In this document: positions 1 to 64,000 of the stretch, in pieces | Numbering within the stretch: position 1 is the first letter of the stretch | Layout of the letters: every line of letters begins with the position of its first letter | Assembly (NCBI RefSeq): GCF_000317515.1 | Contig: NC_019738.1 | Span: forward strand, 5,358,001-5,422,000 | Source of the DNA: Allocoleopsis franciscana PCC 7113 | GTDB lineage: Bacteria > Cyanobacteriota > Cyanobacteriia > Cyanobacteriales > Coleofasciculaceae | Direction: 5' to 3' | Length of the DNA stretch: 64,000 bases | Notes under the pieces: model-generated | Database searches by the model: none | The model's input: the letters and a program-made list of their open reading frames with translations, nothing else | Told to the model about the DNA's origin: nothing | Program-made: the position numbers and the translations under genes

Positions 1-482
1 CTCTCCACATCCAACTGGGCATTGGGTCCAAAGATAATCCCATTGGGATTAATCAAAAATAAGTTAGCTGTCGAATCACCAAAAGTACCGACTAGACCCA
101 AAATTCTGGATGGATTACCACCCGTCACCCGTGCCAGAATGTTCTGAATACCCGCTGGACTATAGAAGTAGGCTCCTCGATCAGCCTCAACATTAAATGC
201 TAAAAAGCTGTGGAATAGATTTGTACCTCTAGTTGCTCCACCATCGATTTCGTCAATCGGCAATCCCAGGTCATCAAGGGGTGTAACAACAGAAGGTTCA
301 GCCCCTAAAGTAGCATCGGGAATAATTTGAGCCAGGGTAGGATTTCCCAAAGAAGCGATCGCTCCACCGAGCAAAAAATTTATTAAGAGAAAAATAGCTC
401 TATTTAGAATAAATATAGATAAATAATCGGTAAGATTTGCCGAGCCGTTTTCCTCATTTTTTGCTCGGCTATTAATTGACAC
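1..482 (-). CDS. Two-partner-secretion exoprotein, N-terminal part (truncated by window edge)
   Basis: Partial gene running off the left edge; only the first ~160 codons are visible. GTG start at 482 with an AAGGAG Shine-Dalgarno about 7 nt upstream. The N-terminus is a long charged leader followed by a hydrophobic segment and an ALA-like cleavage region ending in LAQ. Then comes IIPDATLGAE, the usual opening of cyanobacterial filamentous-hemagglutinin N-terminal (TPS) domains. The signature LINPNGIIFGPNAQLD is intact. The family folds as a right-handed beta-helix exported through a FhaC/ShlB-type outer-membrane pore; no such transporter gene lies in this window. It is a paralogue of the gene at 26285-30058. 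Divergent from arsB. Confidence 0.85.
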   Translation of the reverse strand, partial: MSINSRAKNEENGSANLTDYLSIFILNRAIFLLINFLLGGAIASLGNPTLAQIIPDATLGAEPSVVTPLDDLGLPIDEIDGGATRGTNLFHSFLAFNVEADRGAYFYSPAGIQNILARVTGGNPSRILGLVGTFGDSTANLFLINPNGIIFGPNAQLDVE

Positions 483-689
483 TTGGTTTCTCCTTTTTTG
501 CTTATATATCCTTTTAACTAACAAATTTTAATTAAGATTTTATAGAAAAATGCATACTTAATAAAAATCAATGATTAATTTCCATCAAGAACAATAAATT
601 CGGAATATCTAAAAATTTTATTTAATTTTAATTTAGCCGTAACCGAAAAGCCGTGTAAAATCCCGATGACCTAAAGCGGAGCTCACCCA

Positions 690-1997
690 TTGCAAATTGC
701 AATTTTTATTCTCACTCTCATCCTCGTAATCTGGCAGCCACGAGGACTCAGTATGGGATTTACGGCTTTAGGTGGAGCGATGCTTGCCCTCATTACTGGT
801 ATCGTGACCTGGCAGGACGTGGTGATAGTTTGGGGAATGGTATGGAATGCTACATTGACTGCGATCGCTCTCATCATCATTTCCCGCATTCTCGATGAGG
901 CAGGTTTTTTTCGAGGGTTGGCACTGTGGCTAGCTCACGCCGTATTGGGCCGTGGGCGTCTCTTGTTTCTGGTATCCATCGTGTTGGGAGCCTTACTAAC
1001 GGCTAGCTTGACCAACTACGGGACAGCCTTAATTTGGACACCTACTCTGATGGAAATGCTGCTAATACTGGGTTTTAACTCCCAAGCCACGTTTGCTTTT
1101 GTCTTTGCTACGGGTTTTATCGCTGATGCGGCGAGCTTGCCCTTACCCGTGAGCAATCTGGTCAATCTGATTTCCACCGACTATTTTAATATTTCCTTTT
1201 TTCGCTACCTCTTAGTGATGATACCGGTGCATTTTGTTGCAATCGCTACCGGCACGGGCGTCATTTGGTTCTACTTTGATCGTTATATCCCTTTTACCTA
1301 CAACCTTGACCCTATGCCCCCACCGGATAGCCTTATTCGTGACCCTCTCGTTTGCCAGTGGAGCTTTGCTGTCCTTGGTTCACTCCTTGTAGGCTACGTC
1401 TTGGCTCAACCCTTGGGTGTCCCCATTTCTTCTCTTGCCGTGAGCGGTGCTTTGGTGATGCTAGCCATCTCCGGACGTTGGTTTCACCAGGATAATACCG
1501 CCATCTTTTCTATCAGGAAGATTGGGCGTGAAATTCCCTGGTCAATCATTGGGTTCAGTCTGGGGATGTCAATTCTTGCTTTCAGTTGGCGTCATACAGA
1601 GTTAACCACTCTGCTGAGCCAGTCGTTGCAGCAGCTATCGGGTTGGGGACTTACTCAAGTCGCGGTGGGTACGGGTTTCTTGGCGACTCTGCTATCTGGT
1701 GTGAGCAATAATCTCCCAGCCGTACTGATTAATTCTCTAGCGATTCAAGATGTCTTGGGGATCGAGCCATCCGTTCGAGAAGTGATGGTGTATGCCAATG
1801 TGATCGGTTGTGATCTGGGAGCCAAAATTACGCCGATTGGCAGCCTATCCACCCTCCTCTGGCTGAATATTCTAGCCCGTAAAGGACGACCAATCGCTTG
1901 GGATCAATATATTCCCCTCGCTTTCATTCTCACCATCCCTGTTTTGTTCATCAGTTTACTGAGTTTAGCGATTTGGCTACCCTGGCTTATTGCATAA
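690..1997 (+). CDS. arsB: ArsB-type arsenite efflux pump
   Basis: 435-residue polytopic membrane protein close in length and sequence pattern to bacterial ArsB. The N-terminus has LVIWQPRGL, followed by VWGMVWNATLTAIALIIIS, GFIADAASLPLPVSNLVN, SGVSNNLPAVLI and, near the C-terminus, VIGCDLGAKITPIGSLSTLL, all typical of ArsB in the ion-transporter superfamily. About 11-12 membrane segments are apparent. The family extrudes As(III)/Sb(III), alone or with an ArsA ATPase. The start is TTG at 690, chosen because GGAG lies 8 nt upstream and no ATG or GTG gives the conserved N-terminus. No arsR, arsC or arsA is adjacent, so it looks like a solitary pump gene. A weak hairpin (AGTGA/TCACT) lies just past the stop. 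Confidence 0.88.
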   Translation: MQIAIFILTLILVIWQPRGLSMGFTALGGAMLALITGIVTWQDVVIVWGMVWNATLTAIALIIISRILDEAGFFRGLALWLAHAVLGRGRLLFLVSIVLGALLTASLTNYGTALIWTPTLMEMLLILGFNSQATFAFVFATGFIADAASLPLPVSNLVNLISTDYFNISFFRYLLVMIPVHFVAIATGTGVIWFYFDRYIPFTYNLDPMPPPDSLIRDPLVCQWSFAVLGSLLVGYVLAQPLGVPISSLAVSGALVMLAISGRWFHQDNTAIFSIRKIGREIPWSIIGFSLGMSILAFSWRHTELTTLLSQSLQQLSGWGLTQVAVGTGFLATLLSGVSNNLPAVLINSLAIQDVLGIEPSVREVMVYANVIGCDLGAKITPIGSLSTLLWLNILARKGRPIAWDQYIPLAFILTIPVLFISLLSLAIWLPWLIA

Positions 1998-2548
1998 GTG
2001 TCTTACGAAAGAGGAGAGTGATTACTCACTTTACATTACGGTGTATTAACTTCTAAGGCGATTACTTATAGGGACGGTTCACTTGATGCAATCGCCTGTG
2101 ATCTATAAGGGGATTAGAGAACAAGAATTGTAGCCCTGGAAATTTATTTAGTGAATAAAGAAAAAAAGTGGCAGGGAAAACACATTCTCAACACTTTAAA
2201 AACGCGGGATCACTTTACTAGCTATAGAAAACATCAATGATTTAAGCAATGTTAAACAATCATTTAAGGAATATGTATTACTATTAATTTATCGGAAAAG
2301 CTAGTTCTAGGCTTTAAACTAGTGATAAAGAATTGAAAGTTTCATTACTTTGGGTGTATCTGCTTACCTCTCAACCACTGCTTCAGGAGCAGGGGCGTAA
2401 AATCAAGCAAATCGTTGTGCGAGCGTTTTGCAAACCGTGTAGTGACTAGGCGATGTAGAGCAGGCGATGGACTGCTGCTCTCGATGCTGCTGAATCGCTC
2501 TCGGAAAATCCGAGAGGAGTTGAGTTTAATTAATCATGTGAGTAAGCA
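1998..2548. other. Intergenic region with short hairpin before the kinase gene
   Basis: 550 bases without a supportable gene. AT-rich in the middle. At 2498-2516 a perfect 8-bp inverted repeat (CTCTCGGA, 3-nt loop, TCCGAGAG) overlaps the only SD-like GAGGAG upstream of the kinase start, so it could influence its translation. No tRNA or other RNA gene recognised. Confidence 0.5.
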
Positions 2549-4459
2549 ATGGCAACCCAAACTGCACTAACCCTATGTACCCAGAGTAACGGCAGGGAAG
2601 CAGAGCCGAAGCATTTCGTTTGTGGCTCTCTGGATAAACTGTTCACTCTCACGTTGGATATGTTTTTCATCGTGGGGTTTGACGGCTATTTCAAGCAACT
2701 CAACTCTATTTGTGAGAAAACTTTGGGTTATACCACCGAAGAATTCTTGAGCCAACGATGGATTGAGTTGATTCATCCAGAAGACCAACCAGCAATGCTG
2801 GAACGATTACAGGAGCTTACTACAGAGGCAAGAACAGTACAGTTTGAAAATCGCTACCGTTGCCAAGACGGTTCATACAAATGGCTGTTGTGGAATGTGG
2901 CGGCCTGCCAAGACGAGCAATTAATTTACGCAGTGGCTCGTGATAATACCGAGTGTAGACGCGCAGAAGCCGCACAACGAGAAAGCGAAGAACATTTCCG
3001 CTTACTGGTTGAGGGTGTCAAAGACTATGCGATTATCATGCTGAACCCAGCGGGTCGCATTGTGAGCTGGAACACGGGGGCAGAACGCATCCAACAATAT
3101 CAAGCGTCCGAGATTCTCGGTAAACATATTTCCTGTTTTTATACCGAAAAGGATATTGAACTCGGCAGACCCTTGCACGGGTTAGAAATAGCGGCGCTTC
3201 AAGGTCGTTTTGAGGATGAAGGGTGGCGAATCCGCAAGGATGGGTCAAAATTTTGGGCTAATGTTGTGATTACCGCCTTACGAGATGAAGACGGACGACT
3301 TAGCGGCTTTGTGCGGGTAACACGGGATATTACGGAGCGCAAGCTGGCTGAACAAGAGCTACAACAAGCCCATGACGAGTTGGAAAAACGAGTTGCACAA
3401 CGAACAGCAGAATTAACCCGGACGAATGAACTCCTGAAACAAGAGATTGCAGAGCATGAGCGCACAGAGGCGGCTTTACGACAATCGAAGGCTCGTTTGA
3501 AACAGCAAGCTCAGCAATTGGAGGCAGAAAAACAACATGCCACCTCTCTGTTGGGCAAACTCCAACGTACCCAAGCTCAACTCATTCACACCGAAAAAAT
3601 GACAACGCTGGGACAGGTGATTTCGGGTATTGCCCATGAAATCAACAACCCAGTCGGTTTTATTTACGGCAACCTGGATTATGCCAGTTGTTATATCAAC
3701 GACTTAATGCGCTTGGTGGAGCTTTATTTCCAACACTATCCCCAACCAGCCCCAGCCATTGAGGCAGAACTGGACGCTATCGACCTGAATTTCTTGATGG
3801 CCGATATGCCAAAACTGCTATCCTCCATGAAGGTAGGAGCTACCCGTCTTCGCCAGCTTGTTTTATCTCTTCAGAATTTCTTGAGGACTGAGCAAACCGA
3901 AATGAAGCCGGTAGACCTTCATGAAGGTCTCGATAGCACCCTGATGATTTTGCGACACCGATTGAAAGCCTCTGAAGAGTATCCAGAGATTACGGTGAAC
4001 AAAGAGTATGGGACTCTGCCTTTCGTGGAATGTTTTGCAGGGCAAATGAATCAGGTGTTTATGCATTTGATCACGAATGCAATTGATGTTTTGCAGGCAT
4101 CCGTTGAGCCAGGAAAACCGAATTACCAAATCACAATTACCACTGGCGTTCAGGACATGAAGGCAGCACTCCTAGAAGGGAAGACTCCAGAGAAAATTCC
4201 TCATGCTGTGATTCGGATTTCTGACAATGGTCCAGGGATGAGTGAGGATATTAGTTGCCGACTGTTTGAGCCATTTTTTACCACAAAACCACCGGGTAAA
4301 GGTACGGGTTTGGGTTTATCGATTAGTTATCAAATTGTCGTAGACCACCATGGTGGTCAATTGACTTGTGTCTCTGAACCTGGAAAGGGAGCCGAGTTCG
4401 TGATTTATCTTCCCGTTCGTCAGGTCGCTTTGTCAGCCAGTCTGTCTCAATGTGCCTAA
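2549..4459 (+). CDS. PAS-PAS sensor histidine kinase
   Basis: 636-residue soluble sensor kinase with no membrane segment. Two PAS/PAC domains (about residues 28-140 and 146-265, the second closing with VRVTRDITERK) are followed by a coiled coil (about 268-350). The dimerisation/phosphoacceptor region LGQVISGIAHEINNPVGF has His363 as phosphoacceptor. The ATPase domain shows the N-box ITNAID, DNGPGMSE and the G2 box FFTTKPPGKGTGLGLSIS. Its kinase core, including the insert NSMK/SSMKVGATRLRQLVLSLQNF, closely matches the core of the larger kinase at 32068-35733, so the two are paralogues. No response regulator is adjacent. ATG at 2549 is the first start after an in-frame stop at 2543-2545. Confidence 0.88.
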   Translation: MATQTALTLCTQSNGREAEPKHFVCGSLDKLFTLTLDMFFIVGFDGYFKQLNSICEKTLGYTTEEFLSQRWIELIHPEDQPAMLERLQELTTEARTVQFENRYRCQDGSYKWLLWNVAACQDEQLIYAVARDNTECRRAEAAQRESEEHFRLLVEGVKDYAIIMLNPAGRIVSWNTGAERIQQYQASEILGKHISCFYTEKDIELGRPLHGLEIAALQGRFEDEGWRIRKDGSKFWANVVITALRDEDGRLSGFVRVTRDITERKLAEQELQQAHDELEKRVAQRTAELTRTNELLKQEIAEHERTEAALRQSKARLKQQAQQLEAEKQHATSLLGKLQRTQAQLIHTEKMTTLGQVISGIAHEINNPVGFIYGNLDYASCYINDLMRLVELYFQHYPQPAPAIEAELDAIDLNFLMADMPKLLSSMKVGATRLRQLVLSLQNFLRTEQTEMKPVDLHEGLDSTLMILRHRLKASEEYPEITVNKEYGTLPFVECFAGQMNQVFMHLITNAIDVLQASVEPGKPNYQITITTGVQDMKAALLEGKTPEKIPHAVIRISDNGPGMSEDISCRLFEPFFTTKPPGKGTGLGLSISYQIVVDHHGGQLTCVSEPGKGAEFVIYLPVRQVALSASLSQCA

Positions 4460-4507
4460 TGTTCATGTGTCCCCTACCGGCTCGGTTGGGTATCCATAGC
4501 ATCAGCA

Positions 4508-4535
4508 TAGGGGCACGATTTTTCTCATGCCCCTA
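4508..4535 (+). terminator. Terminator-like hairpin after the kinase gene
   Basis: Perfect 8-bp inverted repeat TAGGGGCA/TGCCCCTA with a 12-nt T-rich loop, 48 nt past the kinase stop and just outside the left end of the insertion sequence. No U-tract follows, so termination is only a suggestion. Confidence 0.35.
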
Positions 4536-4665
4536 AAAGTATCTAGGGTTTGCTGTAAAAACCGGAAACCCTTAGCTATAAATAGTTTGAGCGGTCTTGA
4601 AAGTTGTTCAGCTCCCAGGAAATCTGGTAGAATCCCACAAAATCCTTGTACCAAGAGCAGGGAAA

Positions 4666-6107
4666 ATGTACAGAAAAGCTTCCTCAAGCCCGACCCCACC
4701 GGAAAACTTTGAGCTGCCCTTTGAGGGAAAGTTATCACAAGATAACCGTTGGGTAATCATGGCAAATCTGATACCCTGGGATGAATTTGAAGAGGAATAC
4801 GCCAAAATTTTTTCTATTGATATGGGGGCACCTGCGCTGCCATTTCGGATGGCATTGGGTTCATTAATAATCAAAGAAAGATTAGGAATAAGCGATCGGG
4901 AAACAGTAGAACAAATAAAAGAAAACCCTTACTTACAATACTTTATAGGGAGAAAGCATTACAGCAACGAAGCCCCTTATGATGCCTCACTTTTGGTAAG
5001 ATTTAGAGAAAGGATAAATGTTGATTTAGTAAATCAAATAAATCAAAGAATGGTAAAGAAGATTCAGGAAGAAACAGAGGAGGAATCTAAAAAAAAAGCT
5101 CACTCTCAGAAAGGCAAGAAACAAGAGAAAGCCCGAATCAAGGGAAATTAATTCTGGATGCTACCTGTGCGCCAGGAGATATCAGCTATCCCAATGACTT
5201 GGGTCTATTAAATCAAGCCAGAGTCAAAACGGAAAAGATAATAGATACTCTCTATAAGCCCCTAAAAGGGAGACTAAAGAAAAAGCCAAAAACTTATAGA
5301 AACCTCGCTCGGAAAGATTACTTGAAAGTCGCCAAAAAACGGAGATCGTCAAGAAAAGAGAGAAGAAAAGCTATAAAAAAACAACTGAAATATATAAAAA
5401 GAAATTTATCACACATTGACCAGCTCCTTCAGACAGGAGAAGCACTTGAGGGTTTGAGCATCTCTCAATATAAGAGCTTGCTGGTGGTGGCGGAAGTTTA
5501 CCGTCAACAGCAATGGATGTATGAGAATAAAGCCCAGAGAATTGACGACAGAATAGTCAGTTTAAGTCAGCCCCATATCCGTCCAATTGTGAGAGGAAAA
5601 GCCGGAAAACCTGTAGAATTTGGAGCTAAACTAGCAGCAAGCGTCAGAGATGGATATGTCTTTTTAGACCGTATAAGCTGGGATAACTTTAATGAAGCCG
5701 GAGACTTAAAAGCCCAAATAGAAGCATTTAAACAGCACACAGGAGTCTATCCCGAATCAGTACATGTAGATAGAATTTATCGAAATCGCGAGAATCGAGC
5801 ATTCTGTAAAGAAAGAGGGATTAGAATAAGTGGCCCCCCCTTAGGCAGACCTCCAGCTAATGTCAGCTCAGACAAAAAGAAACAAGCCTTAGACGACGAG
5901 AAGGTTCGCAATGCTATTGAAGGAAAATTTGGCATCTCAAAGCGAAGATTTAGCTTGAATCGCGTCATGGCTAAACTGCCTCATACTTCTCAAACGGCTA
6001 TTGCTATCACTTTTTTAGTCATGAATCTTTCCACCCTGCTACGGCAGTTTTTTTGTCTTTTTTTGTGCAATACACAACATCACGCCTTTTTTCTCGATAA
6101 CTATTAA
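4666..6107 (+). CDS. IS transposase (DUF772 + DDE), read through a -1 frameshift
   Basis: Two overlapping frames together encode a full transposase of about 480 residues. The first frame (ATG 4666, stop 5149-5151) carries the N-terminal DUF772-like domain (IPWDEFEEEYAKIF, ALGSLIIKERLGISDRETVEQI, YLQYFIGRK, FRERI). The second frame, open from the A9 run at 5089-5097 to 6107, carries the DDE domain. Its acidic residues are probably the D of LDATCAP, the D of VHVDRIYRNRENR and the E of AIEGKFGISKRRF. The conserved NQGKLILDATCAP is reached only in the -1 frame. An ATG at 4597 is in frame but adds residues unlike the family. Either programmed slippage on A9 joins the halves, or a one-base change has inactivated the gene. 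Confidence 0.8.
5089..5097 (+). other. A9 slippery run, putative programmed -1 frameshift site
   Basis: Nine consecutive A residues read as three AAA codons in the upstream transposase frame. The downstream frame (-1) is open from exactly this point. Homopolymeric A runs drive -1 ribosomal or transcriptional slippage in several IS families. The function here is inferred. Confidence 0.55.
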
Positions 6108-6242
6108 TTCGGCTTATGCTTGTGGGAATTAACAACAACAAAAGCTCATTATTATTCCAGGATTAAATAACTGATTAATCCATCGGTTGTTTTTCGCCGA
6201 CTTATTCAGCAAGCCCTATCTAACATTAATATTGACTAATCT

Positions 6243-7358
6243 TTACAGTCCCATTGCCTGAGCCACGGCTGCCGTAGTTGGCTCAATTCCTGGTTTGAAC
6301 TGGTTATTGCTATGGTTGATTGCGGTATCCGGGTCTTTTAGACCATTACCCGTCAGCACACACACTATTGTTGCCCCTGCGGGAACTTGGTCTTTGACTT
6401 TTAATAAGCCAGCAACTGATGCGGCACTGGCGGGTTCACAGAAAATTCCTTCTTGAGAGGCGAGTAACCGATACGCTTCGAGAATTTCGGCATCGGTAAC
6501 GCTATTAAATTGTCCCTGACTCGCTTGTTGTGCGGCGAGCGCTTTTTCCCAACTCGCGGGGTTGCCAATCCGAATCGCTGTCGCTACAGTTTCCGGATGC
6601 GTAAATACTTGACCGGTCACTAATGGAGAGGCTCCAGAGGCTTGAAATCCCATCATCCGAGGCAATCGGTTACACTTTCCCTGCTGATGGTATTGACAAA
6701 AGCCCATCCAATATGCTGTGATATTCCCCGCATTTCCAACTGGGATACACAGCCAATCCGGAGCATCGCCTAAATTGTCTACTACCTCAAACGCGCCTGT
6801 CTTCTGACCTTCTAAGCGATAGGGATTAACCGAGTTAACCAGGGTGACAGGATAACTTTCTGCCATCTCCCGGACAATGTTCAAGGCTTGGTCAAAATTT
6901 CCCTTAATCGCTAGCACCTCTGCCCCATAAAGCAACGCCTGCGCCAACTTCCCTAGAGCCACATACCCATCGGGAATCAAGACAAATGCCCGCATCCCAC
7001 CCCGACGGGCGTAGGCGGCGGCTGATGCCGAGGTGTTACCCGTACTCGCGCAGATGACTGCCTTAGCTCCGGCTTCCTTTGCCTTAGAAATCGCCAGGGT
7101 CATCCCCCGGTCTTTGAAGCTCCCAGTGGGATTGAGTCCGTCAAATTTCACCAGTACCCGTACCCCTTTGCCAATGATTTTGGCGATCATTGGGACAGGA
7201 ATCAGCGGCGTGTTGCCCTCCAGCAATGTAACCACTGGAGTCGAATCGGTTACTGGTAAATAGGGACGGTATGCCTCAATTAAACCCGACCAGTTCAGAC
7301 GCCGGGGAGCGGTGCCCTCAAAGGCAGAGGAATCGGCAGCAGACAGAGTTGAAGCCAC
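6243..7358 (-). CDS. thrC: Threonine synthase
   Basis: 371-residue PLP enzyme converting O-phospho-L-homoserine to L-threonine. The PLP lysine is Lys82 in [10 protein letters not shown]. The asparagine/serine loop [18 protein letters not shown] and the phosphate-binding IPVGNAGNI are present, as is the C-terminal [11 protein letters not shown]. Length fits the short bacterial class. Starts at GTG (7358) without a clear Shine-Dalgarno. Stands alone on the minus strand, 25 bp from the right end of the insertion sequence, whose transposase is convergent to it. Confidence 0.93.
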
Positions 7359-7537
7359 AATCGTTGCAAAAGTTTTGAAGTAGGGAGTGGGCAGAAGGAA
7401 GGGGGAAAAAAATGAAGAGGTATGAAGTATGAAGTGTCAAAGTCAAATTACTTGGGTGATTGCCGAGTCATCTAACTTTTTTTAGCCTTCATCCTTCCTA
7501 CTTCCTCTTTTTTTCCTACTTCCTCCTTTTTTTCAGT

Positions 7538-8938
7538 TTATCGTGAACGGTTCGGTGTCACAGAGGGTTGGGGCTTGTCGCTCTGACGCTTAATGATTTT
7601 TGGCCGTTCTACAATCGCTCCATCATCATAATCACCTGCCATCCAAGCGGGTTGTGTTTGGTCATAAACCATTTGCAAGGCGGCAGCGGCGATCGCATGG
7701 GGATCGTACTCCTCACTTAAATCGCGCACCACGGGCAGGAAGGAGGCCATCCGTTCTCCCGAAAGGGCTTCACGCAACTGATTTTGCAGTTTTTCCAAAC
7801 GCTGCGCTTCAATTTGGGAGCGGGTCGGAATGCGAGAAACGACCAAGGCTTGCCGCACTTTTCGCTCAATCAGGTTCAGCTTGCGGCGGTCAAACGGCTG
7901 AATCAGGGTAATGGCTGTTCCTGTCTTGCCTGCACGACCGGTACGACCAATGCGGTGAATATAACTTTCCACCTGATCAGGCAGGTCGTAATTAATCACA
8001 TGGGTGAGATGATCCACATCTAAGCCCCGTGCGGCAATATCGGTTGCCACAACCCAGCGCACCTGACCGCCTTTAAAGCGGTACAACAAGCGCTCCCGTT
8101 GGGACTGACTCAGGTCGCCGTGATACTCATCGACACTGTGGCCGGCGGCTTGCAATTGGCTGGTTAGCTCGGCTGCTGCTTTGCGTGTCCGCACAAAAAT
8201 TAATGCGGCTTCCGGGTCTTCCAGTTCCATAATCGGCTGGAGTGCTTTGGCCTTCGTCCAACCACGGGGCACCATGTAGACACGTTGTTCAATCCGTGAC
8301 GGCGTTGCTTTGGGCTGCTCAACGGTTACGGTAATGGGTGATTTCAGGAAGTTGTTGATTAAATCCCGGATGGGACGAGGCATGGTGGCTGAGAAACAAG
8401 CCGTCTGACGCTCTTTCGGTGATTGTTGGAGGATTTTCTTGACATCATCGATAAAGCCCATGCTCAACATTTCATCGGCTTCATCTAGCACGACCCAACG
8501 CACTTGATCCAATCTCAAGTCACCCCGGTCGAGTAAATCGATCACCCGTCCGGGTGTGCCCACGACGAGTTGAGCGCCACGTTGCAGGCTTTTGATTTGC
8601 CGTTCAATGGATTGACCGCCACAAACGGTCAGGACTGACAATCGGCGGTTGCCAGAGAAGTCACGAATCGCATCAGCGACTTGAGAGGCCAACTCTCGTG
8701 TTGGCGTCAGAATTAAGCCTTGTACGACTCGGTTGTCTAGGTCAATCTGCTCGAGGATGGGCAGCGAAAATGCCGCTGTTTTGCCAGTACCCGTTTGGGA
8801 TTGACCGACGACATCACGCCCCGCTAGGATTTCAGGAATCGCTTGGGTTTGAATGGTGGTTGGTGCTGTAAAGCCCAATTTTTCCAGTTGATTGACACGA
8901 GCTTCAGACAGGCCCAGGCTTTTAAAGGAAAGGGTCAT
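7538..8938 (-). CDS. DEAD-box ATP-dependent RNA helicase (DeaD/CrhR-like)
   Basis: 466 residues with the full set of motifs. Q motif is FTAPTTIQTQAIP and motif I is SQTGTGKTAAF (Lys53). Motif Ia is PTRELASQV, motif II DEAD, motif III SAT, motif V TDIAARGLDV and motif VI HRIGRTGRAG. The C-terminal tail is basic and low-complexity. The family unwinds structured RNA in ribosome assembly, decay or cold adaptation; cyanobacterial CrhR is a redox/cold-regulated relative, but that subfamily assignment is inferred. 180 bp upstream of thrC in the same orientation; the gap holds short T/C-rich tandem repeats, so a shared transcript is possible but not shown. Confidence 0.9.
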   Translation of the reverse strand: MTLSFKSLGLSEARVNQLEKLGFTAPTTIQTQAIPEILAGRDVVGQSQTGTGKTAAFSLPILEQIDLDNRVVQGLILTPTRELASQVADAIRDFSGNRRLSVLTVCGGQSIERQIKSLQRGAQLVVGTPGRVIDLLDRGDLRLDQVRWVVLDEADEMLSMGFIDDVKKILQQSPKERQTACFSATMPRPIRDLINNFLKSPITVTVEQPKATPSRIEQRVYMVPRGWTKAKALQPIMELEDPEAALIFVRTRKAAAELTSQLQAAGHSVDEYHGDLSQSQRERLLYRFKGGQVRWVVATDIAARGLDVDHLTHVINYDLPDQVESYIHRIGRTGRAGKTGTAITLIQPFDRRKLNLIERKVRQALVVSRIPTRSQIEAQRLEKLQNQLREALSGERMASFLPVVRDLSEEYDPHAIAAAALQMVYDQTQPAWMAGDYDDGAIVERPKIIKRQSDKPQPSVTPNRSR

Positions 8939-9113
8939 AGGTTAGTGTTTGCTGTTAGGTTTTTAGTTTTTAGAGATCGAGAGTCTGTTGCCAAAGCGTT
9001 AAGGGGGGCAAGGTTGAAAAGTTTAAGGGGGGCACGTTTCAGGTGGGAAGGTTGGAAGTTGAAACTGGTCTTCTAACCGACTTATCCTGAACACTTGCTC
9101 GCCCTGCAAACCT

Positions 9114-10469
9114 CTAAAGAGCCACCTGTAACCCTTTAACAACTGACGAAAAATGAGGAACTACAGAACCATACAGGTCGTAGGCATCCGCATCAGTAAT
9201 TTCCACTCCCACGATTGTGCCCAAGGGAGCATTTCCTTGGACGTAAACCAATCCATCTACCTCAGGGGCAAATCGAGTAGAGCGACCAATTAATTCACCT
9301 GTTTCAGGGTGTTCTTGCTCAATCAAGACATCAACCACCTTACCGACACACGCTTGATTCCTTTTCCAGGAGATGGGCTGCTGAGCTGCCATCAGGGCAT
9401 CCCGACGGGCATCCATTACGTCTTGGGGTAGTTGGTTTGGCAAGTTGTAGGCCGTGGTACCCTCTTCCGGAGAAAAGGTAAAGACACCTACATGGTCAAA
9501 CTCATGGCGCTGGACAAACTGGAGTAAGTGCTCGAAGTGTTCGTCTGTTTCACCAGGAAACCCGACGATAAAGGTTGTCCGCAGCACTGCATCGGGCAGT
9601 GCTGTTTTGAGGCGCTCAATAATCCTGTCATTCACCTGTCCCTGCCAAGGGCGGTTCATGGCGCGCAGGATTTCTGGATGGGAGTGTTGTAGGGGTAAAT
9701 CCAGGTAAGGAAGGACATTCGGAGTTTCCTGAATGGCCTGAATTACGGCTGGGGTCAAACCCGTTGGATAGGCGTAGTGCATCCGAATCCAGGGGATGTT
9801 CACTTGACCTAACGCCCGTAAGAGTTCTGCTAACTTCGGTTCGCCATAAAGGTCTAAACCGTAGTTGGTCGTAATTTGAGAAATCAGAATGATTTCCTGT
9901 ACGCCTTCAAAAGCCAGTTGTTTGGCTTCTGCGACGATGGATTCAATCGTGCGCGATCGCTGTTTTCCCCGAAGATGGGGAATGATACAAAACGCGCATC
10001 GGTAGTCACACCCTTCGGCTACCCGTAGGTAAGCAACACCCTCAGAGGTCGTTCGGTAGCGCGGAGTTGTCTCGTCAGCAATATAAGTCGGTTGTGCCGA
10101 AACTTGCTTAACGCGTTCGCCCGCTTCTACTCGTTGAATCACATCTACGATTTTGTTATAATCGCCTGTCCCAACTACTGCCACAGCTTCAGGCAACTCA
10201 TCCAAGAGTTCGGCCTGGAAGTGTTGCGCCATACAGCCAGTAACGACAATTTTTTTATCAGCTTCTGCTAATTCGACCAGGGTGCGGACAGACTCTTCAC
10301 GAGCTGCTCCAATAAAACTACAGGTGTTTACAATAACATAATCCGCTAATTCTTCATTAGAATCGACCGGGTAACCGGCTTGGACCAATAGACCCAGCAT
10401 GTGTTCTGAGTCGATGCGATTTTTTTCGCAGCCCAAATGAGAAATTGCGATGGTTGGCTTGTTACCCAT
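9114..10469 (-). CDS. rimO: Ribosomal protein S12 methylthiotransferase RimO
   Basis: 451-residue radical-SAM methylthiotransferase acting on the conserved aspartate of ribosomal protein uS12. The N-terminal UPF0004 domain has the cluster cysteines in HLGCEKN, NTCSFI and TGCMAQ. The radical-SAM CxxxCxxC is [15 protein letters not shown]-terminal TRAM domain follows ([19 protein letters not shown]...). [16 protein letters not shown] is diagnostic for RimO over MiaB. ATG start. It lies 175 bp upstream of the helicase in the same orientation, the gap containing GGTTGAA-type repeat sequence. Confidence 0.94.
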
Positions 10470-10937
10470 GCGGTCATGCGGTTGTGTTTACTACGGCTTG
10501 AGTGAGTGGGGTCGCGACCTTGTAGAGGTGCATTTTACATCATTAAGCGTTCGGCCCACCCACACTCCACTAGTCCGGATGTTCCTTATTCTTTCTTAAC
10601 CCCCGTTACTTATTGTAGATAAAATTTTATTGAGATATCCAAACGAATAGTAAAAAAAGAGCTATTTATGCCAACATCCCCTGACCGAGGTGATTGGAGC
10701 TTGGGAAAAACAGTTGAAAGTGACGCTCTGGCGATCGCTACGGCTAACGCGGCGTGAGCAATAGGGCAAGTGGGTCGGTAGGCGAGGATTGTCGGTTGGC
10801 ACATGCTAACCTGTAACCTTTAACCTTCAACCCTTAACCTTCAACCCTCAACCCAGGACTTAGTTACCCTTGTTGGCTCCCAATCGGAGAGCATTGACAG
10901 GTAGGGCAGAAAGTAGCCGGTGTTTTTAGGTAGATAC
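10470..10937. repeat. Intergenic region with heptamer repeats before btpA
   Basis: About 470 bases between divergent rimO and btpA. At 10808-10854 there is a run of degenerate AACCTTC/AACCCTC heptamers, a cyanobacterial short tandem repeat type found again at 42247-42293 and inside the oxidoreductase gene at 47002-47036. A HIP1-like GCGATCGC occurs near 10731. No gene, tRNA or terminator is supportable. Confidence 0.6.
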
Positions 10938-11786
10938 GTGGACTTACTTCAAATTTTCAAGACACCGAATCCAATTATTGGCGTGGTTCATCTACTGCCG
11001 CTCCCCACATCGCCCCGCTGGGGAGGGAGCTTGAAAGCGGTCATTGATCGCGCAGAGCAGGAGGTGACAGCACTGGCTTCTGGGGGAGTCGATGGTGTAA
11101 TCGTCGAGAACTTTTTTGACGCCCCATTTACGAAAAACCAGGTTGATCCCGCTGTGGTTAGTGCTATGACACTGATTGTGCAGCAACTGATGAATCTGGT
11201 CACGCTGCCAGTGGGGATCAATGTATTACGGAACGATGCCCACAGTGCTTTAGCGATCGCCACTTGCGTCCCTTGCCAATTTATTCGGGTTAACGTCCTC
11301 ACGGGAGTCATGGCAACAGACCAAGGATTCATTGAAGGACAGGCGCATCAATTGCTTCGCTACCGCCGAGAACTGGGCAGTGATGTCAAAATTTTGGCAG
11401 ATGTTTTGGTCAAACATGCACGACCCTTGGGTTCTCCCAATCTCACGACAGCGGTGCAGGAGACGATTGAACGGGGCTTAGCCGATGGCGTGATTCTTTC
11501 AGGTTGGGCGACGGGTAGCCCTCCCTCTTTAGAGGACTTGGAATTGGCCTCTGCTGCCGCTAACGGTACTCCCGTTTTTATTGGCAGTGGAGCCAACTGG
11601 GAAAACATCTCCACCCTGATGCAAGCGGCTAACGGCGTGATTGTTTCCAGTTCCCTGAAGCGGCGGGGGAAAATTGAGCAAGCTATTGACCCGATTCGCG
11701 TCAGTCAATTTGTGGAAGCGGCGCGGCGCAGCGTTGCGGCTAAAGTTGAACCACAACCCCTGGCTTCCGTCAAGCTACATTCGTAA
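10938..11786 (+). CDS. btpA: BtpA family photosystem I biogenesis protein
   Basis: About 282 residues. Recognised by the N-terminus DLLQIFKTPNPIIGVVHLLP, then SPRWGGSL, VDGVIVENFFDAPF, PVGINVLRNDA and the C-terminal glycine-rich region. The fold is predicted TIM-barrel-like. In Synechocystis the thylakoid-surface protein BtpA stabilises the photosystem I reaction-centre proteins. Start chosen at GTG 10938 because it gives the family N-terminus with an AGG about 8 nt upstream; an in-frame GTG at 10920 would add six residues. Followed 70 bp downstream by VKOR-Trx in the same orientation, a plausible two-gene unit for thylakoid protein assembly. Confidence 0.88.
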   Translation: MDLLQIFKTPNPIIGVVHLLPLPTSPRWGGSLKAVIDRAEQEVTALASGGVDGVIVENFFDAPFTKNQVDPAVVSAMTLIVQQLMNLVTLPVGINVLRNDAHSALAIATCVPCQFIRVNVLTGVMATDQGFIEGQAHQLLRYRRELGSDVKILADVLVKHARPLGSPNLTTAVQETIERGLADGVILSGWATGSPPSLEDLELASAAANGTPVFIGSGANWENISTLMQAANGVIVSSSLKRRGKIEQAIDPIRVSQFVEAARRSVAAKVEPQPLASVKLHS

Positions 11787-11856
11787 ATAGATTAAGCAAC
11801 TCATGACAGGCGTGCTGCCTGTCTACCCACTCACAAAGAACAACCCACAACTAATC

Positions 11857-12846
11857 ATGAGTCGCCGACGTTCTGCTCCCTGGATTCACCGCTGGTCTCG
11901 TCAGCTAATCGGCGCGATCGCACTTCTCGGTGTTCTAGACACTGCCTATCTCACGCTAATCGAGTTTGGGGTTTTCCAAGAAGTAGCGGGGTGCCCGACT
12001 ACTGGCCCGATCAACTGCCAAGCTGTTCTGGATAGCACCTATGCCAAGGTGTTCGGTGTGCCTTTGAGCTTGTTTGGTCTTGTGGCCTATGCAGGCATTG
12101 CCCTGTTTGCTTTCGCGCCTCTACTGCTGAAATCCTCCGAACGAAAAGACCTCCGCGCTGATGTGGAGAACTGGACTTGGCTGCTGATCTTTGCCGGCAG
12201 CATCGCTATGGTGATTTTCAGCGGCTACTTGGTATACCTGATGTCCTTTAAAATCAAGGCATTTTGTATTTACTGCTTAGCCTCGGCTCTGTTCTCCATC
12301 ACCCTATTTGTGCTGGCAATCCTAGGTCGTGTGTGGGAGGATATTGGGCAACTCTTTTTCACGGGTATTTTAGTTGGCATGGTAGCCATTATTGGTACTT
12401 TGGGAGCTTACGCCCAAGGAGGTGGTGCGCCAGCCAAGACCATCGGTTCTCGCACTCCAATTCCCGTTGCCACTACCCAGCCACAACCCGTCATTGGTTG
12501 GGAAGTAACCACAACCTCTGGTGAAGCTGAAATCGCTCTAGCGCGTCATTTGGCAAAAGTAGGAGCCAAGGAATACGGTGCCTACTGGTGTCCTCACTGC
12601 TATGAACAAAAGCAACTTTTTGGAAAACCAGCCTACAAGGAACTCAACTATGTTGAATGTTCCGCTGATGGCAAAAACGCCAAGCCAGAAGTCTGTAAAG
12701 AAGCTGGCGTTAAATATTTCCCTAGCTGGCAAATTAACGGTGAATTGACCTCTGGCGTGAAAACTCTCGATGAACTTGCTGATTTGACCAACTATCAAGG
12801 TCCACGAAACTTCAAATACACGTTGCCAGGACAGTCAGCCCAATGA
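11857..12846 (+). CDS. VKOR-thioredoxin fusion (disulfide-forming oxidoreductase)
   Basis: 329 residues from ATG 11857. A four-to-five-helix vitamin K epoxide reductase domain has the loop cysteines in GCPTTGPINC (Cys46, Cys54) and the quinone-side CxxC in FCIYC (Cys137, Cys140). It is joined by a flexible linker to a lumenal thioredoxin domain with YWCPHC (Cys245, Cys248) plus further cysteines typical of this Trx. Related proteins (Synechococcus VKOR, plant LTO1) form disulfides in thylakoid-lumen or periplasmic proteins, passing electrons to quinone. An upstream in-frame ATG at 11803 would add 18 residues unlike the family. A strong terminator follows at 12985. Confidence 0.92.
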   Translation: MSRRRSAPWIHRWSRQLIGAIALLGVLDTAYLTLIEFGVFQEVAGCPTTGPINCQAVLDSTYAKVFGVPLSLFGLVAYAGIALFAFAPLLLKSSERKDLRADVENWTWLLIFAGSIAMVIFSGYLVYLMSFKIKAFCIYCLASALFSITLFVLAILGRVWEDIGQLFFTGILVGMVAIIGTLGAYAQGGGAPAKTIGSRTPIPVATTQPQPVIGWEVTTTSGEAEIALARHLAKVGAKEYGAYWCPHCYEQKQLFGKPAYKELNYVECSADGKNAKPEVCKEAGVKYFPSWQINGELTSGVKTLDELADLTNYQGPRNFKYTLPGQSAQ

Positions 12847-13542
12847 CATTCCCCCATCTCAAGGCCAAGCTCTAGGGAGGTGAAGAATTCGAGAGGAGAT
12901 TGATTTCACAAAGCTTTATCCTCCCTAGGAGCATGTCGGAGCAACGACTAGTTATACCGATTTTTGGAAGTTCTTCCGTTGAGAATCCCCACCTTTCCTT
13001 TCAAAGGTTGGGATTTTTATTCTTGCTGCCCCAACTTTTGGGAAATTTCCCTTCTACCTGAACGTGAAAGTATAACGGTAAGCTTTCTTATCAAATTTTT
13101 GTAAGACTAATTTGGCTTGAGTATAATTGGCGAATAATACCATTTCTCTGATTATTGGCAACAGCTCTCATTTTACTCCCCTCTTTTTACGCCTGGGCAA
13201 GTGGTGTGTTCGGAACCGAAGGTAAGGATGAGGATGAGGAGGTTGGGGTGGATCTTAAAATGTAGCAAGTCGCAGGGAAAAAGTATAACTTCTGCAACAG
13301 GATCTCTCAACCTTGCAGATGCGTCAGGGAAATCTAGGCTGAACTTTTTTTCAGGTACACAGCACTTCTTCAAGTAGGCTGTCAGTCCTGCTATCAAACC
13401 GATCTTCTGATTACTCAGGGAACGCAAACACGCCACAATTTCTAATGCTATAAAAAACAACTATACAACCAGTTAATTGATAACAAATTGTATCGATATG
13501 CTGTGTATAGCTGCATTTTGCAACAATCATGCAGTCAGGTAG
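12847..13542. other. Long intergenic region between VKOR-Trx and the GGDEF gene
   Basis: About 700 bases. Contains a 9-bp inverted repeat CTAGGGAGG...CCTCCCTAG (about 12871-12931), the terminator at 12985 and AT-rich sequence close to the next gene. A minus-strand open frame at 13173-13460 (95 codons) shows no family signature, and its composition looks like chance. It is not called as a gene. Confidence 0.4.
12985..13019 (+). terminator. Rho-independent terminator after VKOR-Trx
   Basis: Stem ATCCCCACCTTT / AAAGGTTGGGAT with 11 of 12 positions paired, a 6-nt loop, then TTTTTAT. Lies about 140 nt past the VKOR-Trx stop on the same strand. Confidence 0.8.
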
Positions 13543-15771
13543 ATGTTAAAAGCAAGTCTAGGTTGCAGACTAAAGCAGTGGTTTGACGGCGAACGTCCAG
13601 TTTTAAAAGCTGCTGCTGGCGTTACAGCCGCTATTATTCTTCTCCGTCTCATGGGGTTACTACAGTCATCGGAGCTTGCCGCTTTCGACCAACTGTTCTC
13701 CCTGCGTCCAAAAGAACCCATTGATCCTCGGATTGTTATTGTTGAAATTAGGGAACAAGACCTAAAGCAGGCAGGGCAATGGCCGATTTCTGACCGCTTA
13801 ATGGCTGAGCTGCTGATGAAGTTAAACAGCTATCAACCCCGCACAATTGGTCTGGATATTTACCGAGATTTACCCGTTCCACCGGGGCATGAAGAATTTA
13901 TTAAAGCTTCTAATACTATTCCCAATTTGATTGGGATTGAGAAACTTGCAGATCAAACAAGCTTTGGCGCGAGTTTGGGCGTTGCCCCCCCAAAGGTATT
14001 ACATCAACGCCAACAAATTGGGTTCAATAATGTTGTAGTAGACAACGATGGTAAAGTGCGTCGGAGTTTACTCTATTGGCATGTGGCTGGCAAACCCCGC
14101 CAAAGTTTCGCGCTCAAGTTGGCTTTAATCTATTTAGAGGCAGAAGGCATTACTCCCAAAGCGGCTAAGAGCAATCCTAACTATTTGCAACTGGGTGAGA
14201 GTGTTTTTCCTGCCTTCCAAGCCAATGATGGGGGTTATGCACGAACGGATAGTAAAGGGTATCAAGTGTTAGTTAACTTTCGACACCCCGGTAGCTTTCG
14301 CATCCTTTCCATGGCAGATGTGCTGGAAAATCGAGTTGATCCGAGTTGGATGCGCGATCGCATTGTTTTGATTGGTTCAACCGCACCGAGTTTACAAGAT
14401 TTCTTTTACGTCCCCTATAGCAATAGTTTGATCGGTTCAGCACAACCGATGTCTGGGGTTGAAATCAATGCTAATTTTATCAGTCAAATCCTGAGTAGTG
14501 TTCTTGAAAAACGACCCTTAATCAAGGTTTGGTCGAATCCGGTGGAGATGTTATGGATTTTTAGTTGGACGTTTTTGGGTGCTGAACTGATTTGGCACAT
14601 GCGCTGGCGAAGTCGTTTCGCTCAAGGACATCAGTTCCGACGAAGCCAAAGAACATTACCTCGACGTGCCTCTGTGCGTCTCCTGTTAGCCAGTATGGTA
14701 CTGGGTGGCATCTGTTACCTAGCTTTTTGGGTGGGTTGGTGGTTGCCATTCGTCCCTGCTCTGCTTGGACTCATCGGTTCGGCGGTGTTTATTACTAACC
14801 ATCTGGCTCACATTCAGGAAGAATTAAAGCGCTCCAAAGAATTTTTGCAGACCGTTATTAATACTATTCCTGATCCAGTTTTTGTTAAAGATAAAGACCA
14901 TCGTTGGATTATTTTAAATCAGGCATATTGTAAGTTCATCGGCTATCCTTTAGAAACTTTAATGGAAAAGTCAGATTATGATATTTTTCCCCAGCATGAA
15001 GCCGAAAGTTTTTGGACTCAAGATGAACTTGTCTTTCAAACCAGTCAACCCCAGGAATCTGAAGAAAAATTTACGGATGCTTTTGGCACAACTCATCTAA
15101 TTTCTACCAAAAAATCTCTCCACAAAGATGCAGCAGGCAATCTTTTCTTGGTTGGTATTATTCGAGACATCACAGAGCGGAAACGAGCGGAAGAAGCCCT
15201 CAGACAAACGGCTGAAGAATTGACTCGTTCTAACCAGGAACTCAAACTTTCAGAAGACCGATTGCGTTATCTGGCTTATCATGACCCCCTCACTGGTCTT
15301 GCCAATCGCAAACAGTTCCACGAACGCCTGAGTCATTCTTTAACTTGGGCGCAAAGCAATAATCAGTTGGTCGCACTCATGTTTATTGATTTAGATGGTT
15401 TTAAACAGGTCAATGATACTTTGGGGCATGATATCGGTGACCAACTGTTGAAAATTGTGGCTCAACGACTCACACATACTGTACGCAGTAGTGATATTGT
15501 CTCGCGTTTGGGGGGTGATGAGTTTACTGTGATTCTCTGCAATATTGCAAAAGTGGAGTATGCCGCCCAAATTGCCGGAAAGATTTTAGAAAATTTGTCT
15601 CAGGTTTTTGTATTAGATGGGCATAATATTTTTGTAACGGGCAGTATTGGAATTAGTATTTATCCTCATGATGGGGAAGAGGAGGAAAGTTTAATTAAGA
15701 ATGCTGACACTGCGATGTATCGGTCTAAACAACTCGGTCGGAATCAATATCAATTTGCTGATTCTTTATAG
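13543..15771 (+). CDS. CHASE2-PAS diguanylate cyclase (GGDEF)
   Basis: 742-residue membrane sensor. A short cytoplasmic N-terminus and first TM (about 22-42) precede an extracytoplasmic CHASE2 domain (about 50-330; FDQLFSLRP, IVIVEIREQDL, GLDIYRDLP, IVLIGSTAPSLQDFFYVPYS). Two or three C-terminal TM helices follow (about 330-425), then a short linker, a PAS/PAC domain (about 432-555, IIRDITERKRAEE) and a GGDEF domain (about 580-740). The active site GGDEF is at residues 657-661. The product-inhibition RxxD (RSSD) lies five residues upstream, so it is predicted to make c-di-GMP with feedback control. No EAL domain. ATG 13543; the SD-like AGG sits very close to it. Confidence 0.9.
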   Translation: MLKASLGCRLKQWFDGERPVLKAAAGVTAAIILLRLMGLLQSSELAAFDQLFSLRPKEPIDPRIVIVEIREQDLKQAGQWPISDRLMAELLMKLNSYQPRTIGLDIYRDLPVPPGHEEFIKASNTIPNLIGIEKLADQTSFGASLGVAPPKVLHQRQQIGFNNVVVDNDGKVRRSLLYWHVAGKPRQSFALKLALIYLEAEGITPKAAKSNPNYLQLGESVFPAFQANDGGYARTDSKGYQVLVNFRHPGSFRILSMADVLENRVDPSWMRDRIVLIGSTAPSLQDFFYVPYSNSLIGSAQPMSGVEINANFISQILSSVLEKRPLIKVWSNPVEMLWIFSWTFLGAELIWHMRWRSRFAQGHQFRRSQRTLPRRASVRLLLASMVLGGICYLAFWVGWWLPFVPALLGLIGSAVFITNHLAHIQEELKRSKEFLQTVINTIPDPVFVKDKDHRWIILNQAYCKFIGYPLETLMEKSDYDIFPQHEAESFWTQDELVFQTSQPQESEEKFTDAFGTTHLISTKKSLHKDAAGNLFLVGIIRDITERKRAEEALRQTAEELTRSNQELKLSEDRLRYLAYHDPLTGLANRKQFHERLSHSLTWAQSNNQLVALMFIDLDGFKQVNDTLGHDIGDQLLKIVAQRLTHTVRSSDIVSRLGGDEFTVILCNIAKVEYAAQIAGKILENLSQVFVLDGHNIFVTGSIGISIYPHDGEEEESLIKNADTAMYRSKQLGRNQYQFADSL

Positions 15772-15802
15772 GATATACGGTTTATTTTGTCACGTAGGGA
15801 TT

Positions 15803-15827
15803 GCTGGTAGTAACCGCTTCAGCGGTT
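15803..15827 (+). repeat. Dispersed palindrome copy 1 (GTAGTAACCGCT type)
   Basis: GCTGGTAGTAACCGCT TC AGCGGTT: a short palindrome 32 nt after the GGDEF gene. The same 25-nt sequence occurs inverted at 17796-17820 with one difference. It could also act as a weak terminator, since a GCGTTTTTTT stretch follows shortly downstream. Confidence 0.7.
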
Positions 15828-15861
15828 TCCTGTTGCGTTTTTTTATATCTAATCCAGATAT

Positions 15862-16143
15862 TTGGTAAGAGCAAAGCATTTTTTGTTAGAGACTCATAGA
15901 GCCATTAGTATTATGAGATATGCCTCTGAGCAGAAACGACTAATGGAGTTTATCAAAGGTAAAAAAACAAGACAGTTTTTTAAAAATTATTCAAGGGAAG
16001 AACGGCGAGAAAAATTTTTCTTTGTGATTCAAAACAACAATTGGAATAAAAAGGATGTTGTCATATTAGCACCAGCACAGGACCGCTTCCTGCCATTCGG
16101 TAATGCACCTGACCCCACGGTAGATCGACAAAACCTCTTCTAA
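15862..16143 (+). CDS. Small hypothetical protein
   Basis: 93 codons from GTG 15862; an ATG at 15913 (residue 18) gives 76 residues and is an equally likely start. Very basic and AT-rich middle (KGKKTRQFFKNYSREERREKFFF), then VVILAPAQDRFLPFGNAPDPTVDRQNLF. No family recognised, no signal peptide or membrane helix. It sits between the repeat at 15803 and the TauD-like gene. It may be a real small gene or a decayed remnant. Confidence 0.35.
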   Translation: MVRAKHFLLETHRAISIMRYASEQKRLMEFIKGKKTRQFFKNYSREERREKFFFVIQNNNWNKKDVVILAPAQDRFLPFGNAPDPTVDRQNLF

Positions 16144-16266
16144 TCATGATTGACAAATCTTGACTCATCTGTATAGATGAAAAATAGTAAAAAAACTTTT
16201 AAACAATTGATTTAACAGACTCGACTATATCTAATATCGAGTAAAAATCTTTCTAGGGTAAATAAA

Positions 16267-17121
16267 TTGTTGACGGTACAGCAGCATTCAAGACTGGGCA
16301 AAGAAATCCTACAAGATTGTAATCTTGCACAGTTGACAACCCAACAAGGCCAGCATTTGAAGCAATCTCTTTGGGAACATGGGGTGATTGTTGTCAGAAA
16401 GCAAAAACTGACAGCAACCCAGTTGAAGGATTTTGCCATACAGACATTCGGTGACTCAACCCTCGGTCGTCGTCCCAAGCCCCTAGACCCTGAAATTGAT
16501 CCAGACTTACAAAGTCCTGGAGTCTCTATTTTAGGGAATCCCAAAGGGATTTCTCAGGAGGTCGTGGGTAAGTTTACTTGGGTGTGGCATCACGACAAAG
16601 ACCATCTCCCCAAAACAGAGGGACTGGATATGAATAGCCTTTATGTCGTGATGCTTTATGGTGTGGAAATCCCTCTGGAAGGAACGGATGGACAGCCTCA
16701 CACCACTAACTTTCTTGACTTGGTGGAAGCTTACCACAATCTCGATAGTCAGCTAAAGCAGCAATTAGAGCAACTTTCGATGTATCATCTGTCTCCTATC
16801 TCTCCACAGCCAGGAGAAGAGATTCCCCGAAAATTACATCCCATTGTCTCCACTCACAAAGTCACTGGGCGCAAAGGGTTATATTTGGGTTCCGATACTT
16901 CGATTCTTTTGGGGCTAGAAGAAAAACTTGAAGAAGCTAAACAGTATTGGCAGAATTTGTTTGGGGCAATTTTGGACTGTACGCCAGTTTACGCCCATGT
17001 TTGGCAACCTGGAGATATTGTGTTTTGGGATAACTCTCAAGTCATGCACACAGGTATGCCTTACGATGCCGAGAAATATCAGCGGATTGCCCTGCGTGTT
17101 GGTGTTGTCCATAACACCTAG
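16267..17121 (+). CDS. TauD/TfdA-family 2-oxoglutarate/Fe(II) dioxygenase
   Basis: 284 residues. The iron-binding facial triad is visible as His108-x-Asp110 (WHHDKDH) and His261 (SQVMHTGMPYD). The 2OG-binding arginine is probably Arg277 in RIALRVGV. The N-terminus LTTQQGQHLKQSLWEHGVIVVRKQKL is typical of the family. Members hydroxylate or desulfonate small substrates (taurine, 2,4-D, amino-acid precursors); the substrate cannot be told here. Start is TTG 16267 (a second TTG follows immediately) with AGGG about 10 nt upstream. Convergent with the Uma2 gene, 9 bp apart. Confidence 0.85.
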   Translation: MLTVQQHSRLGKEILQDCNLAQLTTQQGQHLKQSLWEHGVIVVRKQKLTATQLKDFAIQTFGDSTLGRRPKPLDPEIDPDLQSPGVSILGNPKGISQEVVGKFTWVWHHDKDHLPKTEGLDMNSLYVVMLYGVEIPLEGTDGQPHTTNFLDLVEAYHNLDSQLKQQLEQLSMYHLSPISPQPGEEIPRKLHPIVSTHKVTGRKGLYLGSDTSILLGLEEKLEEAKQYWQNLFGAILDCTPVYAHVWQPGDIVFWDNSQVMHTGMPYDAEKYQRIALRVGVVHNT

Positions 17122-17130
17122 TTCATTAGA

Positions 17131-17745
17131 TTAAAAGGAAAGTTTTTGGAATAACTCTGATACAGCAAAGGTAAAACCAGGAATAACTTCTTCTCCATCA
17201 AGCAAGTCAGTGGATTTGAGCAGGCGATCGGGTTGAGGCGAACAATAGACTAGAACGTAATATTCATTAGGGTGAATCACCCACACCAGACGGGCAGCGT
17301 TCTCAAAATATTCCACAATTTTGTTGTGCATTTCTTCAACAGTATTGCCGGGAGAAAGGATTTCTACGGCTAAATCGGGGGCACCTTCTAAAAAACTATC
17401 AGGCAGTTCTTCCATTCCTTGTAGTCGCTGTTTATCAATAAAGGAAATATCGGGAGAGCGTTTATTACCGGATTTCATTTTGAAGGCGGTGCTGGAATCC
17501 ATAACAGCCCCAAGTTTTCTGGAAAAGACGTGATTAAACAAAGCCGCACTCAAGATCACTGCAACATAGCCATGCTTTGCACCCGAATTTCCCATATCGA
17601 TCAGTTCTCCATTAACCAGTTCGTATCGATGCCCATCTTTTGGCAGCGCCATGAATTCGGCATCTGTCCAGGTTTTTTTCTCAGGAGATTGTTCAGACAG
17701 GGTTTCTGTTGGGTTGGCGGTTGAGGGTGAGCTTAAAGTAGACAT
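17131..17745 (-). CDS. Uma2-family putative restriction endonuclease-like protein
   Basis: 204 residues of the cyanobacteria-rich Uma2 (DUF820) family with a PD-(D/E)xK nuclease fold. Typical landmarks are WTDAEFMALPKDGHRYELVNGELI (glutamate of the first helix), RSPDISFI (metal-binding D) and APDLAVEILSPGNTVEEMHNKI with its ExxS/K region. The family is widely expanded in cyanobacteria; its biological role is not established. No methylase partner nearby. Convergent with the 2OG oxygenase. Confidence 0.85.
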   Translation of the reverse strand: MSTLSSPSTANPTETLSEQSPEKKTWTDAEFMALPKDGHRYELVNGELIDMGNSGAKHGYVAVILSAALFNHVFSRKLGAVMDSSTAFKMKSGNKRSPDISFIDKQRLQGMEELPDSFLEGAPDLAVEILSPGNTVEEMHNKIVEYFENAARLVWVIHPNEYYVLVYCSPQPDRLLKSTDLLDGEEVIPGFTFAVSELFQKLSF

Positions 17746-17795
17746 GAAAGTTTTGCACTTAGGCGACGATGTTCATACATAGAGTTTCTTTATAT

Positions 17796-17820
17796 AACCG
17801 CTAAAGCGGTTACTACCAGC
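17796..17820 (-). repeat. Dispersed palindrome copy 2 (inverted relative to copy 1)
   Basis: AACCGCTAAAGCGGTT followed by ACTACCAGC. Its complement differs from the 15803-15827 copy at one position. It lies between the 3' end of the gamma-glutamyltransferase gene and the 5' end of the Uma2 gene. Confidence 0.75.
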
Positions 17821-17829
17821 GCAATGCTC

Positions 17830-19593
17830 TTAATCCCCTAAAGCGACTCCCTCCCGACGAGGATCGGCACCACCAATCAGTCCTTGATTGGTCAATACGA
17901 TCGCATGGGAACCACTGGTTTGTTCTACAATTTGCACCGTATGCCCCATTGCTTCTAACGCAGGCTGGAGTTGCTCAATCGGCGTACCCTTTTCCAGTTC
18001 CGTTGGCCCATTCCGGTTACCAAAATTAGCGAGTGATATGGCTTGCTGACTATTGAGTTTCCAGTCCAGCACCCCAACCAGTGCCTTGGCAACATAGTTG
18101 ATAATGCGACTGCCGCCAGCAGAACCAACCACCATCACTAGCTTGCCATTACGGTCCAATACCATCGTAGGAGCCATGGAACTTCTAGGGCGCTTCCCCG
18201 GTTCTACACGATTCGCCACGGGCTTGCCGTCTACTGTGGGGGAAAATGCAAAATCGGTGAGTTCGTTGTTGAGTAAGAAGCCTCGCACCATCAACCTCGA
18301 ACCAAAGGCATCTTCAATGCTGCTTGTCATGGCTACCGCATTACCGAAGCGATCGACAATGCTGAGGTGGCTGGTGGAAGGATACTCTCTCGAATCATCT
18401 TGCCCCCAATTGTGCACCTTCTGTGACGATAACTGACCGGGTTTGGCTTCACTCATCGCCCGCTTGGGATTAATCAGTTGGGCGCGACGCTGAAGGTATT
18501 CTGGATCGATTAATTCTTCTGTTGGTACTGGCACGAAATCCGCATCAGCCATATAAAGTCCCCGATCCGCATAAGCCAGTCGTCCAGCTTCTGAGAAGAG
18601 GTGGATGGCTTCAACAGAGTTCGGCTTCACCCTAGCCAGATTAAACCGTTCGAGTATTCCCAGAATTTGCAGCACCGTTAGACCCCCTGAACTCGGAGAA
18701 CCCATGCTGCAAATCTGATAAACTCGGTAAACTCCACAGACCGGCTTCCGTTCTTTTGCCTGATATCCTGCCAGTTCAGCGGTTGTTAAGTCTCCCGGTA
18801 CAGTTGCATTTCTCACCCTAGCCACAATATCATCAGCAATCTCGCCCTTGTAAAAGGCGTCCGCACCCCGTTTGGCAATCTGACCCAATACTTCGGCATA
18901 GGGCTGATTGATCAGTTGGGTGCCGACGGGCTTGGGTTGACCATCAGGTTGGTAGAAGTAACTTCTCGCTGGCTCGAAGCGGGGTAGAAACGGTTCTTTG
19001 CTCAGCAGAGTGTGCAAGCGTGGCGAGAGGGGAAAGCCTTGTTCCGCGAGTCGGATAGCGGGTTTAAACAGTTGCGCCCAGGGTAACTTGCCATGTTTCT
19101 GGTGTGCCAGTTCTAGCATCCTAACGGTCCCTGGCACCCCTACTGATTTACCCCCAACGACGGCCTCGTAGAATTGTAGCGGTTTGCCGTCCGACCCTAA
19201 AAAGCGATCAGGTTTAGCCGCCGCAGGAGCTGTTTCTCGACCATCATAGGTATGAACTTGTTTTGTTTGACGGTCGTAGTAAACGAGGAACGCACCGCCC
19301 CCCAGTCCGGAGGACTGTGGCTCCACTAATCCCAGTACTAATTTGACTGCGATCGCGGCATCAATGGCATTACCCCCACGACGGAGTATGTCACGACCCA
19401 CGGCTGAGGCTATCGGGTTAGCTGACACCGCCATATACGTCTGTGTACGGACGGCTTCGCGCTCGATGCGATCGCTCCCAGGCTCTGGTTGAGGACTATT
19501 TTGGGTCAGTCCCACCCTTGTTACCAGGACGACAGCACCGAGGCTGAGGGCTAGCAGGCCAGAACGTAAGGCAAGTTTAGATGCAATAGTCAA
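17830..19593 (-). CDS. ggt: Gamma-glutamyltranspeptidase
   Basis: 587-residue exported Ntn-hydrolase. An N-terminal signal segment (about 8-30, LLALSLGAVVLVTRVG) precedes the large-subunit half with GGNAIDAAIAVKLVLGLVEPQSSGLGGGAFLVYYD. Autocleavage is predicted before the catalytic Thr407 (PSTSHLSIVD). The small subunit has SSIEDAFGSRLMVRGFLLNNELTDFAF, the RPRSSMAPT substrate-binding stretch and the oxyanion GSAGGSRI. It cleaves and transfers the gamma-glutamyl group of glutathione in the periplasm. ATG start. It stands alone; the downstream gap holds a dispersed palindrome. Confidence 0.93.
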   Translation of the reverse strand: MTIASKLALRSGLLALSLGAVVLVTRVGLTQNSPQPEPGSDRIEREAVRTQTYMAVSANPIASAVGRDILRRGGNAIDAAIAVKLVLGLVEPQSSGLGGGAFLVYYDRQTKQVHTYDGRETAPAAAKPDRFLGSDGKPLQFYEAVVGGKSVGVPGTVRMLELAHQKHGKLPWAQLFKPAIRLAEQGFPLSPRLHTLLSKEPFLPRFEPARSYFYQPDGQPKPVGTQLINQPYAEVLGQIAKRGADAFYKGEIADDIVARVRNATVPGDLTTAELAGYQAKERKPVCGVYRVYQICSMGSPSSGGLTVLQILGILERFNLARVKPNSVEAIHLFSEAGRLAYADRGLYMADADFVPVPTEELIDPEYLQRRAQLINPKRAMSEAKPGQLSSQKVHNWGQDDSREYPSTSHLSIVDRFGNAVAMTSSIEDAFGSRLMVRGFLLNNELTDFAFSPTVDGKPVANRVEPGKRPRSSMAPTMVLDRNGKLVMVVGSAGGSRIINYVAKALVGVLDWKLNSQQAISLANFGNRNGPTELEKGTPIEQLQPALEAMGHTVQIVEQTSGSHAIVLTNQGLIGGADPRREGVALGD

Positions 19594-19744
19594 CGCCTGT
19601 CTCCCGATCTAACATTGCCCATATTATCTATTTTTTGGAGAGGCGAGGGACATAAAGGATGAAGGATAAAGTTTGAAGGTTAAAGTTAAGTTCTCTCTCC
19701 CTTCCATTTTCATACTTTATACTTCATCCCTCACACGGTTGAGA

Positions 19745-21340
19745 TTAGGTATTTGGAGCCACGGGAGCTGAGTCCACGGACTTCGAGGCTTGCTTAACGC
19801 GGGGAAGTATCAAATACCAAACAGGTTTACCCGCCTCGTTTCGCAGAACCACCGCATTGAGTTCTAATGTCAGTAACTCTCCCTTATTGGTATGACTAGT
19901 CACTTCGCCACGATAGCTACCTTTCTTGATGAGTTCCTGAATCAGGCGAGTGTATCCATCTTCCTCTAGGTGGAAGTTAGCGATTCGACCCCGAAGTTCC
20001 TCATCCGAGTATCCCAAAAGTGAGCGATGTGCTGGATTCTGTTCAACATAACGACCCTGTAAATCGAGAATGGCGATCGCTTCCTTCGATTGAGCCACAA
20101 TCTCTCGATATAGACTCAGCCTTTCCTCAGCTTGCTTGCGTACTGTAATATCACGGACAAAGCTTTGAATCGCGAGTTGACCCCCATATTCAATCACTCG
20201 ACTACTGACTTCAATGGGCATCTGTCTGCCATTCTTGCAGTTATGCACATGCTCGAACACGACATGACCCGTTTGCCACAACTGCCGCAAAACAGCTTCC
20301 CGATGCTTCGGTTCCATGGGTGGACTGTATTTTTCCGGTGGTAAAGCCAGAATCTGTTTGCGGGTATAGCCTAACCGACGGGCGGCATGTTCATTGACAT
20401 CCCAGAGGATATTGGTAGAAGAGTCGGTGATGAAGATGGAATCATGCGCCCACTCAAATAGGTTGCGGTAATTTTTTTCCGATTCTCGCAGTAATTCTTC
20501 TGCCTGCTTGCGCTCTGTAATATCTCTAGCGGTATACACGACGGCCTCAATGCTGCCGTCCGTGCTATGGATCGGGCTAAGAATGTACTCGTAGTCTCTA
20601 ACTCCATTAACCGTGGGCAGGCTAATTTCCTCAGCAATAGATTGTCCCGTAGCCAAGGTAATTTGCAATTTGGGGTCAAAACCCTTCATCGCTTCGGCGG
20701 GTAAACCAACCTGTTGCCAAGTTTGACCATAAAGCTCTGTCCGCTCCAGTTGGAAGGATTGCAAAAAGGCGCGGTTGGCGTAAGTATATCGTCCCAATCG
20801 GTCATACATGCAGATATGATCGACAGAAGCTGAGAGAACCTGCTCTAGCATCCTCGCTCTCTGCTCAACCTTCGCTGACAATTGCTCCAGAGTCTCTTCA
20901 TATTCCTTTGGAATACTGCCCGGAGATTCTAAATCGGGGCTAACTCCCTCACGAGTCTGTGTCACATCGACTCCCATACCACGCTCCTGAGAGTGCGGAG
21001 TATGCGGTTGACCTGAAGAGACTTCATCCAATAATGTTTGACTAGACGATAAAGACGACTCAAACTCCTTCTGGCGACCTGAGTTACTGTATAGTGTCGT
21101 GCCTCGTCTTAGCTCAACTGGCTGCTGCTTCAAGCTGGCAACTTCTTGACCGATTACCCCTTGTTGTTGGTGAAGTCTTGCATTTGAAGTTGGCACAGTT
21201 TTGGGAGAGGGCACGTCAAACACTTGTTTAAGTGCATCAACAACTACGGCTGTTCTGGGTCTGCCAGTTGCCTGAGCTTGAGAGGTAATCGCCTCCATTA
21301 GGTCGTCTGGTAACCTGAAGGTCACTACCTTAGTAGCCAT
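19745..21340 (-). CDS. Ribbon-helix-helix (CopG-like) protein with three PAS domains
   Basis: 531 residues with an unusual layout. Residues 1-43 (ATKVVTFRLPDDLMEAITSQAQATGRPRTAVVVDAL) match a ribbon-helix-helix DNA-binding or dimerisation domain. A low-complexity linker runs to about 150 with a short coiled coil (150-168). Three PAS/PAC domains follow at about 165-278, 285-403 and 407-515; the first two close with RDITERKQAE and VRDITVRKQAEE. There is no kinase, GGDEF or phosphatase domain, and the frame ends shortly after the third PAS. It is probably a cytoplasmic one-component sensor-regulator, or an adaptor lacking its output. ATG 21340. Confidence 0.82.
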   Translation of the reverse strand: MATKVVTFRLPDDLMEAITSQAQATGRPRTAVVVDALKQVFDVPSPKTVPTSNARLHQQQGVIGQEVASLKQQPVELRRGTTLYSNSGRQKEFESSLSSSQTLLDEVSSGQPHTPHSQERGMGVDVTQTREGVSPDLESPGSIPKEYEETLEQLSAKVEQRARMLEQVLSASVDHICMYDRLGRYTYANRAFLQSFQLERTELYGQTWQQVGLPAEAMKGFDPKLQITLATGQSIAEEISLPTVNGVRDYEYILSPIHSTDGSIEAVVYTARDITERKQAEELLRESEKNYRNLFEWAHDSIFITDSSTNILWDVNEHAARRLGYTRKQILALPPEKYSPPMEPKHREAVLRQLWQTGHVVFEHVHNCKNGRQMPIEVSSRVIEYGGQLAIQSFVRDITVRKQAEERLSLYREIVAQSKEAIAILDLQGRYVEQNPAHRSLLGYSDEELRGRIANFHLEEDGYTRLIQELIKKGSYRGEVTSHTNKGELLTLELNAVVLRNEAGKPVWYLILPRVKQASKSVDSAPVAPNT

Positions 21341-22472
21341 TTTTTTTCCCTTTCAATCAAGTCCATTAGAACAAGTTATCAAAATTTTAAATTAGTTGTA
21401 TTAAAAATAATACTATTAACACTTATCTTTATATAAAGATTTTGTAAATTGAATGTCATTGTTTTTCAGTATATTGATTGAGCTATGAAATTACATCATC
21501 CTTTTTCCGGGTTAACTCCAGCTAACTTGCACCTTTAACTCAGTGATCCCCTAAAAAAGCGGCTTCTCATGAGTTTTTGTACAGCGTTCTGACGTAAGAA
21601 ATATCACTAATCCATTGAGCGGGTCAATGTACAAGTGAGACTTGAGGTGAGTCCAGTGCAGAGCAATAGGACGTTAACCAAGCATTAATAATGCATGAGT
21701 CAGCGAAGAAAAGAAGAATTGTTTGGTTTGCGTCTGTGATTTCCCTGGAAACTAGATTATTTTTATGGCTGTTTCAAGTCAATTAGGGAAGGGTCAAGCC
21801 ATCGAAGTTTTGTTGTTAGCTTCTTCAAATATATCACACCAAAATTTGGCCTTTTAGAATCTTTGTCATTGATTCTTGATGAAAGAGTTTTTACCGCAAT
21901 TCCATCTCTTGTTTTAACCTATCACATAGATTGGCATCTCGCTGAATCCGAGTCACGAGAGTGCGTTCCATGCACTAATTCATGGCCTAAAACGATTCGC
22001 TATCTTTGATTTCTGAAGTGGAAAGGCTCAATCCGGATAACTGATTCAGCCATGGCGATTAGATGCGATCGCAGCTGCTCTGAGGAATCTGTCCAACCTT
22101 GTATTACGGCAGTCAAAAAATCGCACTTTTGTATTACAAAGCTAGGGAAACTTGACAAAGAAAGTATTACATTGCGAAGTTTATTTTATCCTGTAAGAAT
22201 CTATCCCTGAGGACGCTCACGCTTTCGGAAAATCTTGCCGTAAATTCACGGACAATTGAGAGGAGCTTAGGTAAAGAGCCTGAAAAAACTGAGTAAAATT
22301 ACGGTTATTTTCCCAACAATAAAATTATTAAAATATTGATGAAAATCATTTTTAATCGGATGGGGATAAACATTAGGTAAAAAGGCTGTAAAGCTTTGAT
22401 GAATAGTCTTATACGGTTAATTTCCCTGAATATACTGAACGTATGAACTCTTAAAACCGCTGATTTATAGCC
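21341..22472. other. 1.1-kb intergenic region, no supported gene
   Basis: AT-rich near 21360-21480. At about 21935-22008 the minus strand reads a short fragment, ...IVLGHELVHGTHSRD..., resembling a zinc-peptidase HExxH helix but bounded by stops on both sides, so possibly a gene relic. Between about 22100 and 22180 the word GTATTAC recurs three times. A TCCGGA word, resembling the DIF1 promoter element, is at about 22034 but precedes no convincing ORF. No tRNA seen. Confidence 0.4.
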
Positions 22473-22718
22473 ATGTGCCTTTGTCACCGATTCACTAGCA
22501 TTGCAACTTTGATAATCGGTTTGCAGCTATTCAATCCTATGCTCATCGGTGTAAATTGGGACTTCAGTCTATCTAATAAAGCCGCCTCAAATTCAGCATG
22601 GATTGCTTCTTCTAGCAAAATTCATTCAACACTTGCTCACACGAAGCCGTCACAGGATTCTTTCAACCCACCCGATCATCAAGGACCCGATAGTACACGA
22701 GGCTCCGGAACTCGTTAA
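22473..22718 (+). CDS. Small exported peptide ending in RGSGTR
   Basis: 81 codons from ATG 22473. A hydrophobic N-terminus (FTSIATLIIGLQLFNPMLIGV, about residues 7-28) looks like a Sec signal. A Ser/Ala/Thr-rich middle follows, and the C-terminus is PPDHQGPDSTRGSGTR. Tails of the PPxxxGPxxTxGxGTR type are common on small exported cyanobacterial proteins, from memory of the group. The tail contains RGSG, but not the exact RGSGR of PatS/PatX. Function unknown. Isolated between a long gap and nadB (convergent). Confidence 0.55.
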   Translation: MCLCHRFTSIATLIIGLQLFNPMLIGVNWDFSLSNKAASNSAWIASSSKIHSTLAHTKPSQDSFNPPDHQGPDSTRGSGTR

Positions 22719-22800
22719 GAATGGGCTATGAGTGAATAGAAAATTCCTCAGTAGTGATTTTTGCCCTTTGCCTTTTACCGAACCTATTACCAATTCACCC

Positions 22801-24537
22801 TTATCTGTCCCCAATCGGTGGGGATTTCCACCATCGATTATTTTGCACTAAGGTATGAACTTGCCAGTCAGGATTAGCGGTTGAGTAGTCGAGTCGGTAA
22901 TGTCCACCCCGGCTTTCTGTGCGAAAGATAGCGCTTTTAAGAATTAAATAAGCCACATCGAGTAGATTGTAAGTTTCTCCCCAATCCCGTAACTGTCGAT
23001 CCGCATCCGGTAAATCTAACCTGACAGCCTGAAGGGGAGGTAAATTCAACAACTGTTGGCTCAACGGAAGCGCTGCAAATTCGGAACGCCAACGATCTAA
23101 GGTTGCGATCGCATTCTCCAAAACGTCCTGTTGGCGGCAAATTCCCGCACTTTGCCACACTAAAAGTTGTAGATTGAGGCGGATTTCGGCTATCTTGTCT
23201 TTTTGAGTTTCCCAGTCTGTCACAGCTAAAGGGAGGATGGGGGATGGGGGTTGAGATACGGCAAGTTCATCTATTGTCAGTTGTAATTCATTAGGCGTGA
23301 TTCGCCGCAATTGGGCACCAAAAACGATACATTCCAACAGTGAATTGCTAGCAAGACGATTTGCCCCGTGGACACCCGTACTGGCGGTTTCTCCAATGGC
23401 ATATAAACCGGGAATTGAAGTACGGTTGCTCAAATCCGTCGCGATTCCACCCATCCAGTAATGAGCAGCCGGTGCCACAGGAATGGGTTCATGAAACACA
23501 TCAATTCCCCAATGTTGACAGACCTGGATAATGTTAGGAAATCGGTAGCGAATTTGCTCCGTGGGAATCGGTCGTAAGTCTAAATAGACATGACCCACTC
23601 CCCCTTTGTTCCCCTCTTCTTCCCCTTGATTTGGAAATTGCTTTAAGTGACTAAAAATGGCGCGACTGACAACATCTCTGGGCGCAAGTTCTCCATCAGG
23701 GTGGTAATCAAAGGTAAATCGCCGCCCTTGGATATCTACGAGGTGAGCACCTTCTCCTCGGACGGCTTCACTGATTAGAAAGTGGGGAGCACCGGCTTTG
23801 GTGAGGGCAGTCGGGTGAAATTGTACAAATTCTAAGTCTCGCAAGATGGCTCCAGCACGCCAAGCGATCGCCACCCCATCCCCTGTACTCACGGCTGGAT
23901 TGGTCGTCTGAGCAAAAACCTGACCGCCACCGCCAGTTGCCAGCACCACCGCCCCCGCCCTGACCCAATTGAGCTGACCGTTGTAAATCAGACTAATTCC
24001 CTGACAATGCCCGGATTGGGGATTCAGCCATAAGGACAAAGCGAACGCTTGTTGTAAAACGGTAATATTGCTTCGAGTTAGCACTTGAGCGGTGAGCGTA
24101 CTAACTACGGCTCGACCTGTGGTGTCAGCGGCATGAAGTACGCGGGGACGGGAATGAGCCGCTTCCAAGGTTAAAGCTAAGTGATTCTCCTTGCGATCGA
24201 AGGCAACGCCCAAATCGACCAACGACTGAATGCACTCTGGTGCCTGCTCTACCAAAAATTCCACGGCATCCAGGTCACAAAGACCCGCACCAGCCCGCAT
24301 CGTATCCTCTATATGGAGTACTGACGAGTCGGTTGGGTCAATGGCGGCAGCAATACCCCCTTGTGCCCAGTCACTAGCACCTGTCGATAAAGTGTCTTTT
24401 GTAATTAAGCCAACATTCATGGTAGCTGGCAGGCAAAGCGCGGCATACAGTCCAGCCGCACCAGCACCAACAACTAGAACATCAAAGTGAGCAGGAATGT
24501 TCGGCTCAAGATCAGAATTGGAGGAAAGCGAATTCAA
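22801..24537 (-). CDS. nadB: L-aspartate oxidase (NAD biosynthesis)
   Basis: 578 residues, first enzyme of the aspartate route to NAD, oxidising L-aspartate to iminoaspartate with FAD. The FAD-binding VLVVGAGAAGLYAAL is near the N-terminus. GASDWAQGGIAAAI, VLATGGGGQVFAQTTNP, RDLEFVQFHPTAL, HYWMGGIATDL and ASTGVHGANRLASNSLLE are hallmarks of the fumarate-reductase/NadB family. The C-terminal helical domain has the LQLLVWQSAGICRQ pattern. Start is TTG at 24537. Located downstream of psbU on the same strand with a 98-bp gap, which carries a palindrome at 24608-24629. Confidence 0.94.
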   Translation of the reverse strand: MNSLSSNSDLEPNIPAHFDVLVVGAGAAGLYAALCLPATMNVGLITKDTLSTGASDWAQGGIAAAIDPTDSSVLHIEDTMRAGAGLCDLDAVEFLVEQAPECIQSLVDLGVAFDRKENHLALTLEAAHSRPRVLHAADTTGRAVVSTLTAQVLTRSNITVLQQAFALSLWLNPQSGHCQGISLIYNGQLNWVRAGAVVLATGGGGQVFAQTTNPAVSTGDGVAIAWRAGAILRDLEFVQFHPTALTKAGAPHFLISEAVRGEGAHLVDIQGRRFTFDYHPDGELAPRDVVSRAIFSHLKQFPNQGEEEGNKGGVGHVYLDLRPIPTEQIRYRFPNIIQVCQHWGIDVFHEPIPVAPAAHYWMGGIATDLSNRTSIPGLYAIGETASTGVHGANRLASNSLLECIVFGAQLRRITPNELQLTIDELAVSQPPSPILPLAVTDWETQKDKIAEIRLNLQLLVWQSAGICRQQDVLENAIATLDRWRSEFAALPLSQQLLNLPPLQAVRLDLPDADRQLRDWGETYNLLDVAYLILKSAIFRTESRGGHYRLDYSTANPDWQVHTLVQNNRWWKSPPIGDR

Positions 24538-24607
24538 GTTCGGTCAGTTCCTGAAGAAATTTAATAAATTTTAATAAATTACCCACCCCTGAATGGAGTG
24601 GGTTGAA

Positions 24608-24629
24608 CACAAAATGATAATGATTTGTG
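24608..24629. promoter_or_regulatory. Palindromic site between psbU and nadB, Fur-like core
   Basis: Arms CACAAA/TTTGTG flank ATGATAATGA, which contains GATAAT-type hexamers as in Fur boxes. It lies 71 bp upstream of the nadB start and just after the psbU stop. A Fur-family operator is one reading; chance AT-rich symmetry is another. Confidence 0.3.
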
Positions 24630-24635
24630 CTGTGT

Positions 24636-25088
24636 TTAGTAAACGCCAGGATTGTAGCGGTCTCCACCCTCTACGAAGACATCTGACGGATCAGTGACTG
24701 TAAACTCGTCAAAATAAGCTTGCAGTAGCTCTTTTTGGGTATCAGTCAGCCCTGGAATATCCAAAACATCCTCTATCTTTTCATAGGGAGCATTCTGAAT
24801 GATTTTGCCAGCCAGAGTGGGGTACATCCCTGGATACTTCCGAAAAGCTCGCACATGAGTATTGTTCAAATCAATTTTTTTGCCAAACTCAGTGGAAAGC
24901 TTGTCATCAGCCAAATTTCGCAGTGAACCTTCAGCGAGCAATACAGGTGTTTGCCCGTTAAAATTACTTAACACAGCCTCATAACCTGAAGACAGTGGCG
25001 CAGCCACGACCTTTTGAGGTAGCCCGAAACACCCTAAGCAGGCTACTAGCAAGCTCATGAGTGCTACGATGCGAACTAATTTCTTCAT
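24636..25088 (-). CDS. psbU: Photosystem II 12 kDa extrinsic protein PsbU
   Basis: 150 residues from ATG 25088, chosen because AGGAG sits 8 nt upstream; an in-frame start at 25115 adds nine residues. A signal peptide (MKKLVRIVALMSLLVACLGCFGLPQKVVA) targets the thylakoid lumen. The mature part has NLADDKLSTEFGKKIDLNNTHVRAFRKYPGMYPTLAGKI and the helix-hairpin-helix IEDVLDIPGLTDTQKELLQAYFDEFTVTDP, diagnostic for PsbU. The protein stabilises the oxygen-evolving Mn cluster with PsbO and PsbV. Divergent from the 1-Cys peroxiredoxin, 295 bp apart, so both may share a light- or redox-responsive control region. Confidence 0.95.
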   Translation of the reverse strand: MKKLVRIVALMSLLVACLGCFGLPQKVVAAPLSSGYEAVLSNFNGQTPVLLAEGSLRNLADDKLSTEFGKKIDLNNTHVRAFRKYPGMYPTLAGKIIQNAPYEKIEDVLDIPGLTDTQKELLQAYFDEFTVTDPSDVFVEGGDRYNPGVY

Positions 25089-25326
25089 CCACTTAACTCC
25101 TTCCTTACACAACACAGAATGAGAAAAGATTAACGCCTTTCCTCAATTAGTTTAATTTTTGTTTTCTATCATCTCATTTTATATCAGTAAAGCGTGTCTC
25201 TCAGTTGCTTTCCCGAAGCCAATTCCTCATCCCTGCCTGGGCAATTGCGATTTGGGCGCGACACATGGAGTCATCACCTTGCCCAAATCCTAAATAGATC
25301 TAAAGCCCGACCGGAAAATAGGTCTT

Positions 25327-25364
25327 TTGTGGCAAGATCTAAGATTGTTCATCTTAAGCCACAA
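25327..25364 (+). promoter_or_regulatory. Leader hairpin upstream of the 1-Cys peroxiredoxin
   Basis: TTGTGGCAAGAT pairs with ATCTTAAGCCACAA (12 base pairs with a two-base bulge), ending 18 nt before the ATG and just before the AAGGA ribosome-binding site. Could be a 5'-UTR stem stabilising the mRNA or modulating translation. Confidence 0.4.
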
Positions 25365-25382
25365 GGATAAGGAAACTCTGCT

Positions 25383-26021
25383 ATGGCTCTGCGACTCGGT
25401 GATACAGTACCCAACTTTACTCAAGCTTCTAGTGAAGGCGAGATTAACTTTTACGATTGGGCAGGCGACAGTTGGGTCGTACTGTTTTCCCATCCCGCCG
25501 ATTTTACTCCTGTTTGCACCACTGAATTAGGTGCTGTTGCCAAGCTCAAGCCGGAATTTGATAAGCGCAATGTTAAGGTAATCGCTTTAAGTGTTGACGA
25601 TGTTGAGTCCCACAAAGGCTGGATTGGAGACATCAACGAGACTCAGAATACCACAGTCAATTATCCGATCTTGGCAGACCCGGATAAAAAGGTCTCTGAC
25701 CTCTACGACATGATCCATCCCAACTCCTTGAATAATTTAACAGTCCGTTCTGTTTTCATCATTGACGATCAGAAGAAACTGCGGCTGACATTCACCTACC
25801 CCGCGAGCACAGGTCGTAACTTTGACGAAATCCTACGAGTGATTGACTCTTTACAGCTAACAGATAATTACAGTGTGGCGACTCCAGCTAACTGGACAGA
25901 TGGCGGCGACTGTGTGATTGTCCCGACCCTCAAAGACCCAGAAGTACTTAAGGAGAAATTCCCCAAAGGGTATGAGGTGGTTAAGCCTTACCTGCGGATG
26001 ACCCCCCAACCCAACAAGTAA
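25383..26021 (+). CDS. 1-Cys peroxiredoxin (Prx6 type)
   Basis: 212 residues. The peroxidatic Cys45 is in HPADFTPVCTTELG, the Prx6-type active site. IALSVDDVESHKGWIGDI and the long C-terminal dimerisation arm (GDCVIVPTLKDPEVLKEKFPKGYEVVKPYLRMTPQP) separate it from 2-Cys enzymes. It reduces H2O2 and alkyl hydroperoxides in the cytosol using an external thiol donor. ATG preceded by AAGGA at 9-nt spacing. Upstream hairpin and downstream terminator suggest a monocistronic unit divergent from psbU. Confidence 0.94.
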   Translation: MALRLGDTVPNFTQASSEGEINFYDWAGDSWVVLFSHPADFTPVCTTELGAVAKLKPEFDKRNVKVIALSVDDVESHKGWIGDINETQNTTVNYPILADPDKKVSDLYDMIHPNSLNNLTVRSVFIIDDQKKLRLTFTYPASTGRNFDEILRVIDSLQLTDNYSVATPANWTDGGDCVIVPTLKDPEVLKEKFPKGYEVVKPYLRMTPQPNK

Positions 26022-26046
26022 ACCGTTTGGGGATTGTCGTGTGGAA

Positions 26047-26075
26047 GGGTGGGCATTGCCCACCCCTCTTTTTTT
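26047..26075 (+). terminator. Strong Rho-independent terminator after the peroxiredoxin
   Basis: GGGTGGGC-ATT-GCCCACCC (8-bp GC-rich stem) followed by CTC and seven T residues, 25 nt past the stop codon. Confidence 0.92.
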
Positions 26076-26284
26076 CGTAGAATTTCGGGCAACCACAGGG
26101 AGATTGCCCCTACCTCTTGTCTCCTAGACTCGGACTGGCAAGATGCCCATCCCACAACTAGTGTTCGGCGGGATAGACAGAAGTACTTACCCATTGAAAG
26201 GCTTGCTTGAGACTGGTGTACCCTCTCAGTGCAGATGTCAGTGTCAGTCATAATATTTTTTTGGTGCTTTCGGAACGACTCCCC

Positions 26285-29200
26285 ATGCCTGAAATAAGAC
26301 AAGCCTTAAACAGATGCTCCCTTCGTTTCGCTAGTGGACGGGGCTGGCAGCGAGGGTTAGTAGGATGTTTAGTGGTGGGTTGGGTGTACTCATTCTCTGG
26401 AAATCGCGCAACTGCCCAGATTACACCCGATGCTACTTTAGGTGTGGAACGTTCGGTGGTTAGAGCCAATGCCAATATCCGAGGACAAACAGCGGATTTG
26501 ATTGAAGGCGGTGCCGCACGAGGTGCTAACCTCTTCCACAGTTTTCAGGAATTTAATGTTGGAGACGGACAGCAAGTTTATTTTGCTAATCCAGTTGGGA
26601 TTGAGAATATTCTGACACGGGTAACGGGCAATACCCTCTCGAATATTCGGGGAACGTTAGGAGTTGATGGGGGAGCAAATTTGTTTTTGCTCAATCCCAA
26701 CGGAATGATTTTTGGCCCGAATGCCAAACTGGATATTCCAGGTTCGTTTGTGGCAAGTACAGCAAAGAGTTTGGTATTTGAGAATGGTGTTGAATTGAGT
26801 GCAACCAATCCACAGGCACCACCTTTGCTGACTATCAGTATTACTCCCGGCGTGCAGTATGGGTCGAATCAACCAGGCTCAAAGATTACTAATGTTGGGA
26901 AGTTAGCAGTAGGCCACAATCTAACTCTAGCGGCTGATACTCTCGATTTACAAGGTCAACTTTCTGCTGGGGGAGATTTGACCTTAAAAGCAACAGATAC
27001 GGTGCGAGTACAGGATAGTGTCGCAAATCCGTTCATTGCTTCTGCTGGAGGTCAGTTGCTCGTTCAGGGCGATCGCATCGTAGATATTTTCGCTCTGAAT
27101 CATCCTACCAGTGTTTTCTCGTCGGGTGGGGATATAGTGTGGCGTTCTGCAAATACCATTGGGGGAGATGCGCGAGTCAGGGCAGGTAGGAATTTTCGGA
27201 TTGAGCAGTTGGATGGAAGTTTTGGGAATTTGTCAAGCCCCAAAGATCCAGTGTTTGAGGTGGCGGGAGATTTTAGTCTGGCGAACTACACAGGAGCCTC
27301 ACTGCAAATTTTGGCAGGGGGTAGTGTCAATATTAGCGGTAATGTAACGATTAACGGTTTTGGCGGAGCGTTTAACGACAGTTCTGTAACGCTATCAGAT
27401 GGAACGACTGTGGCGCTGAACGGTACGACTAGACCGACTCTCGATATTCGTGCTGGAACAACGGGGTTCTCTAGCATTCCGACTCCTGGAACTCCAACGA
27501 GTGCAGATATTTCCATCGGCAGTATTACGATGAGAGCGCCCGATGGGGTTGTTTTTTTAACGAATCAGTACGCACCTAATACCTTGTTGACAGGTGGTGC
27601 GATCGCAGTAGGCACAATTCGTACAGATGACACATTTGGGGGTTTTGTCGGTAACAGTGGTTCTGTCATTATCGACTCGCGCAGGGGTCTTACTGTCAAC
27701 AACCGTATTGATTCCTCCTCTGCTACTGGCAATGCTGGCGATATCAGGCTGATTACCAGTGATGTTATCTCGCTAGTCAATAGCGTAGTCACTAGCGACA
27801 CGTCCGGACTGGGCAAAGGGGGTGACATTGATATCAAGGCGAGGCAATTACTCGTCTCAGATGGGGCAAGTATTATAGTTAGCACCTTTGGTGAAGGGGA
27901 CGGGGGAAGTTTGACCGTCAATGCTACTGAATCCGTGCAAGTGATTGGCACTTCTGTCAATGGTCAGACTCGTAGCGGCTTATTGGCTCAAACTGTTGAA
28001 GACTCAACAGGAAACGCGGGAAATGTGACGATTAACACTCCTGTATTACTCATATTGGGTGGGGCACGAGTCTCGGCTAGTACCTTCAGTAGTGGAGATG
28101 GGGGAAATTTGACCATTAATGCTACTGAATCGGTGCAAGTGCTGGGTCGCACCGCCGATGATGAATCTCCTAGCGGTTTATTTGCTCTAGCTAGCGGGGA
28201 CTCGACAGGAAAGGCGGGAAACTTGACAATTAATACTCCTCAATTACTCGTATCAGGTGGGGGATGGGTCTCGGTTAGTACCTTCAGTAGTGGAAATGGG
28301 GGGAATTTGACCGTCAATGCTACTGGATCGGTGCAAGTGGTTGGGCGCTCCGCCAATGATGAATCTCCTAGCGCTTTATTTGCTCTAGCTAGCGAGGACT
28401 CGACAGGAAAGGCGGGAAACTTGACAATTAATACTCCTCAATTACTCGTTACAGATGGAGCAGAGGTTTCAACTAATACCTTTGGCTCGGGCGATGGGGG
28501 AAATTTGCTAGTCAATGCCACTGAATCCGTGCAACTAGTAGGCACCTCTGCCGATGGTCAGTCCGTCAGCCGATTATCTGTTGATACTCAAGGAACGGGC
28601 AAGGGAGGAAATTTGACGATTACCACTCCTGTATTACTAGTCTCTGATGGAGCACAGGTTTCAGCTGGCACCTTGAGTAGGGGAGATGGGGGGAATCTGA
28701 CCGTAAATGCCTCTTCTTTGGTGCAACTGATTGGTCGCTCTGCCGACAGTCAGTTTGCTAGTGCCATATATGCTCAAGCTGAGAGGGACTCTACAGGAAA
28801 GGCGGGAGACTTGACAATTACTACTCCTGTATTACTCCTTTCTGAGGGGGCAGAAGTTTCAGCGACCACCTTCGGCGCGGGGGATGGGGGGAATCTGCTC
28901 ATAAATGCCTCTTCCTTAGTGCAACTCATTGGTCGCTCCGTCGAGGGTCAAGCTTCCAGCCGTATAGTTGCTCGATCTCAGAGGAACTCTACAGGAAAGG
29001 CAGGGAACTTGACGATTACCACTCCTGTATTACTTGTTTCAGAGGGGGCACAGATTTCAGCAACCACCTTTGGCTCAGGCGATGGGGGGGATTTGACCAT
29101 CAACGCCTCTTCTAGAGTGCAAGTAAGTGGTCGCTCCGCCGATGGTGAAGTTCCTAGCGGTTTATTTGCTCAAGCTGAAAGGGACTCTACAGGAAAGGGG

Positions 29201-30058
29201 GGAAACTTGACAATTAACACAGGACGTTTGGTTGTGGAAAACGGGGGACAAGTGAGTGCCAGTGGAACTGGAGCGGGAATTGCTGGCAACCTAGATATAA
29301 CAGCGGATTCCATCTTTCTGAGTAATCAAGGAGGCCTGAGAGCAACAACGGCTGCTGTTGAGGGAGGTAACATCCGATTAAAGGTAGCCGATTCACTCAT
29401 TCTGCGTAACAACAGTGAGATTGTTGCTTCAGCAACTGGGACGGCTAATGGCGGCAATATCAATGTAGAGGCAGGTAGCTATATTGTTGGCATTCTAAAA
29501 GAAAATAGCGATATTGTTGCCGATGCCGACAGAGGACAAGGAGGAAGGATTACAGCTAAAGCGCCAGGAATCTTTGGTTTCCGGAAATTTATAGACCGCC
29601 GCACTCCCGAAAGCGACTTTTCGGCCAATTCTGCTGTTGGTCTCGATGGTTCAGTGGAACTCAACACGCAAGATAAGCTTGAAGACCAATTGCCGACCAA
29701 TTTTGTTGATGGCACTCAATTAATTGACCGCCGCTGTACTCCCCCAAAAACAGGGCAAGAGCGCAGCAGCTTTACCATTACAGGTCGTGGGGGATTGCCA
29801 CCTAGCCCTAACGACACTCTACAAGGTGAGTCAATAATTACGAATTGGGTTACCCTTGATTCTAATGTTGAAAATAAAACTCCTCCAGCGACTTCAACGC
29901 CCCAGAATTCCGCTCCAAAACAACTTGTAGAAGCTCAAGGATGGTACTTCAATCCAAAAGGAGAAGTTGTCCTCACCGCTTCTGCGCCGACAATAACTTC
30001 TCCGGGGAAGTGGCTTCCCGAAGCTAGCTGCAATGCTCCTTCTGCTAGGGGTCAATAA
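26285..30058 (+). CDS. Two-partner-secretion filamentous-hemagglutinin-like exoprotein
   Basis: 1,257 residues from ATG 26285; an in-frame ATG at 26207 would add 26 residues before the signal peptide. An extended signal region (to about 45, GNRATAQ) is followed by ITPDATLGVERSVV and the TPS domain (about 45-300) with FNVGDGQQVYF and LLNPNGMIFGPNAKLDIPGSFVAST. The rest is beta-helical, with seven tandem repeats of about 66 residues (see 27932-29309). The cyanobacterial C-terminus is FGFRKFIDRRTPESDFSANSA, GTQLIDRRC and a tail ending GWYFNPKGEVVLTA. Predicted surface-exposed or secreted adhesin. No FhaC-type partner is visible. A paralogue is truncated at the left edge. Confidence 0.9.
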   Translation: MPEIRQALNRCSLRFASGRGWQRGLVGCLVVGWVYSFSGNRATAQITPDATLGVERSVVRANANIRGQTADLIEGGAARGANLFHSFQEFNVGDGQQVYFANPVGIENILTRVTGNTLSNIRGTLGVDGGANLFLLNPNGMIFGPNAKLDIPGSFVASTAKSLVFENGVELSATNPQAPPLLTISITPGVQYGSNQPGSKITNVGKLAVGHNLTLAADTLDLQGQLSAGGDLTLKATDTVRVQDSVANPFIASAGGQLLVQGDRIVDIFALNHPTSVFSSGGDIVWRSANTIGGDARVRAGRNFRIEQLDGSFGNLSSPKDPVFEVAGDFSLANYTGASLQILAGGSVNISGNVTINGFGGAFNDSSVTLSDGTTVALNGTTRPTLDIRAGTTGFSSIPTPGTPTSADISIGSITMRAPDGVVFLTNQYAPNTLLTGGAIAVGTIRTDDTFGGFVGNSGSVIIDSRRGLTVNNRIDSSSATGNAGDIRLITSDVISLVNSVVTSDTSGLGKGGDIDIKARQLLVSDGASIIVSTFGEGDGGSLTVNATESVQVIGTSVNGQTRSGLLAQTVEDSTGNAGNVTINTPVLLILGGARVSASTFSSGDGGNLTINATESVQVLGRTADDESPSGLFALASGDSTGKAGNLTINTPQLLVSGGGWVSVSTFSSGNGGNLTVNATGSVQVVGRSANDESPSALFALASEDSTGKAGNLTINTPQLLVTDGAEVSTNTFGSGDGGNLLVNATESVQLVGTSADGQSVSRLSVDTQGTGKGGNLTITTPVLLVSDGAQVSAGTLSRGDGGNLTVNASSLVQLIGRSADSQFASAIYAQAERDSTGKAGDLTITTPVLLLSEGAEVSATTFGAGDGGNLLINASSLVQLIGRSVEGQASSRIVARSQRNSTGKAGNLTITTPVLLVSEGAQISATTFGSGDGGDLTINASSRVQVSGRSADGEVPSGLFAQAERDSTGKGGNLTINTGRLVVENGGQVSASGTGAGIAGNLDITADSIFLSNQGGLRATTAAVEGGNIRLKVADSLILRNNSEIVASATGTANGGNINVEAGSYIVGILKENSDIVADADRGQGGRITAKAPGIFGFRKFIDRRTPESDFSANSAVGLDGSVELNTQDKLEDQLPTNFVDGTQLIDRRCTPPKTGQERSSFTITGRGGLPPSPNDTLQGESIITNWVTLDSNVENKTPPATSTPQNSAPKQLVEAQGWYFNPKGEVVLTASAPTITSPGKWLPEASCNAPSARGQ
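27932..29309 (+). repeat. Seven tandem ~198-nt repeats inside the TPS exoprotein gene
   Basis: Each unit encodes about 66 residues of the form SVQxxGRSADGQ..S.LxAQA..DSTGKAGNLTI, then NTPxLLVSxGAxVSAxTFGSGDGGNLTVNATE. Unit 4 is about two residues shorter. Units 2 and 3 share an almost identical stretch from GACTCGACAGGAAAGG onwards (about 28199 and 28396), implying recent duplication or gene conversion. Boundaries are approximate. Confidence 0.85.
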
Positions 30059-30372
30059 TCAGCGTCAGCAATTAGAGCTTAATTTACCTAAAAAATTAGG
30101 TGTCATATAGGTATTTTGTAGGGGAATACTTATCAAAAAATGCGAACCTTACATTCGGTTAAACTCTTGTTTGTAGTTGCGCTAAAGCGTTTTAGCTTAA
30201 CTACGAACCTATCATAATTAGTGAAATATAGCCCTTCTCGATTGGATGCAGTACATCCGTAGGAGCGCACGACCGTGCGCCCCTATAATCCTGTGTATCA
30301 CACTCAATTGAGAAACGCTATAGGCCACTCGCCTATTTATGGTAATTTTTTTACAAGGGGTAGAAATACACA
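30059..30372. repeat. Intergenic region with two palindromic elements
   Basis: At 30173-30204 an imperfect palindrome begins GTAGTTGCGCTAAAGCG and ends TAGCTTAACTAC. At 30259-30286 another begins GTAGGAGCGCACGACC and ends GTGCGCCCCTAT. Both resemble repeat families dispersed through cyanobacterial intergenic DNA. The cysK promoter must lie in the remaining ~90 bases. No gene. Confidence 0.65.
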
Positions 30373-31347
30373 ATGGATATCAAAGCAGGGTTCGTCGGAA
30401 CAATTGGCAACACACCCCTGATTCGGTTAGAAAGTTTCAGTGAACAAACCGGTTGCGAAATCTTGGGGAAAGCGGAGTTCCTCAATCCTGGTGGTTCCGT
30501 CAAAGACCGAGCAGCGCTGTACATTATCAAAGAGGCTGAAGAAAAAGGCTTACTCAAGCCTGGGGGAACGGTGGTTGAAGGTACAGCCGGGAATACTGGC
30601 ATTGGTCTGGCTCATATTTGTAATGCCAGAGGCTATAAGTGCTTGATTATTATTCCAGATACTCAATCCCAAGAGAAAATGGATGCCCTTAGAACATTGG
30701 GTGCTGAAGTTCGCCCTGTTCCGGCTGTACCCTATTCAGACCCCAATAATTACGTTAGGCTTTCTGGAACTGTGGCATCCGAGATGGAAAATGCCATCTG
30801 GGCCAATCAATTTGATAATTTAGCCAATCGGCAAGCACACTACGAAACCACAGGGCCAGAAATTTGGCAGCAAACCGATGGCAAAATTGATGCCTGGGTG
30901 ACGGCTACCGGGACTGGTGGGACTTATGCAGGTGTTGCCATGTACTTGAAAGATCAAAACCCCAACGTTAAAACGGTTGTTGCCGACCCGATGGGTAGTG
31001 GGTTGTACAGCTATGTTAAAACGGGCGAACCGAAGACGGAAGGGAATTCGATTACGGAGGGGATTGGTAGCAGTCGTATCACGTCAAATATGCAAGGTGC
31101 ACCGGCTGATGATGCGATTCGAGTCGATGACCATGAGTGTGTTCGAGTTGTGTATCAATTGCTCGAAAAAGACGGACTTTTTTTGGGGGGTTCTTCAGGT
31201 ATCAATGTGGGAGCTGCCGTAGCCCTTGCTAAACAAATGGGACCTGGTCATACGATTGTTACGATCCTTTGTGATGGTGGGGCGCGTTACCAGTCTCGGC
31301 TATTTAATCGCGAATGGTTGGCGTCGAAAGGATTGTTACCGGATTAA
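30373..31347 (+). CDS. cysK: Cysteine synthase A
   Basis: 324 residues, O-acetylserine sulfhydrylase. PLP lysine is Lys44 in NPGGSVKDRAA. The substrate loop GTAGNTGIGLAH, the PLP-phosphate loop TGTGGTYAG and the C-terminal GLFLGGSSGINVGAA and ILCDGGARYQSRLFN are all intact. Catalyses the last step of cysteine synthesis. ATG 30373 is preceded by an AAGGGG-type SD (about 10 nt). Downstream, AGCTCTCCCG (about 31353) and its inverse CGGGAGAGCT (about 31474) form a long-loop inverted repeat in the 248-bp gap. Confidence 0.93.
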   Translation: MDIKAGFVGTIGNTPLIRLESFSEQTGCEILGKAEFLNPGGSVKDRAALYIIKEAEEKGLLKPGGTVVEGTAGNTGIGLAHICNARGYKCLIIIPDTQSQEKMDALRTLGAEVRPVPAVPYSDPNNYVRLSGTVASEMENAIWANQFDNLANRQAHYETTGPEIWQQTDGKIDAWVTATGTGGTYAGVAMYLKDQNPNVKTVVADPMGSGLYSYVKTGEPKTEGNSITEGIGSSRITSNMQGAPADDAIRVDDHECVRVVYQLLEKDGLFLGGSSGINVGAAVALAKQMGPGHTIVTILCDGGARYQSRLFNREWLASKGLLPD

Positions 31348-31595
31348 AACGAGTAGCTCTCCCGTACTGGGTGGGGAAAATCTTGATCTTGCGGATTGTT
31401 TTCCCTACTCTGGAACTCACATTCCCCCTTGATCCAGCTTTTAAAGATATCAAGTTGCCTGATCAATCCAAGATCGGGAGAGCTGATTTGTATATTAAAA
31501 CGTTATTATTGGGTAGTAAAGTACATCAAAATTTACAATTATTTTTATGCTCTAAGTCAGTCTAAAAATAATTGCAAACTAAGTTGAGTTACTGA

Positions 31596-31907
31596 GTGGG
31601 TAATCATAGTTCAGAATCTTCAAGACAGGTACTGATCTGCCAAGGTCGTACCTGCCGTAAGCAAGGTGCTGCCAAAGTACTAGCCGCTTTTCAACACTCG
31701 CCAGTGACGGGTATCACAGTAATAGGTAGTGGTTGTCTGGGACAATGCGGCAACGGGCCAATGGTACTGATAACGCCTGATCAACTTTGGTACAGTTCCG
31801 TCCACCCCAAAGAAGTACCCGTGGTGGTTGAGCGGCACCTCCAAGGAGGCCATCCTGTTGTGTCTATGCTCTACCCTAAGTATCATTCGCCTGGGAAACA
31901 GTCTTGA
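31596..31907 (+). CDS. Thioredoxin-like [2Fe-2S] ferredoxin
   Basis: 103 residues from GTG 31596. Four cysteines fit the thioredoxin-like [2Fe-2S] family: Cys15-x4-Cys20 (CQGRTC) and Cys47-x3-Cys51 (CLGQC) in IGSGCLGQCGNGP. The Y(S)SVHPKEVPVVVERHLQGG ending matches small cyanobacterial members. It presumably carries electrons or has a redox-sensing role; partner unknown. Short stand-alone gene between cysK and the large kinase. Confidence 0.85.
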   Translation: MGNHSSESSRQVLICQGRTCRKQGAAKVLAAFQHSPVTGITVIGSGCLGQCGNGPMVLITPDQLWYSSVHPKEVPVVVERHLQGGHPVVSMLYPKYHSPGKQS

Positions 31908-32067
31908 GGATACTAGAAGGGAAGTTATCCTATCGACACAACTTTATCGGGTGCAAAAGCAAGAAAAAACGAGGTCAGGGTTAGACTCTGCTAAACCCCT
32001 GAGGTAGTCGGCTGAGTATAAATTCTTGTGATGTCCACTAAGCTATCACTCATCATCGTTACGCTTT

Positions 32068-35000
32068 ATGCAATATTTGGACAAGAGTGACACCCGTCTG
32101 AAGTTAGCGTTACAGGCCACGAAGAGTGGGATGTGGGAGTGGAATCTCCTGACGGGTCAAGTTACTTGGTCTGAGAATTTTGAAGCCCTATGGGGTTTAG
32201 CCCCAGGTACGTTAAAGGGGACTTATAAAAGCTTACTTAAGCAGATTTGTGTACAAGATCGTCGGTTTGTTAGGAGAGTACTCACCCGCGCCATCCGAAA
32301 AAAAACGAATTACAGGATTGAATTTTCCATCAACTGCCCGGACGGCAGTAGGCGTTGGTTAAGAAGCGAAGGAGAAGTATATAGTGACGGGCATCCTATT
32401 AAGGTTTCTGGACTGTGTCAGGACATTACCTCAGACAAGCAGGCAGAGGGAGTAGAGCGTCAGCCGCAAGCTGATCAACCGGAAAACCAGGAAATCGAAA
32501 CTTCGCTGAATACTTGTGAACAACGACTCAACCACATTCTTAATTCCTTGGAAGATGTGGCCTGGTCAGCGACCCTGGATCGCTTTGAGTTGATTTATCT
32601 TAATCCCGCCGCTGAGTCTATCTATGGGCGTCCCAGTCACGAGTTTTTTCAGAACATCAGCCTTTGGTTAGAAATTATTCATCCAGAAGACCGTCCTCAC
32701 GTCTGGACTCAACGACAGAAAGTTCTGGAACTCGGCGGTGGAGATATGGAATATCGCATTGTCCGCCCTAGTGGCGAAATCCGCTGGTTGCGCGATCGCC
32801 TGCAAGTGATTTATGATCGCGCAGGCCAACCCACTCGCTTGGATGGTGTCGCTACAGATATCACCCGTCAAGAACGAGTGATTGCCGCCCTACAACAGAC
32901 CAATGAGGCTCTGGAAGTCCGACTCAAAGAACGAACGGCGGCTCTAGAACCGATTCTAGAACAGCTCCACTCTCTCAGCGCCAATTCACCCCATCTCTCG
33001 TCAGGCAGTATGCCCCACAATCCGGAAAATGGAGAGATGGAGTACGTCACTGTTGCCCGTAACCTCGCGCTGACCAAGCAAGCCGAAGCCGTGATAGAAC
33101 GAAGTAAAGCCAAATGGCGATCGCTGATTCAATACTCTTGTGACCTGATTACTGTTGTCTCTGCCAGTGGTACCATCCTGTACAACAGCCCTGCCCTGGA
33201 ACGTATCCTGGGTTACTCCCCCGAAGAATTAGTGGGGCAGCATGGCTTGAGGTACATTGCCCCCGAAGATGTCGCCGCCTTAAAGGTGGCCTGGAAGCAA
33301 TTGCGGATTGCGGCTCATGGCTCCACATTATCACCGACCACCTTCCGTGCTTTGCGTAAAGACGGCTCTTGGTGCAGGTTAGAAGTCACGGCGACCAATC
33401 TTTTAGCGGATGAGGCGGTAGAAGGCATTGCCGTCAGCGCTCGTGATGTAACAGAACGCTTCCGACTTCAGGAGTTACGACAGCCCAGTGAAGCGCATTT
33501 CCGAGCTATCTTTGAAAATGCAGCCCTAGGAATTGCGCTGAGTGACCCCTCTGGAGAGATTATTGCCAGCAATCAAGCCTTACACCAAATGTTCGGTTAC
33601 AGCGAACAGGAACTGCGGCAGGTCACGATTACTCATCCCGATGATACAGCCGCTGATTTTACCCTCTACCAGGAACTCCTTGCCGGTTCTATCCCCTCCT
33701 ACCAGATGGAGAAGCGCTACTTCCACAAACAAGGTTACTTGGTTTGGGGACGCCTGAGTGTTTCTCTGGTTCGCGATCCATCCGGGAGTTTATTGTTTGT
33801 GGTGAGTATGGTCGAAGACATCACCGCCGCCAAACGCACAGAAGCGGCACTCCTACACATTAGCAAAGCCGTTGAAAATGCCAGTGATGCGATCGCCATT
33901 GCTGACACGCTCTTGGTTCGGTTTAACTACCTCAATCCTGCCTTTTATCAAATGTTCGGCTATACACTGGAGCAGCTCAATGAGGCTGGGGGATTTACCA
34001 TGCTGTTTCCAGATGCCAAGATTATGCCCGACGTGTTGGCAAGCGCAGTGAGTGGCCAATCCTGGCAGGGCGAAGTCGAAATGGTGTCTCGTAACCATTC
34101 CAGAAGGCAAATTGCCTTGCGAATCGATGCCATTAAAGATGTCACCGGTGAGGTAGTCGGCACGATCGCCATTCATACGGATATTACAGAACGCAAGCAG
34201 GCAGAAGCGGCACTCCGGCGTTCTTACGAACGTGCTGAATTACTTAAACAAATCACCAGCGAGATTCGCTCCTCCCTTGATCCGCAGCACATCTTCCAAA
34301 CCACCGTGACGCAACTGGGAGAAGCCTTGTTGGTGAATCGCTGCATGATTTTTCTCTATCAATCTGCACCACAATCCACGTTATCTTTAGTAGCGGAGTA
34401 TTTAGAAACCGGGTATTCCTCAATCGGGGCGTTTGAAGTTCCGGTGGAGGGTAATGCTCACATCCAGCAAGTGTTAGCCACCGATCGGGCGATCGCCTCG
34501 ACCAATGTGTACGCTGAACCCCTATTCGCAGACACCCTGCCTCTGTGCCGTGCGATGGATATCCAATCAATGTTGGCAATTCGCACGTCTTATCAAGGTC
34601 AACCCAATGGTGTCCTCGGTTTACATCAATGTGATGCCTACCGCTATTGGACGAGTAGTGACATTGAACTGTTAGAAGCCGTCGCCGCTCAAGTCGGCAT
34701 TGCTCTCGCTCACGCCCGCCTGTTGGAGAAGGAACAATGCACAGCCGCCCAACTTGCTCAACAAAACTTAGATCTGCAAATTTCCAACTCGCGAGCCAAT
34801 ACTAAAGCCGCAGAATTAGAACAAGCGCTACAAAATTTGCAGGAAACTCAAGCTCAGTTGGTACAGACTGAAAAAATGTCCAGCTTAGGGCAATTGTTGG
34901 CAGGTGTAGCTCACGAAATTAACAATCCTGTCAGCTTCATTACCGTCAATATCAACTATGCATGTGACTATATTCAAGATTTGCTGAGAATCGTGCATCT

Positions 35001-35733
35001 TTACCAAGATTACTATCCTCAACCCTTTGAAGAAATTAAATATGAACTTCAAGAAATTGACCTAGATTTTATTATCAAAGACCTACCCAAATTACTGAAT
35101 TCAATGAAAGTGGGTGCTGAGCGCATTAACCAAATCGTCCTATCGCTGCGAAACTTCTCCAGGCAGGATGAAGATGAAATGAGTTCGGTCGATATTCATG
35201 AAGGGATTGATCACACTCTCATGATTTTGCGGCATCGCTTAAAAGCCAAGGGAGGAAGTCCAGAAATTGAGGTCAGTAAAAACTATGGAAAGCTGCCACA
35301 GGTGGTGTGTTATGCAGGGCAGTTGAACCAAGTATTTATGAATTTGATTAGCAACGCGATAGACGCGATCGTGTCCCGTTTTGCTCACGATCACGATGCG
35401 CTGGTGATTCACACAGGTGGTGAGGGGGAGATCGAAAGAATTTCCCCACCTAACTATGAAACAACACCGAAAATCAAGATTTGCACCGAGACAAGAGATA
35501 ACCATTGGGTGATCATTCGCATCAAGGATAATGGCCCAGGCATGACGGAAGAGGTTAAACAAAAGCTGTTTAACCCCTTTTTTACCACGAAACCAGCGGG
35601 CAAAGGTACGGGTTTAGGGTTGTCGATTAGCTACCAAATTGTCGTTGAAAAACACGGTGGACACTTACAGTGCATTTCGGTACCGGGGCAGGGCACTGAG
35701 TTTATGATTGAGCTTCCCATCCACCATTCCTAA
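32068..35733 (+). CDS. Multi-PAS/GAF sensor histidine kinase
   Basis: 1,221-residue soluble kinase. Five PAS/PAC domains can be followed: about 8-125, 148-275, 345-465, 475-595 and 600-720, each ending in a DIT/DVT-type motif (CQDITSDKQ, ATDITRQER, ARDVTERFR, VEDITAAKR, HTDITERKQ). A GAF domain comes next (about 735-890, LNRCMIFLY type, ending LEAVAAQVGIALAHARLL), then a coiled coil and the kinase core with His949 in GVAHEINNPVSF. The ATPase boxes are NLISNAIDAI, DNGPGMTE and FFTTKPAGKGTGLGLSIS. The core parallels the kinase at 2549-4459. The partner regulator is not encoded nearby. Confidence 0.9.
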   Translation: MQYLDKSDTRLKLALQATKSGMWEWNLLTGQVTWSENFEALWGLAPGTLKGTYKSLLKQICVQDRRFVRRVLTRAIRKKTNYRIEFSINCPDGSRRWLRSEGEVYSDGHPIKVSGLCQDITSDKQAEGVERQPQADQPENQEIETSLNTCEQRLNHILNSLEDVAWSATLDRFELIYLNPAAESIYGRPSHEFFQNISLWLEIIHPEDRPHVWTQRQKVLELGGGDMEYRIVRPSGEIRWLRDRLQVIYDRAGQPTRLDGVATDITRQERVIAALQQTNEALEVRLKERTAALEPILEQLHSLSANSPHLSSGSMPHNPENGEMEYVTVARNLALTKQAEAVIERSKAKWRSLIQYSCDLITVVSASGTILYNSPALERILGYSPEELVGQHGLRYIAPEDVAALKVAWKQLRIAAHGSTLSPTTFRALRKDGSWCRLEVTATNLLADEAVEGIAVSARDVTERFRLQELRQPSEAHFRAIFENAALGIALSDPSGEIIASNQALHQMFGYSEQELRQVTITHPDDTAADFTLYQELLAGSIPSYQMEKRYFHKQGYLVWGRLSVSLVRDPSGSLLFVVSMVEDITAAKRTEAALLHISKAVENASDAIAIADTLLVRFNYLNPAFYQMFGYTLEQLNEAGGFTMLFPDAKIMPDVLASAVSGQSWQGEVEMVSRNHSRRQIALRIDAIKDVTGEVVGTIAIHTDITERKQAEAALRRSYERAELLKQITSEIRSSLDPQHIFQTTVTQLGEALLVNRCMIFLYQSAPQSTLSLVAEYLETGYSSIGAFEVPVEGNAHIQQVLATDRAIASTNVYAEPLFADTLPLCRAMDIQSMLAIRTSYQGQPNGVLGLHQCDAYRYWTSSDIELLEAVAAQVGIALAHARLLEKEQCTAAQLAQQNLDLQISNSRANTKAAELEQALQNLQETQAQLVQTEKMSSLGQLLAGVAHEINNPVSFITVNINYACDYIQDLLRIVHLYQDYYPQPFEEIKYELQEIDLDFIIKDLPKLLNSMKVGAERINQIVLSLRNFSRQDEDEMSSVDIHEGIDHTLMILRHRLKAKGGSPEIEVSKNYGKLPQVVCYAGQLNQVFMNLISNAIDAIVSRFAHDHDALVIHTGGEGEIERISPPNYETTPKIKICTETRDNHWVIIRIKDNGPGMTEEVKQKLFNPFFTTKPAGKGTGLGLSISYQIVVEKHGGHLQCISVPGQGTEFMIELPIHHS

Positions 35734-35786
35734 TTGGGGATTTTAAATTATGTTGGTGTGGCGTTCGTGAGCATCCCAGCTATCCC

Positions 35787-36845
35787 TCAAGCTGGATAAT
35801 CATGGGTTAAGAACGGAACATCCACGATTTCACCCTCTACATCTGCAATTTGCACGTTTAATCCCTTGCCACCGGCTTTAGTGCGGATATAAGCTAAACC
35901 AAACAACCCTTGATCCGTTTCTGTCAAACTGGTTAGCTTACCGACTTTTTCTTCTCCTACCATGACAACTGTTCCCGGTTCAACCGGGGCTTTCAGGCGG
36001 ACGCCCCAGAGTTGTTGCTTGACGCCTTTATAAGTATTTAATCGGGCAATTGTTTCCTGACCAATGTAGCAACCTTTATCAAAAGAAATGGTCTGCCATA
36101 AACCCACTTCGAGCGGATTATAATCTTCGGTGAGTTCGCGATCGGGCACGGGACGCCCTTGCTGAATTCGCAGTTGTTCCCAGATGCGATCGCCCATCGG
36201 CATCCCTCCCGCTTCTGTCAGCACCTGCCAGAGTCTCGCGGCATGACTTGCAGAAACGATCAGCGTATATCCAGGTAATGCCAAGCCATTGCCCACTGCC
36301 ACACGTACTTTAAGTCCATTAAGCATGAGTTCTTGGTGACTCGCATAGGCATCCTCGATCAGGACTTCATCACTTAATTGTTGCAACAAGGCTTCACTCC
36401 CTGGCCCAAGTAAGCTGAAGGTGGCACTCTCGTGGGACACATCCTTTAATTCCACCTGATCCATCGGAAAAATATACCGATCCAACCACTCGATTAGTTG
36501 CTGACGCCGATTGGGAGAGACGAGGAGGAACACGGAATCCTCTGTAACATAAGCCGTTGCCAAGTCAATCGTGCGGGCGGTAGAGGTGACAAAAACCGTA
36601 TCACAGCCCTGTCCTGGTTTGAGTTTTTGGAAGTCATTCGTACTTTGGTTGTGTAAGTAGCGCAGTCTGTCATCACCGGAGATTTTCAGCAATCCCCAAT
36701 GAGATAAGTCCACCAAGGCAACACCTTGGCGTGCGGCTTGAATCGCGGTTGTATCGTTACCGAAACTCACGGGAATCGTGACATCAGCAACTGACTCAAA
36801 CGTCGCCCCAGCCTTTTGCTGAACATCATATAATTCTTGAATCAT
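35787..36845 (-). CDS. ygfZ: YgfZ/GcvT-family folate-binding protein
   Basis: 352 residues from ATG 36845, chosen because AGGAA lies 7 nt upstream; an in-frame ATG at 36869 adds eight residues. The signature KGCYIGQE (SFDKGCYIGQETIARL) identifies YgfZ/IBA57-type proteins, which use tetrahydrofolate in the maintenance of certain Fe-S enzymes. VALVDLSHWGLLKISGDDRLRYLHNQSTNDF is the usual N-terminal block shared with GcvT. It lies 63 bp downstream of the conserved hypothetical gene at 36909-37292 on the same strand, suggesting co-transcription. Confidence 0.9.
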   Translation of the reverse strand: MIQELYDVQQKAGATFESVADVTIPVSFGNDTTAIQAARQGVALVDLSHWGLLKISGDDRLRYLHNQSTNDFQKLKPGQGCDTVFVTSTARTIDLATAYVTEDSVFLLVSPNRRQQLIEWLDRYIFPMDQVELKDVSHESATFSLLGPGSEALLQQLSDEVLIEDAYASHQELMLNGLKVRVAVGNGLALPGYTLIVSASHAARLWQVLTEAGGMPMGDRIWEQLRIQQGRPVPDRELTEDYNPLEVGLWQTISFDKGCYIGQETIARLNTYKGVKQQLWGVRLKAPVEPGTVVMVGEEKVGKLTSLTETDQGLFGLAYIRTKAGGKGLNVQIADVEGEIVDVPFLTHDYPA

Positions 36846-36908
36846 GTTCTTCCTGCTTTTCGCCTCCATTAGCCATCTTCTTATGGAAGCGCATCGCTAA
36901 GCCAAAAG

Positions 36909-37292
36909 CTATGCCAGGGGTAAGCTGGCAAAAAGTTGTGCCACCAAACGTTGTGCCTTTGTGTCTAGATATTGCCAATCCACCTCACCGGCTTCATCAA
37001 TTAGGTTGGTATCAATCTCCACTTCCTGGCTTTCGAGTTCAGTGTGTGTTGCTGTGTAGTCGAGAAAACAGACTTGATAACAAAGCTCCCAAATATTGAC
37101 ACACACTTCCTTGCCATTGCCTTCTAGACACATCTCATAGCCTGGGATTGGAGCCTGAACATCCCTGTAAGTTGCTTTCCAAGTTGTACTTTCTAGCTGT
37201 TTGCGAATCTGATCGATGATGCGGATTAAAGCCGGTTGCATAACCAGTTCAGCCTGGTGCCACGCGACCATATTTTTAAATTTGGGTTTCAT
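36909..37292 (-). CDS. Conserved cyanobacterial hypothetical protein
   Basis: 127 residues, ATG start. No named domain recognised. Notable are an amphipathic N-terminus (WHQAELVMQPALIRIIDQIRKQLE), four cysteines (CLEGNGKEVCVNIWELCYQVCFLDY) that could be structural, and an acidic C-terminus. No signal peptide. Immediately upstream of ygfZ, so a link to Fe-S maintenance is possible but only inferred from position. Confidence 0.7.
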   Translation of the reverse strand: MKPKFKNMVAWHQAELVMQPALIRIIDQIRKQLESTTWKATYRDVQAPIPGYEMCLEGNGKEVCVNIWELCYQVCFLDYTATHTELESQEVEIDTNLIDEAGEVDWQYLDTKAQRLVAQLFASLPLA

Positions 37293-37392
37293 AAATCAAT
37301 TGGACTGTGCACAGAAGAAGACATAACACAGTTTAAAGTAACTTACAGACCGATTCTGGGCTGTTTTTGATTACCTGTATGCCCTCATTCTT

Positions 37393-37411
37393 GATAATGA
37401 TAATTAATCTA
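37393..37411. promoter_or_regulatory. Fur-box-like sequence
   Basis: GATAATGATAATTAATCTA: the first 12 bases match the classical Fur consensus and about 14 of 19 match overall. It lies in the divergent region between 37292 and 37550, so Fur/PerR control of the peroxiredoxin-glutaredoxin gene or of the ygfZ unit is plausible. Confidence 0.4.
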
Positions 37412-37476
37412 AGGGGGAGGGATTTCGGACTCTGAAAAAAGAGTTCCGTTTTTGGTGGAATTTTCTTGGCAAATCA

Positions 37477-37520
37477 TAGTCGTTATGAGTACACTGTAGA
37501 AAGTAAATTCATAACGACTA
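37477..37520. promoter_or_regulatory. 12-bp perfect inverted repeat upstream of Prx-Grx
   Basis: TAGTCGTTATGA at 37477-37488 and its exact complement TCATAACGACTA at 37509-37520, spaced by 20 nt, ending 29 nt before the start codon. The 32-bp centre spacing equals about three helical turns, fitting a pair of operator half-sites or a 5'-UTR stem. The regulator is unknown. Confidence 0.6.
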
Positions 37521-37549
37521 CAAGTTAATATCACACAGGAGCAAAATAA

Positions 37550-38281
37550 ATGCTGAAGAACCGCGAAGGGGAAAGAGTGCCTAATGTCACATTCAGAACC
37601 CGCAATGATAGCCAATGGGTTGATGTCACAAGCGATGAGCTGTTTAAGGGTAAGACTGTAGTTGTCTTTTCTCTACCTGGAGCGTTTACGCCTACTTGTT
37701 CATCCACCCATGTACCAGGCTACAACGAGTTGGCGAAGACATTTAAAGAAAACGGTGTTGATGACATTATCTGTGTGTCAGTCAACGACGCCTTTGTGAT
37801 GAATGAGTGGAAGAAAACGCAAGAGGCAGACAACATCACCTTCATTCCCGATGGTAACGGTGAATTCAGCGAACAAATGGGAATGCTCGTTGACAAAGAA
37901 AATCTGGGTTTTGGGAAGCGGTCATGGCGCTATTCTATGTTAGTGACCGATGGCGTGATCAAAAAGATGTTTATTGAGCCGGAAGTTGAGGGCGATCCGT
38001 TTGAGGTGTCTGACGCCGAAACAATGCTCAACTACATCAACCCAGATGCCGCTAAGCCCAAGTGTGTTTCACTATTTACTAAAGTGGGCTGTCCGTTCTG
38101 CGCCCGTGCGAAGCAGGCTCTCAAGGATCGGGGAATTGATTATGAAGAAATCGTTGTGGGCAAAGATGCCACCATGCGCTCTTTACGTGCCGCTACTGGT
38201 GCAACAACGGTTCCACAAGTATTTATTGACGGAAAACTCATTGGCGGTTCTGAAGCCCTTGAGCAATACTTAAGCGCTTAA
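37550..38281 (+). CDS. Peroxiredoxin-glutaredoxin fusion (Prx5-Grx hybrid)
   Basis: 243 residues. The N-terminal Prx5 domain (1-165) has the peroxidatic Cys50 in [16 protein letters not shown]. The C-terminal glutaredoxin domain (170-243) has Cys181-Pro-Phe-Cys184 ([11 protein letters not shown]), TVPQVFIDG and GGSEALE. In such hybrids the Grx domain reduces the Prx using glutathione, giving a self-contained GSH peroxidase. SD AGGAG about 8 nt upstream of ATG. An inverted repeat and a Fur-like box upstream point to oxidative-stress or iron regulation. Confidence 0.95.
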
Positions 38282-38301
38282 GTCGGTTGAGGTGAAAGAT
38301 G

Positions 38302-38334
38302 AGATCTCCGACTTTTATAAGAAGTCGGGGATCT
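38302..38334. repeat. Dispersed AGATCTCCGACTT palindrome
   Basis: AGATCTCCGACTT pairs fully (one G-T wobble) with AAGTCGGGGATCT across a 7-nt loop, 20 nt after the Prx-Grx stop. Palindromes of this AGATCCCCGACTT type are common in cyanobacterial intergenic DNA. It may double as a transcript-end hairpin, though there is no U-tract. Confidence 0.7.
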
Positions 38335-38464
38335 GATACCAAGTGGCTTTTTTATGTCACATTCCACACCCCCTAGCCCTCCTGATCAAAGGGGGAGCGA
38401 TTAGAGAATAGGTGTCAAGATTAAACCCAATGGGTATGAACCGTTAGCACTCCAGAAGTCTCCT

Positions 38465-38638
38465 CTACCGCCAAACCTGTTGGCTGTAGTTATGCCAAGT
38501 CAGCAAGGTTTGTCCATCTGGGGTGAAGGCGAAGTTAGAACTAGCCTCAATGGTGCGGATTTTTTTCGGCAATCGCCAATTCCATAACTGAAGCCCCTTC
38601 GCATCATGCATGGCTAGTGTGCGTCCATACCCTGCCTT
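38465..38638 (-). pseudogene. 3' remnant of a WD40-repeat gene
   Basis: Minus-strand frame of about 57 codons ending in TAG at 38465-38467. It reads GYGRTLAMHDAKGLQLWNW, then FAFTPDGQTLLTWHNYSQQVWR, matching the last WD40 blade of cyanobacterial WD-repeat proteins. It has no start and is cut off (TGA) directly at the stop codon of the VOC gene, so it is a truncated relic. Confidence 0.7.
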
Positions 38639-38642
38639 TCAC

Positions 38643-39047
38643 CTATTTCTGATAAAGTTCTAGCGGTAAGTTATCGGGGTCTTTAAAGAAGGTATATTTC
38701 TTCCCTGTAATCTCATCAACCCTAATCTCTTCCACTTCTATACCCTTGGCTTGCAGTTGCTCTACTGATGCATGGATATCGTTAACTTCAAAAGCCAAGT
38801 GCCGCAATCCGCAGGCTTCAGGGGTACTGCTTCTTTGAGGGGGGTTGGGGAAGGAAAACAATTCGATGCGATCGCCTTTGGCGCTGCGCTCCGCGCAATC
38901 GCTTTCACCGACTTGGAGATCGAGTTTGTAAGACTGTCGTTCTTTTCTATAGGTTTCTTCGATAATCGGAAATCCTAAAATATCAACATAGAAGTGTTTG
39001 GATTTTTCGTAGTCTGAGCAAATTATGGCTACATGATGGATTCGCAT
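38643..39047 (-). CDS. VOC-family (glyoxalase/YaeR-like) protein with in-frame repeat insertion
   Basis: 134 residues, one VOC domain: MRIHHVAIICSDYEKSKHFYVDILGFPIIEETYRKERQSYKLDL, then IELFSFPNPPQRSSTPEACGLRHLAFEVND and YTFFKDPDNLPLELYQK, very close to E. coli YaeR (a glyoxalase-like metalloprotein). Relative to YaeR, roughly eight extra residues (about ESDCAERSAKGDR) sit between KLDL and IELFSFP. They are encoded by a GC-rich palindromic repeat at 38868-38902. The insertion lies in a turn between beta strands and keeps frame, so the protein is probably still made. Metal ligands (His5, Glu, His) appear conserved. Confidence 0.88.
   Translation of the reverse strand: MRIHHVAIICSDYEKSKHFYVDILGFPIIEETYRKERQSYKLDLQVGESDCAERSAKGDRIELFSFPNPPQRSSTPEACGLRHLAFEVNDIHASVEQLQAKGIEVEEIRVDEITGKKYTFFKDPDNLPLELYQK
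38868..38902. repeat. Palindromic HIP1-bounded repeat inserted in the VOC gene
   Basis: Begins GCGATCGCCTTTGGCGC and ends TGCGCTCCGCGCAATCGC. Similar modules are seen in cyanobacterial intergenic DNA. Here it lies inside a reading frame and adds codons without breaking it. Confidence 0.65.
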
Positions 39048-39177
39048 CGTTGTTTTTCATCAGCTACAGTGCAATTTAATGGTAGTGATAGCCAATCCGT
39101 TTCGATAACCCCCTTATTCCTCAAAGCAGGGGCGATCGCACTTGCTGATGGATGGATGCGATCGCCTTGGGAGGGAA

Positions 39178-39921
39178 TTAATTTTCAGCAGAAAGCAGCT
39201 CCTCAATGGCTTGAGCCAGATGAGCGAAACCATCTTCTAAGTTAATGTCTCGTACCAAGCCAGAGTCCGCTAATTCTATCGCTCGATCATCAGTTCCTCT
39301 GCCATCCAAGGCATCTGCTATTTTATCTGCCGTTCTACCACTACCGGCAATGACGATTACCAATCGCCCTGCAATGACACTTTGAAAAGCATCTTTGAAT
39401 GTAACTTCCCCACCGTTAAGCAGCACGGTAACAGAGGGTGAACCATTCGCGAGTACTGTAGCAACGTGAACAATCCAAGGTGATTCATCTCCCCACTCGT
39501 TCCCAGGAATCAAGACAAAATGGGTATGGTGAGGCTCTAAGGGTGTGGAATCTTCAAAAGAGGTAAGCTGATTGGGAAGCGCGACTTTTCCCTCTGGAGC
39601 AACACCAATGAGGGGAAACGTCCCTGCGATTTGGCTACGTGCCATACCCATCAATTGCATAACACCCGCATCCGTACCCCCATCCACCACATAAGCGCCT
39701 AACTTTTCAGCAATAGGGGCTAACACTTTGATAAACAACTGTTGGATGCGTAAGAATTCAGCTTCACTAATCTGACTTGCACCTCCCACAACGACTAAAA
39801 TGGGACGCGACGGCTGAAGCCCCATTTGATTGAGTGCAACGGATAACTCTGTGGGCACAGAGGGTCGAATGGCAGGGGCTTCACGTCCATTCGAGAAGGT
39901 AAGTCTGAAGGGTTTTTCCAT
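39178..39921 (-). CDS. SLOG-superfamily protein (prokaryotic LSDAT type)
   Basis: 247 residues of a Rossmann-like SLOG fold related to the N-terminal domain of TRPM channels. Landmarks: RPILVVVGGASQ, VVDGGTDAGVMQLMGMAR, FPLIGVAPEGKV, LEPHHTHFVLIPGNEWGDES, VTVLLNGG and RLVIVIAGSGRTADKIADAL. SLOG domains bind nucleotide-derived ligands; this group has been proposed to act in signalling or biological conflict, but no reaction is established. No effector domain or defence gene is fused or adjacent. ATG 39921. Confidence 0.75.
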   Translation of the reverse strand: MEKPFRLTFSNGREAPAIRPSVPTELSVALNQMGLQPSRPILVVVGGASQISEAEFLRIQQLFIKVLAPIAEKLGAYVVDGGTDAGVMQLMGMARSQIAGTFPLIGVAPEGKVALPNQLTSFEDSTPLEPHHTHFVLIPGNEWGDESPWIVHVATVLANGSPSVTVLLNGGEVTFKDAFQSVIAGRLVIVIAGSGRTADKIADALDGRGTDDRAIELADSGLVRDINLEDGFAHLAQAIEELLSAEN

Positions 39922-40450
39922 CGCAGTAGTTTTATGATGCGAATTGAGGTGGGTGAAAACATTGTTGCAGAGATGCTAGGCTCTGCGGAGTCCATTGATG
40001 ATAAAAAGCGTGTTTTGTCATCCTCCTTTTTACAGGGAGGAGAGAATTTCTCCGGGAAGAATCAGAGTAATTGTCATTACTTTCTATGAACATCAATTCA
40101 TTAATGGTAGGGGGAACCTCCTCACTAAAGCTCCGGTCGTGGTTGCCCCGTCAGGGTTTGGGGGCTTTTTCCGGAGACACTGCCCCTACGAAAAATTGTC
40201 GTTTCGGCGATTACTGAATCGGTGTTCTAGGTTGTGAAGGGCAGATGAGAGTGCGATCGCGCCTTTTCCAAGAATTAGCACAACAGTATTGTGTCGTAAA
40301 CTAAAAAAACAACATCTGACGCGAAAAAAAGATGATACGGAGTAGTCATATCATGTCCGTCTAATTACCCATAATAAAAACTCTCCGCGTCCCCATGTCT
40401 CCGTGTCCCCGCGTCAATCCTAACGATGGGTGTTTAACCGGACATGATAT
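39922..40450. other. Intergenic region with decayed sequence and tandem repeats
   Basis: About 530 bases. A CCTCC/GGGAGG hairpin lies near 40020-40045, a GCCCCTAC repeat word near 40180, and a run of CTCCGTGTCCCC-like repeat units at about 40382-40420. No convincing gene. The region leads into the transposase relic at 40451. Confidence 0.5.
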
Positions 40451-40609
40451 CAGTGCGCCACGGAACGAGTGCAAAATCTCAGGTGTGAGTATTGGGAGAA
40501 GGTGAAAAACATCAATCCAGAAAACCTAGTTTTTGTGGATGAGATGGGTGTTTTATTGGGGTTAAGACGAACACATGGACGCTCGTCAGTCGGCTTAGGA
40601 GAATTTTAG
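40451..40609 (+). pseudogene. IS630-family transposase fragment
   Basis: An open stretch of 52 codons ending at TAG 40607-40609. It reads ATERVQNLRCEYWEKVKNI, then NPENLVFVDEMGVLLGLRRT and HGRS. This matches the IS630/Tc1-like DDE region around the second catalytic aspartate (LVFxDExGxxLGxxRTxGRS). No start, no C-terminal part. Directly after it, at about 40613-40645, there is an imperfect inverted repeat (GTGGTGCGTTG...CAACGCAACCAC), another small repeat. Confidence 0.7.
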
Positions 40610-40738
40610 AGCAGTGGTGCGTTGAACGCCCAACGCAACCACTATCGTCTCCGTTTTACTCTGACAAATTACGGCAAGTCGGGTTAACGGTTCTTACACT
40701 GCATAATTGCTCGCTCACACTCAACTTTTGATGCCTAC

Positions 40739-41275
40739 TTACAAGTGTTGACTGCGGCGAATTTCTGTGATTTGGTCAGCGACATCGAGAATCGCTTTGG
40801 GCATTTGTGGCCCCGTTAAAATAATATCAACGTGACTGGGGCGTTTTTTGAGAAACGCTAGCACCTCATCTTGGGGAATTAAGCCAAAGTTGATGGCTAA
40901 GCTAAGTTCATCAAGCACAACTAACGAGTATTTTCCTGCCAATACTACGCTCTGAGTGTACTGCCATAACTCCATCAAAGCGCGATGCTCTGACTCGTCT
41001 AACTCCGGTGTGTCAATGTAGCGGGGAAGATCGCAACGAATCCAATCGAGATGCTGCCCTAAACGCACAGGGTGCTCATACCCTTGCCCAATTCCGCCTT
41101 TGAGGAACTGAACCACCAGAACAGGAGTACCTTGACCCGCAATTCTTAGGGCTTGGGCGATAACATTGGTAAAAAAGCTGCGGTGGGAGGTGGTAAACAC
41201 TTGTACCAGTCCCTCAATGTGGTAGGGAAGGGGACAAGGTGAATCAATTTTGGTCGCTTCTAACTGGGAAACCAT
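40739..41275 (-). CDS. CobA/BtuR-like ATP:corrinoid adenosyltransferase homologue with degenerate P-loop
   Basis: 178 residues from ATG 41275 (an in-frame GTG at 41284 adds three). Overall layout follows CobA/BtuR: GLVQVFTTSHRSFFTNVIAQALRI, VLVVQFLKGG, LVVLDELSLAINFGLI, VDIILTGPQMPKAILDVADQITEI. The Walker A loop, normally TGxGKGKTT, reads TTSHRSFFT here: the lysine and glycines are gone, while the Walker-B-like DEL and the VQFLKG motif remain. It is therefore either a catalytically altered paralogue or a binding protein. Cobyrate synthase (cobQ) is in the window but 21 kb away. Confidence 0.8.
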   Translation of the reverse strand: MVSQLEATKIDSPCPLPYHIEGLVQVFTTSHRSFFTNVIAQALRIAGQGTPVLVVQFLKGGIGQGYEHPVRLGQHLDWIRCDLPRYIDTPELDESEHRALMELWQYTQSVVLAGKYSLVVLDELSLAINFGLIPQDEVLAFLKKRPSHVDIILTGPQMPKAILDVADQITEIRRSQHL

Positions 41276-41550
41276 AGTCAACACTTAAGGGGCAACGAAC
41301 CTCTAAAGTTCATCAGAGCGTAGTTAAAGAGCCGATGCCGTGAGCAAGATGTAGTGTATTTTTAGGGTAGACTACCTAGTCAAACACCAAATCTGTGAGT
41401 CCGTCAAGATTCCAATTGTAGCGCTTTCATGGGTCTGGGATTGATGGGACAATGGTTTTCGTGAGCTTGAATACACGCCCCCCTGGAGACGTTGTGCAAA
41501 ATGAATTATCTCTAAAATTTCTAATCGTAGTGAAGTAGGAGCATTTTATT

Positions 41551-42153
41551 GTGAGACTGGTGATTCTGGGAGGCCCAGGAGCAGGAAAGGGAACACAGGC
41601 TCGAAAGTTGTGCCGCCAACTGGCTATCTCTGAGATTTCCACCAGTGATATTTTGCGACAGGCGATCGCATCCCAAAGTGAATTGGGGCGTCAGGCACAA
41701 GTGTATGTGGACAAAGGAGAACTCGTCCCTGATCCCATCCTGATTGAATTTATGCGAAATCGTCTGTTACAAGACGACGCTAAGGGTAAAGGCTGGTTGT
41801 TAGAAGGCTATCCCCGCACGGCTTTTCAGGCAGAGGAGTTGGATTTTTTACTGGATGATTTAGAGCAGCAGTTAGACTGGGCGATTTACATAGAGGTGCC
41901 CCAATCCGTGATGATGGATCGCTGCCTTGGGCGAACCCACAGCTTCCAAGGCAATCCCAAAGGCAATAACTTCGTCAAAGATTCGCGCCCAGACGATCAG
42001 CCTGAAATCATACAGCGTCGCCTCAATTTATTCTATGAACGAACTATTCCCATCCTAGAATACTATGGGTATCGCAAGCGGCTGTTGACCATCAACGGAG
42101 ACCAATTGCCAGAGCAGGTAGAGCAGGATATTTTGCAAAAACTCCAAATTTAA
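41551..42153 (+). CDS. adk: Adenylate kinase family protein
   Basis: 200 residues from GTG 41551 with AGGAG about 9 nt upstream. Walker A is GGPGAGKGTQ (residues 7-16). The NMP-binding part has ISTSDILRQAI, LVPDPILIEF and WLLEGYPRT, and the LID-side arginines are in SRPDDQPEIIQRRL. Length is near the short-LID class without a zinc-binding LID. It interconverts ATP+AMP and 2 ADP. Because it is not in the ribosomal-protein operon where the main cyanobacterial adk usually lies, it may be a second, paralogous copy. Confidence 0.85.
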   Translation: MRLVILGGPGAGKGTQARKLCRQLAISEISTSDILRQAIASQSELGRQAQVYVDKGELVPDPILIEFMRNRLLQDDAKGKGWLLEGYPRTAFQAEELDFLLDDLEQQLDWAIYIEVPQSVMMDRCLGRTHSFQGNPKGNNFVKDSRPDDQPEIIQRRLNLFYERTIPILEYYGYRKRLLTINGDQLPEQVEQDILQKLQI

Positions 42154-42246
42154 AGGCTAGGAAAGGGGGCTGATTAATTTAAGGATGAATGTTAGCCGCT
42201 AACAACTTACAGGTTAAAAATTTGTAGATTAAAAGACTGCTTTGAA

Positions 42247-42293
42247 TCCCTCAACCTTTAACCTTCAACCTTCAACTTTCAACCTTTCCAAAC
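42247..42293 (+). repeat. Heptamer short tandem repeats (AACCTTC type)
   Basis: About six degenerate units of (C)AACCTTC/CAACTTT in the 164-bp gap between adk and rph. Same repeat family as at 10808-10854 and, in complement, at 47002-47036. Confidence 0.75.
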
Positions 42294-42317
42294 CTCAACA
42301 CCAACCGGAGAAGAAAC

Positions 42318-43034
42318 ATGCCTTGGCAGCGTCCTGACAATCGGCAACCCGACGAGTTACGTCCCATTAGCTTTGAGCGAGACTTTACTCGCTTTGCCCT
42401 CAGTTCCGTCTTAACCAAGTGCGGAAACACTCAGGTACTGTGTAACGTAACCCTACAGGAGGGAGTCCCCAAGTTTTTGGAAGGTACGGGAGGCGGCTGG
42501 CTAACGGCTGAGTATAGAATGCTCCCAGGAGCCACCCCCAAGCGTCAAGAACGGGAACTTTTCAAACTATCGGGGCGAACTCAGGAAATTCAGCGATTGA
42601 TTGGACGCAGTTTACGGGCATGTCTGGATATGAAAGTATTAGGAGAACGTACCCTAATTGTTGATGCAGATGTTCTCCAGGCTGATGCAGGTACCCGTAC
42701 AACCTCGATCACTGGTGGATATGTTGCCCTAGCCGACGCCTTGGATAAGTTACTCAAAAAAGGAGTATTGGAGCGATCGCCTCTGAGTAATCAAGTGGCA
42801 GCCGTTTCTGTAGGACTCTTGGAGGGAGAACCATTTTTGGACCTCAACTACCTTGAAGATGTCGCGGCTGAAGTAGACTTCAATGTCGTGATGAACGACA
42901 AGCTGGGTATTATTGAGGCACAAGGGACAGCCGAATCCGGTACCTTTAGTCGCCATCAACTCAATCAACTTCTAGACTTTGCAGAAAAGGGCATTAAAGA
43001 ACTGCTCATAGCTCAGAATCAATCCTTACTCTAG
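42318..43034 (+). CDS. rph: Ribonuclease PH
   Basis: 238 residues. Phosphorolytic 3'-5' exoribonuclease trimming tRNA 3' ends. [24 protein letters not shown] opens the protein. [68 protein letters not shown] and [18 protein letters not shown] are all diagnostic RNase PH blocks. ATG with a GGAG-type SD (CCGGAGAAGAAACATG). Confidence 0.95.
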
Positions 43035-43090
43035 TACACCCAGGCGGAAATAATCCACCTGCTGAAAAAAGTTACTTTACAAGCTTTCTT

Positions 43091-43116
43091 GCCTCCTGCC
43101 TCCTGCCTCCTGCCTT
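43091..43116 (+). repeat. Heptamer repeats (TGCCTCC)x3-TGCCTTC
   Basis: Four near-perfect heptamers between rph and the membrane glycosyltransferase-like gene. In complement, similar GAGGCAG/AAGGCAC units occur at 49300-49345 after hetR. They are in frame with the following gene, so an upstream start would translate the repeat; the true start is placed downstream. Confidence 0.8.
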
Positions 43117-43181
43117 CTTACTCTAGTTACTTAGTTACTGCCCTCAAGGATTCAAAGTGGGGCTTCTACCTTGATAAATTT

Positions 43182-44843
43182 ATGATGAATAGTCTTCCCC
43201 AGACAGTAAAAACGGCTTTTAATACAGCTTACTTAAAAGTCATTGCTGTCATTCTTGTAATTGCCCTCATTGGCTTTCCTACTGTTCATCATTATGGAAT
43301 TTCTGCCGATGAGGGAACAGAAATAGCAATGGTGAGGAGGAACTTAGAACTCATCACGAAAGGTACGCCAATTCCTGGTGATTTAAAGTATTTTGGCCCC
43401 GTCTTTAATGTCACCTCAGAGATAGCTTTTCAAATTCAACAGTTTTTGGTTAAAGGATTTTCCTATAATCCCCTTGACTATGGAAAAGAGCTTGATAGTG
43501 AGCAGTCAAGGCTCAAAGCTTTAGCTGATCGAGCCAGATTCAAGCATTATATGACGTTTTTAGTATCCCTAATTACCTATGGTGCAGTAGCCGGATTAGT
43601 GGGAATTTTATGTGGTGCAGAGTATGCTTGGTTTGGCGCATTAACATTAGTGTTTTTTCCCCTATTTTGGGGTCATAGCTTCTTTAATCCTAAAGACCCT
43701 CCTTTTGCCGCCTTGTTTACGCTGACTACTCTTGCGGGAACTTACTTAATTAATGTTTATCTAACGAGTCCGAACCCACTCAGAGTAGGGAAAAATAGAG
43801 TCACTTTATACACGGTTTTATATGGCACCTTAATCGGTCTGCTCTCTGGGATACGAATTGGGGGATTTCTAGTTTTATTCTTTATTTTAGCCACCTATTT
43901 AATCCTCCAAATTAGCAAAGGATTCAATCGGAGAGCAATTCTAAATTTTGGTGGTTTTTACTTACTGTTATGTATAACTTGGTTTGTTGTTAATACAATC
44001 TGCTATCCTGCCTTTTGGTCGAATCCCATTGGTGGCTTTTTAGAAACAATTGGCTATTTATCTCAACATCGGCTACAAATCCAAGTCTTATTTGATGGTA
44101 AATTTATTCCCATTCAGCATCTTCCATGGAATTACTTGCCGACCTGGCTCTTTATGTCCATCCCCTTAATTTTTCAAGTGGGATTTTGGGTCGGAGTCAG
44201 TTTAATTATCACTCGATACACCCAGTTATCAAATCTTCAAAAAGCTTGCTTCTTATTAATCTTATTCCAAATTTTATTCATGCCGTTAGTTGCCATTGTT
44301 AAGCACTCCCCCATGTATGATGGAATGCGGCATTTTTTATTTACATTGCCCGGAATTGCCGTGATTTCTGCAACGGCTTTTATTTGGATTTATCAAAAGC
44401 TATCTCAGCCGAGTTTTAAGATTATGGCGGCTACATTTATCGCCGTCGTTTATGCTGCGATCGCATTTGATATGGTAGCTCTACATCCGTACCAATATAT
44501 CTATGTGAATCGCCTATCAGGTGGGTTGGAAAAAGTTCGCGATCGCTACGATACTGAATACTGGGGGTTGAGTTTACGTGAAGGTATGGAGTGGATTAAC
44601 GAAAATGCTAAACCTGGATCCACTGTGTTAGTGGGTGGTTTCATCTATTCTGCTCAATTATTTGCTAATCCAAGTATGAAGGTGATGGGCTACAACGAAT
44701 CGACGGCAGCAGAAATACCCAAACCCTTTTATTATTTAGCGTGGCCTCGGTGGGATGCTCAAAGTAAGTTACCAGAGTGTCCAATCGTTCATCAGGTGAC
44801 ACGCCTAAGCGTACCTTTATCCATTATTAAACGCTGTCAATAA
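43182..44843 (+). CDS. GT-C-type (GT39/ArnT-like) membrane glycosyltransferase candidate
   Basis: About 553 residues from ATG 43182 (a second ATG follows directly); an in-frame start at 43089 would translate heptamer repeats and is unlikely. Ten or more membrane helices. After the first helix there is an acidic motif in YGISADEGTE, matching the catalytic DE loop of GT-C enzymes that use polyprenyl-phosphate sugars. LVFFPLFWGHSFFNPKDPPFAALF and the conserved HSPMYDGMRHFLFTLPG recall dolichyl/undecaprenyl mannosyl- and arabinosyl-transferase-like proteins. The C-terminal part is extracytoplasmic. Acceptor unknown. Confidence 0.7.
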   Translation: MMNSLPQTVKTAFNTAYLKVIAVILVIALIGFPTVHHYGISADEGTEIAMVRRNLELITKGTPIPGDLKYFGPVFNVTSEIAFQIQQFLVKGFSYNPLDYGKELDSEQSRLKALADRARFKHYMTFLVSLITYGAVAGLVGILCGAEYAWFGALTLVFFPLFWGHSFFNPKDPPFAALFTLTTLAGTYLINVYLTSPNPLRVGKNRVTLYTVLYGTLIGLLSGIRIGGFLVLFFILATYLILQISKGFNRRAILNFGGFYLLLCITWFVVNTICYPAFWSNPIGGFLETIGYLSQHRLQIQVLFDGKFIPIQHLPWNYLPTWLFMSIPLIFQVGFWVGVSLIITRYTQLSNLQKACFLLILFQILFMPLVAIVKHSPMYDGMRHFLFTLPGIAVISATAFIWIYQKLSQPSFKIMAATFIAVVYAAIAFDMVALHPYQYIYVNRLSGGLEKVRDRYDTEYWGLSLREGMEWINENAKPGSTVLVGGFIYSAQLFANPSMKVMGYNESTAAEIPKPFYYLAWPRWDAQSKLPECPIVHQVTRLSVPLSIIKRCQ

Positions 44844-44985
44844 GTTCAATTTCACTAAATTTATTACTCTACGAAGGTTTCGTCCATAACGGCTTCAATT
44901 GTAGAAAAAATTAATGGCTCTGAAACCTTTTATTAATCGCAGCCTGCAACTTTTAACTACAGCGCCATTTTTAGCGCAGGATATA

Positions 44986-45381
44986 ATGCAACAGCCATCT
45001 GTTCGTACTCCCATAGCCATTAGTTTAGGCGCGATCGCAGGTGCTCTCTCGCGTTACTATCTTACTTTATGGTTTGTCCAACGCTTCGGCACAGCGTTTC
45101 CCTATGGCACCTTTTTCATTAATCTTACTGGCTGTTTTGCGATGGGGTTCTTCGTCACCTTTGCTTTAGAACACGTAGCAATAATTCCGCCAGAAATTCG
45201 TCTAATGGTTACAACTGGATTTTTGGGCGCTTACACGACGTTCTCAACTTATGGATTAGAAAGTCTTACTTTACTGCGTGAGCGCAACTTTGTGGCTTTC
45301 AGTTTTTACTGGGGAGGTAGTGCCATACTCGGAATTATTAGCGTTCAGTTGGGCGTTATCCTCGCCCACTTAGGAAAATAA
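44986..45381 (+). CDS. crcB: Fluoride ion exporter CrcB/Fluc
   Basis: 131 residues from ATG 44986, which has AGGA 6 nt upstream and gives the normal family length; an in-frame ATG at 44914 would add 24 residues. Four TM helices. Hallmarks are [32 protein letters not shown] (the channel asparagine) and [18 protein letters not shown] (the TTFSTF-like motif). Exports fluoride passively as a dual-topology dimer. No fluoride riboswitch motif was recognised upstream. Confidence 0.93.
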
Positions 45382-45425
45382 GTATATGAAAACAACTCAC
45401 CATCTACATCGGTGAATCTGATTAC

Positions 45426-47276
45426 ATGCAAAAGTTATTTACCGATGTCTTAGTCGTTGGAGGTGGTACTGGCGGTACCGCTGCCGCCATCCAAGCGGCG
45501 CGTAGAGGTGTCCGCACCATCCTCGTAAGTGAATTCTCTTGGTTAGGGGGAATGCTCACCTCTGCGGGCGTTGCAGCACCGGATGGTAATGAATTAGCCG
45601 CCTTTCAAACCGGCCTTTGGGGTGCCTTCCTGCAAGAACTGCGACATCAACAAACAGGGGGGTTAGATAATAGTTGGGTCAGTATGTTTTCTTACGATCC
45701 CCGCATCGGAGCAAAGATATTCGCAGATTGGGTGCAGCAACTCCCTAACCTGAAATGGATGGCGGGACAGACCCCAATAGAAGTTTTGCAACAAAGTAAC
45801 TGTATTACGGGTGTTCGCTTTGCCGATTTCACCGTCCACGCCAAGATTACACTGGACGGAACGGAACTGGGAGACTTGTTGGCATTGGCAGATGTGCCCC
45901 ATCGTTGGGGTTGGGACTTGCTCTCTACCCAAGGCGGCAGCGCAACGCGATCTGCCCAAGGCGGCAGCGCAACGCTATCGCATGTTGCAGAACCCAGTGC
46001 CCCCATCTCTCCTAATGAGCTAACTCAACGATATCCAGTGCAGGCTCCAACTTGGGTGGTTATCCTCAAAGATTTTGGCAATGCCGAGGATGCCCCAGAA
46101 ATTCCTATCCCACCTCATTACAATCCTGAGTTGTTTGCAGGTGCCTGGGATAACTACGGCGCAGAACTGTTTATGAATTATGGGCGCTTACCTGGAGGGC
46201 TATTTATGATCAACTGGCCTATCCACGGGAATGATTATGGTGAAGGTGTGGGGCGTTTAGTTGAATCTCCAGAACAGCGACAGCAATTTCTTCAGGAAGC
46301 GCTTTGGCACACGCAAGGTTTTGCCCATTTTATTCAAACCCAATTGGGGCATCGTTACGGCTTAGCCGACAACATTTTTTCTCCCTCTCTAATGGGCGGG
46401 GGGGCTTATGCGTTACATCCCTACTACCGCGAAAGCCGACGCCTTCAGGGGCTTGCTACAGTGCTTGAACAAGATATCTTACCCATTGCTGGGGGGCAAG
46501 TGGCAGCTTTACCACTCGATGAAACAGGCAGTGAAATCACTTCCATCGCTGTGGGAAACTACCCCAATGACCACCATTACCCCGGCGTCAATTTTCCCTT
46601 AAAACCAAAATCAATCCGCTGGGGGGGACGCTGGACAGGCACACCGTTTACGATTCCATATAGATCATTAGTTCCACTATCAACAGATGGTCTTTTAGCT
46701 TGTGATAAAAATATTTCGGCATCTCACATTGCCAATGGAGCAACCCGGTTACAACCCGTAGTGATGAACCTGGGACAAGCCGCAGGCATGGCAGCCTCAT
46801 TGTGCATTGAACGGGGATGTCAGCCTAGAGATTTACCCGTCAGGTGTCTCCAAGAAGCCTTATTACAGGACTCTGTTGCTCCTGTGGCGATGATTCCTCT
46901 GTTCAATTTGCCAGCTAACCATCCAGACTGGCTGTATTGGCAGCGCTACTACCTGGATCACCCAGAAGAGTATCCGGTAACGGGGAATGTCAGCATTCAA
47001 ACGTTGAAGGTTGAAAGGTTAAATGTTAAAAGTCAGGAGGATCAACTACCAGCTTCTACCTTTACTGGCTGTTTCCAACGCCATGAACAGCAGGATTACA
47101 GCCTGACTCTGACGGCACCAGTGGTTCACACGGGACAGACTTGGATACTGATTACTCTAGAACCAGAGGTTGATAAGCAACTTCAGGCTTGTAAAGACCA
47201 GCAACAGCTCAAGGTTTGGGGGCGTCTTAATTACTCAGGTGGCTGGCTAGTGGTGGAAAAGATTGAGTCCGTGTAA
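45426..47276 (+). CDS. FAD-dependent oxidoreductase with in-frame repeat insertions
   Basis: 616 residues of the FAD_oxidored (PF12831-like) group. The N-terminal dinucleotide-binding VLVVGGGTGGTAAAIQAARRGVRTILVSE is followed by WLGGMLTSAGVAAPDGNE. The second FAD block is near residues 415-460 (LSTDGLLACDKNISASHIANGATRLQPVVMNLGQAAGMAASL). Substrate unknown. Two stretches look foreign: STQGGSATRSAQGGSATLSHV (about residues 168-188), encoded by a tandem 27-nt repeat, and LKVERLNVKSQ (about 526-536), which translates heptamer repeats. Both keep frame. ATG 45426, 44 bp after crcB. Confidence 0.82.
   Translation: MQKLFTDVLVVGGGTGGTAAAIQAARRGVRTILVSEFSWLGGMLTSAGVAAPDGNELAAFQTGLWGAFLQELRHQQTGGLDNSWVSMFSYDPRIGAKIFADWVQQLPNLKWMAGQTPIEVLQQSNCITGVRFADFTVHAKITLDGTELGDLLALADVPHRWGWDLLSTQGGSATRSAQGGSATLSHVAEPSAPISPNELTQRYPVQAPTWVVILKDFGNAEDAPEIPIPPHYNPELFAGAWDNYGAELFMNYGRLPGGLFMINWPIHGNDYGEGVGRLVESPEQRQQFLQEALWHTQGFAHFIQTQLGHRYGLADNIFSPSLMGGGAYALHPYYRESRRLQGLATVLEQDILPIAGGQVAALPLDETGSEITSIAVGNYPNDHHYPGVNFPLKPKSIRWGGRWTGTPFTIPYRSLVPLSTDGLLACDKNISASHIANGATRLQPVVMNLGQAAGMAASLCIERGCQPRDLPVRCLQEALLQDSVAPVAMIPLFNLPANHPDWLYWQRYYLDHPEEYPVTGNVSIQTLKVERLNVKSQEDQLPASTFTGCFQRHEQQDYSLTLTAPVVHTGQTWILITLEPEVDKQLQACKDQQQLKVWGRLNYSGGWLVVEKIESV
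45928..45975 (+). repeat. Tandem GGCGGCAGCGCAACGC repeat inside the FAD oxidoreductase gene
   Basis: Two identical 21-nt copies starting CCCAAGGCGGCAGC at 45928 and 45955, a 27-nt period equal to nine codons, so the reading frame is kept and QGGSAT is repeated. Confidence 0.8.
47002..47036 (+). repeat. Heptamer repeats inside the FAD oxidoreductase gene
   Basis: GTTGAAGGTTGAAAGG and following TTAAATGTTAAAAG are degenerate GGTTGAA heptamers, the complement of the intergenic AACCTTC family, here read as codons. Confidence 0.7.
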
Positions 47277-47339
47277 TACGTGCGTAAACTTACGAATTTT
47301 ACCACCAATCCTGTGAATATCCAATAAATTGCGACGAAA

Positions 47340-47405
47340 GTTTTTCCTGACGCCCTCATAAGAACTCCGTATCAGGTAATAGAAATCCCGATACGGACAT
47401 CTGCT
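47340..47405 (+). promoter_or_regulatory. Duplicated leader element, copy A (hairpin before the RGSGR peptide)
   Basis: The 69-nt block from GTTTTTCCTGA at 47340 to the ATG at 47406-47408 matches the block at 47861-47929 at 47 of 69 positions without gaps, by hand count. It contains TCCGTATC (47366-47373) and GATACGGA (47390-47397), a perfect 8-bp stem. The only SD-like bases, GGAC at 47395-47398, lie mostly within the right arm, so the hairpin could mask ribosome binding. It could equally be a DNA operator. Confidence 0.65.
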
Positions 47406-47498
47406 ATGAGCATTTACACCTGTATTTCTTACCAACTCATCTCAGTTGACACCCATAAAGACAACAACAAGTCTCCACATCGTGGGAGTGGGCGCTAA
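47406..47498 (+). CDS. PatS-like 30-residue peptide ending in RGSGR
   Basis: ATG 47406, TAA 47496-47498. The peptide starts MSIYTCISYQLISVD and ends KSPHRGSGR-stop. RGSGR at the very C-terminus is the pentapeptide of Anabaena PatS that binds HetR and blocks its DNA binding. The N-terminus is only mildly hydrophobic, unlike PatX. No ATG, GTG or TTG exists upstream in frame before the stop at 47325-47327. hetR itself starts 880 bp downstream on the same strand. The leader is shared with the small ORF at 47927. Sequence and motif are direct observations; expression and HetR binding are inferred. Confidence 0.72.
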   Translation: MSIYTCISYQLISVDTHKDNNKSPHRGSGR

Positions 47499-47860
47499 TG
47501 TCTAAATGGCATTCGGCTGGTTTTGGGAAAAATGATGCCAACTGCAAACGTTTGAGACGAGATGCTGGACTTTTGCGTCATGTTACTGTCTGGTAGCCAC
47601 GCAAAGATTCTAGCAGCTTGTCTTGACGGAAAGTCGAGACACTTTAGTCTTTATTATTCCACCAGCCTAAAATTTAGCAAAAATATTCTCGTTCTTCAAT
47701 AGGCGGCAGGATTCCTTGCTTACACGTGCCGTGTTAAGTGTGGGAGGAATGCCGTTCTCCAGCTTTTGGAAGTCGTTTGATGTAGCCCTAAATCACCAAC
47801 AGACGCCAATCGGTCACCAATCTGGAGGCTAGCCAACCGTCACCACACGCCTCAATGGGA
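47499..47860. other. Spacer between the two small peptide ORFs
   Basis: About 360 bases with no further ORF carrying an RGSGR-like tail and no third copy of the leader element. Nothing else recognised. Confidence 0.4.
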
Positions 47861-47926
47861 GTTTTTCCTGAGCCTATAGTTTTAAGTCCGTATCAGTAAG
47901 TAGACGCTCTGATACGGACTTGCCCT
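47861..47926 (+). promoter_or_regulatory. Duplicated leader element, copy B (13-bp hairpin)
   Basis: Second copy of the element at 47340. AAGTCCGTATCAG (47884-47896) and CTGATACGGACTT (47909-47921) form a perfect 13-bp stem with a 12-nt loop, ending 5 nt before the ATG at 47927. TCCGTA starts 40 nt before the ATG in both copies; it resembles, with one change, the DIF1 word TCCGGA reported upstream of patX genes. Confidence 0.65.
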
Positions 47927-48124
47927 ATGCGTAGCTCCTCTTTGTTCTTTTTTTTGTTAAGTTTTTTAATAGCTTCACTCTCTTTTGATTCTGGGCGGAT
48001 AGCCTCCGGCTCATCGGCTCTCCTCGAATCAGCCAGTGTCACTCAACTACTAGCGGCTCAAACCCAAACTCACGGAAACCCACGCCCTGAGCCGGGTAGC
48101 AAACGTCGGAGCTTCTACCAATGA
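47927..48124 (+). CDS. Small exported peptide upstream of hetR, PatX-like candidate
   Basis: 65 codons. The N-terminus is a strong signal peptide (SSLFFFLLSFLIASLSF), then a Ser/Ala-rich part with a likely cleavage near LLAAQ, and the tail HGNPRPEPGSKRRSFYQ. PatX proteins are small, have a hydrophobic N-terminus and an RGSGR motif, and co-occur with hetR. Here the motif position would read PGSKR, matching at G, S and the last R only. Gene position (257 bp before hetR, same strand), size, export signal and the shared leader support a PatX relationship; the core motif does not match exactly. A 6-bp AACCGA/TCGGTT hairpin follows the stop. Confidence 0.6.
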   Translation: MRSSSLFFFLLSFLIASLSFDSGRIASGSSALLESASVTQLLAAQTQTHGNPRPEPGSKRRSFYQ

Positions 48125-48306
48125 CAGGAAACCGAGATTCTTCGGTTATTATAAAGTTTCACACCAGAGCTTGATCCCTCGGATTCCCTCTGATGGTGAA
48201 GAAATTCTTCTACTTACCCGATTTCTCTTGAGTTTTCTATAATTAGAGAGAAATTAGCTTTTAACATAACATTAGGGTGCTTTGACTAAGCGCATGTTCT
48301 ACAGTC

Positions 48307-48321
48307 GTGAGTTGAACTCAC
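48307..48321. promoter_or_regulatory. Perfect 15-bp palindrome upstream of hetR
   Basis: GTGAGTTGAACTCAC, symmetric around a central G, 60 bp before the hetR start. HetR dimers bind inverted repeats and activate their own gene, so this is a candidate autoregulatory operator; it does not resemble the known hetP site closely. Confidence 0.45.
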
Positions 48322-48332
48322 TGCTCAGGTGA

Positions 48333-49295
<963 letters not shown>

Positions 49296-49544
49296 TGCAA
49301 GAAGGCAGAAGGCAGGAGGCACAAGGCACAAGGCACAAGGGAAGAAAGCTTGTAATGTAAGCTTTTTAACCTTTTTTAACGGGTGGGTTATTTCCGCCAC
49401 GCTGTACTAGGGGTGAAAAGAAGGGTTGAATGTTGAAAGTTGTCAAGTTTAAAGTTGGGCAGATAATCTGTAATCTCCTCAAAAGTGCAACATCCATAAC
49501 AACATTCAAACCTACCCCTTCGGGGAACGCTACGCGAACAACCT
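49296..49544. repeat. Repeat-rich spacer after hetR
   Basis: Heptamer-like AGAAGGCAGAAGGCAGGAGG and CACAAGG units at about 49300-49345, GGGTTGAATGTTGAAAG heptamers at about 49424-49460, and the palindrome-type CCCCTTCGGGGAACGCTACG (49515-49539). No gene. Confidence 0.7.
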
Positions 49545-50309
49545 TCAACCCAAGCCGTACCAGCGCCATGCTAAAACCAGCAGCACTGCTATGATCGCAC
49601 CAATCAGGGTATTGATAAAATTCACGACTTCATTCGTCATCCAGTCAAATTTGGATTGAAGGGTTGCACCAATTAAGCTCTCTACGTTGGTGGCGATGAA
49701 GGCAGCCAATACACAGAATAAGACATCTGTCAAGGAAATCAGATTTACACCCCAACCGATTAAGGCGATCGCAATTGATCCCACGACACCGGCGATCGTT
49801 CCTTCCAAGCTAATTGCCCCCTCAGTCCCCCGCGCTACAGGCTGTAAGGTGGTGATGAGAAACGTTCGTTTGCCGTAGGCTTTGCCCACCTCACTGCCAC
49901 AAGTATCTGAGAGCTTAGTGGCAAAACTGGCAACATAGCCTAAAAGCAACAAACTCCGATAAGGCGACGCAACCAATAGGGTTCCTAAAGCACAGAGTGC
50001 GCCAGTAAGAGCAGAACCCCAGACATTTTCCGGCCCTCTAGCACCCGATCGCTTTTCCGCAATGCCTGCGGCTTCCTTTTGCTCCATCCCGATCCGGGTA
50101 ACGGCAGAACCGACGAGGAAGTAGAACACCACAACCACATAGCCCTGCCAACCTAGGGTGCCCCAGATCAGAACACCCAGCAACCAAGCGTGAAATATCC
50201 CTGCTGGCGTGAGTAACTTCTTCGGGGCAATCCAGACAATCGCCAGTAAAACTGTGTTCAATCCAACCGCAATCAGCCAAGGAGTGAAAGAAGTAGTAAA
50301 AAGCATCAC
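49545..50309 (-). CDS. DUF92/TMEM19-family membrane protein (VTE6-like phytyl-phosphate kinase)
   Basis: 254 residues with six or seven TM helices. Typical DUF92 features are IAPKKLLTPAGIFHAWLLGVLIWGTLGWQGYVVVVFYFLVGSAVTRIG, the KRSGARGPENVWGSA loop, FATKLSDTCGSEVGKAYGKRTFLITTLQPVARGTEGAISLEGT, and NVESLIGA. The plant member VTE6 and its cyanobacterial homologue phosphorylate phytyl-phosphate to phytyl-diphosphate in tocopherol and phylloquinone synthesis; that function is inferred from family. ATG 50309. Divergent from the VOC gene. Confidence 0.85.
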   Translation of the reverse strand: MMLFTTSFTPWLIAVGLNTVLLAIVWIAPKKLLTPAGIFHAWLLGVLIWGTLGWQGYVVVVFYFLVGSAVTRIGMEQKEAAGIAEKRSGARGPENVWGSALTGALCALGTLLVASPYRSLLLLGYVASFATKLSDTCGSEVGKAYGKRTFLITTLQPVARGTEGAISLEGTIAGVVGSIAIALIGWGVNLISLTDVLFCVLAAFIATNVESLIGATLQSKFDWMTNEVVNFINTLIGAIIAVLLVLAWRWYGLG

Positions 50310-50384
50310 AACTTTGTGAGGAACATCTTATTGTGATTTTAGAGTTAAGAACACTCAGGCAAAATCTAAATCTAAAATTAGTAT

Positions 50385-50816
50385 ATGAACACAGTTCTGT
50401 TTCATCTCGCGTTTCCCGTTACCGACATTGAGCAGACCAAAGCGTTTTATGGAAATGGGCTGGGCTGCGAAATGGGGCGAGAATCCCGCCATGCCTTGAT
50501 TTTTAATTTGTACGGTAATCAGCTTGTAGCTCATGTTACCCAAGAACCCCCAACGCCACAAAAGGGCATTTATCCCCGACACTTTGGCTTGATTTTCACC
50601 GAAGAATCGGATTGGGAAGCCTTGCTAGAGCGTGTGCAACAGCACAATTTAACCTTTTACGAACAGCCCAAACTCCGTTTTAAGGGTCAAATCACCGAGC
50701 ATCGCACGTTCTTTTTACAAGACCCGTTTTATAACTTACTAGAGTTTAAGTTTTACCGCCATCATGAAGCGATTTTTGGGGGGCGGGAGTTGGCAGAGGT
50801 TGGCGATCGTGTTTAA
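50385..50816 (+). CDS. VOC-family (glyoxalase/dioxygenase superfamily) protein
   Basis: 143 residues, one VOC domain with paired beta-alpha-beta modules: FHLAFPVTDIEQTKAFYGNGLGCEMGRESRHALIFNLYGNQLVAHV and PRHFGLIF...FFLQDPFYNLLEFKFYRH. Candidate metal ligands His7, His (PRHFG) and Glu (LLEFKFY). Substrate unknown. The last 71 bp overlap the 3' end of the convergent lipase gene. Confidence 0.85.
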   Translation: MNTVLFHLAFPVTDIEQTKAFYGNGLGCEMGRESRHALIFNLYGNQLVAHVTQEPPTPQKGIYPRHFGLIFTEESDWEALLERVQQHNLTFYEQPKLRFKGQITEHRTFFLQDPFYNLLEFKFYRHHEAIFGGRELAEVGDRV

Positions 50817-51429
50817 CGTGCTCGCATTTTATAGGTTCGGAAAGTGCGGCGACTACGGCTGCTAGACTGCGAGGATGGACAACCATGAAAGCATGAGCAA
50901 AAATGGATAATTTGACATCCCGCCCTACAGGCATCTGGGAGTTTCGGGCAGGGATAATAATAAAATCCCAAGCTGTCCAGAGAGACGTGAAGTTAATGTG
51001 TTCCAGTATCTGGACATCTTGATTCAAATCTTCAAGAAACACACTACCGGGACGCATCTGAACACAGGCATGACTATGCCAAAAATAGGCTAGCCAAGTG
51101 CCTTGGTTGGGCGCAGAGATTGTAATAAATCGCTGTACTCGATTCATCCCTCCTAATCGTTGCACGTAGTAGCGTGTCACCAATCCCCCCATGCTCAAGC
51201 CGACTAAATCGATGGGCTGTTCGGGTGGAAATGTTTTGTTGATAAAGTCCCTAACTTGAGCTGCCATCTCTTCTAAAGGTAAGGTGGCATTATTCGGTTT
51301 TAGGTCGATCAGATAAACCGACCAACCTTGTTGAATCAGGTAAGGAGCTAGGGTACGGAAAACAGAAGAAGTTCTAATAATGCCGTGAACCAGCACGACT
51401 GGATTTCGGTTGTTCTGATTGTTCATCAA
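50746..51429 (-). CDS. Alpha/beta-hydrolase lipase/esterase
   Basis: 227 residues. NPVVLVHGIIRTSSVFRTLAPYL gives the oxyanion HG. The nucleophile elbow is GLSMGG (LVGLSMGGLVTRYYVQRLG), the likely acid Asp is in TAWDFIIIPARNSQMPVG, and the histidine in FAHAFMVVHP. The pattern resembles LipA/PGAP1-type triacylglycerol lipases. No signal peptide. Its 3' end overlaps the convergent VOC gene by 71 bp; the overlapping tail (about the last 23 residues, Pro/Lys/His-rich) looks unconserved and may be a stop-codon read-on extension. Confidence 0.87.
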   Translation of the reverse strand: MMNNQNNRNPVVLVHGIIRTSSVFRTLAPYLIQQGWSVYLIDLKPNNATLPLEEMAAQVRDFINKTFPPEQPIDLVGLSMGGLVTRYYVQRLGGMNRVQRFITISAPNQGTWLAYFWHSHACVQMRPGSVFLEDLNQDVQILEHINFTSLWTAWDFIIIPARNSQMPVGRDVKLSIFAHAFMVVHPRSLAAVVAALSEPIKCEHVKHDRQPLPTPAPQKSLHDGGKT

Positions 51430-51539
51430 TGATTTATACCAAATCCGCTTTGATAAGCTCCTTTTCAGTTTAAATATTTTTTCCTTTTTCTAGCTGCCTT
51501 GTCTCCACCAAAAAGGGGGTAATTAACCCAGATTTGGTA

Positions 51540-54500
51540 TTACTCCCAATTGTGCAACTCAGTAATCCAATTCCGAAGCAAAGCGGTAATTTGTTCGCGG
51601 CGTGTTTCAAAATTAGCCGCTATCCAAATAAACGCAATGCCCACGAGAAGGCCAACCACCCATTTGGAGAAGGGGTAATCAAAAATCAGAATTCCTAGCT
51701 GATAGAAAGCATTGATTAAAAAAGTTGCTGTACCTACATAAAGGTAAGCTCGAATCCTTAAACCCAACCCCACAAAAATTACCAACAAACTAATGATTCC
51801 AGGGACTAAACCGCTCCATTGATTGCTCCATAAAGCCACAACACAAATGGCACCACTACCCAGCAAGCGTAGGAAGTGACGCATTGGTTTTTCTTCAGGT
51901 TTTTTCAGATTTGGATCGACTTGAGCCATGTAGAGCAAAGACAGTGCCAGTGGCGTGACATACCACAAGGAATCGCTCAGTTTTAGATGCCAAAACCAGC
52001 GATAGAGTACCCAGTCAATTAAGAAGGCACTGAGATAGGTAAAGCGAATTTGCTGATTTAGGATGGCAAAGAAAACATAGTACCCTGCAATAATCAATAA
52101 GCTGACGAGGGAATTCCCCATCGGACTTTCGGCAACGGCAATCAGGGGAATGGCGATCGCGGCAACTGTCCAAGGGCGTTTTTGCCAGCCCCAACGTTCC
52201 CAAGGCAGGATGAACAAAAAGTAGGCAAAGATAGAAGCGATCGCACCTTTCCAAGGCCCCAATGGCCCCGATAATAGACGGGCGATGGGTAAATTGAGCC
52301 AATATAGCCGCATCCCAAAGGCTTCTAAAAAGCCCAGGTAAACCCAGATTTCTCCACTCCCCCTAACCACTGGATCGTCGTCTTCCTCCTCCCTGGCAGA
52401 GGTGTTGCGTCCCTGAAAGATGGCATATTGCACTAAAAACGCACCCACCCCAAACCCCAGCATCAAAGATTGGGGCTGATAGGTAGTCGCGCCTATCAAC
52501 AGAAGGCTACTCCAAGCCCAGTGCAGATGAGCGATCGTTTTGAGTTCTTCTTTCGTCAGGTGCAGGTACTGGATCAACCAGGGAGATAGCACCCGGTAGG
52601 CATACATGATACTCGTCCCTAGCCCTGCCATCACAATCAATCCGTCGCCGGTCGAGCCTCCCGATAGTTGTGAGAGTTGATAAAGTAAGATTTCATAAGC
52701 AGAAACCGACACCCCCAACAGGGCAAGGTAGAGCAAGGGTTTAAATGCCTGACGCCGACGCCCCACGCCAATGGCAATGACAGCCAGAGTAAGGGTGGAG
52801 AAACCCGTCCAGTTGGCGAAAGTGCCCCAACGCAGGACGCTGCCCAAAATCCCATAAAGTAACGGGATAACATGCCAGCTACTACGTAGATGACTCCTAC
52901 CCGTGCGACGCTGCCACCAATCCCCGGCTAGCTGGGCGATGAGTCCTAACGCAAGGTTCGCGATCGCTAAATTCAGGGCTGAGCGCCCAAAAAAGCCCAA
53001 TCCCTCGGCTGTCAACAATTCCAGGCACCAACCTAGGGCGTAAATGCTCCAGTTCGACGGGTGGTGCCAGCTCCGATAAACGATCGCTCCCATTGTCACA
53101 ATGCCAGCCACCAGCACCGTCACCTCTGGGGAGAAAAACGCCCAATATACAGCGAGGGAGTGAAGTGTGAGTAAGATAAGTTCCAAGCTACATAATGCGA
53201 TCGCCCAACTATCTGTCGCTGGAACATAAAGGGATGCCAATTCAGTGGAACGGCGAATCAGCCAACTACGCATCAGCCATAAAATGGTGAGTGCGATCGC
53301 ACCAGCTACCAACCAACCCTCTGGGGATAGGGGCGGTAATCCAGGGATACCCTCCCATAAGCACATCCCCACAAAACTCAAACCAAACCCGACTGTAATT
53401 CCTGCGGCACTGACGACTCGCAAATAACGGGTATTCACGAACATCAGGATGGTGGCAACCCCCAGGCTGACTAACCGCAAACTCGGTATACCCAGCGTCA
53501 AGAATTGCAGCAAAACCAAGGCAGCTATACTTAACGCGCTAGCGAATTGCCTTCGGGAGCCGGATGTCCAAGTCGCTACCCCAGTCAGAGATAGGGGTGT
53601 AACCAGCCACAACAAACCCCAGTAAGTCACGTTAACGGTTGGGTTTTCCCAGGCAGTCTGATAATTCACCCACAGCAAGACATAGCTCAACCCAGCTAAG
53701 GCTAAGCCCACATGCCAAGCACTGCGACGCCATATTGGGGATTGAGCAATTCTGGGTGTGCTTGGAGGCATCGCCCCTACGGCTGGCGCTTGGGCGGGTA
53801 CGGGGGCACCGCCCCTACTTGCGGGTGGGAACGTAGGCACCGCCCCTACTCGTGACTCCTGATTTCCCAGCGACAATGCCCATTCACCCACCATGAGGGC
53901 TAACAAAATTGCTGCCCATTCCCCTCGACTCAGGTGTGGCAATAGGTAGTCAATCGCACACAAAATGGTCGTTATACCCGTAATGTGAGTCAGGTAAACC
54001 AGCAGTTCGAGATTACGGCTACTACCTAAAATTCCACGTCGCTGGCTGACAATCCCCAAAGTGATGGTGGAATTGAGTAAATTGAGCGTCCGCAGCAGGG
54101 GATTAACGGAACTGAGGACAGTTAGGAGGGTGCCAAACGAGAGTGCGATCGCTTCTCCAAACTCAGCCAAATGCGTTTTCTCTCGCCGCTCCAGCCAATC
54201 TATCAATCCAACGATCATGATCAGGTAGGGAAACAGCACCAAGCTCAACAGCGCAAAGGGGGTATCCTGGGAACTTGTGAGTTGAGTGGCGGTTACTACT
54301 AGCTGTGTTTGGATATCTGAAGGAATTAACCGCCAAAACAGCCATAAAGACTGTAATTTAATGCACAAAATAGCCGAAAAGTCAAGTCGCTGCCAAAATC
54401 GTTGTAAGCGACTGCCAAAGAACCACAAGCCTAATCCACTTACTGCGATCGCTTGCCAGGGAAACTCGACTCCCACCGAAACCAGCCAGCCCACAAACAG

Positions 54501-55718
54501 CAATCCACCCCCCAGCCACTCCCAACTCAACTGGGGTAATTCGGACTCCTCTGCTGACAACTTCCGTTGTTGCTGGGATAGCCAAGAGAGGAACCCGCCG
54601 TAGGCACCAATCGCTAAACCGAGCTGCTGGATATCCACACCCGCGACAAAAATGGCTCTAAATAGAAGAATGCCGATACCATACACTGCGATTTGGAATG
54701 TGGCAGGATGTAGGATATCGGGCGAAGCCCTTCCCCCTGACTGGGATGAATTAATCCTGTCTTGAGGCTTCCGTCTTCTGCATTCCTGATAGAAGGTGGC
54801 TAAGGTAGTACTTGTGCCCACATAAACCGCCACCAGAGGAAATCCGGGCAAACTCCAACCCCAGTGCAGGTAACTTAGCCCTAAATAGTTGAGGATGGGT
54901 AAACGCGGTTGTTGCTCTCGCTTCCAGATGAAGAAAGCGATGACACTGAGGATAGGAGTAGCACAAGCCACCACAATCCAATCGACGGGATTACGCCACA
55001 ACCCAAAGCCGTCCATCGCCCAAAAGTTGACCGGCACCAGTAGCAGCGTCACAATCTGCAATGTCTGAGCGGTTAAGCGTAAATTACTCTGCCGATTCGC
55101 CCAGGCACAGACAGCCCAAAACGTTAGGGTATATCCCAGTAAAACGCCATACTGCCCAGAGGCGGGGAAATTCTGCCATTGACTGGCGGCTAGCACCCCA
55201 GAGGACACCACCACCATGAACACGCCTAGAAACAGCAGCCACCTGACGCTGAGCTCTGCCTGAAACGACTGCAACATTTCTGTGAGCCAAGTGGGGGAAG
55301 GGCTGGGTTGTTTCGGTACGGGTACAGTCCGTTCCTCTGGAGCAAAATCTGTAGCGAACTCTGGCAACGGCTTGGCTGTTGGTGTTCGGGATGATACTGG
55401 CGCTGACGCTGTGGAGACGGTTGGCGTGACAATTGTCTGCGGCAGTGGACAAGTGAGATTTTCTCGGCACAGCTTTTGCACGAGATTGTCTGAAAGCAAA
55501 CCTAAGCGTAAGAACGCATCTAAACCTTGTAACAGTTCAGGATTAGAGGCTTGAGTTGTGAGTTCAACTTTGAGTTGAGTCTGAGATAGTAAACCCAAAC
55601 GCCGCCATATACCTAAACCTTTTAACAGTGCAGGCTGAGCCGTACTAGTCGTTACTTCAATTGTGATGGAACGATCTGCGCTTGGCAGTGGCACTTCGCT
55701 ATCGCGTGGCGATGACAT
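51540..55718 (-). CDS. Giant polytopic membrane protein of unknown function
   Basis: About 1,392 residues from ATG 55718 (an in-frame TTG at 55727 adds three). The N-terminus holds two copies of a short helical motif: LLKGLGIWRRLGLLSQTQL and LLQGLDAFLRLGLLSDNLV. A Pro/Thr/Ser-rich linker follows (to about 150), then some 30 or more membrane helices up to the C-terminus. It resembles large cyanobacterial DUF2157-like hypotheticals; no enzymatic motif seen. Residues about 625-665 (VGAVPTFPPASRGGAPVPAQ...) are Pro/Ala-rich and encoded by repeat DNA (53767-53849), apparently an insertion in a loop. Function unknown. Confidence 0.75.
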   Translation of the reverse strand: MSSPRDSEVPLPSADRSITIEVTTSTAQPALLKGLGIWRRLGLLSQTQLKVELTTQASNPELLQGLDAFLRLGLLSDNLVQKLCRENLTCPLPQTIVTPTVSTASAPVSSRTPTAKPLPEFATDFAPEERTVPVPKQPSPSPTWLTEMLQSFQAELSVRWLLFLGVFMVVVSSGVLAASQWQNFPASGQYGVLLGYTLTFWAVCAWANRQSNLRLTAQTLQIVTLLLVPVNFWAMDGFGLWRNPVDWIVVACATPILSVIAFFIWKREQQPRLPILNYLGLSYLHWGWSLPGFPLVAVYVGTSTTLATFYQECRRRKPQDRINSSQSGGRASPDILHPATFQIAVYGIGILLFRAIFVAGVDIQQLGLAIGAYGGFLSWLSQQQRKLSAEESELPQLSWEWLGGGLLFVGWLVSVGVEFPWQAIAVSGLGLWFFGSRLQRFWQRLDFSAILCIKLQSLWLFWRLIPSDIQTQLVVTATQLTSSQDTPFALLSLVLFPYLIMIVGLIDWLERREKTHLAEFGEAIALSFGTLLTVLSSVNPLLRTLNLLNSTITLGIVSQRRGILGSSRNLELLVYLTHITGITTILCAIDYLLPHLSRGEWAAILLALMVGEWALSLGNQESRVGAVPTFPPASRGGAPVPAQAPAVGAMPPSTPRIAQSPIWRRSAWHVGLALAGLSYVLLWVNYQTAWENPTVNVTYWGLLWLVTPLSLTGVATWTSGSRRQFASALSIAALVLLQFLTLGIPSLRLVSLGVATILMFVNTRYLRVVSAAGITVGFGLSFVGMCLWEGIPGLPPLSPEGWLVAGAIALTILWLMRSWLIRRSTELASLYVPATDSWAIALCSLELILLTLHSLAVYWAFFSPEVTVLVAGIVTMGAIVYRSWHHPSNWSIYALGWCLELLTAEGLGFFGRSALNLAIANLALGLIAQLAGDWWQRRTGRSHLRSSWHVIPLLYGILGSVLRWGTFANWTGFSTLTLAVIAIGVGRRRQAFKPLLYLALLGVSVSAYEILLYQLSQLSGGSTGDGLIVMAGLGTSIMYAYRVLSPWLIQYLHLTKEELKTIAHLHWAWSSLLLIGATTYQPQSLMLGFGVGAFLVQYAIFQGRNTSAREEEDDDPVVRGSGEIWVYLGFLEAFGMRLYWLNLPIARLLSGPLGPWKGAIASIFAYFLFILPWERWGWQKRPWTVAAIAIPLIAVAESPMGNSLVSLLIIAGYYVFFAILNQQIRFTYLSAFLIDWVLYRWFWHLKLSDSLWYVTPLALSLLYMAQVDPNLKKPEEKPMRHFLRLLGSGAICVVALWSNQWSGLVPGIISLLVIFVGLGLRIRAYLYVGTATFLINAFYQLGILIFDYPFSKWVVGLLVGIAFIWIAANFETRREQITALLRNWITELHNWE
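53767..53849 (-). repeat. GTAGGGGCGGTGCC repeats inside the giant membrane protein gene
   Basis: Three copies of GTAGGGGCGGTGCC or GTAGGGGCGATGCC on the minus strand (53836-53849, 53805-53818, 53767-53780). The same word family occurs between genes (near 26095, 30259 and 40180). The frame is kept through the array. Confidence 0.8.
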
Positions 55719-55854
55719 AAGCAGCAATCCCTTTTACTCAACCCCATCATGACTCTAGATGGAACTGTTGGCTTATTGCTGTTTACACTTTGTTCAACTG
55801 TCTATCGACTCAAAAATTGTCCAAGTATTGTCAACGTTTTGAACAACCATAGCA

Positions 55855-55888
55855 AAAAAGGCTCAAGCTGTAATGCCTGAGCCTTTTT
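55855..55888. terminator. Bidirectional terminator between rbp and the giant membrane protein gene
   Basis: AAAAAGGCTCA, 12-nt loop, TGAGCCTTTTT: stem flanked by A and T runs, so it can act on either strand. It lies 24 nt past the stop of the RRM protein gene (minus strand). Confidence 0.85.
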
Positions 55889-55911
55889 GAAGTCAATTGA
55901 GGTTTAATGCT

Positions 55912-56214
55912 TTAGTAGCGACGAGAGAAGTTGTTGTTTCTCCGGTTACCGCCACCACCAGGACCTCTATCTTCGCGAGGCTTCGCCTTATTGACTTTCA
56001 TATCACGACCCATCCACTCAGCTCCATCAAGAGCCTCAATCGCTGCTGTTTCTTCAGCTTCTGTACCCATTTCCACAAAAGCAAAACCGCGTAAGCGACC
56101 TGTTTCACGGTCTGTGGGTAGCTGAATCCGCTTTACAGAACCATATTCTGCAAAAACAGCGCTGAGGTCTTCTTGAGTGACCTCGTAGGATAGGTTGCCT
56201 ACATAAATGGACAT
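55912..56214 (-). CDS. RRM-type glycine-rich RNA-binding protein (cyanobacterial Rbp)
   Basis: 100 residues. One RRM with RNP2 IYVGNL at residues 3-8 and RNP1 RGFAFVEM at about 42-49. A short Gly/Arg/Asn-rich tail (GPGGGGNRRNNNFSRRY) follows. Cyanobacterial Rbps are often cold-induced and bind mRNA or target photosynthetic transcripts to the thylakoid region. GGAG at 8 nt gives the ATG. The nearly 300-bp region upstream without genes fits the long 5' UTR typical of cold-regulated rbp genes. Terminator downstream. Confidence 0.94.
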   Translation of the reverse strand: MSIYVGNLSYEVTQEDLSAVFAEYGSVKRIQLPTDRETGRLRGFAFVEMGTEAEETAAIEALDGAEWMGRDMKVNKAKPREDRGPGGGGNRRNNNFSRRY

Positions 56215-56512
56215 AGATTATCTCCAAAATCAGAGGGTGTAGAGAGATAGATTTCGGAGAGAAGCCTGTTAAGACCACAAGGAGTAAAGCCTGTCAATGC
56301 TAGAAACAAACGCTACAACCGAATTTATTCTCATCGGCTAGTCTAGCACAGCGTTTACACCTCATGGTTAGAGAGCAAAAATTGTTACAAAACGCAACAA
56401 AGGGCTGTCCAGACGAGAAGCCTCGTGTTCGCAATTCCTCTCAATAAAAAGGAGAGGTACCGTGAACTCCTGAACACCTGAGTATCTGAGAATACCATCG
56501 CCAGGGATTTTT
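56215..56512. other. Upstream region of the RRM gene
   Basis: About 300 bases. Presumed to hold the rbp promoter and long leader. No riboswitch or small RNA could be identified by eye. Confidence 0.4.
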
Positions 56513-57790
56513 TTACACAGTCTGTTCAATGATGGGTGAGGCAAAAACGGTTAGTCCATTAGGAATACATTCAATCTCGGCAGGAGTCGTGCCGATAATT
56601 TCACCATCCACGACTATTTTTTGAGGTGGATCGGTTGTGACTTTGAGCTGCTTAGTGCGTAGGTGGATAATATCGGGTCGGTTGGGCGCAGTCTGGATTA
56701 AAGCTGAGCCAAACAGGTTAAGCATGGCATTAACGGCTTGAAGCTTAGTGCTGGGCATAGCAATTGTCACATCCAACAGACCATCTGTCGCAATCACCTG
56801 TCCTAATCCCTGAGCCAGAACTGAAGTCGGTGGTGCGGCGTTGGCAACGGTGACAGCTCCGGCTTGGAACTCCTTGACAATGCCCTCAATCTCAATCTGA
56901 GTGGCAAACAGTTCATGTTCGTTAAGTTGTTGGATGCCAGCTACGATATAAGCTAAGGCTCCGAATCGGCTTTTCGCCTCCCGGTTGGCTCGTTCCACCA
57001 TTTCTGCCTCAAAGCCAATACCCGCCAGCAAAATCATCGGGAACCCATTGCAGCGAGCCGCATCCACAATACAGGTAGTCCCTGCTAAAATCGTTTCGCA
57101 AGCTCCTCGAATATTGGTAGGAATTCCCAAGGCAACGGCAAAGGCATTGGCGGTTCCCCTAGCAATGATGCCCAAAGGTATGCCTGTGCCAATCACTGCA
57201 CCAGCTACGGCGGATATCGTACCATCACCACCTGAAGCAAGAATCAGTTCTGCTCCTTGGGCGATCGCATCCTGTGCCAATTGTTCGGCACTCAGTTCCG
57301 GGGTTGTCAAGTGAACATTTAACCGAATTTGGGGTTCTAGAAGCTGTTGGATTAGGGCTAGATCTTGTTGTGCATTCCCTTGACCGGAAACGGGATTAAA
57401 GATGAGGTAGCCTATACGAGTCTGACGCAGCATTGCCACGATCGCTTCGGCTGTAGCTAGGTTTGTGGCAAGAGGGATGTTATGTACCTCGCAGATGCGT
57501 AACAGGGCTTGGATATCCGGTTCGTGAGGTTGAGCGTAGAGGGAGTCAAGCAGGAAAATTACGGCAATAACGTTACCCGTGGCAACTTGAGCCGCAATTT
57601 GAGCATCGCCTCCCATCGGCCCAGACAACATGCGTTCGACGGGTAAACCTGTTCCTTCTTGGATGCGCTGTCCGGTGGTTCCGGTTGCGATTAATTTGTA
57701 GCGGGAAAGGATGGGTGTATGGGCACGGACAAAGGCAACAATATCGTCTTTTTTGCGATCGTGGGCAATGAGGGCGATGGTGGTGGGCAT
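56513..57790 (-). CDS. Methylglyoxal synthase-diacylglycerol/lipid kinase fusion
   Basis: 425 residues, two enzymes in one chain. Residues 1-125 are MGS-like: ALIAHDRKKDDIVAFV, IATGTTGQRI, LSGPMGGDAQIAAQV, LLDSLYAQPHEPDIQALLRICEVHNIPLATN. Residues 128-425 are a YegS/DagK-like lipid kinase: FNPVSGQGNAQQDLALI, ASGGDGTISAVAGAVIGTGIPLGIIARGTANAFAVALGIP, VDAARCNG and VVDGEI. MGS converts dihydroxyacetone phosphate to methylglyoxal; the kinase phosphorylates a lipid alcohol. Both touch glycerol/triose-phosphate metabolism. In the MGS part the catalytic GGD and the triad around HDRKK look conserved. ATG 57790. Confidence 0.9.
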   Translation of the reverse strand: MPTTIALIAHDRKKDDIVAFVRAHTPILSRYKLIATGTTGQRIQEGTGLPVERMLSGPMGGDAQIAAQVATGNVIAVIFLLDSLYAQPHEPDIQALLRICEVHNIPLATNLATAEAIVAMLRQTRIGYLIFNPVSGQGNAQQDLALIQQLLEPQIRLNVHLTTPELSAEQLAQDAIAQGAELILASGGDGTISAVAGAVIGTGIPLGIIARGTANAFAVALGIPTNIRGACETILAGTTCIVDAARCNGFPMILLAGIGFEAEMVERANREAKSRFGALAYIVAGIQQLNEHELFATQIEIEGIVKEFQAGAVTVANAAPPTSVLAQGLGQVIATDGLLDVTIAMPSTKLQAVNAMLNLFGSALIQTAPNRPDIIHLRTKQLKVTTDPPQKIVVDGEIIGTTPAEIECIPNGLTVFASPIIEQTV

Positions 57791-57919
57791 AGTTGACTAG
57801 AGCAGGATTCAGAAGTCAGAAGTCTTGTAGTCAGAATAATGGTTATCGAGGATGAATAGCCAGTTTGCAACGAACAATCACAACGAGGCGTACTGAAATC
57901 CTTATAAAGATCGCTACTG

Positions 57920-58159
57920 TTAGTATTCTTCGTTTCTCGGTTGCTCTAGATATAGCCCAATGAACTCTTCTGCGGCTGCTGGATTAATCTGCCCAAGCGC
58001 TTCCCGAATTTCAAGTATCGTTTCACCCCCTGGATCTCTCACCTCATTCACCCAACGGCTGACATTGGCGTGTCCCACTCCCATCGCCGCTGCTAACTGA
58101 TTTTGGCTAATGCCATAAGTTGTTAGTGCCTGTTTAATGGCTTTACCTGCTCTTCCCAT
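57920..58159 (-). CDS. Small XRE-type HTH regulator
   Basis: 79 residues, a single helix-turn-helix: IKQALTTYGISQNQLAAAMGVGHANVSRWVNEVRDPGGETILEIREALGQINPAAAEEF. The fold is Cro/C1 type. The recognition helix would be HANVSRWVNE. ATG 58159. Directly upstream lie an inverted repeat (58197-58247) and the HEPN-like gene on the same strand. Such small XRE proteins are often autoregulators, including antitoxins; that role is inferred. Confidence 0.87.
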   Translation of the reverse strand: MGRAGKAIKQALTTYGISQNQLAAAMGVGHANVSRWVNEVRDPGGETILEIREALGQINPAAAEEFIGLYLEQPRNEEY

Positions 58160-58196
58160 GCATCTGATTGTGTCAGAGGGTTATGACGGAGTAAAC

Positions 58197-58247
58197 GTTC
58201 CAATTAGTCACAGATGAGGTAAGCTGTTAAATGTGACTAATCGGAAC
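58197..58247. promoter_or_regulatory. 15-bp inverted repeat upstream of the XRE gene, candidate operator
   Basis: GTTCCAATTAGTCAC (58197-58211) and GTGACTAATCGGAAC (58233-58247) are inverted copies matching at 14 of 15 positions, with a 21-nt spacer. It begins 38 bp upstream of the XRE start codon and ends 70 bp past the HEPN-like stop. A typical place for autoregulation by the XRE protein. Confidence 0.6.
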
Positions 58248-58316
58248 ATCAGTTTGAAATAAAAAATAGGTGAACAAGATATTGGGCGAAGCTGTGTCCA
58301 CAGTTAATTGCAAAAT

Positions 58317-59084
58317 TTATATTAATTTTCGCAGTCCAGCAACTACGAGTTCACCAAGATTATCGCTTAAAGTAAGCATTGCATTTTCAAGCCCCCATTG
58401 CTTAACTTTAGTCGCTGAAAGTGCACCATGAGCGGTGGCATTCCTTAGAGCCTTAGCAAGTCTTACAGCCTCCGTCCAACTAGACACATCGGCAGACTCG
58501 ACAATCCACGCTTCAACTATTTGCGCGTCCCCACGATCAAGGCTGAGAAAGTCAATAAGTGCTGTTTGACCTGTTCGTGTTGCTGGTGGTTTATTGAGCC
58601 ATTTATCAAGATTTGTTCGTGCTATTTTTGGCGAAGGTAATGAAGTGTAGGTTGGAAGACTGCATTTGTTGGTGAAGTCACGTAGTTCTACTGGTCCGAG
58701 ACCGCCTCTTCCCATCTTTAGCAATGTCTTTGTAGTAGTCTCAAATCCACCGTAAGCCATTACAAGTCGCCACTGAGCGCCACGCGCCTTATGTGTATGA
58801 TTAAGATTTTCATCTAGGCTGTGACCAATCGCAGGTTCGTGCCATTGCACAGCCGATTTAGTAAGATAAAATCCCCTAGATAAAGATTGGACAACATCAT
58901 CAATATAGTCGGAGTCGTCCAAGTGACTTTTATTGAAGTACAACAGCCTTTGATGTATGTTTGTACATTTAGTTTGACTGCAAGCATTGATTTCATTTAA
59001 GCGAAAAACTTCGCATACATCGCGCCAGACCTGCTCAAGCTTTAATGTAAGATTGGACATATATGAACATCTCAAATTTTGCAT
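58317..59084 (-). CDS. HEPN-like protein of unknown function (putative RNase/toxin)
   Basis: 255 residues from ATG 59084; ATG 59060 (MSNLTLKLEQVWRDVCEVF) is an alternative. All-alpha character is expected. Near the C-terminus, WTEAVRLAKALRNATAHGALSATKV carries Arg214-x4-His219, the Rx4-6H signature of HEPN RNases, in a helix-turn typical of that superfamily. The rest (WHEPAIGHSLDENLNHTHKARGAQWRLVMAYGGFETTTKTLL) is not recognised. Lies upstream of the XRE regulator on the same strand, 157 bp apart. A toxin-antitoxin or stress module is possible; equally it may be a HEPN-fold hypothetical without nuclease activity. Confidence 0.6.
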   Translation of the reverse strand: MQNLRCSYMSNLTLKLEQVWRDVCEVFRLNEINACSQTKCTNIHQRLLYFNKSHLDDSDYIDDVVQSLSRGFYLTKSAVQWHEPAIGHSLDENLNHTHKARGAQWRLVMAYGGFETTTKTLLKMGRGGLGPVELRDFTNKCSLPTYTSLPSPKIARTNLDKWLNKPPATRTGQTALIDFLSLDRGDAQIVEAWIVESADVSSWTEAVRLAKALRNATAHGALSATKVKQWGLENAMLTLSDNLGELVVAGLRKLI

Positions 59085-59179
59085 GTACAGACTAATTTAC
59101 TCAGTGCAGTTCCGCCAATCCGGATTCATTAAGTAAAGCTGAGATGCTTTTATACCTATTCATTAATATATTGTTTCAT

Positions 59180-60691
59180 CTAAGGCAACCAAAAATCGGG
59201 CAATAAATTCTTACCCAAATCGCGCACTGTCTTATTCATCATCCGACCTAACTGAATATGGGGTTCATCCGGTTCAACAGGGATAATGTTTGCATAACGT
59301 CCATGACCCAAATACGCAATCGCAATATTGGCAGCTTCCAAACCTGTAACATAAGCCTTCTCTTGTGACCAAGAACCATGACGAGTGACAATCCAATCCC
59401 CACTCATAAAAACATTTTCGATGGTCGTTACGGATGGCATCAAATACTGATAGCTACCTGGTGCAAAATGAGTCACGCCTTGCGGTACCCGGATTACACA
59501 GCTATCGATAATTTTTGCCTGTCCAAATGCTGGGATACAAGTTGCTAAATCACGCTGAACTTTTTCTACAATTTGCTCATCACTTAGAGGTAGCAACTGA
59601 TTGGCATGGTAAAAGTCCGCTTCAATGACGCTACCGGGTTCATCACGATATTCGTCTTGCAAGGCATTGAGGTCAAAAAATGTCCATCCTGTTGTGGGGT
59701 CAAATCCAAAGCAGGCATTCGAGGGATGACGGATGTTTATTTTGCGATCGAACCACAACCGAGTTGCCAAAACATCAATTGCCCCTAAATTCTTCAAGTC
59801 TCGAAATTCCCGATAATTTTGTAGCGTGGGGCTACCGCTAACTATCTTTTTCATGCCACTGACGCTAACACTAAAAATCACCGCGTCTGCCTCAAAAACT
59901 TCATCGCCGCAGACAACCCCGTTCGCCTTACCCATGTTGTCGAGAAGGATATCTGTTACTCGTTTATTTGTGAGTACCCTACCGCCAGCTTGCTGGATGC
60001 GTTCCACCCAAGGGTTAAATATCATTTCCCCAACCGTTCCCCGACACCAAACAACATCAAAATCGGGTTGATGAGCGAGGATAAAGTAGTAAAGCATCCC
60101 CAAGGCAGCGGCGGCAGAACACTGTTCCCCAGGTGCAAATAAGCCGACTAATAACATGGGTTCAAAGGAATCTTTATACAGTCGGGCGGAGACACCAAAC
60201 TGTTTAAATAGTTCACGGGCCGTTACTTTGTCATAGCGTTGCCATGCTTCATCGGAGTTATCAAAATCAATGATGGCATAAAGTAAAGGTAAAGCAGAAA
60301 GCCGATCAATGAGTGGCAAGCGCTGGAACTGAGTATAAAGAAAGGTTCCGAGTGGCGTGGGGAGTCGCGGTTCGTTTTGAAAAATCGGTGATTCCACTTC
60401 CAACCCGGCAGGGGAATATTGGGAGGAACGGGTAAAGGGGGTAAACGGATTTAGTCCCAATTCTCGAACCAGGGAAAAGATATTGCTGTAGGGGTACCAG
60501 AAGCCATGAATTCCGCCCTCAACGGAACGTCCTCCAGGCGTTTTCCAGCCTGCCACTAAACCACCAGGATAAGGACTCGCTTCTAGGAGTGTAACGTCGT
60601 AACCCTGTTTCGCTAAGTGGTAGGTTGCTCCTAATCCAGCCCAACCGGCACCGACGACGACTACCCGTTTTTGTTTTGACGCTGCTGACAT
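59180..60691 (-). CDS. FAD-dependent oxidoreductase, carotenoid-desaturase-like
   Basis: 503 residues. The N-terminal dinucleotide fold is RVVVVGAGWAGLGATYHLAKQGYDVTLLEASPYPGGLVAGW, followed by GRSVEGGIHGFWYPYSNIFSLVRELGL as in zeta-carotene desaturase/phytoene desaturase relatives. A C-terminal FAD-contacting block is VFMSGDWIVTRHGSWSQEKAYVTGLEAANIA. It belongs to the amine-oxidase superfamily. It is not the canonical crtP or crtQ by eye, so substrate (carotenoid, quinone or amine) is open. ATG 60691. Divergent from the beta-lactamase-like gene. Confidence 0.82.
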   Translation of the reverse strand: MSAASKQKRVVVVGAGWAGLGATYHLAKQGYDVTLLEASPYPGGLVAGWKTPGGRSVEGGIHGFWYPYSNIFSLVRELGLNPFTPFTRSSQYSPAGLEVESPIFQNEPRLPTPLGTFLYTQFQRLPLIDRLSALPLLYAIIDFDNSDEAWQRYDKVTARELFKQFGVSARLYKDSFEPMLLVGLFAPGEQCSAAAALGMLYYFILAHQPDFDVVWCRGTVGEMIFNPWVERIQQAGGRVLTNKRVTDILLDNMGKANGVVCGDEVFEADAVIFSVSVSGMKKIVSGSPTLQNYREFRDLKNLGAIDVLATRLWFDRKINIRHPSNACFGFDPTTGWTFFDLNALQDEYRDEPGSVIEADFYHANQLLPLSDEQIVEKVQRDLATCIPAFGQAKIIDSCVIRVPQGVTHFAPGSYQYLMPSVTTIENVFMSGDWIVTRHGSWSQEKAYVTGLEAANIAIAYLGHGRYANIIPVEPDEPHIQLGRMMNKTVRDLGKNLLPDFWLP

Positions 60692-60835
60692 CCTTTACCT
60701 CTTGAGTCTCTTTGTTTAGGATGCCATGATAGAAGCAATTCTGGTTAAGAATTATCCAGAGGTGGAATTTGCAGAAACGTAAACTTATATTCTTAGGGCT
60801 TCACTAATCCATCTTTTCAAAAAGATGAATAATAT

Positions 60836-62068
60836 ATGCGTAGTTTAATAAGGTTTTTCATAAGTATATTTTTAATAGCGATATTAGTAATTGTGTGTAC
60901 TAAAGGCATTCCGATAGTGCAAGCAGCAGAATTACGATTGGCTCAAGTTCAGCCCTCAACTCAACCCATGACACCTAAAGCTGCGATCGAGCGATTATTT
61001 ACTAGCAAACAGATTCAAACGGATTGGTTTACTCCCTCATTTTTATCTCAAATTCCTGTTTCTCCCCAACAGGTGATCGAGAGCCTCAAAACTGCGTTGG
61101 GAGCTTATCAAGGTGTGCAAGAAATCGGCGAAGATTACCTGATTATCTTTGATCGCGGCTCTGTTCCCACGAAGATTGTTCTCGATGCTAGCGGTCGGAT
61201 TACTGGGCTGCTTTTCGAGGCTCCTCGTGCTAAACTCAGCAGTCTCAATGAGGCGATCGCACAGTTCAAAACGCTACCCGGCAAGGTGAGCCTGCTTGTT
61301 CTAGAGGACAATAAAGAACGAGCCGCTTTGAATGCCACAACATCCCTAGCCGTTGGTTCAGCCTTCAAACTGGCCGTTCTAGAGGCTCTCAAAGGACAGA
61401 TTGCTTCTGGTAAGCGATCCTGGTCTGATGTAGTTGAACTTCAACCCAATTGGAAGAGCCTACCCTCTGGGATTTTGCAGAACTGGCCCGATGGTTCACG
61501 GCTGACAGTAGAAACGTTAGCCGCATTGATGATTTCCCAGAGCGATAACACAGCCACAGATAGCCTTATTTACTGGGTAGGTAAAGAGGCAATTGAAGCG
61601 GTTACATCGCGCAATCGCCCATTTCTAACGACTCGTGAGTTATTCTTGCTCAAAACTGACCAGAACGAAGCTTTGCTTCAGCGTTACCGTGCTGGTGATG
61701 AAGCACAGCGTAGAACTGTGTTAAATGAGGTAAATCAGCTTCCTCCACCAGAGTTAACGGCTATTGGGTCAAGCCCAAAAGCTCTCGATGTAGAATGGTT
61801 TTTTACGGCTCAAGAACTATGCAGTCTGATTGAGAAAGTGGCTGACTTACCACTGATGAGTATTAATCCTGGTGTTGCCAGAGCAAAAGATTGGCAACGT
61901 TTAGCCTTTAAGGGAGGTTCTGAGCCTGGAGTTTTGAACTTGACAACTTGGCTTTTAGGGAAGACTGGAAAACGCTATTGTGTTGCCGCTACTTGGAATA
62001 ACGACGAGTCTTTGGATGAGGTGCGTTTTATGAGTTTGTATAATGGTTTACTTGAGACTTTAAAGTAG
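60836..62068 (+). CDS. Class A beta-lactamase-like serine hydrolase
   Basis: 410 residues. Signal peptide or membrane anchor (FFISIFLIAILVIVCTKGIPIVQA) followed by an N-terminal domain (about 45-130) that looks like the DUF3887/NTF2-like module of such proteins. The catalytic domain has Ser175-x-x-Lys178 (VGSAFKLAVL), Ser236-Asp237-Asn238 (ISQSDNTATD) and a KGG near residue 373 (AFKGGSEPGV). All three penicillin-binding motifs are present. Exported; either a peptidoglycan-active or peptide-cleaving enzyme. No resistance phenotype can be claimed. Confidence 0.85.
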   Translation: MRSLIRFFISIFLIAILVIVCTKGIPIVQAAELRLAQVQPSTQPMTPKAAIERLFTSKQIQTDWFTPSFLSQIPVSPQQVIESLKTALGAYQGVQEIGEDYLIIFDRGSVPTKIVLDASGRITGLLFEAPRAKLSSLNEAIAQFKTLPGKVSLLVLEDNKERAALNATTSLAVGSAFKLAVLEALKGQIASGKRSWSDVVELQPNWKSLPSGILQNWPDGSRLTVETLAALMISQSDNTATDSLIYWVGKEAIEAVTSRNRPFLTTRELFLLKTDQNEALLQRYRAGDEAQRRTVLNEVNQLPPPELTAIGSSPKALDVEWFFTAQELCSLIEKVADLPLMSINPGVARAKDWQRLAFKGGSEPGVLNLTTWLLGKTGKRYCVAATWNNDESLDEVRFMSLYNGLLETLK

Positions 62069-62161
62069 AACAGAAAATGTTTTGAGCTGGAGTGTACATA
62101 GAGGAGATGAAAAAGCGATCGCATCCAATTTCTCATTCCTCCCCTAACTCCAGCTCAAAAC

Positions 62162-62401
62162 CTACCAATTTGGGTCAACATAGAGATTAATGGTTAACTC
62201 TTTACGACCCGGTGGTACGGCTGTAATGCAGGCACAAATCGCTTCGCCATCATTGAGTTCTACCTCACAAGCATGACAAGTTCCCATCAAACAGCCAGTA
62301 GGAATAAACACACCAGCGCGTTCAGCCACTTGCAACATTGGCTCTCCCACTTCGGCATCAACTATCACGTTATCGGGTAAAAATTGAATGCTAACAGTCA
62401 T
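62162..62401 (-). CDS. Small [2Fe-2S] ferredoxin
   Basis: 79 residues. Cluster ligands Cys37-x4-Cys42-x2-Cys45 (TGCLMGTCHACEVELNDGE), with the fourth ligand being Cys56 or Cys58 (AICACITAVPPG), unusually close compared with the ~30-residue spacing of photosynthetic ferredoxins. A short plant-type-like fold without the usual C-terminal extension. Acceptor unknown. Lies between the beta-lactamase-like gene (convergent) and cobQ (same strand, 107 bp away). Confidence 0.87.
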   Translation of the reverse strand: MTVSIQFLPDNVIVDAEVGEPMLQVAERAGVFIPTGCLMGTCHACEVELNDGEAICACITAVPPGRKELTINLYVDPNW

Positions 62402-62508
62402 GGGTTGTTAGTGATTAATTACTAGTTTTTATCAAAAAAAGGATGGAGTATTCAATGATGTCAGGGGTATCGCTCCCCCCAAGATAATCTGAAGCATAAC
62501 TTCACCCT

Positions 62509-64000
62509 TCATCCTTCTTTTTTAGCTTTTTGAGACGGTAAAAACGGGCTTAAATCTAAATTTTCTTCTACCGTATCCGCCAGCAAGTTTAACATCGTTT
62601 CTCGTTGTTCGCGGTAATTCGCAACCCCTGTAGGAAGCGAGGGGAGTCCTCGTTGCTGTCGCAGAAAATTTAACCAGGCACGTCGCCAAGGCCCATTATC
62701 AAACAGTCCGTGCAGGTAACTGCCCCAAACGGATTGATTAATGTCAACAATGCCTAAACCAGGGTCATCAAATAGAGGTTTACAAGATGACTGTGTATTT
62801 CCTTCTTCAGACTCCACTAAGCGCGATCGCCCTTGATGAATTTCGTAACCTGTAACCGGTAAACCCACTTGAGGATAATTGGAGGTTACAATCCGCTGAC
62901 GTGCGACTTTATTACCCGCAATCACTGTTTTTAAGGGTAACAAACTTAACCCTTGATAACGTCCTTCTTGCCCTTCAATTCCCTCTGGATCAGCGAGCAT
63001 TTTGCCCAACATTTGGAAACCCCCACAAATTCCTAACACTGTCCCTCCGGCAGCGGCGTACTCTTGGATAGCTGCTGCCATACCCGTTTTTTGTAGGACT
63101 AATAAATCAGCAATGGTAGTTTTAGTACCTGGGAGAATCACGGCATCTGGATGTCCCAAGGGTTGAGATGGCAGGACATATTTTACAGTGACGCTGGGTT
63201 CGGATTCGAGGGGGTCAAAATCCGTAAAATTGGAAATTCGGGGCAGTCGAATCACGGCAATCGTGATTTCGCTATTCGCCTTTTTTTGAAAGTTTCGTTC
63301 TAGCAAATCAAGGGAATCTTCGGCGGGGAATATCTGCTCCATCCAGGGAATCACACCCACGACGGGAATACCCGTGCGTTCTTCCAGCCAAGTGATACCG
63401 GAGTCCAAAAGCGATCGCTGGCCCCTAAACTTATTAATCACCACACCCTTAATTAAAGCGCGTTCTTCGGGTTCCAACAGTTCCAGAGTGCCGACGACAT
63501 GAGCAAAAGCTCCACCTCTATCAATATCCACCACCAGCAAGGTAGGCGCATTTAAATGCATCGCCACTCGCATATTCGTCAAGTCGCGGTGCTTAAGATT
63601 AATCTCCGCAGGGCTACCCGCACCTTCGCATACCACTAAATCAAAGTCATTCGTCAGACGCCGCAGGGATTCTTCAATCGCCTGCCAACCTTGAGTAAAA
63701 TACTGCTCATAGTAATCGGCTGCACTGACTTTGCCGACGGCTTTGCCCATGAGAATGACTTGGGATGTCATGTCCCCTTGGGGCTTGAGTAAGATGGGGT
63801 TCATTTCCACACAAGGCATTACCCCGGCAGCCCAAGCTTGTACCGCCTGTGCATGACCGATTTCTCCACCATTCGGCGTTACATAGGCATTCAGCGCCAT
63901 ATTCTGCCCTTTAAAGGGAGTGACACGCCAGCCGCGCCGCGAGAGAATACGACATAAAGCTGTGGCAACTAAAGATTTTCCTGCGTGGGAGGTTGTACCC
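62509..64000 (-). CDS. cobQ: Cobyric acid synthase CobQ (5' end beyond the window)
   Basis: The C-terminal 497 codons are visible; the start lies outside the right edge. The frame runs past the internal ATG at 63900: upstream it reads GTTSHAGKSLVATALCRILS and WRVTPFKGQNMALNAYVTPNG, the normal CobQ N-terminus with Walker A. The synthetase domain has CEGAGSPAEINLKHRDLTNMRVA and DIDRGGAFA. The class I glutamine amidotransferase domain has its Cys in LGICGGFQMLGK and the His/Glu region near GSYLHGLFDNGPWR. It amidates the corrin side chains using glutamine and ATP in cobalamin synthesis. Confidence 0.95.
   Translation of the reverse strand, partial: GTTSHAGKSLVATALCRILSRRGWRVTPFKGQNMALNAYVTPNGGEIGHAQAVQAWAAGVMPCVEMNPILLKPQGDMTSQVILMGKAVGKVSAADYYEQYFTQGWQAIEESLRRLTNDFDLVVCEGAGSPAEINLKHRDLTNMRVAMHLNAPTLLVVDIDRGGAFAHVVGTLELLEPEERALIKGVVINKFRGQRSLLDSGITWLEERTGIPVVGVIPWMEQIFPAEDSLDLLERNFQKKANSEITIAVIRLPRISNFTDFDPLESEPSVTVKYVLPSQPLGHPDAVILPGTKTTIADLLVLQKTGMAAAIQEYAAAGGTVLGICGGFQMLGKMLADPEGIEGQEGRYQGLSLLPLKTVIAGNKVARQRIVTSNYPQVGLPVTGYEIHQGRSRLVESEEGNTQSSCKPLFDDPGLGIVDINQSVWGSYLHGLFDNGPWRRAWLNFLRQQRGLPSLPTGVANYREQRETMLNLLADTVEENLDLSPFLPSQKAKKEG

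Follow-up and report, generated by a model that had tools for sequence, protein, structure and literature searches.

A conserved leaderless RGSGR peptide gene upstream of hetR in Coleofasciculaceae, probably a derivative of patX

A 30-codon ORF upstream of hetR in Allocoleopsis franciscana PCC 7113 is probably a functional patX derivative that has no signal peptide, which we call mini-PatX. It lies in a 64,000-nucleotide stretch of that genome (here, the window), for which a preliminary description had reported a short ORF ending in RGSGR-stop upstream of hetR. Translation confirms this: the frame encodes MSIYTCISYQLISVDTHKDNNKSPHRGSGR followed by a stop, its last codons being RGSGR-TAA, and a gap of 882 bp separates the stop from the hetR ATG on the same strand (Table 1). 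No Pfam model matches the ORF. The absence of a signal peptide, also claimed in that description, is borne out by the lack of a hydrophobic core in the copies scored. The best 12-residue Kyte-Doolittle value is 0.62-1.30 in the four family copies scored and at most 1.37 in all leaderless copies, against at least 1.87 in signal-bearing PatX copies, and no in-frame start upstream of the ORF could add a hydrophobic core. The suspected non-heterocystous host agrees with the family, in which the relatives are Moorena, Symploca, and Coleofasciculus.

Table 1. Features of the patX-hetR region, in window coordinates.
Feature	Position	Strand	Description
DIF1-like box TCCTGA of mini-PatX ORF	47345..47350	+	61 nt before ATG
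Inverted repeat, mini-PatX leader	47361..47402	+	arms 47361-47376 and 47387-47402
mini-PatX ORF	47406..47498	+	30 aa, ends PHRGSGR-stop, no signal peptide
DIF1-like box TCCTGA of proximal patX copy	47866..47871	+	at -61
Inverted repeat, proximal-copy leader	47884..47921	+	perfect 13-nt arms
Proximal patX copy	47927..48124	+	65 aa, signal peptide kept, motif degenerate (PGSKR)
hetR	48381..49295	+	Pfam Peptidase_S48 and HetR_C; 540 bits to PDB 3qod

Conservation in close relatives, which the preliminary description had proposed to look for, is found. Among HetR-anchored loci drawn from the family and the order, an ORF of the same length occurs in four other genomes: one of the same genus (G001), Symplocastrum torsivum (L032), and two Coleofasciculus MAGs (L034 and L048), in each case in the same order relative to hetR. 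All five ORFs are exactly 30 codons long and end in PHRGSGR-stop, with no frameshift or change of length, and the C-terminal HRGSGR is invariant. Variation within the PHRGSGR block is confined to third positions, of which six out of seven differ among the genomes; the 14 first and second positions are constant. That six variable columns among 21 would all be third positions by chance has a probability of 7/54264 (p ~1e-4). The stop codon switches between TAA and TGA, and the middle of the peptide is almost free to change across the five genomes. The comparison of the window with G001 alone reveals no extra constraint (91.4% identity in the ORF, 91.3% in intergenic DNA), so the argument for selection rests on the wider set. 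The chance expectation of an RG[ST]GR-stop on the same strand of the 1104-nt intergenic region is ~9e-5 under a mononucleotide model. Given this expectation, the conservation across genomes, and the promoter box described below, a chance ORF can be ruled out, and by sequence comparison the ORF is a conserved coding gene. The hetR tree does not place the five genomes as one clade and does not reject a single clade (p-AU 0.25); on this evidence, a single origin of the gene within the family is neither supported nor rejected.

The flanking sequence and the N-terminus of the ORF resemble those of patX. The DIF1-like box is one base from TCCGGA, a variant that, together with its spacing, is common to the PatX genes of the family, and TCC[GT]GA lies at -59 to -65 in almost every patX gene and leaderless copy examined (in L034 a run of N masks the position of the mini-PatX box). 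The leader and its inverted repeat also match the patX leaders of the family, the repeat reading TCCGTATCAG...CTGATACGGA in the window. This repeat may be an operator or an RNA hairpin. The leader is predicted to fold strongly as RNA in this family but weakly in several other patX genes, so a hairpin is not a general feature of patX. In the leader of the proximal copy, the window and G001 differ in the repeat by one compensatory change, T-A to C-G. The five mini-PatX ORFs share their first codons, M[SR][IL]Y, and their linker with the PatX of the same family, and alignment to PatX indicates that the signal-peptide core and the segment behind it are missing, the frame ending right at the motif; the aligner put the first residues of mini-PatX after the gap, and the M-[RS]-I-Y start was matched to the PatX start by eye. 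Such an arrangement would result if patX had been duplicated and the copy had lost about 33 internal codons in frame. What stands of the PatS-type peptide proposed in the preliminary description is a real, conserved gene, linked to hetR, whose leaderless product ends in RGSGR-stop. Its descent is from patX and not from patS, as indicated by the spacing of the promoter, the leader, the first codons, and the linker. Nor is an RGSGR-stop end peculiar to PatS, since HRGSGR-stop also closes many signal-bearing PatX proteins of the order.

All five genomes carry a further, signal-bearing patX-like ORF between mini-PatX and hetR, which had been overlooked. The motif of this proximal copy reads PGSKR in the window and G001, PGSGR in L032, PASPP in L034, and RGARR in L048, and the gene has a DIF1-like box of its own in four of the five genomes, L048 being without a recognisable one. 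The last 27 codons of the window and G001 copies differ at six synonymous and no nonsynonymous sites, and because change there is only synonymous, the proximal copy of the window does not look like a pseudogene. In place of RGSGR it carries PGSKRRSFYQ, which might be a peptide signal of another kind. Fifteen other genomes of the family, which are related and so do not amount to fifteen independent observations, each have one PatX that combines the signal peptide with RGSGR. With RGSGR lost from the signal-bearing copy in 5/5 mini-PatX genomes, the two features of PatX are split over two genes.

Elsewhere in the window genome, there is one further in-frame H-RG[ST]GR, in an 82-codon open stretch that has no signal peptide and does not stop after the motif, and none of the E/D-RG[ST]GR sites read has a signal peptide or a stop right after the motif. 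A loose pattern allowing other residues before the motif yields no more matches than its control, so the search covers chiefly H, E, and D at that position. Searching the genome with PatX protein turned up a third patX-like gene, unlinked and signal-bearing, at G000:C1:2607677 (L195), with the motif PGCGRR; the sister species G001 has it too (L194), and in both the signal peptide is kept and the motif continues as PGCGRRD.

Mini-PatX probably acts on HetR in the manner of PatS, though it descends from patX. The gene would be transcribed from a DIF1-type, HetZ/HetR-responsive promoter, and its peptide, having no signal, would stay in the cytosol. With the C-terminus already at the motif, one N-terminal cut would free HRGSGR, which is expected to bind the HetR hood and release HetR from DNA. 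The window HetR keeps R223, E253, E254, D256, D270, and D278, which the PatS6 study (PMC4649674) either reported or mutated, and these intact contact residues would permit inhibition. HetR might thus be inhibited in the producing cell, with the peptide possibly moving to neighbours, as is thought for PatS-derived peptides. DIF1-type transcription would complete a negative feedback loop like that of patS and patX in Anabaena (PMC7377430), and would do so without the export or PatP processing that PatX needs in Nostoc. PatX is exported and then processed by PatP, and its export in Nostoc is reported to be essential for activity (PMC12756182), which counts against our reading of mini-PatX. In Leptolyngbya, the effects of PatX did not seem to depend on HetR (PMC11298460), which leaves the target in non-heterocystous strains uncertain.

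Several other explanations of the ORF can be weighed against a functional leaderless patX derivative. The almost unconstrained middle of the peptide, and an identity to G001 no higher than that of intergenic DNA, would fit a decaying relic of patX, that is, a duplicate that lost its signal peptide, is drifting, and is still visible through the kinship of the genomes. We consider this unlikely, because motif codons change at synonymous positions only, frame, length, and stop are kept in five genomes, promoter box and leader are retained, and it is the intact signal-bearing neighbour that lost the motif. The ORF could instead be a leader ORF that controls the downstream patX copy or hetR by being translated, its product being immaterial, as its upstream position on the same strand and the stable hairpin predicted in the leader in this family might suggest. 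Such a role is quite improbable: selection acts on the peptide motif, four of the five genomes have a DIF1-like box and leader belonging to the proximal copy itself, and the two ORFs lie several hundred bases apart in most of the genomes.

We give equally little credence to the idea that mini-PatX is still exported, through a signal that is weak or non-classical, and functions like any other PatX: its first residues and promoter are indeed those of PatX, but no copy has a hydrophobic core, and there is no upstream start to supply one. Shortness, the lack of a signal peptide, and RGSGR-stop would fit a true ortholog of PatS, whether inherited or taken over from heterocystous cyanobacteria. The box, however, stands at patX spacing, whereas the patS start point in Anabaena is at -580 (PMC7377430), and the leader, first codons, and linker are patX-like; promoter position and flanks together lead us to reject PatS orthology as exceedingly improbable.

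A functional leaderless derivative of patX may not be peculiar to this family. A hydrophobicity and promoter scan, together with pattern searches that covered 389 genomes of the order, recovered four further genomes with leaderless RGSGR-stop peptides at patX promoter spacing (L076, L189, L041, and L247): MRIYICLSQSRSLSIDILPHRGSGR in G078 (L076), MQNYTPINAIHASGVDNEDLIPLNRHRGSGR upstream of one of two hetR copies in G331 (L189/L199), and, upstream of hetR, MLTSITVRSVSSLDLAIIYSSTSMSFNRGSGR at L041 and MQTYTPIALLTPQKGDLSPERGSGR in G328 (L247). The L247 peptide ends in ERGSGR, identical to PatS6. Each of these cases is a single genome, several of them draft assemblies, and their apparently independent origin is judged from their scatter over families and genera and not from a tree. 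Other departures from a single PatX and hetR were also noticed. The two hetR copies at L199 form a tandem pair, 74% and 72% identical to the window HetR. PatX proteins with several RGSGR repeats, resembling multi-copy peptide precursors, occur in Symploca and Halomicronema (L035, L036, L137, L050, and L051), and a signal-bearing PatX-like protein upstream of hetR in G022 (L143) has four RASGR repeats instead of RGSGR. In another family, a tandem patX pair (L123 and L124, f2 g62) has KRGDGRREN or KPGDGRREN at the motif of its second copy.

By our count, leaderless conversion would have occurred in about five lineages, one with a peptide ending in ERGSGR like PatS, and PatS-like leaderless peptides can arise from PatX, it seems more than once. 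As a tentative proposal, about which we are close to evenly divided, secreted PatX may repeatedly have lost its signal peptide and so become a cytosolic inhibitor of the PatS type. In the Coleofasciculaceae lineage, the ancestral gene would then have come apart into two, one for a leaderless RGSGR peptide and one for a conserved secreted partner whose motif is altered, and the PatS of heterocystous cyanobacteria may have arisen likewise. The preliminary description went too far in suggesting that a PatS-type peptide here would change where the inhibitor arose: for filamentous cyanobacteria without heterocysts, RGSGR peptides have already been described under the name PatX (Khudyakov et al. 2020, PMC7761841; PMC12756182), and mini-PatX is a variant of these. 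Its conservation in a leaderless form suggests that export is dispensable. It offers a natural experiment on the possible evolution of a leaderless inhibitor such as PatS from a secreted one, and makes cell-autonomous versus intercellular inhibition of HetR directly testable. We did not find a conserved leaderless PatX with a motif-less secreted partner in the PatX literature searched, a search that left out Elhai and Khudyakov 2018, reportedly the founding PatX paper. A survey of PatX would overlook a conserved derivative of this kind, which has no signal peptide.

Among the closest known systems, PatX has in common with mini-PatX a DIF1-like box about 60 nt before the ATG, the leader, the first codons, the linker, HRGSGR, and linkage to hetR in the family. 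PatX has a signal peptide and is roughly 55-90 aa long in most relatives, whereas mini-PatX has none and is 30 aa long; in the closest single-copy relatives PatX runs several residues past the motif, whereas mini-PatX stops directly. Unlike PatX, mini-PatX is paired with a signal-bearing copy that lacks the motif, and maturation by PatP would not be expected of it, as the signal peptide is absent. PatS is likewise short, leaderless, and terminated at RGSGR, and a presumed action on HetR is common to both. However, the PatS promoter lies far upstream and the mini-PatX box is of patX type, the PatS lineage is heterocystous and the mini-PatX lineage is without heterocysts, and the sequence before the mini-PatX motif is PatX-like, as judged by alignment against PatX and not against the PatS of Nostocales. 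HetN has the RGSGR motif too, but internally, in a ketoacyl-reductase-like protein rather than in a 30-aa peptide.

Follow-up and report, generated by a model that had tools for sequence, protein, structure and literature searches.

Upstream of the only hetR gene of Allocoleopsis franciscana PCC 7113 (7.97 Mb, 9 contigs) two small open reading frames are arranged in tandem. Both are located in the window, by which we mean the whole analysed stretch of 64,000 nucleotides (Table 1). The hetR-proximal frame (ORF B) involves 65 codons (MRSSSLFFFLLSFLIASLSFDSGRIASGSSALLESASVTQLLAAQTQTHGNPRPEPGSKRRSFYQ) followed by a TGA stop, starts with a hydrophobic N-terminus and lies 256 nt upstream of hetR. 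The hetR-distal frame (ORF A, MSIYTCISYQLISVDTHKDNNKSPHRGSGR) encodes a short peptide of 30 residues, in which HRGSGR is directly followed by the stop codon and which, as judged by hydropathy, has no evident signal peptide. An earlier note on this DNA had described a small ORF just before hetR with PGSKR in place of RGSGR, and this description was borne out.

Table 1. Positions of the features in the window; paralogue C is located on contig C1 of the same genome
Feature	Position	Strand	Evidence or remark
TCCTGA, A leader	47345..47350	+	61 nt upstream of ATG, where G181 has DIF1 TCCGGA; role inferred
Inverted repeat, A leader	47367..47396	+	one of just 2 places in the genome
ORF A, hetR-distal PatS-like 30-residue ORF ending exactly HRGSGR	47406..47498	+	21.5 bits, rank 2/730
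TCCTGA, B leader	47866..47871	+	61 nt upstream of ATG; role inferred
Inverted repeat, B leader	47884..47921	+	perfect arms of 13 nt separated by 12 nt; second of the 2 places
ORF B, patX paralogue proximal to hetR with a signal-peptide-like N-terminus; core PGSKR	47927..48124	+	54.0 bits, independent PatX model
ORF B core and tail PGSKRRSFYQ, RGSGR column of PatX	48092..48121	+	HMM alignment
In-frame continuation beyond the ORF B TGA	48125..48154	+	G000-G001 alignment
hetR, PatS/PatX-peptide pocket residues intact	48381..49295	+	NCBIfam NF009718, 563.9 bits (cut-off 489)
Paralogue C, PatX-like, unlinked, PGCGRRD	C1:2607560-2607760	-	NCBIfam PatX, 31 bits (cut-off 30)

We compared the 730 ORFs of the window with a PatX model built from 17 canonical PatX proteins, which included neither A nor B nor C. 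Here, ORF B ranked first (54.0 bits, E 1.5e-15) and ORF A second (21.5 bits, E 2.2e-5), and the third-ranked ORF reached 6.3 bits. When B was shuffled 1000 times with its composition preserved, the highest score was 14.7 bits, so the similarity of B to PatX exceeds what is expected by chance. The alignment extends from the signal region to the final residue of B, so that signal, spacer and tail are all covered, and PGSKR falls on the RGSGR column. Signal peptides were assessed by hydropathy (KD12) and homology, and the KD12 value of the B N-terminus (2.6) is inside the range of single-copy PatX proteins. The family model of NCBIfam (NF047413), which the earlier note had proposed as a check, missed its 30-bit cut-off for both ORFs (18.0 bits for B, 16.9 bits for A), and a Pfam search gave no match for either of them. 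Compared with PatX (NF047413; PMC7761841, PMC12756182), B is alike in size, signal-like N-terminus, spacer, location before hetR and leader, and it has the RRxF tail of many PatX proteins, but it lacks RG(S/T)GR and scores under the NCBIfam cut-off. Judged by these comparisons, ORF B is a PatX homologue and, of two patX copies in tandem, the one nearer to hetR.

For ORF A, the alignment with PatX involves only the part from the spacer to RGSGR, which follows directly after its initial residues, and in other A copies these initial residues match the PatX start (MRIY, MRLY). We therefore read A as a PatX that lacks the signal peptide and has nothing past RGSGR; its KD12 hydropathy is 1.3 versus 2.6 for B. 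By this alignment A descends from PatX, from which it differs by the putative deletion of the signal peptide. It shares with PatS of heterocystous cyanobacteria the short length, the lack of a signal peptide and the exact RGSGR end, but A is visibly derived from PatX and lies upstream of hetR. The group in which A occurs is not known to form heterocysts.

The two frames share their leader, as the earlier note had claimed: TCCTGA is found at position -61 of both. Each leader also has an inverted repeat (CCGTATCAG, 12 nt, C-GATACGG), the end of which lies some 10 nt upstream of the start codon. When we searched the genome (about 8 Mb) for the repeat pattern, we found it at two places only, before A and before B, and the backward control gave none. 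The leader also occurs at patX of other families, and a stricter pattern is present in 40 of the 388 genomes of the order. TCCTGA may represent an element similar to the DIF1 motif (named in PMC7377430). Both leaders fold well as RNA, but covariation among 21 leaders was weak (47-79 of 500 shuffles reached equal covariation values). We therefore regard an RNA hairpin and a DNA operator as equally likely. Between the window genome (G000) and its sister genome (G001), a T-to-C change in the B leader repeat (47884-47921; G001:C11:131690) is matched by A-to-G, so that pairing is kept. The patX leader repeat is also present in family f28 (G103, G087, G119, G135, G174, G207, G224, G046), where the PatX model finds little and where the repeat, at least in G103, is located far from hetR; these repeats may mark diverged PatX genes.

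Model searches of the genome detected no canonical exported PatX elsewhere; besides weak matches they returned A, B and C, and at E <=0.5 a model including A and B found these three only. When the DNA was searched with degenerate RGSGR codons, 277 places were obtained versus 350 in the backward control, a result that does not decide the matter. The sole other PatX-like ORF found in the genome, paralogue C, reads PGCGR, and the combination that the earlier note had named as speaking against its reading (a canonical RGSGR-bearing PatX elsewhere and no homology of B to PatX) was not what we found. Unlinked paralogues of the C type were observed in six genomes of the family (L024 1477-1701, minus strand, G000:C1; L067; L065; L068; L075; L076), in which PGCGR, RGCGR or RGNGR replaces RG(S/T)GR.

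Aligning the tails of small ORFs next to hetR in related strains, another check suggested earlier, revealed the A/B pair upstream of hetR at five loci of the group, and every A copy carries RGSGR. All five A copies count 30 residues from the aligned methionine and end with PHRGSGR, and their remaining residues vary. The B cores read PGSKR in the window and in G001, PGSGR in Symplocastrum torsivum (L002), RGARR in Coleofasciculus S288 (G004) and PASPP in G006, where the RRxF motif is gone as well (tail RPASPPRPIY). In G001, TTA replaces the TGA of the window genome and B continues with LQETEILRLL; the Symplocastrum B ends with LQENPFTQL. On the HetR tree the five loci are neither joined nor separated, and the AU test (p 0.27) did not reject a single origin. 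In sister genomes where only one PatX is present, this protein has RGSGR near the C-terminus together with an altered first site, for instance RGERRRDFFQ in G012. Such two-site PatX proteins (G005, G010, G011, G012, G016, Arthrospira) resemble the pair in that the first site is altered and RGSGR is supplied elsewhere, but there the second RGSGR is part of the same protein, whereas in the A/B pair it resides in a separate gene. In Symploca-type genomes (L151, L152, L153, and upstream of hetR at L005, L006 and L010), PatX is long and contains several repeats of the RGSGR type, spaced 63 nt apart.

hetR was present in 236 of 388 genomes, and we surveyed a subset of these loci, namely 114 hetR-upstream loci that were fetched on purpose or were part of earlier ones. 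Since 20 of the 114 were taken from a genus already showing PatX-like hits, the frequencies are not unbiased. PatX-like ORFs were found at 70 loci (51 single, 19 paired), and at 44 there was none within the stretch scanned. A canonical core was present in all 19 distal copies, in 3 of the 19 proximal copies and in 47 of the 51 single copies, and an exact C-terminal RG(S/T)GR in 10/19, 0/19 and 4/51, respectively; since the 19 pairs share ancestry and were in part selected, the Fisher values for these counts, which ignore kinship, do not test independent events. The four single-copy exceptions were G030, G097, G057 and G022, and for the first three of them a canonical relative exists at another place in their genomes. 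All 19 proximal copies have an open frame, which the scan lists by design, and a signal-like N-terminus (KD12 2.1-2.7). An arginine with R, K or L behind it and F or L two residues further is kept in most of them, though not in G006.

The 14 pairs of a second family all come from a single genus (g13), in which the proximal cores vary widely (RNTQR, RRNKR, RRGER, KGDGR, SGSGR, RGSRR and GKGR, with RGSGR or RGTGR in three). When the distal copy of G328 (MQTYTPIALLTPQKGDLSPERGSGR) was compared with those of G107, G256 and G372, which retain the longer form, one in-frame block of about 100 nt was missing and leader and ends were intact. This gap points to a second signal-peptide deletion in a distal patX copy. 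ERGSGR forms the exact end of the distal copies in G107, G256, G372 and G301. In L011 (Synechococcales), a 38-residue ORF without a clear signal peptide ends with RGSGR 593 nt before hetR and is possibly another A-type peptide.

To compare selection on the copies, we counted synonymous and nonsynonymous changes between G000 and G001 and obtained 13/12 for B, 4/4 for A, 12/20 for C and 34.5/5.5 for hetR. Nonsynonymous changes in B were fewer than in neutral simulations (P 0.0016-0.0082). In residues 41-65, a segment that consists of the tail and part of the spacer and whose boundaries we set ourselves, there were 6 synonymous and 0 nonsynonymous changes (P 0.0002-0.0006), and PGSKRRSFYQ alone involves only 2 synonymous and 0 nonsynonymous ones. 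The shortage was not significant for A (P 0.05-0.11) and weak for C (P 0.04-0.13). By these counts, the B tail is apparently under purifying selection and not in plain decay. Since its protein sequence is kept between the two genomes, "degenerate", as the tail had been called, is a poor word for it. The same counts for residues 41-65 disfavour B as an unselected degenerate remnant.

A different pattern was seen in the proximal copies of G276, G290 and G264 (g13): any two of them are separated by 11-12 nonsynonymous changes in the 13 codons of the core, with 0, 5 and 6 synonymous changes in the whole gene. For this trio, which was picked after the contrast between G276 and G290 had been noticed, the core pN was 0.37-0.40 versus a pS of 0-0.11 (P 9e-7 to 0.008), and pN outside the core was 0.035-0.049. 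At L299, L300 and L301, core codons of the proximal patX outpace synonymous sites, and signal peptide and tail are nearly identical. Among the single copies of G280, G051 and G354 no core excess of that kind was detected. Other proximal pairs gave pN/pS values of about 0.3-0.9, with two at about 1.

The HetR residues reported to hold PatS6 are Arg223, Glu253, Glu254, Asp256, Asp270 and Asp278, and both arginines of PatS6 are described as contacting Glu253, Asp270 and Asp278 (PMC4649674). The HetR of the window has all six. In the other loci of a 27-locus set the pocket is complete, apart from a single Thr at position 254 and a truncated locus in which only Arg223 is covered. We also considered a HetR pocket altered to suit PGSKR, but there were no group-specific HetR columns among the 27 loci. 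This pocket comparison, again proposed in advance, gave no change matching PGSKR. Hence there is no sign of a HetR adapted to PGSKR, and the best ligand candidate of the genome is A.

Taken together, these comparative data make it rather probable that the locus carries a tandem patX pair with divided features, in which A is likely the ligand of HetR, and B would be a PatX paralogue that is exported and acts independently of HetR. An in-frame deletion would have removed the signal peptide of the distal copy, which was truncated to end exactly at HRGSGR, and A would most likely serve as a cytosolic, PatS-like ligand of HetR. In Nostoc, HRGTGR is bound by HetR with a KD of 88 nM (PMC12756182). 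B would have retained the signal-like N-terminus, the spacer and an R-R-x-F-x-Q-like tail and would have lost RGSGR. It is most likely still expressed from the patX leader, exported and presumably processed, would most likely no longer be a good HetR binder and may carry a HetR-independent exported PatX function. For Leptolyngbya BL0902, PatX effects are described as apparently HetR-independent (PMC11298460), and this makes such a role plausible for B. The earlier suggestion of a PatX with changed core, next to which a tandem RGSGR ORF takes over, fits these findings, since B is homologous to PatX (54.0 bits), A bears RGSGR and the HetR pocket is kept. Two findings extend it or speak against it: the tail appears to be under purifying selection and not in plain decay, and the split is seen again at numerous hetR loci of a second family. 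A wider reading, to which we give less credence and which we put forward tentatively, is that tandem patX pairs repeatedly split the precursor. The distal copy would become a PatS-like cytosolic ligand, with the signal deleted at least twice independently, and the proximal copy would be an exported peptide similar to a lineage-specific pheromone with a non-HetR receptor, its core having been exchanged under positive selection and retained thereafter.

Other explanations were weighed against the divided pair. B might be a decaying patX pseudogene, the core of which was free to drift once A supplied RGSGR. The loss of the core in 16 of the 19 proximal copies, the strongly altered tail of G006 B and the TGA that shortens B of G000 relative to G001 are in line with this scenario. 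We consider it unlikely, since all 19 proximal copies (in a scan that lists open frames) combine an open frame with a signal-like N-terminus, residues 41-65 of B changed at synonymous sites only, the core of the G276/G290/G264 trio outpaces synonymous sites while the remainder of the gene hardly changes, and the leader repeat is maintained in G000 and G001 with its matched substitution. It also appears improbable that B is still a HetR ligand, meaning that an exported and processed PGSKR-type peptide binds weakly or in another register and that A and B together tune HetR. PatX-like position, leader and spacer would be explained in this way, and so would the final arginine of the core, which most altered copies keep; but B is missing the first contacting arginine of PatS6, HetR has no matching change and proximal cores range from RNTQR to KGDGR.

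A further scenario regards A as nonfunctional and its RGSGR as a relic, with B and the unlinked C (PGCGR) forming the working PatX pair. In Nostoc, PatX without its signal sequence is reported not to have blocked differentiation (PMC12756182). By analogy, A could be inactive for want of a signal, and this is the strongest objection to A as a functional gene. The short length of A, its lack of an evident signal peptide and the score of C above the NCBIfam PatX cut-off point in the same direction. Unlike that signal-less Nostoc PatX, A ends at the hexapeptide itself, and PatS is thought to be produced and cleaved in the cytoplasm. Moreover, PHRGSGR and the length of 30 residues are identical in all five A copies while other residues vary, the A leader and the HetR pocket are maintained, and the same type of product arose again in G328, so that we consider a relic A very unlikely.

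A literature search covering titles and abstract openings, without Elhai and Khudyakov 2018 (10.1111/mmi.14003), returned no paper naming a tandem or split patX. The association of PatX with HetR has been described as predating heterocysts (PMC7761841). In the divided pair, two features that usually occur in one peptide are distributed between two genes. The RGSGR motif is here naturally separated from the exported part, and this is repeated across genomes, so that the two roles become testable gene by gene. If this interpretation is true, PatS-type regulators could arise from PatX through deletion of the signal peptide.
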